Assembly (NCBI GenBank): GCA_903838125.1
Contig: CAILXF010000056.1
Location: forward strand, 1-36,244
Source: an uncultured Pseudomonadota bacterium
Lineage (GTDB): Bacteria > Pseudomonadota > Gammaproteobacteria > Burkholderiales > Methylophilaceae
Reading direction: 5' to 3'
Length of the DNA: 36,244 nucleotides
A model generated the notes under the pieces. The model searched no databases and had not been told where the DNA came from. It saw nothing but the letters and a program-made list of their open reading frames with translations. Positions 1 through 36,244 of this stretch are shown here, piece by piece. The position numbers were made by a program, and so were the translations under genes. How positions within the stretch are numbered: position 1 is the stretch's first letter; each line of letters starts with the position of its first letter.

Positions 1-3
1 AAA

Positions 4-12
4 AGTATAGCA
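4..12 (-). promoter_or_regulatory. Possible extended -10 promoter reading off the left edge
   Basis: On the minus strand this is TGC followed by TATACT, an extended -10 form. No good -35 lies 16-18 bases upstream, which extended -10 promoters tolerate. It would drive a gene left of the window, divergent from the cyclophilin at 190. No convincing gene is visible in 1-189. Confidence 0.3.
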
Positions 13-189
13 CAATGAATAATTTTTATTGCGTTGCTCACTGCCATTCGGACAAGACTAGCCTTGATTTTAACAGTATTGCGCCAGCTAATAATGCAAA
101 TATGACAGCATTGGATACTAGAAAATAGTTTACAAAGTCGCCACATACAAATAGCAACTAATTAAAACTGGAATTAACTAAGGAAAAAT

Positions 190-777
190 ATGCGTCAAGT
201 TTATGCTTTTTTAACATGCTTACTTTTAAGTAGCACTTTACTATTTAGCAACACAGCATTTGCGGCCAACCCGCAGCTAGTATTTGAAACCAATCGCGGT
301 GATTTTGTGGTTGAGCTGTATCCAGAAAAGGCGCCTAAAACTGTTGCCAACTTTATTAGCTATGTTAATGCAGGCTTTTATAAAGACACCATATTTCATC
401 GCGTAATTAATCGTTTTATGATTCAAGGTGGCGGCTTTACTGCAGACATGGTTGAAAAAGAAACGCGTGCACCTATTATCAACGAGGCAGGTAATGGCTT
501 GCTCAATGATGTGGGCACCTTAGCAATGGCAAGAACTGCAAACCCTAACTCTGCTACGGCACAATTCTTTATTAACTTAGAAAATAACCAGTTTTTGAAT
601 TACCAAAGTCCGGACCCGGAACTGATCGGTTACTGCGTATTTGGTAGAGTGCTCAAAGGAATGGATGTAGTGCGTGAAATTGCATCTGCCCCTACTGGTA
701 ACGCAGGGCCATATTCTGATGTGCCTAAGTCAAAAATTGTGATCCAACAAGTTAGACTGGTCGGTAAGGCCAATTAA
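190..777 (+). CDS. ppiA: Exported cyclophilin-type peptidyl-prolyl isomerase (PpiA-like)
   Basis: A 195-residue cyclophilin that should catalyse cis/trans isomerisation of Xaa-Pro bonds in the periplasm. Residues 1-25 are a Sec signal peptide: Arg near the N terminus, a hydrophobic run at 6-20, and an AFA cleavage site before Ala26. The mature part is one cyclophilin domain with FHRV at 69-72 (catalytic Arg71), QGGGF at 79-83 and the QFFIN segment at 125-129. The length matches E. coli PpiA. AAGGA lies just upstream of the ATG, so the start is well supported. It is followed after 57 bases by a cytosolic paralogue, suggesting an old tandem duplication in which one copy was exported. Confidence 0.9.
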   Translation: MRQVYAFLTCLLLSSTLLFSNTAFAANPQLVFETNRGDFVVELYPEKAPKTVANFISYVNAGFYKDTIFHRVINRFMIQGGGFTADMVEKETRAPIINEAGNGLLNDVGTLAMARTANPNSATAQFFINLENNQFLNYQSPDPELIGYCVFGRVLKGMDVVREIASAPTGNAGPYSDVPKSKIVIQQVRLVGKAN

Positions 778-834
778 GTAAAAGATACGACTTTATTATT
801 ACAAACTATTTTCACTATTTATTAAGGATTCAAT

Positions 835-1326
835 GTGGTTAAATTACTTACCAATTTCGGCGAAATTACAATAGAACTCAATGCAGAAAAAGCGCCAATT
901 ACAGCGGCTAATTTTCTGCAGTATGTAGACAATGGATTTTTTAACGGTACAATTTTTCACCGTGTCATTGATGGTTTTATGATTCAAGGCGGTGGCTTTG
1001 ACGTCAATATGAATCAAAAAGAATCGCTTGCTGAAATCAAAAATGAAGCTGACAACGGCTTAGCTAATGATATTTACACAGTAGCTATGGCACGAACTTC
1101 AGCTCCGCACTCAGCTAGCAGCCAGTTTTTTATCAATGTTGGCAATAACGATTTTCTTAACCATAGTGGGCCTACATCAAGCGGTTGGGGTTACTGTGTT
1201 TTCGGTAAAGTGACAGCCGGCATGGATGTTGTGGATAAAATTCGCAAAGTAGCGACTGGTAGCAAAAAAGGTCATCAAGACGTACCCGTTGAAAATGTAG
1301 TGATTGAAACTGCAACACGCAGCTAA
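835..1326 (+). CDS. ppiB: Cytosolic cyclophilin peptidyl-prolyl isomerase B
   Basis: A 163-residue cyclophilin without a signal peptide, co-linear with E. coli PpiB over its whole length (opening MVxxxTN, FHRV at 41-44 with catalytic Arg43, QGGGF at 51-55, a Trp-Gly-Tyr-Cys-Val-Phe segment near 118-124). It should act as a general proline isomerase in the cytoplasm. The start is GTG at 835: AAGGA at 824-828 sits 6 bases upstream and the N terminus then aligns with PpiB. An ATG at 833-835 overlaps this GTG in another frame and quickly loses the family sequence. The gene lies between the exported paralogue and lpxH on the same strand. Confidence 0.93.
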
Positions 1327-1373
1327 TTACTACTCAAGTCTTTCTAAAGACAATCTGAACATCGTCACGATTT

Positions 1374-2138
1374 ATGAAAAATAACGAGAGTAAATCAGGA
1401 TCAAGCCCAGTTCGCCCTGATTTATTTATCTCGGATTTGCATTTATGTGCCAGTCGTCCTGAGATCACCCGAGCTTTTTTAGATTTTCTAAGCAAAACCG
1501 CCACTCAAGCTCACTCGCTCTATATTTTGGGCGATTTATTTGAGTATTGGGCTGGTGATGATGACCTGGAGCAGCATCAAGTTTTGATTGCTGCTTTTAA
1601 AGCTTTAGCAAGTTGCGGGGTAAAGCTTTATTTAATGCATGGCAATCGCGACTTCTTAATTGGAGCTCGATTTTGTGACGCCGCCAACATCCAATTACTC
1701 GCAGACCCAACTTTAATTACTCTGCATGGTAAACGCGTGCTTTTAAGTCATGGAGACTCTCTATGCACGGATGATGTTGACTATCAAGAATTTAGATACC
1801 AGGTTAGGGAATCTCAATGGCAACAAGATTTTCTAATGCAACCACTAGCCAACCGCAAGCAACAGATTGAAGCAATTAGATTACGTAGTGAGCAGGAAAA
1901 ATCGCAAAAATTAGCGCAGATTATGGACGTGAATCAAGATGCTGTAGCCACTTTAGTTAGCGCGTATAATTATCCAGAACTATTGATTCATGGCCACACC
2001 CACCGACCCAATCAGCATAAGTTGCAACTAGATGGTCATCAGGTGACACGATGGGTGTTAGGAGATTGGTATGAACAAGGGAGCTATTTAGCCTGTGACC
2101 AGAATGGCTGCAAGGCCGAGGCCTTGCCAAGCCTTTAA
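1374..2138 (+). CDS. lpxH: UDP-2,3-diacylglucosamine diphosphatase LpxH
   Basis: Hydrolyses UDP-2,3-diacylglucosamine to lipid X and UMP, a step in lipid A synthesis at the inner face of the cytoplasmic membrane. The 254-residue protein carries the full metallophosphatase set: Asp21 and His23 (ISDLHL), Asp54 (LGDLFEYW), Asn91 (HGNRDF), His126 (LSHGDSLCTDD) and His206/His208 (HGHTHRP). The 'IMDVNQ' stretch at 183-188 is also typical of LpxH. It begins about 14 residues before the E. coli protein and has no clear ribosome site, so the exact start is uncertain. Its TAA overlaps the TAA of convergent nusB by 4 bases, so neither gene has an intergenic terminator here. Confidence 0.93.
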   Translation: MKNNESKSGSSPVRPDLFISDLHLCASRPEITRAFLDFLSKTATQAHSLYILGDLFEYWAGDDDLEQHQVLIAAFKALASCGVKLYLMHGNRDFLIGARFCDAANIQLLADPTLITLHGKRVLLSHGDSLCTDDVDYQEFRYQVRESQWQQDFLMQPLANRKQQIEAIRLRSEQEKSQKLAQIMDVNQDAVATLVSAYNYPELLIHGHTHRPNQHKLQLDGHQVTRWVLGDWYEQGSYLACDQNGCKAEALPSL

Positions 2139-2692
2139 ACTTTAGCGTTTCTAACCTCATTAGCGCGCACGTCAGCTGCTAGCTTATCAAGTACGCCATT
2201 AATGTACTTATGACCATCAACACCGCCATAAATCTTAGCTAACTCAACACCTTCGTTGATTACCACGCGGTATGGAATACTTAAATCAAACATCAATTCA
2301 CAGCCTGAAATGCGTAAGATTGCATGCTCAACTGGACTTAACTCGGCAATTGGGCGATCAATAAAGTCGGCTAGTTTAATATCTAGCGCCTCTGCATGCG
2401 TGACCACCGCTTCTAGCAACTGTTTGAAGTAAGCCTCATCTGCCTTGTTGTAATCTGGATCTTCCACCATATCACGAAAAATAGGTGCTAATTCAGAGTG
2501 ATTTAACATGCCGCGATATACTGCTTTTAGAACTAGCTCACGTGATTTTCTACGGTTTTGACCTGAACTTTTTTTAGCAAAACTTTTTTTGGCTGGTTTT
2601 GCATGATTGCCAGCAACTTGCTCTTTAGCTTTATCTGCCACTAAAGTGGTTAACGCCAAATGCTCAGCCTCTGACTTCTCTACCTCAATCAT
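2135..2692 (-). CDS. nusB: Transcription antitermination factor NusB
   Basis: NusB binds boxA RNA with NusE/S10 and promotes antitermination of rRNA operons. The 185-residue protein has the helical NusB fold from about residue 47 (opening [13 protein letters not shown]) through the conserved '[18 protein letters not shown]' region near 148-165 and '[12 protein letters not shown]' near 168-179. E. coli NusB is about 139 residues; the extra ~45 N-terminal residues here are Lys/Ala/Ser-rich and look disordered. The start overlaps the ribH stop as ATGA (2689-2692), fixing the start and indicating translational coupling. The riboflavin-nusB pairing is common in proteobacteria. Confidence 0.93.
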
Positions 2693-3138
2693 AACGCTCT
2701 GACCAAATTAAACATTTCCACCGCCACTTGTGCAGCTTCAGTACCTTTGATATGCATACGAGCAAGCGCCTGATCATCATCCTCAGTTGTCAAAACGGCA
2801 TTGGCAACTGGTACACCAGTATTTAACTGCACTTCAGATATGCCACGTGCTGACTCATTCGCTACGATTTCAAAATGATAAGTCTCACCACGTACAATGG
2901 CGCCTAATGCAATGAGAGCATCAAATTTTTCACTTAATGCCATATGTTGCAAAATTAATGGGACTTCTAGTGCGCCAGGTACTGTCGCTACTGTAATGGC
3001 ATGATCACTCACGCCCAGTTTAAGCAATTCCTCTTTACAGGCGCTAAGCAAACCATCGCCAATATCACTATTAAATCTTGACATCACAATGCCTACTTGC
3101 ATGTCAGCCCCATTAAGACTTTTCTCTATTTCTCTCAC
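2689..3138 (-). CDS. ribH: 6,7-dimethyl-8-ribityllumazine synthase
   Basis: Penultimate enzyme of riboflavin synthesis: condenses the ribityl-aminopyrimidine with 3,4-dihydroxy-2-butanone 4-phosphate. The 149 residues cover the entire family: SRFN near 20-23, 'VPGALEVPL' near 53-61, the '[12 protein letters not shown]' active-site segment with its His near 88, and '[12 protein letters not shown]' near 113-124. The start is GTG; an upstream ATG is out of play because its frame hits a stop before the GTG. AAGGG lies 9 bases before the GTG. A -10-like TAAAAT on the minus strand at 3181-3186 could drive ribH-nusB, but I see no good -35. The usual ribBA/ribE neighbours are not adjacent. Confidence 0.93.
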
Positions 3139-3217
3139 GTTTGTCTACCCTTGTTCATTGCTTAAATTGCATAAGCTAGCATTTTACCGCATATCACTAG
3201 CTTGTTTAGCCTATATC

Positions 3218-4894
3218 TCAATGAAATAAAACTGATGCTTTCTGTATAGTGCTCCAAATTCCATAACCAATTGGAATCAACACCAAAGCCCATGCCACAC
3301 TAGTAAGCAATGGATGGCTTGCTGAGCCGGCCACATTAGTGCTATCAGCGTTACCCTTACTAATCACCAAAGATTTATCATGGGCAAGTTTATGCTCTTC
3401 AGCCAACTCTTTATCTGTCATAAAGTATTTTTCATCCACAGGTTTCACTAGGGCATTAGCAATAAAGCCAACCACCAACATACCTGCTAACACTAAAAAA
3501 ATAGGCGCGTAGATTTGACCGTAAGCAACCCCAGATTCTAATCGGGTGTCATGCATATAGTTAACGATAACTGGGCCTAGAATCCCTGCAGTTGACCATG
3601 CCGTAAGCAGTCGGCCATGAATAGCGCCGACAAATTGCGTGCCAAATAGATCAGCCAAATAAGCGGGTATGGTAGCAAAGCCACCGCCATACATGGAAGC
3701 AATCACGCAGAAACTAGCAACGAACAATGCGAGTGACTTGAGCCCTGCCATATAAGTCATACTGCAATACATGGCCGCGCCTAAAATAAAGAAAATATAG
3801 TAGGTACGTTGGCGCCCCAGTTTATCTGATGATGTGGCCCAAGCAAATCTGCCTAAAATATTAAAAATTGATATTAATCCCACAAAGCCCGCAGCCACTG
3901 AAGCTGCGGCGGCTGTTAGTATCAAATCTTTCTTAATCTCTGCAAAACCAATATTAGCCTGCCCGATTAGAGCGCCACTAAACGTTTCCTGCAGCATAGG
4001 TGCGGCTGCACCAATAATACCAATACCTGCCGATACATTCATACACAGCACTAACCATAACAACCAGAATTGCGGAGTTTTATGCGCATTATTTAGATGT
4101 ACATGTCGTGAGGCAATCATGGTGTTTTTCTTAGCTAGTGGTGGTGTCCAATTTGCTGGTAACCAACCTACGGGGGGGACACGATACCCCAAGGATCCAC
4201 CTAGCATAAAGACAAAGTAGATTGCCGCTAATGCCACAAAAGTTTGCCAAACGCCAACGCTAGTAGCCGTTGCAAAATAGGCCATCAACTTAGTTGCGAG
4301 TGGTGAACCTATCATCGCCCCACCGCCAAAACCCATAATAGCCATCCCTGTAGCCATGCCACGGCGATCAGGAAACCACTTAATTAGCGTAGATACTGGC
4401 GAAATATATCCTAGACCCAGCCCGATTCCGCCAATTACGCCAGAGCCTAGCCACATCATCCATAATTGGTGACTATACACACCGTAAGCTGAGATTAATA
4501 AGCCACCGCACCAACAGATCATAGACACCAAACCGGCCTTGCGTGGACCAGCACGCTCAAGCCACCCACCCCACAACGCGGCAGAACAACCTAATAACAC
4601 AAAAAACAGCGTGTACATCCAACCTAAATCAAATTGCGTCCAGTTGCAGTCGGTAGCAAACAACGCTTTAGCCGTGCCAGATAATTTTTCTGCAAAAGTT
4701 GTCGCACCTGCAGCACAGGCTAAGAGTGGCTTACCATCTCCATCCATTAAGGCATTACCTAGGGGCTTCCAAAATACGCTAAAGCCATAAGCCATACCTA
4801 TTGATAGATGCACAGCTAACGCCGCGGGGGGAACCAGCCAGCGATTAAAATTAGCGTTGGCGGTAATATGCTCTTTTGAAAAAAAATCTGCCAT
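3218..4894 (-). CDS. OFA-family major facilitator transporter (oxalate/formate antiporter-like)
   Basis: A 558-residue polytopic inner-membrane carrier. The segment 'GIGLGLGYISPVSTLIKWFPDRRGMATGMAI' (read in pieces, around residues 156-187) is the hallmark of the OFA subgroup, whose known members exchange oxalate/formate or carry other small monocarboxylates. About 12 membrane helices are visible, with a long external loop around 55-85 and a hydrophilic C-terminal region before a final helix. I start at the ATG at 4894 because GAGGGAAG lies about 4 bases upstream and because the 29 upstream codons do not resemble protein. The substrate cannot be read from sequence; formate, oxalate, pyruvate or lactate are all possible. 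Its start faces phoB across 214 bases. Confidence 0.82.
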   Translation of the reverse strand: MADFFSKEHITANANFNRWLVPPAALAVHLSIGMAYGFSVFWKPLGNALMDGDGKPLLACAAGATTFAEKLSGTAKALFATDCNWTQFDLGWMYTLFFVLLGCSAALWGGWLERAGPRKAGLVSMICWCGGLLISAYGVYSHQLWMMWLGSGVIGGIGLGLGYISPVSTLIKWFPDRRGMATGMAIMGFGGGAMIGSPLATKLMAYFATATSVGVWQTFVALAAIYFVFMLGGSLGYRVPPVGWLPANWTPPLAKKNTMIASRHVHLNNAHKTPQFWLLWLVLCMNVSAGIGIIGAAAPMLQETFSGALIGQANIGFAEIKKDLILTAAAASVAAGFVGLISIFNILGRFAWATSSDKLGRQRTYYIFFILGAAMYCSMTYMAGLKSLALFVASFCVIASMYGGGFATIPAYLADLFGTQFVGAIHGRLLTAWSTAGILGPVIVNYMHDTRLESGVAYGQIYAPIFLVLAGMLVVGFIANALVKPVDEKYFMTDKELAEEHKLAHDKSLVISKGNADSTNVAGSASHPLLTSVAWALVLIPIGYGIWSTIQKASVLFH

Positions 4895-4935
4895 TTCTTC
4901 CCTCTCATGCTGCAATGAAAATTTTAGTGATACAC

Positions 4936-4978
4936 CATTTAAATTGGTGCAATTTATGTATGGTGTTACAAAATGAAA
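4936..4978. repeat. TGGTG/CACCA repeat cluster in front of the transporter
   Basis: CACCA at 4934-4938 region faces TGGTG across 7 A/T bases, and a third TGGTG copy follows about 20 bases later (tatggtgttaca). The cluster lies 40-80 bases upstream of the transporter start on its strand, where a regulator could bind. No regulator family is recognised. Confidence 0.3.
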
Positions 4979-5029
4979 CAAATGGCAAATGACTTATTTG
5001 TGAAATTTAGCTTGAGTGGTTTAATAATT

Positions 5030-5062
5030 TGTCATTAAATCGTCACAATAGAGTCATAAACT
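5030..5062 (+). promoter_or_regulatory. Pho box: three tandem 11-bp PhoB half-sites before phoB
   Basis: Three consecutive 11-base units share the (N)GTCA core at exact 11-base spacing: TGTCATTAAAT (5030-5040), CGTCACAATAG (5041-5051) and AGTCATAAACT (5052-5062). The known Pho box is a direct repeat of CTGTCAT plus an A/T-rich 4-mer every 11 bases, replacing the -35. Candidate -10 elements follow: TATAGT (5066-5071) and TAAAAC (5074-5079). The site is 46 bases before the phoB ATG, implying autoregulation. Confidence 0.75.
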
Positions 5063-5108
5063 ATTTATAGTGGTAAAACTTAAGTGTAAGTAGCGATAAG
5101 GAAAATAC

Positions 5109-5795
5109 ATGCCAGCCAATATATTAGTAGTTGAAGATGAACCTGCAATTCAAGAATTGCTTGCCCTTAACATTACCCAAGCTGGCCATAATGCCATGCG
5201 TGCATTAAGCGCTGAGCATGCGCAAGAATTACTCCGTGAAGCCATGCCAGATTTAATTTTATTGGACTGGATGTTGCCTGGCATGAATGGTTTGGAGTTT
5301 GCTCGTAAGTTAAAATCGGACACGCTAACCAAATCTATCCCTATTATCATGCTCACCGCACGTGGTGATGAATATGACAAAGTACGTGGACTTGAAGTGG
5401 GTGCTGACGACTATGTCACTAAACCATTTAGCCCACGTGAACTAAATGCGCGCATTAAAGCTGTGTTGCGCCGTCGCGCACCACAAATGACAGACGACCC
5501 CATAGAAGTAAGTGGCTTGCGCCTAGACCCGACCACGCACCGGGTAACTGGTAAAGATAAAATCATTGACCTTGGCCCTACTGAGTTTAGATTGCTACAC
5601 TTTTTTATGTCTAATGCTGAGCGCGTGCATACTCGAAGTCAATTGTTAGATAAGGTGTGGGGTGATCGCGTTTTTGTTGAAGACCGTACGGTGGATGTCC
5701 ATATACGCCGTTTACGCAATGCACTTTCTATTTCAGGCCATGAAGATTTAATTCAAACTGTTCGTGGTGCTGGTTATCGCTTATCAGTTCAGTGA
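5109..5795 (+). CDS. phoB: Phosphate regulon response regulator PhoB
   Basis: A 228-residue OmpR/PhoB-class regulator. The receiver domain (about 3-118) has the acidic pair Glu9/Asp10, phospho-acceptor Asp53 (LLDWMLPG), Thr83 and Lys105 (VTKPF). The winged-helix DNA-binding domain (about 128-226) contains 'LGPTEFRLLHFFM', the recognition-helix segment 'VFVEDRTVDVHIRRLR' and the final 'VRGAGYRLS'. Co-linearity with E. coli PhoB and a downstream phoR make the PhoB identity strong. AAGGA precedes the ATG. Under phosphate limitation PhoR would phosphorylate it, and it would bind Pho boxes; one lies directly upstream and another upstream of olsB. Confidence 0.93.
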   Translation: MPANILVVEDEPAIQELLALNITQAGHNAMRALSAEHAQELLREAMPDLILLDWMLPGMNGLEFARKLKSDTLTKSIPIIMLTARGDEYDKVRGLEVGADDYVTKPFSPRELNARIKAVLRRRAPQMTDDPIEVSGLRLDPTTHRVTGKDKIIDLGPTEFRLLHFFMSNAERVHTRSQLLDKVWGDRVFVEDRTVDVHIRRLRNALSISGHEDLIQTVRGAGYRLSVQ

Positions 5796-5806
5796 GATGG
5801 AATCAA

Positions 5807-5828
5807 TCGCGCAGGCAAGCCTGCGCGA
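5807..5828. repeat. Perfect GC-rich hairpin between phoB and phoR
   Basis: TCGCGCAGGC, two A bases, then GCCTGCGCGA: a perfect inverted repeat of 10 bases per arm. As RNA it would give a 9-bp stem with a CAAG loop. It starts 11 bases after the phoB stop and is not followed by a T run, so it is not a canonical Rho-independent terminator. It could be an mRNA-stabilising or attenuating structure limiting phoR expression relative to phoB. Confidence 0.6.
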
Positions 5829-5906
5829 CTAAGTTGAATCTATTTAAACTTTTAATTTATTATCAAATTTATACCCGCTTAAATCTTCTGTCAGCAAAAA
5901 CCTAGT

Positions 5907-5912
5907 TATAAT
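5907..5912 (+). promoter_or_regulatory. phoR: Candidate internal promoter for phoR
   Basis: A consensus TATAAT lies 29 bases upstream of the phoR GTG. The -35 region (around 5884-5890) is poor. A lone Pho half-site match, CTGTCAGCAAA, occupies 5888-5898 just upstream, but no second 11-base unit follows. phoR could be partly transcribed independently of phoB. Confidence 0.35.
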
Positions 5913-5941
5913 AAGTCAGCTTTTTTGAGAGAGGTTTGCAA

Positions 5942-7255
5942 GTGCAAGATATACGCTGGAATGCCTTTTGGCTAGGCTTAACACTCATTATCATCTGCCT
6001 AATCACTTGGGCAAGCAGTAGCGCAACGAACGCTCTTTTAGTCTTTTCTGTAGTTATTACGGCCTATCTTATCGGCCATCTATACTGGCTACATCAACTC
6101 AATTTATGGCTTAAAAAACCAGTACTCAACCATATTCCAGACGGTTTAGGCGCGTGGGAGGATATATTCGGTGCCCTATACCAAGAATACCGCCGCCACT
6201 CGCGCAATCAAACCCAATTAAGCTCTGCTTTAGGGCGCTTTCGTCATGCCGCAAGCGCCTTGCCAGATGGCGTAGTCGTTCTTAATGCAGCCAATGAAAT
6301 TGAATGGTGCAACCCTCCAGCTGAAGTCAAATTGGGTCTGGATTTGAAGCAAGATGAGAATCAACCTATAAACTATTTAGTCCGCCATGGTGACTTTGTG
6401 AGTTACTTACAAGCACAAGACTATTCTGAACCTATTAAACTTAAATCATGGCGCAACTTAGACGTGACCCTTGAAATTCAACTTATCCCTTATGGCACTA
6501 AACAGAAACTCCTGATTTGTCGAGATGTTACACAGCTAGAGAAAATTGAAACGATGCGTCGCGACTTTATAGCCAACGTATCGCATGAACTGCGCACGCC
6601 ACTAACTGTTGTAGGCGGATTCGTGGAAACCTTATTGGATATGGAAGGTGCTGTGCCAGAAAGCACCCGTAGCTATTTCAATATGATGCAAGAACAAACT
6701 ATGCGCATGCGTTTATTGATTGACGATTTGCTTACTCTATCCCATATAGAAAGTAACGTGCAGGCTCCTGAAAACATAGAAATAGACATGCCATCATTGC
6801 TAAATATGATCATCAATGATGCCAAGGCGCTTAGCCAAGGCAAACATCAAATCATTGCCAATATAGACCCTCATCTAAATTTATTAGGCGCAGCTGGTGA
6901 ACTACAAAGCGCCATGAGCAATTTAATTAGCAATGCGATACGCTACACGCCAACTGGGGGTGAAATTAAGGTTAAATGGGAGCTAATTAATAACCAAGCC
7001 GTATTTAGTGTCAGCGACAATGGTATTGGTATTGAGCAAAAGCATATTGACAGGCTAACCGAGCGCTTTTATCGGGTTGACCGCAGTCGAAGTCGAGAAA
7101 CTGGCGGCACTGGTCTAGGCCTATCCATTGTAAAACATATCCTAACTCGCCATCAGGCCAAGCTTGAAATCAACAGTGAATTAGGTATAGGAAGCACTTT
7201 TAGCGAAGTATTTCCAAAAGCACGTATTATCCAAAAACAGGTTGCTTTGTTCTAA
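5942..7255 (+). CDS. phoR: Phosphate regulon sensor histidine kinase PhoR
   Basis: A membrane histidine kinase partner of PhoB. From a GTG at 5942 it is 437 residues: two membrane helices near 8-26 and 31-48 with almost no periplasmic loop, a linker, a PAS domain (about 98-195), the HisKA helix with phospho-accepting His215 in 'NVSHELRTP', and the ATPase domain with N-box Asn331/Asn334 region, DNGIG (359-363) and GTGLGLS (389-395). A TTG at 5936 is also in frame, but the strong GAGAGAGG at 5927-5934 is one base from TTG and 7 from GTG, so GTG is preferred. The gap after phoB (about 145 bases) is wider than usual and contains a hairpin and a possible promoter. Confidence 0.92.
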   Translation: MQDIRWNAFWLGLTLIIICLITWASSSATNALLVFSVVITAYLIGHLYWLHQLNLWLKKPVLNHIPDGLGAWEDIFGALYQEYRRHSRNQTQLSSALGRFRHAASALPDGVVVLNAANEIEWCNPPAEVKLGLDLKQDENQPINYLVRHGDFVSYLQAQDYSEPIKLKSWRNLDVTLEIQLIPYGTKQKLLICRDVTQLEKIETMRRDFIANVSHELRTPLTVVGGFVETLLDMEGAVPESTRSYFNMMQEQTMRMRLLIDDLLTLSHIESNVQAPENIEIDMPSLLNMIINDAKALSQGKHQIIANIDPHLNLLGAAGELQSAMSNLISNAIRYTPTGGEIKVKWELINNQAVFSVSDNGIGIEQKHIDRLTERFYRVDRSRSRETGGTGLGLSIVKHILTRHQAKLEINSELGIGSTFSEVFPKARIIQKQVALF

Positions 7256-7274
7256 AAGTGATAATATTTTAGCA

Positions 7275-8018
7275 ATGAGAAACTTAGCGATTATTGCTAT
7301 AACGCCGCTGTTTTTAATCTTAGCTGCATGCGCCAATACACCAACTTCGGCCAACTCTGGAAAGTCTCCAGAGAAAACTATTCCTGTGCAAGGCGATCGT
7401 AGCACTATTAATCAGCTGGCTAAATCTGATTTTGATCGCATGGCAGATGTAGAAATACACGAGAACACAGAAAGTCTGCGATTACTGATGTTAAAACTGT
7501 ATAAGCGCAATCCACACGAACTACAAAAGAGCACTTCGGATGTCCCTGAGAAAATGGTTAACTGGGTGTTTAATGGCGAAACCCAGCATCATTACAAGTT
7601 TGAGTCGATGAATAATACGCAGGACACTGAAGCTATTTTTTTAGCCTTTAAACCGGAGTATACGGGGGATCGCGTCCTCGCTTTCATTGTGGGACTGCAT
7701 ACTATGCTATTAAAAGCCCATGATGGAAAAACAGATTTTTACTTTACTGACACCATTGATCCGCAACACCTCTATAACGCTGCCAGAAATTTTGAAATTG
7801 CTGCTTGGAAAATCTCAAACACTAGAGATGATCAAGGTAATTTATTTTTGTTAAGCAATGAGATTAGCGCTACAGAGCGAAACTTATCGTTTGAACGCGA
7901 GTTTGGAAAAATTATAGGTCGTACGGATTTATTCGCAGTGGCTTTGGCTGAAAAGTCGCAGCGCTTTATTTCACGTGTGATACAAAATCTTACTACAGCG
8001 GTCTTCCTGCCTTTTTAA
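7275..8018 (+). CDS. Lipoprotein of unknown function downstream of phoR
   Basis: A 247-residue predicted lipoprotein. The N terminus is a lipoprotein signal (MRNLAII... then LAAC, with Cys19 as the lipidation site). The next 30 residues are low-complexity Ser/Thr/Pro-rich, a typical tether. The body is mixed alpha/beta and I do not recognise its family; 'LAFIVGLHTMLLKAHDG' near 137-153 and 'LYNAARNFEIAAWKIS' near 169-184 are its most hydrophobic parts. I start at the ATG at 7275 because it begins the signal peptide; an in-frame TTG at 7242 overlaps phoR and spoils it. No strong ribosome site is seen. Expression with phoBR is likely, since only 19 bases separate it from phoR and a terminator follows it. 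Confidence 0.72.
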   Translation: MRNLAIIAITPLFLILAACANTPTSANSGKSPEKTIPVQGDRSTINQLAKSDFDRMADVEIHENTESLRLLMLKLYKRNPHELQKSTSDVPEKMVNWVFNGETQHHYKFESMNNTQDTEAIFLAFKPEYTGDRVLAFIVGLHTMLLKAHDGKTDFYFTDTIDPQHLYNAARNFEIAAWKISNTRDDQGNLFLLSNEISATERNLSFEREFGKIIGRTDLFAVALAEKSQRFISRVIQNLTTAVFLPF

Positions 8019-8066
8019 TGAAACAAACGTAACTCCCTAAGCTCGCTTGAATTTCGTCTCAAAATA

Positions 8067-8089
8067 AAAAGGGGCCTAAGCCCCCTTTT
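8067..8089. terminator. Bidirectional Rho-independent terminator
   Basis: AAAAGGGG and CCCCTTTT arms around a 7-base loop, with A-rich and T-rich flanks on both strands. It lies between the convergent lipoprotein gene (end 8018) and the FAD dehydrogenase gene (end 8113) and can serve both. Confidence 0.8.
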
Positions 8090-8112
8090 CTTATCGTTGA
8101 AAGCCAAAATAA

Positions 8113-11100
8113 CTACAGCAATACCTTCTCGATACCACCTTTATTAACGCGCTCAACATATTCCTGCATCCAGTTTTCACCTAAAAGATGCTTAGCCATT
8201 TCAACCACGATATAGTCGGCTTCTATCCCAGTATCTTCCCCATATCGCGACAAACCTTGGAGACAACTAGGGCATGAAGTGAGGATTTTTACTTTTTCTT
8301 CGGGTGCGCCTACTGTTAAACCCATCTTAGTCATGCCTTTTTCCAACTCTTCCTGTTTACGCATTTTGACTTGAGTGGCAATGTCTGGACGGTCAACAGC
8401 AAACGTGCCACTTTCGCCGCAACAGCGATCATTTAACTGCACTTCCGTACCCATTAGCTTATTAGTGACCTCCATAGACTTGTAGGTTTTCATCGGGCTA
8501 TGACATGGCTCGTGGTACATATAACGTGTACCGGATACGCCTTGCAAGCGAACATCTTTCTCCATCAAATACTCATGAATATCAAGCAAGCGGCAACCAG
8601 GGAATATCTTCTCGAACTGGTACTTCTGCAATTGGTCCATACAAGTACCGCAAGAAACAATAACAGTTTTAATATCTAAGTAATTCAGCGTGTTGGCAAC
8701 CCGATGGAATAGTACGCGATTATCAGCTGTAATTTGCTGGCCTTTATCATGGTTTCCACTAGCGGTTTGTGGGTAGCCGCAACATAGATATCCTGGTGGC
8801 AATACCGTAATGGCACCAACCTCATACAACATGGCTTGCGTGGCTAAGCCAACATTTGAGAATAGCCTCTCTGATCCACATCCAGGAAAGTAAAATACCG
8901 CTTCTGAATCTTCGGTCACTTTCTGCGGATTACGAATCACTGGAATCATGCTGTCATCTTCTACACCCAACAATGCGCGTGAAGTTTTAGTCGGCATTGC
9001 CTTGGGCATTGGTCGATTAATAAAATGCACCACTTGTGCTTTGATTTCCGGCTTACCCACTGTGGCTGGCGGTCTAATTTTATCCCGAAGCAACCCAAAC
9101 TTTTTAGCCAAACCATGTGCAAAACTTTGTGCTCGATAACCAATAGTGATCATAAATAAATGTAGAAATTTAATGGTCGCTGGGTCTTTAGCATTTAAAA
9201 ATGCCATGCCCGCAGCCGTCACTGGGTTAAATCTTTTTTTACCTTGCTCACGTAAAAAATTACGCATAGAAATAGACACATCGCCAAAATCAATATCCAC
9301 TGGGCATGGATTTAAGCACTTATGACAGACCGTGCAATGGTCAGCGACATCATTAAATTCATCAAAATGCTTGAGTGAAATGCCGCGGCGAGTTTGCTCT
9401 TCGTATAAAAATGCTTCAATCAAGAGTGATGTGGCTAAAATCTTATTACGAGGGGAATACAAAAGATTGGCACGTGGTACGTGAGTCGTGCACACTGGCT
9501 TACATTTACCACAGCGCAAACAATCACTAATAGAATCAGCAATTTCGCCTATAGCAGACTGCTCCATAATAATGGACTCTTGTTCCAACAAACCAAAGCT
9601 TGGCGTATAGGCATTTTCAAGGCCAGAACCTGCCAAAAGCTTACCTTTATTAAAGTGCCCATTAGGGTCAACTTTATTTTTGTAAGCAGTAAAACTATCA
9701 ATCACCGACTGATCCAAGAACTCCATTTTGGTAATACCAATACCATGCTCACCTGAAATAACGCCATCAAGGCCAGTAGCCAAAGCCATCACACGTGCCA
9801 CTGCGGCATGGGCGGCTTGCATCATTTCATAGTCATCAGAATTCACTGGGATATTGGTATGCACATTACCGTCACCGGCATGCATGTGTAATGCAATGAA
9901 AACTCGGCTCTTCAGTACCTTTTTGTGAATCTCGTCACATCGATCCAATATCTTTTGATATTCACGTCCAGCAAAAATATCTGCCATAGGTCGTTTTAAT
10001 TCGCGTTTCCATGAAATGCGTAAGTTATAGGACTGCACGGCACGGAATATATTTTCGTATTGGCTGAGCGATTCTCCAGCGTTGCCGAGCACAGAAACTG
10101 GCGCATCTAAACTATTAAGAATCAAACTCCAACGTTGACGAAGTTCAGCTATCAACTGCAACGCCATCCCCTGCTTGCTTTTGACCATCTCAGCATCAGC
10201 ATTACCATCTTCATCTGTCTGCAAGGGCAGTTCGCCTTGCATAAAGGCTTCCAATGCATCTACCAGCTTGAGCTTGTTATGAATCGACAATTCAATATTG
10301 ATGCGCTCTATACCGTCTGAGTATTCACCAAGACGCGGCAATGGGATAACTACATCTTCGTTAATCTTAAAGGCATTGGTATGCTTAGCAATAGCCGCAG
10401 TACGCGCACGATCCAACCAAAACTTTTTACGTGCTTCTGCAGATACTGCAATAAAACCCTCGCCATCACGTGCATTACATAAACGCACAATATGAGAAGC
10501 AGCTTCACCTACTGCATTTTCATCATCTGAAGCAATATCCGCGATCAACACCATTTTCGGGCGTTGTTGGCGCGCTGCTTTAGTGGCATAACCTACCGCT
10601 TTAATATAACGCTCATCCATATGTTCTAGACCAGCCATCAGCACGACAGGGTCTTTTTTTGCGGTAGCGTCTAGGTAATCTTTAATTTCAACAATCGCCG
10701 GCACTGCATGTGACACGTTACCGAAAAATTCTAAGGCCACAGTACGCACATGCTTAGGCATACGGTGCAAGATAAAAGTGGCTGAAGTGATTAACCCATC
10801 ACAACCTTCTTTTTGTATACCAGGCAAGCCTGATAAGAATTTATCTGTAACGTCTTTACCCAAACCTACTTTACGGAAACTAGGCCCAGGAATTTCTAAA
10901 ATTCTAGGCTCTGCCAGCAGGGTTTTCATGTCTTCGGCATAACGACTTACTTTAAAGCGTGCCAGTGGTATATCATGAATTTTGCCTAGGTTATGGTCTA
11001 AGCGCTCTACCTCTAGCCACTCAGCATCTGGCGTCACCATGCGCCATGAGGCTAGATTATCTAATGCCGTACCCCACAGCACAGCTTTTTTACCCCCCGC

Positions 11101-11982
11101 ATTCATGGCGACATTGCCACCAATACAAGAAGCATCAGCAGAAGTAGGATCACAAGCAAACTCTAAACCAGCATCACTTGCTGCTTCCATCGCACGGCGC
11201 GTGACCACACCAGCACCGCATTCAATCGTAGCAACCTGTCGAGAGACTCCTGCCAAAGTGCGCATTTGCACACCGCTATGCTGATCTAGTTTTTCAGTAT
11301 TAATCACGGCTGACATTGCCGTTAGTGGAATCGCACCTCCAGTATAACCTGTACCACCACCTCGTGGAATAATAGTTAGTCCCAACTCAATACAGGCGCG
11401 CACCAAGGCGGCAATTTCTTTTTCAGTATCGGGGTTCAAGACCACAAACGGATATTCAACACGCCAATCCGTAGCGTCTGTCACGTGGGATACGCGTGCC
11501 AAACCATCAAATTGCACATTATCTTTACGTGTAATTTTAGTCAATTTCGACAGCGCTTTTTTGCGCAAACTGGCCACTTGCTTAAAGCCAAGCTCAAACT
11601 CAGTAACAGCATGGCGTGCCGCCACAACAAGCTTCAATACTTTTTCATTGCCAGCACTACGCTCATCAATCGCATCAATTCTATGATGCAAAGCATCCAC
11701 TAGTGCTTTACGACGTTTAGGATTTTCAAGCAGATCATCTTGCAAATAAGGGTTACGTGTCACTACCCACAAATCACCTAATACTTCAAACAACATACGT
11801 GCAGAACGACCCGTTTTACGCTCGCCACGTAGTTCGTTTAAAACATTCCAAATCTCCTCTCCTAAAAATCTAATGACAATTTCACGGTCTGAGAAAGAGG
11901 TATAGTTGTAAGGGATTTCGCGCAAGCGCTGTGCTGGCTTGGCTTCTGCATGCAGAATATTGCTAGATAAAGGTGCGTTCAT
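8113..11982 (-). CDS. Very large FAD-linked oxidase / Fe-S protein (GlcD-GlcF-like fusion, DUF3683 type)
   Basis: A 1289-residue fused dehydrogenase, probably oxidising a 2-hydroxy acid such as D-lactate or glycolate and passing electrons to the respiratory chain. Domains in order: N-terminal DUF3683-like region (1-170); PCMH-type FAD-binding domain (about 175-400) with '[15 protein letters not shown]' at 205-219; FAD-oxidase C-terminal domain with '[12 protein letters not shown]' at 699-710 and GEHGIG at 744-749; two CxxCxxCxxxC ferredoxin motifs (Cys821-831 and Cys883-893); two CCG domains with CCG at 1067-1069 and 1187-1189. The architecture is GlcD (or Dld) plus GlcF in one chain. The order is the standard one for a betaproteobacterial family of this size. 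The substrate is inferred only. The start lacks a clear ribosome site. Confidence 0.85.
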
Positions 11983-12019
11983 TTAGATTTTGATAAATAG
12001 CTTTGCTATTAAAGACCCG

Positions 12020-12025
12020 ATTATA
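12020..12025 (-). promoter_or_regulatory. Extended -10 promoter for the FAD dehydrogenase
   Basis: On the minus strand TGT is followed by the consensus TATAAT, an extended -10, giving a leader of roughly 30 bases before the ATG at 11982. The -35 region is weak. Confidence 0.45.
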
Positions 12026-12170
12026 ACATGGTGCCGACGCGCAAATAAGCGTAACAGTTGCATGGTTATTGGCACACCGCTACGTTTCACTCTTCATAAA
12101 AATTGAGTTGAAACGAGAAGCCAGCGTTAAAAAATTAATCATTACTGGAAGAAAACGATACACTAGCAAT

Positions 12171-12677
12171 ATGAATCATTTATTAAAAAAAACATTATTG
12201 CCGCTAATCATTTTAGGCTTACTTACATTTCTAGGCCTGCAACTAAACAATAAAAACAGTGCCCCCAAAGTAGTCTTCACCACTATAGATGGCACTAAAA
12301 TCTCCATGGATAGCCTTGTAGCCTTAATCAACTTTTGGGCCACTAATTGCACAGTCTGCATTAAAGAAATGCCCCAATTAATCAGTACATATAATCAATT
12401 TAACAAACAAGGATTTGCACTCATTGCAGCTGCTATGCCTGATGACCCAACATCGCAGGTACTTAATTACACCAGACAACAAAAATTTCCATTTCCAGTA
12501 ATGCATGATGGCTTATCTGAAATCAGCAGTCAATTTGGTGATGTAAATCTAACGCCAACAGCTTTGATCTTCGATCAGCAAGGTCATTTGCTAGAACAAA
12601 CCATAGGTGAAATAGATTTTAAGGCCTTACATCAACTGCTCAATACTAAGCTTAACAATAAAAAGGATAGCGCCTAA
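12171..12677 (+). CDS. Membrane-anchored TlpA/ResA-like thioredoxin
   Basis: A 168-residue thioredoxin-fold protein tethered to the inner membrane by a helix at about 7-23 and facing the periplasm. The active site is Cys-Thr-Val-Cys in 'FWATNCTVC' (Cys58/Cys61), and the cis-Pro region is 'LTPTALIFDQQG' near 126-137. Such proteins reduce or oxidise disulfides in periplasmic partners, often apocytochromes or copper-site proteins. I start at the ATG at 12171, which opens the membrane anchor; an in-frame TTG at 12069 adds 34 residues that look non-coding. No Shine-Dalgarno precedes the ATG. It overlaps hemJ by one base (TAATG), so the two are coupled. Confidence 0.8.
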   Translation: MNHLLKKTLLPLIILGLLTFLGLQLNNKNSAPKVVFTTIDGTKISMDSLVALINFWATNCTVCIKEMPQLISTYNQFNKQGFALIAAAMPDDPTSQVLNYTRQQKFPFPVMHDGLSEISSQFGDVNLTPTALIFDQQGHLLEQTIGEIDFKALHQLLNTKLNNKKDSA

Positions 12678-13087
12678 TGCTTTGGATTAAGGCTTTTCAT
12701 ATTATATTTGTCACCAGTTGGTTTGCAGGCTTATTTTATTTGCCAAGGCTATTCGTAAACCATGCCATGGTCAGTGATGATGCAACTTTAGAACGCCTAA
12801 AACTCATGGAGTATAAGCTGTATCGCTTCATGTTGCCTTTAGCTATTTTAGCGATTAGCTTTGGTTTATGGTTATGGCTAGGGTACGGTTTTATTGGTGG
12901 CTGGTTACACGCCAAAGTGCTATTGGTCTTGGTGCTAGTGGCTTATCACCTCTACTGCGGCAAACTCGTGCGCGACTTTAAAGTAGGCAAAAATCTGCAT
13001 AGCCATGTCTGGTATCGCTGGTTTAATGAGTTGCCAGTTATCGTGCTGTGTCTTATAGTGATCTTAGTTGAAGTGAAACCATTTTAA
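12677..13087 (+). CDS. hemJ: HemJ-type protoporphyrinogen IX oxidase (UPF0093)
   Basis: A 136-residue protein with four membrane helices. It opens with 'WIKAFHIIFVTSWFAGLFYLPRLF' (read as pieces, residues 3-26), including the conserved His8 and Trp, and ends with 'RWFNELPVIV...VEVKPF', both signatures of the HemJ family. HemJ converts protoporphyrinogen IX to protoporphyrin IX in bacteria that lack HemY or HemG. The ATG shares its A with the stop of the TlpA-like gene. Older annotations call such genes CopD-family. Heme made here would also feed the oxidase cluster at 19.5-28.4 kb. Confidence 0.85.
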   Translation: MLWIKAFHIIFVTSWFAGLFYLPRLFVNHAMVSDDATLERLKLMEYKLYRFMLPLAILAISFGLWLWLGYGFIGGWLHAKVLLVLVLVAYHLYCGKLVRDFKVGKNLHSHVWYRWFNELPVIVLCLIVILVEVKPF

Positions 13088-13126
13088 CGCCCGCCTAGTT
13101 AGATTTCTGGAGTCAATTTTAAGGTA

Positions 13127-13909
13127 ATGGATATTTTAAATTCCACTTGGTTAATTAAAATGCTGTCAAAAGCAGACGCCACACCACAAGGGCGCATGCT
13201 AAGTCTTTTTGACATTTTAGATGACTGGCTAAACGCGCCTCAGCTTAACTCAGCCATGACGCAACAAACCCTATTATCCAACAATGAAGGCAAAACACTC
13301 CTGATTGCCTACCTCACTGAACAGGCAATAGCTTGTGGGGCTGCTAATCCAGCCATACTCGCTGAGCATTTAGTGCTGATTGCACGCAATGCAGCCCAGC
13401 AATCCATCCATCATCCCAATTGTGGCAGTTTAGCGCATGGCAGGAAAGCTGCTGCTGCGCTAATCTTGGCGCAGACACCGATCATTTGGTCGCCACTAAG
13501 TTTGCTAAATAAACCACGAGTCTATGGAATAGCCGCTAGCTTAATCATATTCCTTGGCACCACTATCCTTCTTTCCCAGGCCTTTATACACAATCATCAA
13601 CATCAGTTAAACATTGCTAAAATTACACATCTGCAACCAGCAAAGTCGATGACGGCAGACTACAAACCAAAAACCTCATTAACAGCAGATGATGCGGCTA
13701 CAATCTACGCCAAGTATGAACAGATGCGTAATGGTACTTGCCAGTTTCCGGAAGCCCTACAAATTCCAGACAAAGATAAAGCGATATATTTAGATAACGT
13801 GGTGGGAGGTAAACTACCCAGCGATGTCGGAGATTTAGCAATTGCGAAATTTTACTTAGAAAAAGTACGATGCAACTACACCCCTATGCTAATGGCGCAT
13901 TCAAAATAA
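13127..13909 (+). CDS. Membrane protein with a TetR-like C-terminal domain and no DNA-binding head
   Basis: A 260-residue protein of no recognised family. Residues 8-113 align by eye, with one 11-residue gap, to residues 65-181 of the TetR regulator encoded immediately downstream: both have WL...L......P......LFD...DW (or EEW)...P, then a 'LxLxxxxxA(A/V)Q' helix and a (R/K)KAA..LI helix in the same register (Lys107/Lys175, Ala108/Ala176, Ala109/Ala177, Leu112/Leu180, Ile113/Ile181). The helix-turn-helix is absent. A membrane helix follows at 131-152, then a ~105-residue tail, probably periplasmic, with Cys205 and Cys249 that could pair. AAGG is only 2 bases from the ATG and GGAG is 14 away, so the start is moderately secure. 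It ends 69 bases before the regulator. Confidence 0.7.
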   Translation: MDILNSTWLIKMLSKADATPQGRMLSLFDILDDWLNAPQLNSAMTQQTLLSNNEGKTLLIAYLTEQAIACGAANPAILAEHLVLIARNAAQQSIHHPNCGSLAHGRKAAAALILAQTPIIWSPLSLLNKPRVYGIAASLIIFLGTTILLSQAFIHNHQHQLNIAKITHLQPAKSMTADYKPKTSLTADDAATIYAKYEQMRNGTCQFPEALQIPDKDKAIYLDNVVGGKLPSDVGDLAIAKFYLEKVRCNYTPMLMAHSK

Positions 13910-13942
13910 CCACCTATTGGCGACCAAAATTTCATTAAATGA

Positions 13943-13972
13943 TTGCTATTAGGCTATACAGGTTAGTATAAT
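13943..13972 (+). promoter_or_regulatory. tetR promoter with a palindrome over the -10; leaderless transcript likely
   Basis: TTGCTA (13943-13948), 18 bases, TATAAT (13967-13972). The predicted transcription start, 7 bases on, coincides with the A of the ATG at 13979, and there is no Shine-Dalgarno. TATAC (13955-13959), 6 bases, GTATA (13966-13970) forms an inverted repeat overlapping the -10, a plausible autorepression operator. Confidence 0.5.
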
Positions 13973-13978
13973 TAAGCC

Positions 13979-14542
13979 ATGTCACCGCTACGCGAAAAAA
14001 TACTCAGCACAGCAAGTCACTTATTCCAAACCCAAGGTATCAACTCGACTGGCGTAGACACTATTGTTGCTGCAGCGGGAACCACTAAAATGACTTTGTA
14101 CAAATACTTTCGAAGCAAAGAGAATTTAATTCTGGAAGTGCTTGAAGAAGGCCATAAAGATTTTCAAGCTTGGTTAAGCGAAAAGCTCAACAGCAACACC
14201 AGTCAACCGAGTGAAAAGTTACAAAAACTATTTGATTTTATTGAAGAATGGGTCACTTCACCCAACTTCCGTGGAATGGGCTTTATCAAGGCTTCTGCTG
14301 AGTTTCCAAGCGAAGATAGCCCTGTGCACCAACTATCTTCTGAGCAATCACGTCAATTTAAGCAATACATTAGCAGCCTCGCCCATGAAGCTCATATTCA
14401 AGATGCAGACGGATTGGCGCTGCAACTTTCTTTGTTGTTTGAAGGTGCGGTGCAGGCCGAACAAATGATACGCGGCTCTGGGGCAATGACTTATGCAAAA
14501 AAAGCCGCTAAAATTTTAATTAACGGCGCTGCGACCCATTAA
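13979..14542 (+). CDS. TetR/AcrR-family transcriptional regulator
   Basis: A 187-residue dimeric repressor-type protein. The N-terminal helix-turn-helix spans about 4-50: 'REKILSTASHLFQTQG', then 'TGVDTIVAAAGTTKMTLYKYFRSKENL' with the classic TLYKYF recognition helix. The ligand/dimer domain (55-185) has an LFDFIEEW helix and terminal helices 'LALQLSLLFEGAVQAEQM' and 'YAKKAAKILI'. Its ligand and targets are unknown. The upstream gene encodes a protein resembling this ligand domain fused to a membrane helix. The downstream gene is a PfkB kinase with its own candidate promoter. A palindrome over its -10 suggests autoregulation, and the mRNA looks leaderless. Confidence 0.88.
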   Translation: MSPLREKILSTASHLFQTQGINSTGVDTIVAAAGTTKMTLYKYFRSKENLILEVLEEGHKDFQAWLSEKLNSNTSQPSEKLQKLFDFIEEWVTSPNFRGMGFIKASAEFPSEDSPVHQLSSEQSRQFKQYISSLAHEAHIQDADGLALQLSLLFEGAVQAEQMIRGSGAMTYAKKAAKILINGAATH

Positions 14543-14560
14543 TTAAACCTTGGATTAGGC

Positions 14561-14590
14561 TTGCTTGCATTAGGGCTTAGCCACGATAAT
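14561..14590 (+). promoter_or_regulatory. Candidate promoter of the PfkB kinase gene
   Basis: TTGCTT (14561-14566), 18 bases, GATAAT (14585-14590). It would give a leader of about 22 bases before the ATG at 14619, although no clear ribosome site is present. Confidence 0.4.
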
Positions 14591-14618
14591 AGTCGCTTAT
14601 TCATAAATTGCCACTCCC

Positions 14619-15590
14619 ATGCAAACTCTTATCTGCGGCTCACTCGCTTTTGACACTATTATGGTGTTTCAAGACCAATTCAAAAATCATATTTTGCCAG
14701 ACAAAATTCATGCGCTTAGCGTAGCTTTTTATGTACCAGAAATGCGTCGTGAATTTGGTGGCACCGCAGGGAATATTGCCTACAATCTACAATTATTAGA
14801 AGGCAGCCCGCTGATTATGGCTACCGTAGGTGAAGATTTTGCTAGCTACCATCATTGGTTAGAGCAGAACAAGCTCAATCTAACCCATGTCAAAACCATT
14901 CCTAATAGCTTTACTGCTCAAGCTTTCATTACGACTGATATTGATGATAACCAAATTACCGCCTTCCATCCTGGCGCAATGACAGAATCACATCAAAACA
15001 GCGTGCTCAATGCCACCAATATCTCACTAGCAATCATTGCTCCAGATGGACGTGACGGGATGTTTTTACATGCGCGTGAATGTTATGAAGCAAAAATTCC
15101 ATTCTTATTTGATCCAGGCCAGGGATTGCCAATGTTTAGCGGAGAAGAACTGTTAGAGTTTATTGAAATGGCAGACTATCTCGCGGTCAACGATTATGAG
15201 TCACAAATTATTCAAGACAAAACTGGGCTGTCTCTGGCTCAATTGGCACTTAAAGTAAAAGCACTAATCGTTACACTAGGCGGTTCAGGCTCACATATTT
15301 ACGCTGATGATCAACGATTTGATATTCCATGTGTTAAGGCTGATCAAATAGTAGACCCTACTGGCTGTGGTGATGCTTACCGCGCTGGTTTGGTGTATGG
15401 TATTGCTCAGGGTTGGGATTGGCTTACTTGCGGAAGATTAGCTTCAACCATGGGGGCCATTAAAATTGCCAGCCGCGGTGGACAAAATCACTCACCAAGC
15501 CGCGCTGATATTGAAGCTATTTATACACAAGCATTAGTAAATGAAACTGGAATGACTGAACCATCATTGGTTGAAAACAGTCTGATTTAG
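14619..15590 (+). CDS. PfkB-family sugar or nucleoside kinase
   Basis: A 323-residue ribokinase-superfamily enzyme that phosphorylates a sugar or nucleoside with ATP. The N-terminal substrate half has 'GGTAGNIAYNLQLL' at 47-60. The C-terminal signature 'DPTGCGDAYRAG' at 246-257 carries the anion hole and the catalytic base Asp252. 'VTLGGSGS' at 218-225 forms the ATP-side loop. The overall pattern (opening LICGSLAFDTIM; no typical fructokinase lid motif) resembles the proteins annotated as adenosine or nucleoside kinases in betaproteobacteria, but I cannot assign the substrate. A SlyB-like lipoprotein gene follows after 32 bases. Confidence 0.85.
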   Translation: MQTLICGSLAFDTIMVFQDQFKNHILPDKIHALSVAFYVPEMRREFGGTAGNIAYNLQLLEGSPLIMATVGEDFASYHHWLEQNKLNLTHVKTIPNSFTAQAFITTDIDDNQITAFHPGAMTESHQNSVLNATNISLAIIAPDGRDGMFLHARECYEAKIPFLFDPGQGLPMFSGEELLEFIEMADYLAVNDYESQIIQDKTGLSLAQLALKVKALIVTLGGSGSHIYADDQRFDIPCVKADQIVDPTGCGDAYRAGLVYGIAQGWDWLTCGRLASTMGAIKIASRGGQNHSPSRADIEAIYTQALVNETGMTEPSLVENSLI

Positions 15591-15622
15591 TAAGGATTAA
15601 TTATTTTTAAAGGAGAACCAAC

Positions 15623-16075
15623 ATGCGAATTATCCAAATATTAGTAGCTACACTGTTAACCGTATTATTAGGCGCATGCGCCAGTTCAAATTCAGGCTCG
15701 GTCTACAGTCGTGATGATGCCCGTAAAACACAAACGGTTAGAACCGGTATTGTAGAAAGCGTACGCCAAGTAAAGCTTGAAGGAACCAAATCTCCAATAG
15801 GCACTGTTGCTGGCGCCGCAGTTGGCGGCATTGCTGGCAGCAGCATAGGTCAAGGCAAAGGCAGCACAATAGGCGCAGTTATCGGGGCTGTAGTAGGTGG
15901 TCTAGGCGGTTCTGCCGCAGAAGAAATGATGACACGTAAGGACGCTTTAGAAATCACCGTGAAGCTCGATGGTGGCGGCTTAACTGCAGTAGTGCAAGAG
16001 GCCGATGAACAATTCAAAGCTGGCGATAAAGTACGTTTAATTGAAAGTGGTGGTAACACACGCATTTCTCACTAA
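15623..16075 (+). CDS. SlyB/Pcp-like glycine-zipper outer-membrane lipoprotein
   Basis: A 150-residue lipoprotein: signal peptide ending LLGAC with lipidated Cys19, then a conserved 'TGIVESVRQVKLEG' strand region at 41-54. A glycine-zipper double helix spans about 59-97 ('GTVAGAAVGGIAGSSIG' and 'GAVIGAVVGGLGGSAAEE'), and a C-terminal beta domain ends 'GDKVRLIESGG'. SlyB/Pcp proteins sit in the outer membrane and affect envelope integrity. The ribosome site AAGGAG is near perfect, suggesting strong translation. It may share the kinase transcript. Confidence 0.85.
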   Translation: MRIIQILVATLLTVLLGACASSNSGSVYSRDDARKTQTVRTGIVESVRQVKLEGTKSPIGTVAGAAVGGIAGSSIGQGKGSTIGAVIGAVVGGLGGSAAEEMMTRKDALEITVKLDGGGLTAVVQEADEQFKAGDKVRLIESGGNTRISH

Positions 16076-16120
16076 AACTTAGTCCACATAAACGCTTCAT
16101 TTTTTCATAATTCAATAATA

Positions 16121-16157
16121 GATTGCAATGATGCGCTACATGCGTGTCCTTGCAATC
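16121..16157. repeat. Inverted repeat upstream of the olsB Pho box
   Basis: GATTGCAA (16121-16128) and TTGCAATC (16150-16157), perfect 8-base arms around 21 bases that contain two ATGCG copies. No T run follows. It may be a weak stem-loop ending the lipoprotein transcript or a protein-binding site; it ends 16 bases before the first Pho half-site. Confidence 0.4.
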
Positions 16158-16172
16158 CATTTCAAATAAAGA

Positions 16173-16205
16173 CTGTCAATAAACGGTCATATTTTGTTCA
16201 CATAG
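16173..16205 (+). promoter_or_regulatory. Pho box: tandem 11-bp PhoB half-sites before olsB
   Basis: CTGTCAATAAA (16173-16183), CGGTCATATTT (16184-16194) and a weaker TGTTCACATAG (16195-16205) repeat every 11 bases, matching the PhoB half-site CTGTCAT plus A/T-rich tail. The arrangement mirrors the one in front of phoB. A weak -10 such as CATAGT (16201-16206) or TACACT (16223-16228) follows; I cannot choose between them. It predicts PhoB activation of olsB-olsA under phosphate starvation. Confidence 0.7.
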
Positions 16206-16255
16206 TCTTAATCTTTGCTCACTACACTCTCAACATCAAAAAAGGGAGTGATGTC

Positions 16256-17041
16256 ATGGCGAGAAAAAATACTGTACTAGAAAATTCAGCAGAGGCTATC
16301 TACACCAATACCGAGTTGCAAGCAGTTACGCAAAGAAGACTTTATATCAGCCTAGCACGCACACAAGCTGAAATTGAAGAAGCGCAACGCTTACGCTATA
16401 AGGTTTTTGCCGAAGAAATGGGCGCCCAATTATCAGGCACAGGCGGTTTGGATATTGATGGATTTGACCAGTTTTGCGACCATCTAATTGTGCGCGACAG
16501 TGGCACCCACCAAGTAATCGGCACCTACAGAATTTTAAGCCCAGAAAAAGCCAACGCTGCGGGAGGTTATTATTCTGCTGGTGAATTTGATTTAAGTAGA
16601 TTAACCCATTTATTTGACCGTACCGTAGAAATCGGTCGCGCCTGTGTACATCAGAACTACCGTAATGGTGGGACCATTACTATGCTTTGGGCTGGCCTCG
16701 CTAAGTATATGAAAATTCACAATTATGAATACATGATTGGTTGCGGAAGTGTCAGCATGTCCGATGGCGGTCATGCTGCAGCAAGTTTATTTCACAAGTT
16801 AAAAGATGAATACCTATCACCCCTTGAATATCGCGTATTTGCCCGCAACCCTCTACCTATCGAGGCATTGCGTACAGATATGCAAGTAGCTTGCCCGCCT
16901 TTAATTAAAGGTTACTTACGCTTGGGCGCCTATATTTGCGGTGAACCTGCTTGGGACCCCTATTTCAATACTGCAGATATGCTGGTAATGTTACCCTTAT
17001 CTAGAATGAACCCAAGATATGCTGCACATTTTCTAAAATAG
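16256..17041 (+). CDS. olsB: L-ornithine N-alpha-acyltransferase OlsB
   Basis: First enzyme of ornithine-lipid synthesis: transfers a 3-hydroxyacyl chain from ACP to the alpha-amino group of ornithine, giving lyso-ornithine lipid. The 261 residues form a GNAT-like (Acetyltransf_5) fold: 'AQRLRYKVFAEEMGAQ' at 43-58, 'CDHLIVRD' near 76-83, 'VIGTYRIL' near 89-96, 'VEIGRACVHQNYRNGGTITMLWAGL' (in pieces, about 124-148) and 'YMIGCGSVSM' near 159-168. GGGAG is 7 bases upstream of the ATG. olsA follows after 34 bases. A Pho box lies 50 bases upstream of the start, consistent with the known link between ornithine lipids and phosphate starvation. Confidence 0.88.
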   Translation: MARKNTVLENSAEAIYTNTELQAVTQRRLYISLARTQAEIEEAQRLRYKVFAEEMGAQLSGTGGLDIDGFDQFCDHLIVRDSGTHQVIGTYRILSPEKANAAGGYYSAGEFDLSRLTHLFDRTVEIGRACVHQNYRNGGTITMLWAGLAKYMKIHNYEYMIGCGSVSMSDGGHAAASLFHKLKDEYLSPLEYRVFARNPLPIEALRTDMQVACPPLIKGYLRLGAYICGEPAWDPYFNTADMLVMLPLSRMNPRYAAHFLK

Positions 17042-17075
17042 TTTCTTAGAATCTGTAGCATCAATCAATAAAACT

Positions 17076-17882
17076 TTGAACACATCCCCTCACAATCCCA
17101 TTTTGAATGGGATTAAAAGCACTAATAGAATTACGCGCTACTATAGAATCAGTCGCATCTCCACGCACACACTTGCTGGGGTGTTGCTGGTAGCTATAGT
17201 ATTGCCACTTTCTAGCAAAAACATTAAATCACTTATTATCCAGTGGTGGTGTAAGCGCCTACTCACAGCCTTTAACATACGAGTTCTTTGTACGGGGCAC
17301 GTACCACTTAAACATGCGCCTTTTAAAAAAACCATGATTGTGGCTAACCATATTTCTTGGACCGATATTCATGCCCTTAATAGCCTCGTGGCACTGCGCT
17401 TTGTTGCAAAAGACGATATTAAAAACTGGCCCGTGTTTGGTTTTCTAATGCGTGGGGCCAACACCCTTTTTATTGAACGTGGCAAAAGACAGGATGCAGG
17501 TCGCATCGTCAATGTCGCTGCTTTAAGTTTGATGTCCGGTGACAATCTGTGTTTTTTCCCTGAAGGAACGACTACTAACGGTAGCGAAATAAAACCGTTT
17601 AAGAGTAGCTTAATGCAAGCGGCTATAGACGCTAATGCCTCCATACAACCAGTGGCGATAAAATATCCAGGGCTTAATGGCAGCATCAATACGGATATCG
17701 CCTACGCAGGCGAAACCACTATGCTCGAATCGATGCAGCAATTATTGCTGCAGAAAAACCCTCTAGTAGAGTTGCACTTCTTCTCCCCAATTCACATTAA
17801 AGATCTGACCGAAGATAATAAAGATCGACGCGCATTAACCCTACAAATTCAACAACAGATTCAACAAAAACTGGAGCTATAG
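17076..17882 (+). CDS. olsA: Lyso-ornithine lipid O-acyltransferase OlsA (PlsC family)
   Basis: Second step of ornithine-lipid synthesis: acylates the 3-hydroxy group of lyso-ornithine lipid; PlsC relatives make phosphatidic acid, but the neighbour olsB favours OlsA. A membrane segment lies at about 32-50. The acyltransferase motifs are present: NHISWTD (His92 and Asp97, the HX4D pair), 'LFIERGKR' near 131-138, 'FFPEGTTTNG' near 160-169 and 'IQPVAIKYPG' near 190-199. No ATG is available at the N terminus: the only in-frame candidates are TTG at 17076 and TTG at 17103, and neither has a Shine-Dalgarno. The second TTG lies in the loop of a perfect hairpin (17094-17114). The start is therefore uncertain. 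Confidence 0.8.
   Translation: MNTSPHNPILNGIKSTNRITRYYRISRISTHTLAGVLLVAIVLPLSSKNIKSLIIQWWCKRLLTAFNIRVLCTGHVPLKHAPFKKTMIVANHISWTDIHALNSLVALRFVAKDDIKNWPVFGFLMRGANTLFIERGKRQDAGRIVNVAALSLMSGDNLCFFPEGTTTNGSEIKPFKSSLMQAAIDANASIQPVAIKYPGLNGSINTDIAYAGETTMLESMQQLLLQKNPLVELHFFSPIHIKDLTEDNKDRRALTLQIQQQIQQKLEL
17094..17114 (+). repeat. Perfect hairpin at the start of olsA
   Basis: AATCCCAT, loop TTTGA, ATGGGATT: an 8-bp perfect stem. The alternative olsA start codon TTG (17103-17105) lies in the loop. No T run follows, so it is not a terminator; it could control olsA translation. Confidence 0.5.
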
Positions 17883-17886
17883 GTTA

Positions 17887-18720
17887 TTAATTTAATTCAG
17901 GTGTTAATGGTTGATCTAATGGATGCGACTGCACTTGGCTAATCTCTTTGGTTTGTAAATTCATAGCGCTTAATTGACCACCCCATAAGCAACCTGTGTC
18001 CAAAGCATAGACGTTTTCACGCTGCTGTAGTCCTAGCGCTGACCAGTGCCCGAATATGACAGCTACATCCCGAGTAGCACGTGTTGGCACATCAAACCAA
18101 GGCATAAAACCTTCAGGTATGTCTTGCAGCTCGCCTTTGAATGTGAATTGCATCTCACCCTTTGCGCTGCACACCCTTAAGCGCGTCATCGCATTGGTGA
18201 TGACACGCAACCTATCTGCACCCGTTAAAGACTCACTCCACCGATTAGGCTCATTGCCATACATGCTGGCAAGAAAGTCTAAATAATCTGCTCCCTGCAA
18301 TGCAGCCTCCACCTCAGCAGCATAGCTCAGTGCTTGAGTAACCGTCCATTGTGGTAATAAGCCCGCATGAACCATAAGGTAATGATCCTGCCGGACAATA
18401 AGTGGTTGGTGACGCAACCAATTCAGGAGAAGGTCACAGTCATCAGCCTTAAACAATGGGTCAAAAGTATCGCCTCTATGCGCACGTACTATCCCATTCG
18501 CGACAACGAGCGCATGCAAATCATGATTACCCAGAACTACTTTCAAGCTTTCTTGGTGCTTATAGCACCAACGCAACACCTCAAGTGAGCCACTACCACG
18601 ATTGATTAAATCACCCACAAGCCAAAGCCGATCAAGTTTAGGGTCGAAATTAATACGCTTCAGTAAAGCCTGAAAAGCGTGATAGCAACCCTGAATATCA
18701 CCTACTGCATAAGTCGCCAT
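17887..18720 (-). CDS. apaH: Symmetrical bis(5'-nucleosyl)-tetraphosphatase ApaH
   Basis: Hydrolyses Ap4A to two ADP; also removes Np4 caps from RNA. The 277 residues belong to the PPP-type metallophosphatases: GDIQGCY near 6-12 (Gln where E. coli has His, a common variant in this family), 'GDLINRGSGSLEVL' near 36-49 and 'LGNHDLHAL' near 62-70. I start at the ATG at 18720 (MATYAVGDIQG), 7 bases after GGGAG; two TTG codons directly upstream are in frame but less likely. Its ribosome site abuts the T-tract of the terminator of the upstream cytochrome gene, leaving no room for a separate promoter. The 3' end is 4 bases from convergent olsA. Confidence 0.92.
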   Translation of the reverse strand: MATYAVGDIQGCYHAFQALLKRINFDPKLDRLWLVGDLINRGSGSLEVLRWCYKHQESLKVVLGNHDLHALVVANGIVRAHRGDTFDPLFKADDCDLLLNWLRHQPLIVRQDHYLMVHAGLLPQWTVTQALSYAAEVEAALQGADYLDFLASMYGNEPNRWSESLTGADRLRVITNAMTRLRVCSAKGEMQFTFKGELQDIPEGFMPWFDVPTRATRDVAVIFGHWSALGLQQRENVYALDTGCLWGGQLSAMNLQTKEISQVQSHPLDQPLTPELN

Positions 18721-18732
18721 CAACAAGCTCCC

Positions 18733-18768
18733 AAAAAAAAAAAGCCACTTAAAACTTTAAGTGGCTTT
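18733..18768 (-). terminator. Rho-independent terminator of the cytochrome c5 gene
   Basis: On the minus strand, a perfect stem (AAAGCCACTTAAA with TTTAAGTGGCTTT) is followed by about 11 T residues. It ends exactly where the apaH ribosome-binding site begins. Confidence 0.9.
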
Positions 18769-18802
18769 CTTAATATCAATTTTATAATGGCCGAAAAACA
18801 GA

Positions 18803-19291
18803 TTATTTAAAAGTGGCTCCTCCAGCATTAGCCATATAAACAACTGCATTTGAAACCTCATTGTCAGACAAGCTTGAATTACCGCCTTTAGCAGGCATGC
18901 TGCGAATGCCATTCGTTGCATGACTGATCAAAGTTGCTTGACCTTGTGCAATGCGAGGTTTCCATGCCTCTTTATCACCAATCTTAGGTGCATTCATCAG
19001 ACCAGCAGCATGACACATAGAACAAACAGCCTTAACGACCTCTTCACCTGTTTTATCAACATGCGGACCTGCATCCGCTGCGGCAACCACCACCGTAGCT
19101 ACTGGTTTAATATTTTCTAAGACTGCTGCAGAGGTATCTGCAATAACCGGAGCTGGTGCTGGCGTAGATGCTGGACTAGCTGATTTAGCAATTAAGGCAA
19201 TAATCAACGTGAGTGCTAAAATAGCGCCAGGAATTACCAACATTAATTGTACGAAGGTAGAAGCTTTATATTCAGTATTGTTATCGCTCAT
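18803..19291 (-). CDS. Membrane-anchored cytochrome c5 family protein
   Basis: A 162-residue c-type cytochrome. A membrane helix at about 14-36 anchors it, an Ala/Pro-rich linker (38-75) follows, and the C-terminal monoheme domain has Cys90-Ser-Met-Cys-His94 with Met132 (SMPAKGG) as the likely sixth ligand. It probably carries electrons in the periplasm, for instance towards the caa3 oxidase encoded at 19.5-28.4 kb. AGGAA lies 9 bases before the ATG. It is transcribed divergently from tRNA-Arg and ends in a strong terminator. Confidence 0.9.
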   Translation of the reverse strand: MSDNNTEYKASTFVQLMLVIPGAILALTLIIALIAKSASPASTPAPAPVIADTSAAVLENIKPVATVVVAAADAGPHVDKTGEEVVKAVCSMCHAAGLMNAPKIGDKEAWKPRIAQGQATLISHATNGIRSMPAKGGNSSLSDNEVSNAVVYMANAGGATFK

Positions 19292-19327
19292 TACAGTTCA
19301 TTCCTATGGTTAATTTTACTTTTTGCT

Positions 19328-19352
19328 ATTATACCTGTTCATAGCCACAGGT
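19328..19352 (-). promoter_or_regulatory. Promoter of the cytochrome c5 gene with an internal inverted repeat
   Basis: A consensus TATAAT occupies 19328-19333 on the minus strand, about 37 bases before the ATG. ACCTGT (19333-19338), 8 bases, ACAGGT (19347-19352) forms an inverted repeat spanning the spacer, a possible operator. The -35 is weak. Confidence 0.4.
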
Positions 19353-19376
19353 AAAAGGCCATGAAATCCAGCGCTT

Positions 19377-19385
19377 TGCTATAAT
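19377..19385 (+). promoter_or_regulatory. Extended -10 promoter of tRNA-Arg
   Basis: TGC followed by consensus TATAAT (19380-19385), 12 bases before the mature tRNA 5' end. No clear -35, compensated by the extended -10. Confidence 0.55.
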
Positions 19386-19397
19386 GCTGCTTCACAA

Positions 19398-19474
19398 GCG
19401 CCCGTAGCTCAGCTGGATAGAGTGTTGGTTTCCGAAGCCAAAGGTCCCGCGTTCGAATCGCGGCGGGCGCACCA
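19398..19474 (+). tRNA. tRNA-Arg (anticodon CCG)
   Basis: A full cloverleaf: acceptor GCGCCCG pairs with CGGGCGC, discriminator A, encoded CCA at the end. The anticodon loop TTCCGAA gives anticodon CCG at 19432-19434, reading Arg CGG. The T arm has CCGCG, TTCGAAT, CGCGG. Confidence 0.95.
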
Positions 19475-19541
19475 AATTCTTAGTACTTAAAAAAATAAAG
19501 CCGTATTGCAAGCAGCAGTTTTAGCAGGCAAAGCATTTAGA

Positions 19542-20441
19542 CTAGAAGCGCCAGTAGTGATCTACCAATAACGCGGCAAATAACAATGTTAAGTAAAGTA
19601 TTGAATACTTGAACGTACTTTTTGCCAAATCATCAGAGTAATTTCTATACAATCCAATCACGTAAGCCAAAAATATGGCGTCCAGAATTAAGGCGGAAAA
19701 CAGGTAAATCAAACCACTCATCCCCATACCATAAGGCATCAGAGATACTGCAATTAAAATAATGGTGTAGAGCAGAATATGCAACAAGGTAAAAGCCTCA
19801 CCATGGGTCACTGGCAACATAGGCATGCCGACCTTTGCATACTCTTCTCGTCTGTATAAAGCTAACGCCCAAAAATGTGGGGGCGTCCAAGCAAAAATAA
19901 TTAAAAACATAATGAGTGCTTCTGGTGACACAGTATTGGTCACCGCTGCCCAGCCTAGAATCGGAGGCATGGCACCTGAAGCCCCACCAATCACAATATT
20001 CATCGGTGTGGCTGGCTTTAAAAATACAGTATAAATAACCGCGTAACCGACAAATGTGCCCAAGGTAAGCCACATAGTGAGTTCATTTACGTAAAAATAC
20101 AAAATAGCCAAGCCGCTACCACCTAATAGGGTGGCAAAAACCATGGTTTGTTTTGAAGACACATTACCTGTAGGAATAGCACGGCCACGGGTACGCGCCA
20201 TAATCGCGTCAATTTTATGTTCAATCAGGCAGTTAAACGCTGCAGCCGCTCCTGATGCAAAGGCAATCCCGACTGTGGTGGCTAACAATATCTGGAGCGG
20301 AACCATTCCAGGTGTGGCTAGAAACATACCGATCATTGCTGTAAAAACAATCAGCGAGGTGACTCTTGGTTTGCACAATGAGAAAAAACTCTTAAGGCTT
20401 ACACCCATACTGTTCTTAGTTGTGGTTGCTGCAATACTCAT
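19542..20441 (-). CDS. ctaB: Protoheme IX farnesyltransferase (heme O synthase)
   Basis: Converts heme B to heme O for the heme-copper oxidase; polytopic inner-membrane prenyltransferase, equivalent to CyoE. The 299 residues contain the conserved Asp-rich region '[23 protein letters not shown]' (in pieces, about 69-92) and '[27 protein letters not shown]' (about 184-210), with about nine membrane helices. GAGAG precedes the ATG. It is the last gene of the surf1-sco-ctaA-ctaB unit, 75 bases after ctaA. Confidence 0.95.
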
Positions 20442-20516
20442 AAATCTCTCACACTTTTAATCAATTAGGGCTACGACTTAATAGTTAAGAATAATAGCCA
20501 TTAGTAACAGGGATAA

Positions 20517-21536
20517 TTATCGATACGTCTTAGTAATTTTAGAGTTCAACACGACTAAAACAATAACTAATAGCCCTGCTGTAAAATTGTGTGCCACCGC
20601 CAAAACTAATGGCAGGTGCAATACCAGGTTGGCAACACCTAATCCTATTTGGGTGAAAAGCACTGCTAATAGTGCAAATCCTAGTTGTTTTAACTGCCAG
20701 TATTTTAATACATTTAAGCCAATAAACCCCAAATAAATCAATGTGATCAGTGCCCCTAGCCTATGCGACCATTGTATAGCCGTGATAGAAGCTAGGCTTA
20801 GTGAGCCGCCACTTGAACTTTGTCCTAAATCTCGCACCATATGGAAGGCCTCTTTGAAATCCATCTCAGGTAACCATAAACCATGACAAGTTGGAAAGTC
20901 GGTGCAAGCGAGTGCGGCATAATTAGTACTAGTCCAACCACCCAAGAAAATCTGCATAAAGATAATCAATAGCGCAAATCGAATTGCAGTTTTCAAGCGC
21001 TCTGATTTAACTATACTCGTAGAGGAATTACCCCAATGTCTATGCGCTAACCAAGTCATCATAGCTAATGTTGTCATTCCGCCCAGTAGATGTGCGCTAA
21101 CGATTACTGGCTTAAGCAACAAGGTTACTGTCCACATACCGAGCATGGCTTGAAACCCTATTAGCAATACTAAGAAAGTAGGGAGCCAGGCAGAAACCTT
21201 GATTTCTCGTCTGGCGCGCCAAGAAAGCGTACTCAGAGCCAGCACGATCAAACCTAGCGTACCTGCCAAGTAGCGATGTGCCATTTCTCTCCAAGCTTTT
21301 CCAACAAGAACCGTACTATGTGGATATATAGATTGTGCGTTTTTAATGGCCGTTTCACTTTGGGGAACGGTTAAGGCTCCGTAACAACCTGGCCAGTCTG
21401 GGCAACCTAAGCCCGCATCAGTCAAACGAACATATGCGCCTAGGACAACGACACATAATGCCAAAATAGCGCCGACAAGGACTAAGACTCTAAATAATCG
21501 GAAACTTCTGCTTTGAAATTGCATAGATTGACTCAT
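20517..21536 (-). CDS. ctaA: Heme A synthase CtaA (COX15 family)
   Basis: Oxidises the C8 methyl of heme O to the formyl group of heme A, working right after CtaB. The 339 residues have eight membrane helices, heme-ligand histidines in 'EMAHRYLAG' near 84-92 and 'SAHLLGG' near 146-152, and cysteine pairs in 'GCPDWPGCYG' (Cys45, Cys51) and 'ACTDFPTCHG'. The ATG starts one base after the TGA of the Sco-like gene, so translation is likely coupled. Confidence 0.94.
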   Translation of the reverse strand: MSQSMQFQSRSFRLFRVLVLVGAILALCVVVLGAYVRLTDAGLGCPDWPGCYGALTVPQSETAIKNAQSIYPHSTVLVGKAWREMAHRYLAGTLGLIVLALSTLSWRARREIKVSAWLPTFLVLLIGFQAMLGMWTVTLLLKPVIVSAHLLGGMTTLAMMTWLAHRHWGNSSTSIVKSERLKTAIRFALLIIFMQIFLGGWTSTNYAALACTDFPTCHGLWLPEMDFKEAFHMVRDLGQSSSGGSLSLASITAIQWSHRLGALITLIYLGFIGLNVLKYWQLKQLGFALLAVLFTQIGLGVANLVLHLPLVLAVAHNFTAGLLVIVLVVLNSKITKTYR

Positions 21537-21537
21537 C

Positions 21538-22149
21538 TCAGCCTGCCCAAGAATATCTTAATAATCGAATTAGGTCTTTACGAACATCGGCAAGTGGCAC
21601 TGAGGATTGGTAACTCATCATGAAGTGCCCTAGTGGATCTACTAAATACAGACGATTACTAGCCATGACGCTTTCATCTTTAAGCTGAAACTGTTTGGAT
21701 AAATTGACGGCCTCAGCCACGGGCTGATTAATAATAAACAGGTCTGGGAAGTCATTTTTAATAGCAGTAACATCCTGCATTGATGTAATTAATACACGCT
21801 GTGCACGTGGCATATCTTTATATAAGGATACATGCAATTGGCGCATATCATGTAGCTTATCTAAGCATAGCTTTTGGCAATCAGCTGTTACGTAGACAAT
21901 ACTCCAACGCTCTTTCCAAAAAAGTGGCATAAGTAAAGTAGCATCATTAGCTTTAAGCTCTGTAGATTGACTTAATAAACGTGGTGGCGTGACCAACTCG
22001 CCTAAACTAGAACCGTTTGGCTTCCAATTAAGCTGATACATCATGACCACCACAACAATGGGCACTATAAAAAATATAAGCATGTAAACAAATACCATAC
22101 GGCCTTTTTTTTGCTTTTCTTGCTCTGATGTATGAATGTCGTTTTGCAT
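21538..22149 (-). CDS. Sco/SenC-like thioredoxin-fold protein of the oxidase locus
   Basis: A 203-residue membrane-anchored protein (helix near 18-39) with a periplasmic thioredoxin-like domain. Cys-Gln-Lys-Leu-Cys near 92-96 is the CxxxC of Sco proteins, which load copper into the CuA site. However, in the 'NRLYLVDPLG' strand region the expected upstream Asp-His of Sco (copper ligand) is replaced by other residues, so it may act as a thiol-disulfide protein rather than a copper carrier. I start at the ATG at 22149; an in-frame TTG at 22164 has no better ribosome site. It sits between surf1 and ctaA. Confidence 0.75.
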   Translation of the reverse strand: MQNDIHTSEQEKQKKGRMVFVYMLIFFIVPIVVVVMMYQLNWKPNGSSLGELVTPPRLLSQSTELKANDATLLMPLFWKERWSIVYVTADCQKLCLDKLHDMRQLHVSLYKDMPRAQRVLITSMQDVTAIKNDFPDLFIINQPVAEAVNLSKQFQLKDESVMASNRLYLVDPLGHFMMSYQSSVPLADVRKDLIRLLRYSWAG

Positions 22150-22212
22150 CTTGTACTCTTTCAATAAAGTGATATCTGTTATTCAAAAACAGCTTGTATT
22201 CAAAATATAAAT

Positions 22213-22968
22213 TTAATCTTTAGGCTTTACTATTATTACGCTCATATAGAGATAGATAAGTAAAGTTGCTAAAGCAAATCCAAACCATTGGTAGGCATAA
22301 CCGATATGGGTTGCAATTCTTTCTGCTGGCACTTGCCAGTTACGAACAAACCCCCCCGCATCACTATTTTTATCTAACTTTATGGCCATACGAGACACTG
22401 CAAAAGGGGCAGTCCGCCTATAGAGCTCCATATCCATATGCTGCCATACTGTTGCTATTGAAGAGTTCTTATTAGCAGGCTCTTTAATTTCTAGCGTAAA
22501 AAACTTTTTACTTGGCACCCAAACTTGACCTGTTACAGTTTGCTGCGATGTAGGCGTATTAAATTTGGGTAATTCAGTATGCGTATCTTTACCTAGAATC
22601 CAACCGCGATTAACGAGCACATACTGTGAACTTTGATTAATTTTTAGTGGCGTAATAACATTAAAACCTACACGATTCCCTTCCACCTGATTATCTAAAA
22701 GGAACTGGTACTTTGGTGCATAAACACCTGTTACCTTAATTTTTTTATAATTCCAAACTTCAACATCTACCACTTTCAATGGGAAATCTAGTGCAGCATC
22801 AACCTCAGCGTGATTATAAGCAGCTTGTATCGAAAGTTTTTGCTGCGCTTTATTGTATTGCCATAAACCAAATTTAATGAAAAGTGGAATGCAGACTATC
22901 GTCAGTATTGTTCCGAGTAGTGAAGGCTTGAAACTAAAGCGGTACTTTTTATATTGAGTTTTATTCAT
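22213..22968 (-). CDS. SURF1-family oxidase assembly protein
   Basis: Assembly factor of cytochrome oxidase, involved in heme A insertion into subunit I. The 251 residues have the SURF1 layout: one membrane helix at about 16-36 ending 'GLWQYNKA', a periplasmic domain with 'VLVNRGWI' near 117-124, and a second helix at about 226-246 ('GYAYQWFGFALATLLIYLY'). No clear ribosome site. The gene begins the surf1-sco-ctaA-ctaB unit, divergent from the small twin-helix gene. Confidence 0.92.
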   Translation of the reverse strand: MNKTQYKKYRFSFKPSLLGTILTIVCIPLFIKFGLWQYNKAQQKLSIQAAYNHAEVDAALDFPLKVVDVEVWNYKKIKVTGVYAPKYQFLLDNQVEGNRVGFNVITPLKINQSSQYVLVNRGWILGKDTHTELPKFNTPTSQQTVTGQVWVPSKKFFTLEIKEPANKNSSIATVWQHMDMELYRRTAPFAVSRMAIKLDKNSDAGGFVRNWQVPAERIATHIGYAYQWFGFALATLLIYLYMSVIIVKPKD

Positions 22969-22970
22969 AA

Positions 22971-22999
22971 TTGCAATTGTTTAACACTCGTCTCATAAT
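22971..22999 (+). promoter_or_regulatory. Promoter of the small twin-helix membrane protein
   Basis: TTGCAA (22971-22976), 17 bases, CATAAT (22994-22999). The leader to the ATG at 23030 would be about 24 bases. Confidence 0.5.
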
Positions 23000-23029
23000 G
23001 CACATTCAAAATACAACTTGGACAGCATC

Positions 23030-23233
23030 ATGTTAATAAAAGTTATCATCGTTTTAACTTTAATTGTAATTGTAGGCAGTTTATTTTCTGCATTATTCTT
23101 TTTAGTTAAAGATAAAAGTGGTGCTGAAAGAACTGTTAAAGCACTGACAATAAGAATTGGGCTTTCAATTTCACTCTTTATACTATTAATGCTTGGCTAT
23201 TATTTTGGCATCATTGGTCATACGCATACATAA
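23030..23233 (+). CDS. Twin-transmembrane-helix small protein (DUF2909-like)
   Basis: A 67-residue protein with two membrane helices (about 3-25 and 43-62) joined by a short charged loop 'VKDKSGAERTVKALTIRIG'. It resembles the DUF2909 twin-helix family found beside cytochrome oxidase genes in betaproteobacteria. Its function is unknown; a role in oxidase assembly or stability is a guess from context. I start at the ATG at 23030, which opens helix 1; a TTG at 23018 is less likely. The gene is inverted relative to its flanking oxidase genes and has its own promoter and terminator. Confidence 0.75.
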   Translation: MLIKVIIVLTLIVIVGSLFSALFFLVKDKSGAERTVKALTIRIGLSISLFILLMLGYYFGIIGHTHT

Positions 23234-23278
23234 TAAGATTTAATAAACTAAACTAATCGTTTTTTGTGCTTATAAAAT

Positions 23279-23310
23279 AAAAAGGGCGATGCTAATGCAT
23301 CGCCCTTTTT
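23279..23310. terminator. Bidirectional Rho-independent terminator
   Basis: Perfect 14-base arms (AAAAAGGGCGATGC and GCATCGCCCTTTTT) around TAAT. It separates the convergent twin-helix gene (+) and ctaE (-), so the surf1-ctaB genes must form a separate unit from the structural genes. Confidence 0.93.
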
Positions 23311-23321
23311 ATTAACTTACA

Positions 23322-24227
23322 TTAGAGCCAATAAACAAAGATGAAAAGGCCTAACCATACAACGTCCACAAAGTGCCAATACCAAGCCACACCTTCAAAA
23401 CCAAAGTGATGCTCAGGCGTAAAATGACCCTTCATGCAACGAATTAGAATAACAATCAACATGATCGTACCTAACGTCACATGAAAGCCATGGAAACCAG
23501 TCAACATAAAGAAAGTAGCGCCATAAGCACCACTGCCTAAAGTCAAACCCATTTCAGTATAAGCTTCATGATATTCAAATGACTGACAAACTAAAAAGGC
23601 AATACCGAGAAGTACAGTCAGCAACATCCCTGCAATCAATTGATTGCGATTATTTTTAATTAATGCCCAGTGCGCCCAAGTAATGGTAGCGCCAGAAGTT
23701 AATAACAGCATCGTATTAATGGCTGGCAAACCCCATGCCGCCATAGGCTGCAATTTTCCTGGGTGGTATTCAACTCCAAGTACGGTTCCGCCAGGGCCTG
23801 ATGAAGGCCAAGCGCCTAGAAAATCTTTATAAGGCGTAAACAATGGATCTAAACCCGCTAAGTCTGGCACCGATAATATTCTCATATAAAATAACGCACC
23901 AAAAAAAGCCGCGAAGAATGCTACTTCTGAACAGATAAATACGATCATACCGATACGGAAAGACTTATCTTCCCAATGCTTAAATTGGCCGGTAATGCTC
24001 TCCGTAATAATCGTGCCCATCCACTTAAACACCATACCGATAATAATCGCGGCGCCTATGTACATCATCCATTTACCTGGGGCTTGGAGATAAGCTAAGT
24101 CTTTACTTTTATCGGTCGCAACCGTAAAAATAAAACCAGAAGCTAGCGTTAGCAAGCCTGCAGATATAACCGCTGGATATACACTACCGTGAGGTACGTA
24201 ATAATGATTGTTTGAATGTGTCGCCAT
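23322..24227 (-). CDS. ctaE: Cytochrome c oxidase subunit III
   Basis: Subunit III of the aa3/caa3 oxidase; supports the stability and proton uptake of subunit I. From the ATG at 24227 it has 301 residues with seven helices and the conserved 'WEDKSFRIGMIVFICSEVAFFAAFF' region (in pieces), 'GFHGFHVTLGTIML' and the C-terminal 'WYWHFVDVVWLGLFIFVYW'. GGGAG is 7 bases upstream of this ATG, which opens MATHSNNHYYVPHG, the normal family start; an ATG 18 bases earlier adds an unrelated MHGSQC. Confidence 0.95.
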   Translation of the reverse strand: MATHSNNHYYVPHGSVYPAVISAGLLTLASGFIFTVATDKSKDLAYLQAPGKWMMYIGAAIIIGMVFKWMGTIITESITGQFKHWEDKSFRIGMIVFICSEVAFFAAFFGALFYMRILSVPDLAGLDPLFTPYKDFLGAWPSSGPGGTVLGVEYHPGKLQPMAAWGLPAINTMLLLTSGATITWAHWALIKNNRNQLIAGMLLTVLLGIAFLVCQSFEYHEAYTEMGLTLGSGAYGATFFMLTGFHGFHVTLGTIMLIVILIRCMKGHFTPEHHFGFEGVAWYWHFVDVVWLGLFIFVYWL

Positions 24228-24326
24228 GCATTGACTCCCGTGCATTTTTTATAATTCTATTAAATTTACAATGGCTAATTACCGCCATTACCTCGCCTTA
24301 AACTACTATCTTTTTGCAACATGAAA

Positions 24327-24899
24327 CTACTTATCTAGCTTAACTGCCGGAAAAAATGCATATGACAATGTCATCTCAGATACATCTTTAGGCAATTCAG
24401 GACTCACATAAAACCGTAACGGCATTTCCTTCTCTTCGCCTGGCTTTAATGACTGTCTGACAAAACAAAAACACTCAATTTTCTTAAGATTAGAGGCCGC
24501 AATACCAGGTGTTACACTCGGTACCGCTTGCCCAACCACAACTTCATTTGTCGTATTTTTCGCAACAAAAATTACAGTTTCGATCTGTCCTGGATGCAAT
24601 CTAACACTTGATTGCTTAGGATAAAAATTCCAGCCCAAGCCCGGCATAACATTAGTTGTAAATTGCACATCTACCCAGCGAGTATTATCAACTTTTGTAT
24701 TTGCTGACTCAGCAGCTGTCGTATTAGTTTTTCCGTTTAAACCAGAGATGGTGCATAAAACGTTATATAAAGGAACTAATGCAAAAGCGAACAAGATGGC
24801 GCCTACAACCAACCATATTAACTTACCTACTAGCTTCTTATTCTTTGCATCTAGTTGCTGCTTAGCTGTAGGCGCGTCAACTTCGTCTAATGATGCCAT
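24327..24899 (-). CDS. ctaG: Cytochrome c oxidase assembly protein CtaG (Cox11)
   Basis: Inserts copper into the CuB site of subunit I. The 190 residues have one membrane helix at about 26-47 and a periplasmic domain with the copper motif Cys143-Phe-Cys145 in 'KIECFCF', followed by 'LKPGEEKEMPLRFYV'. I start at the ATG at 24899; it has no Shine-Dalgarno of its own but lies inside the 3' end of a 37-codon gene, overlapping it by 13 bases, so translation is probably coupled. The 99-base gap to ctaE holds an AATGGC/GCCATT inverted repeat (24270-24289) but no convincing gene. Confidence 0.93.
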   Translation of the reverse strand: MASLDEVDAPTAKQQLDAKNKKLVGKLIWLVVGAILFAFALVPLYNVLCTISGLNGKTNTTAAESANTKVDNTRWVDVQFTTNVMPGLGWNFYPKQSSVRLHPGQIETVIFVAKNTTNEVVVGQAVPSVTPGIAASNLKKIECFCFVRQSLKPGEEKEMPLRFYVSPELPKDVSEMTLSYAFFPAVKLDK

Positions 24900-25000
24900 A
24901 TTGTAAACATCGATACGACATACCAAATTAAAGCAACGCCACCTAATATATATGCAATTTTCTTGCTACTGCCTTTTGCACCGGTTTCTTTATTTTCCAT
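24887..25000 (-). CDS. 37-residue single-helix oxidase-associated protein
   Basis: A 37-codon gene: a short polar N terminus (MENKETGAKGSSKK) then one hydrophobic helix from about Ile15 to Ile34 ending Trp-His-His. GGA lies 6 bases before the ATG. It sits between ctaD and ctaG, exactly where betaproteobacteria encode a small cytochrome-oxidase assembly protein, and overlaps the ctaG start by 13 bases. I infer that function from position and shape; the sequence is too short to prove it. Confidence 0.72.
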   Translation of the reverse strand: MENKETGAKGSSKKIAYILGGVALIWYVVSMFTIWHH

Positions 25001-25020
25001 ATTTTTCCAAACAAAACCTA

Positions 25021-25045
25021 GCCTTACTTTTCTTAAAAGTAAGGC
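25021..25045 (-). repeat. Hairpin between ctaD and the small protein gene
   Basis: Perfect 11-base arms (GCCTTACTTTT and AAAAGTAAGGC) around a 3-base loop. On the minus strand it is followed by a broken T-rich stretch, so it may act as a weak attenuator or protect the ctaD mRNA 3' end. Confidence 0.55.
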
Positions 25046-25059
25046 CAGTATTTTAAATT

Positions 25060-26652
25060 CTATTTAACCGTCGGTTGTTCTGTGAAGCTATGATAAGGAG
25101 GTGGTGATGGTAGTGTCCACTCCAAACCCTTAGCACCTTCCCACACTTGATCAGTCGCTTTTTTACCACCTCTAGCGCAGCTGACAATGTTATAAACAAA
25201 TAACAATTGTGAGAAGCCAAGTACAAAGGCTGCAATTGATGAAATCATATTGAATTCAGCGAACTGCAAAGCGTAGTCAGGAATACGACGTGGCATCCCA
25301 GCTAGACCTAAGAAGAACTGAGGAATAAAGGTTAAGTTGAATGATATAGCTGTCAACCAAAAATGTAATTTACCTAATTTCTCACTATACATATGACCAG
25401 TCATTTTAGGTAACCAGTAATAAGTGCCGGCCATGATACCCATGATGCCGCCCGCAAACAGCGTGTAATGGAAATGCGCCACTACAAAATAACTGTTATG
25501 GTATTGAGCATCTGCAGCAACGTCAGCTAGCACTAAACCAGTTAACCCGCCGATACCGAACAAGATGATCCAGCCCACTGCGAATAGCATTGGCGTTTCA
25601 AAGCTCATAGAGCCTTTCCACATAGTTTTAATCCAACAGAAGAACAATACTGCTAGAGGTAATGAAATTGCCATTGTGCTGTACATAAAGTATAGCAATG
25701 CTGGCACTGGCATACCTGCTGTGAAGAAGTGATGTGCCCACACAACAACTGCTAAAGCTCCAATTGCCCACAATGAGTAAACTTGCGCTTTGTAGCCATA
25801 CATCGGCTTGCGTGAGAATGTTTCAAGAATTTGTGGAATGAAACCCCATACTGGCAGCAACAAAATATAAACTTCTGGGTGACCAAAGAACCAGAATAAA
25901 TGCTGGAACATAATTGGGTCGCCGCCGCCAGCTGCGTCAAAGAAGTGTGTGCCAAAATGACGATCTGTTAACAGCATAGTTACAGCACCAGCTAATACAG
26001 GAATAGTCGCGATTAGCAGGAATGCAGTAATTAACCAACCCCAAGCAAACATTGGCATTTTCATTAATGTCATGCCAGGCGCGCGCATATTGAATAAAGT
26101 CACAATAATGTTGATAGACCCCAACACTGAAGAGATACCCAGTAAATGCACTGCGAAAATAGCAAAGTCAACGCCAATGCCGCCTTGCACTGACAATGGT
26201 GGGTAGAAAGTCCAACCCGTAGCTAAGGCACCATCACCAATACCGAATAACGCTAACGTGAACGGTAAAGTTAAAAGAATGGCTGAAGGCGGTAGTAACC
26301 AGAAACCCCAGTTATTTAATCGCGGCAAAGCCATATCTGGAGCACCAATTTGCAGTGGAATCATCCAGTTAGCAAAACCAGTAGCTGCCGGCATTAATGC
26401 TGCAAAAATCATTACTAGCGCATGTACGCCAATCAACTGATTAAAAAACTCCGGATTTAATAGCTGCAATCCCGGCTGAAATAATTCAGCACGAATCGCT
26501 AAAATCATGCTGCCGCCCACAAAAAACATGATCAGCGAAAAAGTTAGGTACATCGTACCAATGTCTTTATGGTTAGTCGTTGTTAGCCAACGCATAATCC
26601 CCGCAGGGTGATCATGATGCTCTTCATGATGTGCTACCGTTGTTGTACTCAC
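25060..26652 (-). CDS. ctaD: Cytochrome c oxidase subunit I
   Basis: Catalytic heme a/a3-CuB subunit reducing oxygen to water and pumping protons. The 530 residues carry 12 helices with heme a ligand His77 (GVHALVM), CuB ligands His258, His307 and His308, the cross-linked Tyr262 and proton-path Glu260 in GHPEVY, and heme ligands His393/His395 (VAHFHY). GHPEVY places it among type-A1 oxidases. The start is GTG at 26652: AGGAG lies 6 bases upstream and the N terminus then reads MSTTTVAHHEEHHDH. Confidence 0.96.
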   Translation of the reverse strand: MSTTTVAHHEEHHDHPAGIMRWLTTTNHKDIGTMYLTFSLIMFFVGGSMILAIRAELFQPGLQLLNPEFFNQLIGVHALVMIFAALMPAATGFANWMIPLQIGAPDMALPRLNNWGFWLLPPSAILLTLPFTLALFGIGDGALATGWTFYPPLSVQGGIGVDFAIFAVHLLGISSVLGSINIIVTLFNMRAPGMTLMKMPMFAWGWLITAFLLIATIPVLAGAVTMLLTDRHFGTHFFDAAGGGDPIMFQHLFWFFGHPEVYILLLPVWGFIPQILETFSRKPMYGYKAQVYSLWAIGALAVVVWAHHFFTAGMPVPALLYFMYSTMAISLPLAVLFFCWIKTMWKGSMSFETPMLFAVGWIILFGIGGLTGLVLADVAADAQYHNSYFVVAHFHYTLFAGGIMGIMAGTYYWLPKMTGHMYSEKLGKLHFWLTAISFNLTFIPQFFLGLAGMPRRIPDYALQFAEFNMISSIAAFVLGFSQLLFVYNIVSCARGGKKATDQVWEGAKGLEWTLPSPPPYHSFTEQPTVK

Positions 26653-26739
26653 TGCCTTCTCCTAATTACGCAAACAAAATAATTACTATCTATTAAACAC
26701 TGCCATCTAATGCAACCTTGGCATTTATTAAACTATCGC

Positions 26740-27912
26740 TTACTGACGTGCCGCCTTAACTTGTGCTGGTTGCAATACATCGCCAACACTATTACCTAAA
26801 GCATTACGCTCGTAAGTAATAACCGCTGCAATTTCAGTGTCATTTAGTAACGCTTTCCATGAAGGCATTACACGCACACCGTTTAGAACGCGATCTAAAT
26901 GACTATCTTTAAGATATTTCCCGTCCGCACCAAAAATTGGACCGTTAGCAATTTTACTTCCAGTTAGCGCAGGGAATGCAGGCGGCAAACCAGCGCCAGA
27001 TACTTGATGGCATACTGCACAGTTTTTCTCGTAGACGCCCTTACCCGTTGTTACTAGTTCTTCTTTTGTCCACTCTTTATCTGCTCCTGCTGAGGCTTTG
27101 GCCAACTCTTCTTTCTTAGCTGCAACCCAAACTTTAAATTCCTCCATAGGAACTGCATCAACCACTATAGGCATATAACCATGGCCTTTACCGCACAATT
27201 CTTTACATTGACCGCGATAGGTTCCAGCCCTATCCACTTGCACCCAAGTTTCACGTAGGAAACCAGGCACAGCAACGCGTGAAGAACCAAATTGTGGGAC
27301 CCACCAGTTATGTAATACATCCGTTGCAGTCATTAGCACTCGTACTTTTTCACCAACTGGCAGCACTAGACGATTATCAACTTCAAGCAGATAGTCAGCA
27401 TCTTTTACGCCCTGAAAACCTTTTTCTGTTTGTGCTTTTGGTGTTGATAAATTACTGACGAATTTAATACCTTTAGCATCGCCGTCCATATACTCATACT
27501 GCCAACGCCATTGCGAACCAGTAATCTTAATTACCATTGTGGCTTTATCTCTAGTGTCTTCCATCATAATTACACTGTGATAAGCAGGTATACCCATAAT
27601 CACAAAATCAATTAATAAAAGTATGGCGAAAGGAATCAGTGTCCAGAAAATCTCCACTGCAGTTGAAGGTGCTTTATCTGCAACTGGTTTGTATGATTTG
27701 CTTTTCCTATGGGAAAATATTGAATAAATCATGATCGCTAGAACGACAAGGAAAATAATCCCTGTAATCGTCATAAATTTATTATGCACATGCAATGTAT
27801 CCAGCGCCATCGGGGTCGCAGGTAAAGGGAAATTCCAAGAGTAATCCGCATACGCATTAAGCGAAGCAAGCATTGCTAAAATGCCTAAGCCAATTTTTCT
27901 AAAACCTTGCAT
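26740..27912 (-). CDS. ctaC: Cytochrome c oxidase subunit II with fused cytochrome c domain
   Basis: Electron-entry subunit of a caa3-type oxidase. The 390 residues comprise a signal peptide (cleavage near AYA, 20-22), two membrane helices (about 47-67 and 88-109), a CuA cupredoxin domain with His201, Cys236, Cys240, His244 and Met247, and a C-terminal monoheme cytochrome c domain with Cys298-Ala-Val-Cys-His302 and Met349. The fused heme marks the caa3 class rather than aa3. The start ATG at 27912 is 20 bases after DUF2244; ctaD follows after 87 bases. Confidence 0.96.
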   Translation of the reverse strand: MQGFRKIGLGILAMLASLNAYADYSWNFPLPATPMALDTLHVHNKFMTITGIIFLVVLAIMIYSIFSHRKSKSYKPVADKAPSTAVEIFWTLIPFAILLLIDFVIMGIPAYHSVIMMEDTRDKATMVIKITGSQWRWQYEYMDGDAKGIKFVSNLSTPKAQTEKGFQGVKDADYLLEVDNRLVLPVGEKVRVLMTATDVLHNWWVPQFGSSRVAVPGFLRETWVQVDRAGTYRGQCKELCGKGHGYMPIVVDAVPMEEFKVWVAAKKEELAKASAGADKEWTKEELVTTGKGVYEKNCAVCHQVSGAGLPPAFPALTGSKIANGPIFGADGKYLKDSHLDRVLNGVRVMPSWKALLNDTEIAAVITYERNALGNSVGDVLQPAQVKAARQ

Positions 27913-27932
27913 AACACTTGCTCCAAAACTAA

Positions 27933-28412
27933 TTAATAAATATTTCTTAATTTTTCTCTGAGCTCACGCGCAAACATTGTGCGTTGCCCATCATTTATAA
28001 AATACTTTCCAAACTCAACTTCTTTACCATGAGAACTAATGAAAAGCCCTCTTTTACTACTTTTACCTTTATCCTGCATGACGTCACGCACACTTATTTG
28101 CGCCCAATAACGCTGAAATATCATCATCGTAAAATCTTTATGATTCTTTTTCTCTACGATTACTTCATCACCAACTATCGTAATGCTTTCATAATCATCT
28201 GAATGTAGATACACGCTATAAAAAGCATAGGACAATGCCACGATTTCTATACCTGCGAATGGCAACACCAACCAAGCACCGATAAGTGAGAAACCAACAG
28301 CAACCACTAAAACAATCACAAATAATGCCATCACCACCTTCACGCTACTTTCTGGTGAAAGCGAGTTATTTGGCCTTAAAATTATTTTATTAACGTTATC
28401 TAATGCTTCCAC
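27933..28412 (-). CDS. DUF2244-family membrane protein heading the oxidase operon
   Basis: A 159-residue protein with two membrane helices (about 26-47 and 50-68). The opening 'ILRPNNSLSPESS' and the 'GAWLVLPFAGIEIVALSYAFY' region are typical of DUF2244. Function unknown; in betaproteobacteria it is often first in the oxidase operon, so a role in oxidase assembly is plausible but unproven. The start is GTG at 28412, 6 bases after AAAGG; an ATG overlaps it in another frame. Confidence 0.85.
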   Translation of the reverse strand: MEALDNVNKIILRPNNSLSPESSVKVVMALFVIVLVVAVGFSLIGAWLVLPFAGIEIVALSYAFYSVYLHSDDYESITIVGDEVIVEKKNHKDFTMMIFQRYWAQISVRDVMQDKGKSSKRGLFISSHGKEVEFGKYFINDGQRTMFARELREKLRNIY

Positions 28413-28485
28413 ACATTACCTTTGGGTTAACAAATTTAAACTTAACATGCGCTTGGTATCTGATGGTACATTTTGTCGCATCAGA

Positions 28486-28514
28486 AAAATATCACAAAAC
28501 CAAGCTTCACTCAA
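28486..28514 (-). promoter_or_regulatory. Candidate promoter of the DUF2244-ctaCD operon
   Basis: On the minus strand TTGAGT (28509-28514), 17 bases, TATTTT (28486-28491). The -35 overlaps the edge of the 34-base palindrome by two bases. Both hexamers are 4/6 matches, so this is tentative. Confidence 0.35.
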
Positions 28515-28546
28515 GCTAATTGTTACAATCTTGTAACAATTAGCTT
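28513..28546. repeat. 34-base perfect palindrome upstream of the oxidase operon
   Basis: AAGCTAATTGTTACAA, two bases (TC), TTGTAACAATTAGCTT: 16-base perfect arms. No T run follows on either strand and a proper terminator for tRNA-Leu lies elsewhere, so an operator or a cruciform/RNA hairpin is more likely. The core TTGTTACAA..TTGTAACAA is itself dyadic. I do not recognise the regulator. Confidence 0.7.
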
Positions 28547-28782
28547 TAATGCGAGTGCGATTAATGACCGTAGTTCCATTCACTTTAAGTGCTGATTAAA
28601 CTGCCTATTTAGCATTACGCATACATGTTTGCATTTCACACGGGTTGATCTGCTTTATATTAATATTGCTGACAACCTCAGACTCATCAGGTATAGCAAA
28701 TGCAACCAGTAAAAAATCTAAATACTTAAATGTCTACCGCGTTTAAATTCATGAAATAAATCAAATTACGAAGATATATGGC

Positions 28783-28814
28783 AAAAAAAATGACTTACTT
28801 TTACGTAAGTCATT
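28783..28814 (-). terminator. Rho-independent terminator of tRNA-Leu
   Basis: On the minus strand a 10-bp stem (AATGACTTAC and GTAAGTCATT, 6-base loop) is followed by a run of T residues, 8 bases after the tRNA CCA end. Confidence 0.85.
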
Positions 28815-28822
28815 GATTTTAT

Positions 28823-28909
28823 TGGTGCCGGGAGGGGGAATCGAACCCCCACGCTGTTGCCAGCGCGGGATTTTGAGTCCCGTGCGTCTACCAATTCCGC
28901 CATCCCGGC
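28823..28909 (-). tRNA. tRNA-Leu (anticodon CAA)
   Basis: An 87-base class II tRNA with encoded CCA. Acceptor GCCGGGA pairs with TCCCGGC. The anticodon loop CTCAAAA gives CAA (28873-28875 on the complement), reading Leu UUG. The long variable arm (GCTGGCAACAGC) is typical of tRNA-Leu. Confidence 0.95.
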
Positions 28910-28930
28910 TTTTGGAATATACATTGTCTG

Positions 28931-28936
28931 TATAAT
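28931..28936 (+). promoter_or_regulatory. Candidate -10 of the queA promoter
   Basis: Consensus TATAAT 34 bases upstream of the queA ATG. The -35 would fall at the 5' edge of tRNA-Leu and is weak (CTTTTG with a 16-base spacer). Confidence 0.4.
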
Positions 28937-28948
28937 TGCAATACCGCC

Positions 28949-28977
28949 ATTATAGCAAGCTCTTAGACTTATGCGAA
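28949..28977 (-). promoter_or_regulatory. tRNA-Leu promoter overlapping the queA start
   Basis: On the minus strand TTCGCA (28972-28977), 17 bases, TGC-TATAAT (extended -10, 28949-28954), giving a ~33-base leader before the mature tRNA. Its -35 lies inside the first codons of queA, so the divergent units share DNA. Confidence 0.5.
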
Positions 28978-30005
28978 CACAAGATTTCGATTTTTATTTA
29001 CCCACACAATTAATTGCACAACACCCAACCTCCGACAGAACGGCTAGCCGCATGTTGCATCTTAATGGTGAGGATGGCAGTTTAAAGGATGAAGCATTTC
29101 TTGATTTACCCAATTTTCTGCAATCTGGAGACCTAGTGGTATTTAATGACACCCGAGTTATTAAAGCTAGACTGTTTGGTCAAAAAAATAGCGGTGGAAA
29201 TGTTGAAGTACTTATAGAAAGAGTCATCAATAATCATACGGCTTACGCTCATATTCGCGCCTCACGCGCGCCAAAAGTAGGTAGCCAAATTAGATTGTCG
29301 GATGCGTTTGATGTGGAAGTAACCGCACGCCATGATGACTTATTTGAGCTACTTTTTTTAAGTGAGTCGTCGGTATTGGATTTACTAGAGCAACATGGGG
29401 CTTTGCCATTACCGCCCTACATCACTCATGAGGCAACCATCGAAGATGAGGAGCGTTACCAAACGGTTTTTAGTAAAAATTTAGGTGCAGTAGCCGCCCC
29501 AACTGCAGGTCTACATTTTAATGAACTCCTATTAAATGATTTAAAAGATAGAGGTATCAATGTTGCATACGTCACTCTTCATGTGGGCGCAGGCACTTTT
29601 CAGCCAGTACGTGTTGACAATATCAATGAGCATAAGATGCATAGTGAGCTTTACAACATCCCACAAATTACGATTGATATGATTACAACAACCAAAGCCC
29701 ATGGCGGCAAGGTTACGGCTATTGGCACCACTGCTCTTCGCGCCCTTGAAAGCGCCGCACAGTATGGGGAATTAAAAGCAGGACCGAGTGAAACTAGCAT
29801 TTTCATTACGCCGGGATATTACTTCAATGTCGTGGATCGTTTATTTACAAACTTTCATCTACCTAAAAGTACGCTACTCATGTTAGTGTCTGCCTTTGCT
29901 GGCACAAGCAACATTAAGCGCGCCTACGAGCATGCCATTGAACGGCAATATCGGTTTTTTAGTTATGGTGATGCTATGCTCATAGAAAAACAACATCCCC
30001 AATGA
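28971..30005 (+). CDS. queA: S-adenosylmethionine:tRNA ribosyltransferase-isomerase QueA
   Basis: Adds the cyclopentene ring precursor to preQ1 in tRNA (epoxyqueuosine formation) using SAM. The 344 residues match the family throughout: opening '[15 protein letters not shown]', '[14 protein letters not shown]' near 55-68, '[13 protein letters not shown]' near 171-183, '[11 protein letters not shown]' near 203-213 and '[20 protein letters not shown]' near 293-312. The ATG at 28971 gives the expected N terminus, though its ribosome site is weak. tgt, the usual partner, is not next to it. Confidence 0.95.
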
Positions 30006-30079
30006 ACGCAGTTGAACTAACCCTTTCAATTTTTTGACTAATTGAAGCATTATTAAAAATGTCCCCAAGAAAGAGATTT

Positions 30080-30955
30080 ATGACAATCCCAAAAATTTTA
30101 TTCTCTATAGTATTCGTTACAGCGCTTCAACCGGCATATGCAGCAATTGTTGCCAAGGCTGAAGTAGGCATTAAAATTCCATTAGCTAGGAAACCTAGCA
30201 CGCGTCCGATGACTGTCGCTTACATTCCAAGTTTCAAGCGTTATTACATTGCAGATGGTGGTTTAGCGCCTATGGCCACAGAGTTTGAGTCAGCGACCTC
30301 TAAATCACTTATTCATACCTATGATGACTTAGGTCAATATTTAAGTTCGGCAAAACCGGGTTATGACAATCGCTCTATTTATTACAACACCAACAGTAGC
30401 AAACTTGAAACCGTCACTTACAACGTTTCTAGCGATGTTGGTTTTTCTCCAAACACTGGGATTTACTCCTTAGACTTAGCAGAAAACGGCGAGCTCAAAG
30501 ATACATCAAATGAGGTGATACAGTTTAATCCTGCATTTGGCGATGCGGCTACAATGCCGAGCTATAGTGCAGAAACCAATCAATATTACGCCAAACAAGA
30601 GCACAGTAATAAAGTATGGGTAGTTGATTTAAAGTCCCGAGAAAAAGTACGAGAAATTGCTTTAGATTTCGTAGCAGCAGGTGTTGCTCATGATGATGTT
30701 AGTGACCACTTTGTGGCTTCTAGTGGGATTAAAGGCGAGGAACTTGTATTGCTTGATGTGGACCACAAAGCAGTACTAATATTTGATTTAGATGGCCATT
30801 ATGTGGGCAAGAGTGAATTGCCTAAAGACATGAAGCTGCGTTCGCAAAATCACTTCAATGGAACGGGCTATAGCAATAATATGTTATTTGTATACCATGA
30901 GCCTGAAGGAGAGTTTGGCACCTACTATGGCTTTAAAGTATTGAAAGCCAATTAA
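30080..30955 (+). CDS. Exported propeller-like protein of unknown function
   Basis: A 291-residue protein with a signal peptide (MTIPKILFSIVFVTALQP, cleavage after AYA at about 21). The mature part has repeated short strand pairs with Asp/Gly turns ('VWVVDLKSREKVREIALDF', 'AVLIFDLDGHYVGKSELP'), resembling beta-propeller blades of the YncE/NHL kind. I do not recognise a specific family, and no catalytic motif or cysteine is apparent. I chose the ATG at 30080, preceded by AAGAG, over the ATG at 30059, which has no ribosome site. It ends at a strong terminator and may be a single-gene unit or co-transcribed with queA. Confidence 0.7.
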   Translation: MTIPKILFSIVFVTALQPAYAAIVAKAEVGIKIPLARKPSTRPMTVAYIPSFKRYYIADGGLAPMATEFESATSKSLIHTYDDLGQYLSSAKPGYDNRSIYYNTNSSKLETVTYNVSSDVGFSPNTGIYSLDLAENGELKDTSNEVIQFNPAFGDAATMPSYSAETNQYYAKQEHSNKVWVVDLKSREKVREIALDFVAAGVAHDDVSDHFVASSGIKGEELVLLDVDHKAVLIFDLDGHYVGKSELPKDMKLRSQNHFNGTGYSNNMLFVYHEPEGEFGTYYGFKVLKAN

Positions 30956-30980
30956 ATTAATTATCTAAAATTTATCAATA

Positions 30981-31009
30981 AAAAAACCGCCTTGTGGGCG
31001 GTTTTTTTT
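30981..31009. terminator. Bidirectional Rho-independent terminator
   Basis: AAAAAACCGCC, loop TTGTG, GGCGGTTTTTT plus further T residues. It serves the convergent propeller-like gene (+) and the DUF1097 gene (-). Confidence 0.92.
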
Positions 31010-31037
31010 ATTGCTTAAAAGATTCTAAATATTAGAA

Positions 31038-31541
31038 TTATTTGCCTAGTATGCCTGCTAACTTGCCTGAAAGCATACCGAAAATAGCACCTAATACCAC
31101 TGAAAGTGAAACCAATAGCACTGGATTGCTTAAATCTGTTGCAGTTACACTACCAGCACCAGTTGTTTGCAATGCGTAGCCAGCTGTAGCGGCATAACCG
31201 TATACATTTGCTGGTACTACTGACAATAGATTTTGTCCTGCCACGATCACTAAGAAGAACACTGTTACAGCAATGTAAACTGCTGGACCTGCTGCACCGG
31301 CTAAACCTAATGGATTTGCACCCACTAAAGCTAAAGCAACACCAGCCAATACCGCACCGTAAATCATACCAGCGATAGTTTTTTGCAATGCCGCGTTATC
31401 ACCGCCTGTATGGAAATAGCTACCCCATGCGATAAATCCAGCCCAAACCAACACTGATCCTGCAAGTGGCCCTAAAGCCAAGAATGCCCATACTCCACCT
31501 AAAATAGCGATACTTAGTGCTAATGCAGTTAATTTCGACAT
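31038..31541 (-). CDS. DUF1097-family integral membrane protein (YcdZ-like)
   Basis: A 167-residue, very hydrophobic protein with about five membrane helices rich in Ala/Gly/Val/Leu. The 'WAGFIAWGSYFHTGGD' segment near 33-48 is characteristic of DUF1097, a family including E. coli YcdZ; function unknown. AGGAG is 7 bases before the ATG, a strong site, and codons are of the preferred GCT/GGT/GCA type, hinting at good expression. It stands alone between a terminator and a long upstream region. Confidence 0.78.
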   Translation of the reverse strand: MSKLTALALSIAILGGVWAFLALGPLAGSVLVWAGFIAWGSYFHTGGDNAALQKTIAGMIYGAVLAGVALALVGANPLGLAGAAGPAVYIAVTVFFLVIVAGQNLLSVVPANVYGYAATAGYALQTTGAGSVTATDLSNPVLLVSLSVVLGAIFGMLSGKLAGILGK

Positions 31542-32025
31542 ACTTAATCTCCTAATTATTATATTTGAGTAGCAAGATGCTTCGAACAGCAGTGTGATAT
31601 GTCAGGTGGTTTTAATAATGTTTTGTGACACCCAAGCACATAACGCTAGGGGCATACTGAATGATTTTTACAAAAATGTAAACTTTTTTGTAAAATTTTG
31701 TAACAGCTCTTATAAGTTATGTATACGAAAAGTGGCAGAAAGCCCTGTAGATAGGTGCTTTTAGGTACATGTATTTATTTTTTTAAATTAAGTCCAGCCC
31801 CAACATTAGTCTCAAAAAAGCAAATTTTGGTACTAAAATAATTCTAAAATATCGTCATGATGACCAAAAAAACGCTATAAATCACCACGTTCTACCGCAA
31901 AAAAATGCCTTAAAGTCGTAGAATCGGAAACCACATCCTGATTCAGCGCTAACACTTAAAAACACCATTCTAGTAATTTTAAGCTCGCAGAATACCCTCT
32001 CTTACCTAACATTACAGCGATATGA
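31542..32025. other. 484-base AT-rich intergenic region upstream of the DUF1097 gene
   Basis: No credible gene. Notable signals: TTTACA-AAAA-TGTAAA inverted repeat (31667-31682), followed by TGTAA repeats at 31677, 31689 and 31699 (12 and 10 bases apart). A TATAAT on the minus strand at 31558-31563 is probably too close to the ribosome site to be the -10. I see no clear terminator for proS in 31985-32025. The rest is unremarkable. Confidence 0.5.
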
Positions 32026-33747
32026 CTAAGCTAGCCCCAGCATAAATTCAACCACAGTATTCAGGGGAATTGACTCTGCATCCGCTGAAGTGCGAGCTTT
32101 ATATTCAACTAAGCCCTCAGCTAACCCACGCTCTCCGATGACCAACCGATGAGGAATACCCATTAAATCTGCCTCGGCAAACATCACGCCTGGACGCTCA
32201 CCGCGATCATCTAATAACACATCAACTCCTGCGGCCAATAAGGTATCGTGCAGATTATTGGCTGCCAGCTTAACCTCAGCCGATTTATCATAGCCGATAG
32301 CACAAATAGCCACAGAAAATGGCGCCATGCTCGCTGGAAAAATAATGCCTCTATCATCGTTGCCCTGCTCAATCGCTGCGCCGACAATACGTGAAACCCC
32401 GATACCGTAACAGCCCATTTCCATGACTTGAGTTTGCCCATTTTCATCCAAATAAGTAGCGTTCATGGCTTCTGAGTATTTGCTACGCAATTGGAAAATA
32501 TGACCCACTTCAATACCGCGGCATAGCGACAACTTACCTTTACCATCTGGGCTCATATCACCTTCAATCACATTGCGAATGTCCGCCACTAGCATTGGCT
32601 CTGGTAAATCACGACCAAAATTTACTCCGCTTAAATGATATTTTGGCTTATTAGCGCCACATACAAAATCGCTCATTAGCGCGACGGTTTTATCCGCAAC
32701 CACTTTCACCTGTGCACCGACGCCAACTGGCCCAATAAAGCCTGGTGGGCAGAGCAAATTAGCGCGGATTTCCTCTTCAGTTGCCATTCTAAATTCAGAC
32801 AAACCAGACAATTTAGCCAGTTTTACTTCATTTAAATTATGGTCGCCACGTAATAAAGCTAAATAGAACTGGCCTTCACCTTCATTACTATTCGCTATTA
32901 ATGCAATCGCTTTTACCGTTTGCTCAATGCTGATATTAAGTAACTTAGCAACATCAGCACAAGTGGTTTGCTTAGGGGTATCTACCTCTTGCATTGGAAC
33001 ACTAGCATTAGCGCGAATATTGCTAGATGGCAACGCCTCAGCCAGTTCCACATTAGCCGCATAATCAGAGGTCTCACAATAGGCCAAACCATCTTCACCC
33101 GAATCCGCTAGCACATGAAATTCATGCGAACCATCACCACCAATAGCACCACTATCAGCCTTGACCGCCCTGAATTTAAGGCCTAAGCGGGTAAATACGT
33201 TGCTATAAGACTGATACATGGTTTGATAGGTTTGCTCTAACGAGGCAAAATCAGTATGAAAAGAATAGGCATCTTTCATCATAAATTCGCGCGCACGCAT
33301 CACGCCAAAACGAGGGCGAATCTCATCTCTAAACTTAGTTTGAATTTGATAAAAATTGAGTGGCAGTTGTTTGTAGCTTCGGATTTCTGAACGTGCAATA
33401 TCTGTAATCACTTCTTCATGAGTAGGGCCAAAACAGAATTCACGGCTATGTCTATCAGTAATTTTAAGCATTTGTGGACCAAATACAGCCCAACGGCCTG
33501 TCTCCTCCCACAACTCTCTAGGCTGAACAGCTGGCATTAATAGCTCCAGCGCACCCGCTTTATTCATTTCATCGCGCACAATCGCTTCTACTTTGCGCAT
33601 TACGCGCAACCCTAATGGCATCCAACTATAAAGACCTGACCCCAAACGCTTTATGAGCCCTGCTCGCACCATAAGAATATGGCTTTGCAATTCAGCATCG
33701 TTAGGGGCTTCTTTTTGTGTGTTAAAGAAAAACTGTGTGGCGCGCAT
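32026..33747 (-). CDS. proS: Prolyl-tRNA synthetase
   Basis: Class II aminoacyl-tRNA synthetase charging tRNA-Pro. The 573 residues show the bacterial form: motif 1 region '[39 protein letters not shown]' (in pieces, about 34-72), motif 2 '[28 protein letters not shown]' (about 136-163), the YbaK-like editing insertion (about 230-390), motif 3 '[17 protein letters not shown]' (about 443-459) and a C-terminal anticodon-binding domain. No obvious ribosome site at the ATG, which nonetheless opens with the standard MRATQFF. Confidence 0.96.
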
Positions 33748-33776
33748 AGTAGAATAAAATCAAGGCTAAAACGGCA

Positions 33777-33805
33777 ATTTTACAGAGTATCGGCAGGTCT
33801 GTCGC
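33777..33805 (-). promoter_or_regulatory. Candidate promoter of proS
   Basis: On the minus strand GCGACA (33800-33805), 17 bases, TAAAAT (33777-33782). A 30-base leader before the proS ATG would result. Confidence 0.4.
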
Positions 33806-33881
33806 GTGTTTTACAGCCTAAGTTCTGTTCTATACCGCCAGCGCTAGCAATCTTTCTGCATCAGGCTGAGTACGATATCAG

Positions 33882-34421
33882 TTATACGCTTTGTAGCGTC
33901 TGCCTTGCCAAGCACAAGTCTTCCCACGCTTTAGCCTTGTCCTGCCAGTGCTGTAGCAGATGAGTCAAATCATACGTGGCGACCAGCGATATGCCGGCGG
34001 TGGCATGAACAATGCCGCGGAGGTTGGCTAAGGACCGACTAGTCTGTAATAACTGTTGCGCAATACTTTCACCTAAAGCCACCACAATTTTCGGGTGAAA
34101 ATCCCGAGCTTCTTCCAGGCTTTTAATCGGTGCGGCCGTCACTTTAATCCCCATTGCCATGAATATATTACGCAAGAGTAGCGCCTCATCTGCTCCCACA
34201 CTTTCAGTAAGCGCAAATAAGTAATCGTCATCTTCACTGCGTAAATACTGCCAAACTGGAACATCTACAGTGGGCAAGACTATCGGCTCAGCGTTTGGTG
34301 TTTGGACTAATTCAACAGGTAAGTCGCTAACAGGCAGTTCCAATAAAGTCGGCAGTGGGTTGCGTAACGTCCATAGCGGCATCAGCTCTAGCTCGCGCAA
34401 TATATCTTCACGCGTTGTCAT
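33882..34421 (-). CDS. holD: HolD-like (Pol III psi) protein with a degenerate uracil-DNA-glycosylase fold
   Basis: A 179-residue protein. Its first 22 residues (MTTREDILRELELMPLW then TLRNP) follow the pattern of E. coli psi, as recalled: MTxRxD..L..L....W.LR.P. Psi binds chi in the clamp loader and bridges it to SSB. The C-terminal part (108-173: 'PKIVVALGESIAQQLL', 'LANLRGIVH', 'DKAKAWEDLCLA') instead looks like family-4 uracil-DNA glycosylase. But the catalytic HPS/HPA motif has become Asp151-Leu-Thr, the GE-PG motif is missing and only one Cys (170) remains, so there is no Fe-S cluster and probably no glycosylase activity. Position next to rimI matches holD-rimI in E. coli. It could instead be a dead glycosylase paralogue. 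Confidence 0.65.
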   Translation of the reverse strand: MTTREDILRELELMPLWTLRNPLPTLLELPVSDLPVELVQTPNAEPIVLPTVDVPVWQYLRSEDDDYLFALTESVGADEALLLRNIFMAMGIKVTAAPIKSLEEARDFHPKIVVALGESIAQQLLQTSRSLANLRGIVHATAGISLVATYDLTHLLQHWQDKAKAWEDLCLARQTLQSV

Positions 34422-34449
34422 GATTTTAATTTCCCTACTACGTTAAGGC

Positions 34450-34920
34450 TCATAGTGCCAACCCCATTAAAATTGCATCTTCACGACCATTCGTTGCTGG
34501 GTAATAGTTGCGACGCACTGCCATTTCATTAAAACCTAGATTCTCGTACAGCGCCAAGGCAGAAACATTACTGGCACGTACTTCTAGAAACATATTAACA
34601 GCCTGATATTTTTTAGAAATTTCCAGCATATGCTCTAATAAAAATCGCCCTAAGCCTTGCTTTTGATAAGTCTTCGCAATACTTAAATTAAGCAAATGCG
34701 CTTCATCAAGCACGATCATCAACAAGGCGTAGCCGATGATTTTATTGTCTTGCACTAATACCCATGCATTATGTCCAGCGTTTAATGAGTCACTGAAATT
34801 TCCTCGCGTCCAAGGATGTGAGTATATGTGGGGCTCAATTGCCATCACCGTATCCAGATCCTCCATCAGCATAGGCCTTAACTGGATTTCGGCAAACGAC
34901 TTATTTAAAACCACACTCAT
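34450..34920 (-). CDS. rimI: Ribosomal protein bS18-alanine N-acetyltransferase RimI
   Basis: GNAT acetyltransferase modifying the N-terminal Ala of S18. The 156 residues have the acetyl-CoA loop 'QKQGLGRFLLEHML' near 86-99, the strand 'LLNLSIAKTYQ' before it, and 'LEVRASNVSALALYENLGF' (about 112-130) with Tyr125, the usual catalytic position. Its ATG overlaps the tsaB stop as ATGA (34917-34920), so translation is coupled. Confidence 0.93.
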   Translation of the reverse strand: MSVVLNKSFAEIQLRPMLMEDLDTVMAIEPHIYSHPWTRGNFSDSLNAGHNAWVLVQDNKIIGYALLMIVLDEAHLLNLSIAKTYQKQGLGRFLLEHMLEISKKYQAVNMFLEVRASNVSALALYENLGFNEMAVRRNYYPATNGREDAILMGLAL

Positions 34921-35606
34921 AAACGCATCCCTAGCTCACGCTCAGCAGTTTTAAGCGCAACTCGATTGCGTATGTAAATCGGCAGTGCTGCACTTGCTGG
35001 CAATGCCTCGCCACTAGTAAATCTTGGTAGCGCCAAACGCAATATCGCACTAGCTGTTGGCAATAAAGCGCCTTCTACGCCCTGCAATTGTTCGCTGTAA
35101 ATTGCTTTTAATTGCGGCGCATAGGACTGCCAACCACTTCCGGCCCCTACCCAATCTGCACCCTGCAGAACAGGCACTACTTCTGGTTTATATAACCCTG
35201 GTTCGATAACAGCATGCCATTGCATTTCAATTTTCTCATACGCGGCGTGGTAAACCTCACCCATTCGCGCATCTAAGCAGGCAATCACTTTATAAGCGCC
35301 ACTCTCCTCGGCTAGGGCCAGCAAGGTGCACACCCCAGCAACTGGCAAATTCGCGCCAAAGCCTAGTCCTTGAGCCACGCCGGCCGCAATACGCACGCCA
35401 GTAAAAGATCCCGGACCAGCACCAAAAGCCAGCCCATCTAAATCAGGCAACCGTAAATTGGCCGCACTCAGTAAGGCTTGAATCTGGGGCAAAATTAGCT
35501 GCGAATGCGTTTGCCCCGCGTTGACTTCGAAAGTCAACGTTTTGCCATCCACCATTAAGGCGAGTGATAGGTGTTCGGTAGAAGTATCGAGGGCTAATAA
35601 ATTCAT
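34917..35606 (-). CDS. tsaB: tRNA threonylcarbamoyladenosine factor TsaB
   Basis: Partner of TsaD and TsaE in making t6A37 in ANN-decoding tRNAs. The 229 residues form an ASKHA fold: 'LALDTSTEHLSLAL' near 4-17, 'LDGLAFGAGPGSFTGVRIAAGVAQGLGF' (in pieces, about 56-83) and 'ACLDARMGEVYHAAYE' near 110-125. It starts 9 bases after the arfB stop and overlaps rimI. Confidence 0.95.
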   Translation of the reverse strand: MNLLALDTSTEHLSLALMVDGKTLTFEVNAGQTHSQLILPQIQALLSAANLRLPDLDGLAFGAGPGSFTGVRIAAGVAQGLGFGANLPVAGVCTLLALAEESGAYKVIACLDARMGEVYHAAYEKIEMQWHAVIEPGLYKPEVVPVLQGADWVGAGSGWQSYAPQLKAIYSEQLQGVEGALLPTASAILRLALPRFTSGEALPASAALPIYIRNRVALKTAERELGMRL

Positions 35607-35615
35607 GATTGCTTG

Positions 35616-36020
35616 TTAATTAGATTCAGACGCTATTTTGCCACGCATCTGCTTAATATGGCCACGCTGCATTTTAGTTTCTAATCGACGTTTTTGTGAA
35701 CCGCGGGTAGGGCGCGTGGCATAACGTGGTGATTGAATCTGGTTTGCCGCATTAATAATTTCATGTAAACGTTTAATCGCATCTTTCTTATTCGCTTCTT
35801 GGGTTCGATATTGCTGAGCTTTTAACACCAACACACCTTCGTCAGTAATGCGACTGTCTCTTAACTGCATTACACGCTGCTTGAGCCAGTCGCTTAATGA
35901 AGACGCAGGAATGTCAAAGCGAAGATGGATCGCCGATGACACTTTATTTACATTCTGCCCACCCGCTCCCTGCGCGCGGATGGCGGTCAGTTCATATTCA
36001 GCTTCGGGGATAATAATCAT
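35616..36020 (-). CDS. arfB: Alternative ribosome-rescue factor ArfB (YaeJ)
   Basis: Peptidyl-tRNA hydrolase rescuing ribosomes stalled on mRNAs without a stop codon. The 134 residues have the catalytic Gly20-Gly21-Gln22 in 'RAQGAGGQNVNKVSSAI' and a Lys/Arg-rich C-terminal tail (105-129) that enters the empty mRNA channel. The length fits ArfB rather than RF1/RF2. The ribosome site is weak. Confidence 0.93.
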   Translation of the reverse strand: MIIIPEAEYELTAIRAQGAGGQNVNKVSSAIHLRFDIPASSLSDWLKQRVMQLRDSRITDEGVLVLKAQQYRTQEANKKDAIKRLHEIINAANQIQSPRYATRPTRGSQKRRLETKMQRGHIKQMRGKIASESN

Positions 36021-36066
36021 TATTTTCTTAAAGCCAACCTAGGCGCCATTAAGTTTATTTAAGTTT

Positions 36067-36244
36067 TTATGAGAAAAATTCTTGCACATCAGCCAACACC
36101 CGCGTCCTTTTAAATGGCGGCAAACTTTGCCATATCTTTTTGCCATAAGACTTAGTAATCAAGCGAGGGTCACAAATCACCAGCACGCCACGGTCGCTTT
36201 CATCTCGAATCAAGCGCCCTGCACCTTGCTTTAAGGTAATCACC
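36067..36244 (-). CDS. C-terminal end of a DinG/YoaA-family DNA helicase (partial)
   Basis: The last 58 codons of a gene running off the right edge. They contain 'LKQGAGRLIRDESDRGVLVICDPRL', 'YGKKIWQSLPPFKRTR' and a TAA stop: helicase motif VI (QGAGRLIR) and the C terminus typical of the DinG/YoaA superfamily 2 Fe-S helicases. It is 46 bases upstream of arfB on the same strand, so the two may be one transcript. Confidence 0.88.
   Translation of the reverse strand, partial: VITLKQGAGRLIRDESDRGVLVICDPRLITKSYGKKIWQSLPPFKRTRVLADVQEFFS

Follow-up and report, generated by a model that had tools for sequence, protein, structure and literature searches.

The genes described here lie in a 36,244-nucleotide stretch of DNA (contig CAILXF010000056.1 of assembly GCA_903838125.1; hereafter the window), which is placed in the Methylophilaceae, near Methylotenera. 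Two neighbouring plus-strand reading frames are at issue. The first, at 13127-13909, encodes a 260-residue TetR-like protein (here X) that lacks a helix-turn-helix (HTH) and has a membrane anchor, while the second, separated from the stop codon of X by 69 bases, encodes a complete 187-residue regulator (here TetR1). The coordinates and lengths of both frames, as well as the residues that an initial annotation had matched between the two proteins (Trp8/Trp65, LFD, the tryptophan of DW/EEW, and KAA..LI), were all reproduced. The features of the locus are as follows:

12069-12677 (+): TlpA/AhpC-TSA-type thioredoxin-like protein, upstream neighbour (Pfam, relatives' loci)
12677-13087 (+): UPF0093 (HemJ-type) membrane protein directly 5' of X (Pfam, relatives' loci)
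13127-13909 (+): X (reading frame, relatives in genus genomes, profile alignment, HMM, AlphaFold2 model)
13145-13468 (+): X residues 7-114, TetR ligand/dimerisation-type domain, from the middle of helix 4 to helix 9 (hhalign, HMM, model, Foldseek)
13514-13588 (+): X residues 130-154, single transmembrane helix (AlphaFold2 model, positive-inside count)
13685-13876 (+): X residues 187-250, predicted periplasmic domain (alignment, model)
13739-13741 (+): X Cys205, conserved
13871-13873 (+): X Cys249, conserved
13955-13970 (+): predicted operator just 5' of TetR1 (pattern match, alignment)
13979-14542 (+): TetR1, complete TetR/AcrR-type regulator (Pfam, NCBIfam)
14000-14140 (+): TetR1 residues 8-54, the HTH, which is the portion that X is without (Pfam)
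14168-14524 (+): TetR1 residues 64-182, ligand/dimer domain homologous to X 7-114 (hhalign, HMM)

The gene 3' of TetR1 encodes a PfkB-type kinase. Divergent from the tlpA-hemJ-X run, at 8113-11982 (-), is a gene for a 1289-residue protein resembling a fused FAD-binding and Fe-S oxidoreductase, whose family (66 members) occupies the same position in most loci of the M1 group defined below.

TetR1 is an ordinary member of the TetR/AcrR repressors, with an HTH above cut-off (TetR_N, PF00440; E 1.1e-14, 54.4 bits against a cut-off of 24) and a helical C-terminal domain, which matched TetR_C_13 at E 8.6e-5 (23.3 bits, under the cut-off of 27). Its top NCBIfam match was DicD/YjdC (E 2.9e-22, 79.8 bits against a cut-off of 240). 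X shares the C-terminal domain of this family but is HTH-less and membrane-anchored.

As a single sequence, X matched nothing in Pfam, NCBIfam, or the PDB sequences, which speaks for reading its TetR-like domain as chance or generic helical similarity. So do a PDB profile search, in which all matches were weak, designed helical proteins came first, and one TetR appeared at E 0.23, and a Pfam scan in which 1 of 40 X relatives matched a TetR_C model (E 0.0085). Foldseek E values were weak as well: the AlphaFold2 model of X (mean pLDDT 83) retrieved nothing from the PDB at E ≤0.001, and its two lowest E values (0.09 and 0.11) belonged to sigma-factor chains with probabilities below 0.3. Against this reading, the structure matches at a probability of ~1.0 were TetR chains (best E 0.16, about half of the model aligned), and the model of a distant X paralogue also had a TetR as its best match (E 0.08, probability 0.98; none at E ≤0.001). 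Profile comparisons contradict it more directly. The X and TetR1 families aligned collinearly across the entire domain (hhalign; X 7-114 to TetR 64-182, E 8.8e-9, probability 95.7), and an HMM built from 40 X proteins and no TetR reached the TetR1 of the same genome at E 1.2e-13 over model positions 7-114; among 369 class genomes, its only matches beyond the family were five TetRs, each with an HTH visible by eye. TetR1 as a tblastn query (cut-off 1e-5) likewise matched X relatives at their N-terminus, in 13 of 30 loci (E 9e-6 to 2e-8), although the window's own X was absent among these 13 matches. We thus regard chance similarity as scarcely credible.

The model of X contains six helices in TetR order (residues 7-16, 20-35, 44-50, 58-70, 75-95, and 101-116) and, after the membrane helix at 130-154, a small domain in the tail. 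Profile, HMM, model, and Foldseek comparison all assign X the C-terminal ligand/dimerisation fold of TetR. It begins in helix 4 and has no TetR_N match, and inspection of the open frames upstream of it in 30 loci showed no HTH; the X reading frames counted throughout are those without a match to a TetR-HTH HMM. Decay into a pseudogene is ruled out by the absence of internal stops in 36 of 37 genus genomes. X is a paralogue of the TetR ligand domain whose HTH is gone and which is anchored in the membrane. The initial annotation had proposed just this from the sequence alone, including the missing HTH and the appended membrane helix with a cysteine-containing tail, and the profile-profile comparison and the fold of the model bear it out.

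Counts of lysine and arginine flanking the membrane helix favoured its N-terminal side in 67 of the 89 relatives, were balanced in 14, and favoured the C-terminal side in 8; this excess makes a cytoplasmic TetR-like domain and a periplasmic tail the most likely topology. The 19-residue hydropathy maximum was at least 1.6 in 80 of the 89 distinct X and below that in nine, whose membrane-helix scores are weak. In the tail, all of 40 diverse X have Cys205 and at least 90% have Cys249, and each of the two sits in a short strand of the model; given this conservation and placement, a Cys205-Cys249 disulfide is likely. Lanthanide binding by the tail was considered because of XoxF-like neighbours and was rejected, as no acidic tail residue is invariant between X1 and X2 (the latter a weaker family, described below).

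All but one of the 37 genus genomes contained X, in one case as a partial copy at a contig edge; none of 24 genomes from other families did. A sample of 399 genomes of the order contained it in 7 of the 13 from its own family, with a single match beyond the family, a TetR without X-type architecture, and the class sample (369 genomes) beyond the family again held TetRs and no X-type architecture. A contig scan for conserved peptide patterns, which diverged members would escape, confirmed 83 relatives (80 kept), whose record titles were Methylophilaceae or generic (Betaproteobacteria, Proteobacteria, Pseudomonadota, uncultured), plus one Sulfuritalea MAG. This last record (locus L066, JAIPCR010000047.1) has a Methylotenera gene order, appears to match a genome of the window's genus, and is probably a mislabelled bin.

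A TetR was encoded in the same locus for 87 of 92 X reading frames (89 distinct), a set drawn from loci L001, L040-L054, and L060-L139 that excludes X frames below 200 residues, L002-L039, and loci L046, L052, and L055-L059 (repeats or TetR loci). The pair is therefore conserved in related genomes, and the outcomes that the initial annotation had named as fatal to it (no TetR C-terminal match, or differing folds with an unconserved pair) are not what we found. Among the exceptions, two contigs end 710 and 212 bases past X (L070 and L078), one TetR is cut by the locus end (L109), one genome carries its TetR1 elsewhere (L068), and one locus has none downstream and just 126 bases available upstream (L100). 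The gene after X in L068 (4949-5680) resembles Crp/Fnr regulators. In L100 (139-4888), X is followed on the same strand by a 1324-residue frame, open to the locus end and with hydrophobic segments at its start, a possible rewired partner.

The TetRs fall into three groups, M1 (60), M2 (21), and M3 (3), and X clusters never mix groups. X2, a weaker family that initially appeared as nine low-scoring matches, aligns end to end with X and lies directly 5' of a TetR in 9 of 9 loci. Since M2 and M3 modules sit in gene contexts differing from that of M1, the pairing does not reflect the inertia of one locus, and simple operon inertia is ruled out as its cause by several distinct contexts. Most M2 modules are divergent to a MoxR operon (16 regions), and at four distinct loci (L123, L138/L050, L049, and L054) modules lie directly beside PQQ methanol/ethanol-type dehydrogenases (two above the family cut-off, two cut by the locus end), with the TetR convergent with X at L049 and L138. 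The M3 loci L051 and L053 have a cupin-type gene nearby (family scan in L053) and an X tail with different cysteine spacing.

In a tree of the shared domain, X formed one clade (support 0.99) grouped as sister with the M1 TetR clade (0.986), and six outgroup TetRs fell outside this X and TetR1 grouping. M2 X and M3 X were each one clade, as were all M1 X except one long branch. The tree held all M2 and M3 sequences plus 23 M1 X and 22 M1 TetRs (a third) over 114 columns, and given these few columns, the long branches, and weak deep nodes, it suggests, without going further, a single origin of X by partial duplication.

On one reading, X is an independent membrane sensor or scaffold serving the periplasmic thiol/cytochrome or methanol-oxidation machinery, a TetR duplicate that remains next to its parent TetR1 but no longer touches it. 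M1 X is placed after hemJ in 30 of 30 loci, upstream and apart from the TetR operator rather than downstream of it, an arrangement that leaves room for separate regulation of X and TetR1 and suits this reading. So does a conservation that is not specific to the interface: the mean BLOSUM62 between X and TetR1 (M1) was 1.39 in helix 4, 2.19 in helix 5, and 1.40 in helix 9, and lower, 0.47, in helix 8, so that the dimer interface is not specially marked. The initial annotation had held that the two terminal helices of the TetR dimer interface are kept; both are present in X, but similarity to TetR1 is not focused on helices 8-9, and retention of the dimer interface is plausible. What weighs against an independent X is that, in each of M1, M2, and M3, the TetR beside it belongs to the corresponding group, in varied neighbourhoods and even in the convergent pairs, and that it was lost jointly with TetR1 (see below). 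We consider an independent X unlikely.

In some of the M1 loci, though not in the window, X and TetR1 are separated by an SRPBCC-type (Polyketide_cyc2) gene of opposite orientation, divergent from TetR1 (L069:4821-5351 (-) and relatives, a family of 21 reading frames). Intergenic alignments showed that the region between this gene and TetR1 contains a conserved inverted repeat, TATACAGGTCTGTATA. The SRPBCC-type product has a signal-peptide-like start, and its gene shares the operator region with TetR1. In the window, the corresponding site TATACAGGTTAGTATA at 13955-13970 overlaps a TATAAT -10-like box at 13967-13972. It is the sole window match at ≤3 mismatches, which in itself proves nothing because 22 of 100 shuffles also had one (mean 0.24). 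A site with ≤3 mismatches occurred within 200 bp 5' of 48 of 63 M1 TetRs, and 62 of 63 had one at ≤4; among random 200-bp windows of M1 loci, 2.2% reached ≤3 mismatches. The 63 include near-duplicate loci, and the count is not independent, since the consensus used for scanning came from M1 loci in the first place. The MoxR, dehydrogenase, and co-loss results given below are independent. The M1-type site was absent 5' of all 23 M2 and all 3 M3 TetRs examined, and a related site, AGACAGGTCTGTTC, was found in 15 of 16 MoxR-X2 intergenic regions of M2. M1 TetRs thus have a conserved TATACAGGTCTGTATA-like palindrome as a predicted operator, and which TetR would bind which site we infer from these associations. 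The TATAAT box lies 6 bases 5' of the TetR1 start codon (13967-13979) with no evident Shine-Dalgarno sequence, and for these reasons the TetR1 mRNA may be leaderless.

The position of the predicted site bears on another alternative, that X is a positive partner which either draws TetR1, together with its DNA, towards the membrane or passes it a ligand, the pair then acting as a transmembrane co-activator or co-repressor with no sequestration. The same anatomy and pairing evidence accommodates a positive partner, and in another system recruitment of a promoter to the membrane can activate it (PMC11856585). Overlap of the TetR1 site with a -10-like box is, however, what would be expected of a releasable repressor, and we judge a positive role for X to be quite improbable.

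The operator was scanned at ≤2 mismatches in 14 chosen genomes (the window's own, eight genus members, and five from other genera), yielding 73 strand-wise matches at 51 places, compared with 17 strand-wise matches for the reversed control. All 51 places were inspected, and the gene belonging to each site was judged from the flanking frames rather than from curated annotation. Fifteen of the places precede a MoxR operon and together cover 14 of 14 genomes; the 15th is less certain, being a site of genome G227 in L198 assigned to a MoxR promoter from antisense frames, and the same genome has another MoxR site, L162. Seven places are at the X/TetR module, two precede a small membrane protein, six precede PQQ dehydrogenases, and five precede molybdopterin/formate dehydrogenase genes (four molybdopterin oxidoreductases and one formate dehydrogenase gamma subunit, the latter above cut-off), with the remaining 16 elsewhere, many within genes. 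In L161, L164, and L172 the site overlaps the longest frame and a later start was taken. The PQQ-dehydrogenase matches at these sites are cut by locus ends; four of the six were scanned and fell below the family cut-off, and those at L205 and L206 were assigned by resemblance. For the molybdopterin/formate dehydrogenase places, L171, L201, and L200 were scanned, L200 alone being above cut-off, and L152 and L202 were assigned by resemblance. A small membrane protein adjoins an operator-like site in three genomes (L161:1493-1942, L211:935-1342, and L185:1557-1949), and that of L161 has no family match.

Where readable to its end (L188, L189, L190, L146, and L148), the MoxR operon has the order AAA-DUF58-x-VWA-TPR-like-VWA, which is the mxaRSACKL layout. 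To our knowledge, from a search short of exhaustive, no regulator is known for the mxaRSACKL-type accessory genes in Methylophilaceae. The window's own genome (86% complete) had two places only, at TetR1 and at the MoxR operon, the contig of the latter ending within its fourth gene. One published study describes mxaRSACKL-type operons in two to four copies per Methylophilaceae genome and calls these genes essential for methanol dehydrogenase (PMC4109929). From the recurrent placement of the sites, the X/TetR pair seems to control methanol-oxidation genes.

The six family members of the order sample that lack X are all streamlined genomes (1.3-1.4 Mb); they contain no TetR1 at E ≤1e-10 and have no operator site genome-wide, and each keeps a MoxR homologue at 69-76% identity. 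As they fall in two genera, this co-loss represents one or two events. Counting against a strict co-loss, genome G014 is without X and TetR1 and yet has a one-mismatch site ~140 bases 5' of its MoxR gene; its assembly is fragmented (250 contigs), and for that reason the absence is perhaps an assembly gap. Genome G034 carries X in part, at the edge of a contig, and no TetR1 match there exceeds 42% identity.

The three paralogous modules, the predicted operator and methanol-oxidation regulon, and the co-loss go beyond the initial annotation, which had raised heterodimers and sequestration as a possibility. Alongside the computed homology, architecture, pairing, matching module groups, conserved palindrome, recurrent sites, and co-loss, we propose, as the likeliest of these readings, though one whose truth we hold to be evenly balanced, that X and TetR1 together make up a regulatory system of two proteins acting across the membrane, in which X is a membrane-tethered antagonist. 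TetR1 would bind DNA as a dimer and repress both its own gene and a regulon of methanol/PQQ oxidation, chiefly the MoxR-DUF58-x-VWA-TPR-like-VWA operon. X would have arisen as a partial copy from the TetR lineage, keeping the ligand/dimerisation domain, losing the HTH, and gaining a membrane helix plus a cysteine domain in the periplasm. We infer a contact between the two proteins, with antagonism rather than activation: X may capture TetR1 subunits at the membrane via the common TetR dimer interface and so relieve repression, and the signal, a periplasmic state such as Cys205/Cys249 redox or a ligand, would decide between capture and release.

The closest known parallel is the LytTR Regulatory Systems of Streptococcus mutans (HdrRM and BrsRM), in which the soluble regulator is held in check by a membrane protein encoded with it, several such gene pairs occur per genome, and conserved repeats lie at the operon promoter (PMC6193735). 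The present pair is alike in joining a soluble DNA-binding regulator with a membrane protein, in encoding the two together at the frequency given above, in occurring more than once per genome, and in having conserved repeats at the promoter. It is unlike them in that the regulator is a TetR (TetR_N) rather than a LytTR protein, the membrane partner is homologous to the regulator's own ligand/dimer domain, and the membrane gene comes first. Membrane sequestration is, by its title, the subject of one further paper (PMC8177103). By analogy, the X-TetR1 pair may work like these systems, with inhibition as a proposal, and it is not a member of them.

One-component transmembrane regulators carry a DNA-binding domain and a membrane helix in one chain. 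The present pair resembles them in that the signal presumably crosses the membrane without a kinase, and differs in having two chains, the membrane one without a DNA-binding domain. In ECF sigma/anti-sigma pairs, and among the eukaryotic Id proteins and SHP, a partner without a DNA-binding part pairs with a DNA-binding one; their folds are unrelated to those of X and TetR1. We know of no bacterial TetR case of a partner lacking the DNA-binding part. Among titles, abstract beginnings, and top-ranked results of the open-access literature, no HTH-less membrane-anchored TetR partner was found, nor any such system among those on Methylophilaceae or Methylotenera with TetR, and the word 'TetR' does not occur in the main text of a paper on transmembrane regulators (Demey et al. 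2023, PMC10269533).

TetR regulators are usually taken to be cytoplasmic one-component switches. Tentatively, and short of an even call, we suggest that X and TetR1 may represent a transmembrane sensory system of a new class, for which the name 'TetR regulatory system' would be apt. In it, an HTH-less duplicate of the regulator's ligand/dimerisation domain, with a membrane helix and a periplasmic sensor, would let a periplasmic signal switch a soluble TetR by hetero-oligomerisation at the membrane, and in the Methylophilaceae the system might act as a master switch over the accessory genes of methanol dehydrogenase as well as over PQQ and formate dehydrogenases. If true, a TetR switch would be wired to the periplasm without a kinase, a sigma factor, or proteolysis, and the mxaRSACKL-type accessory genes of the Methylophilaceae would be supplied with a candidate regulator, operator, and regulon.
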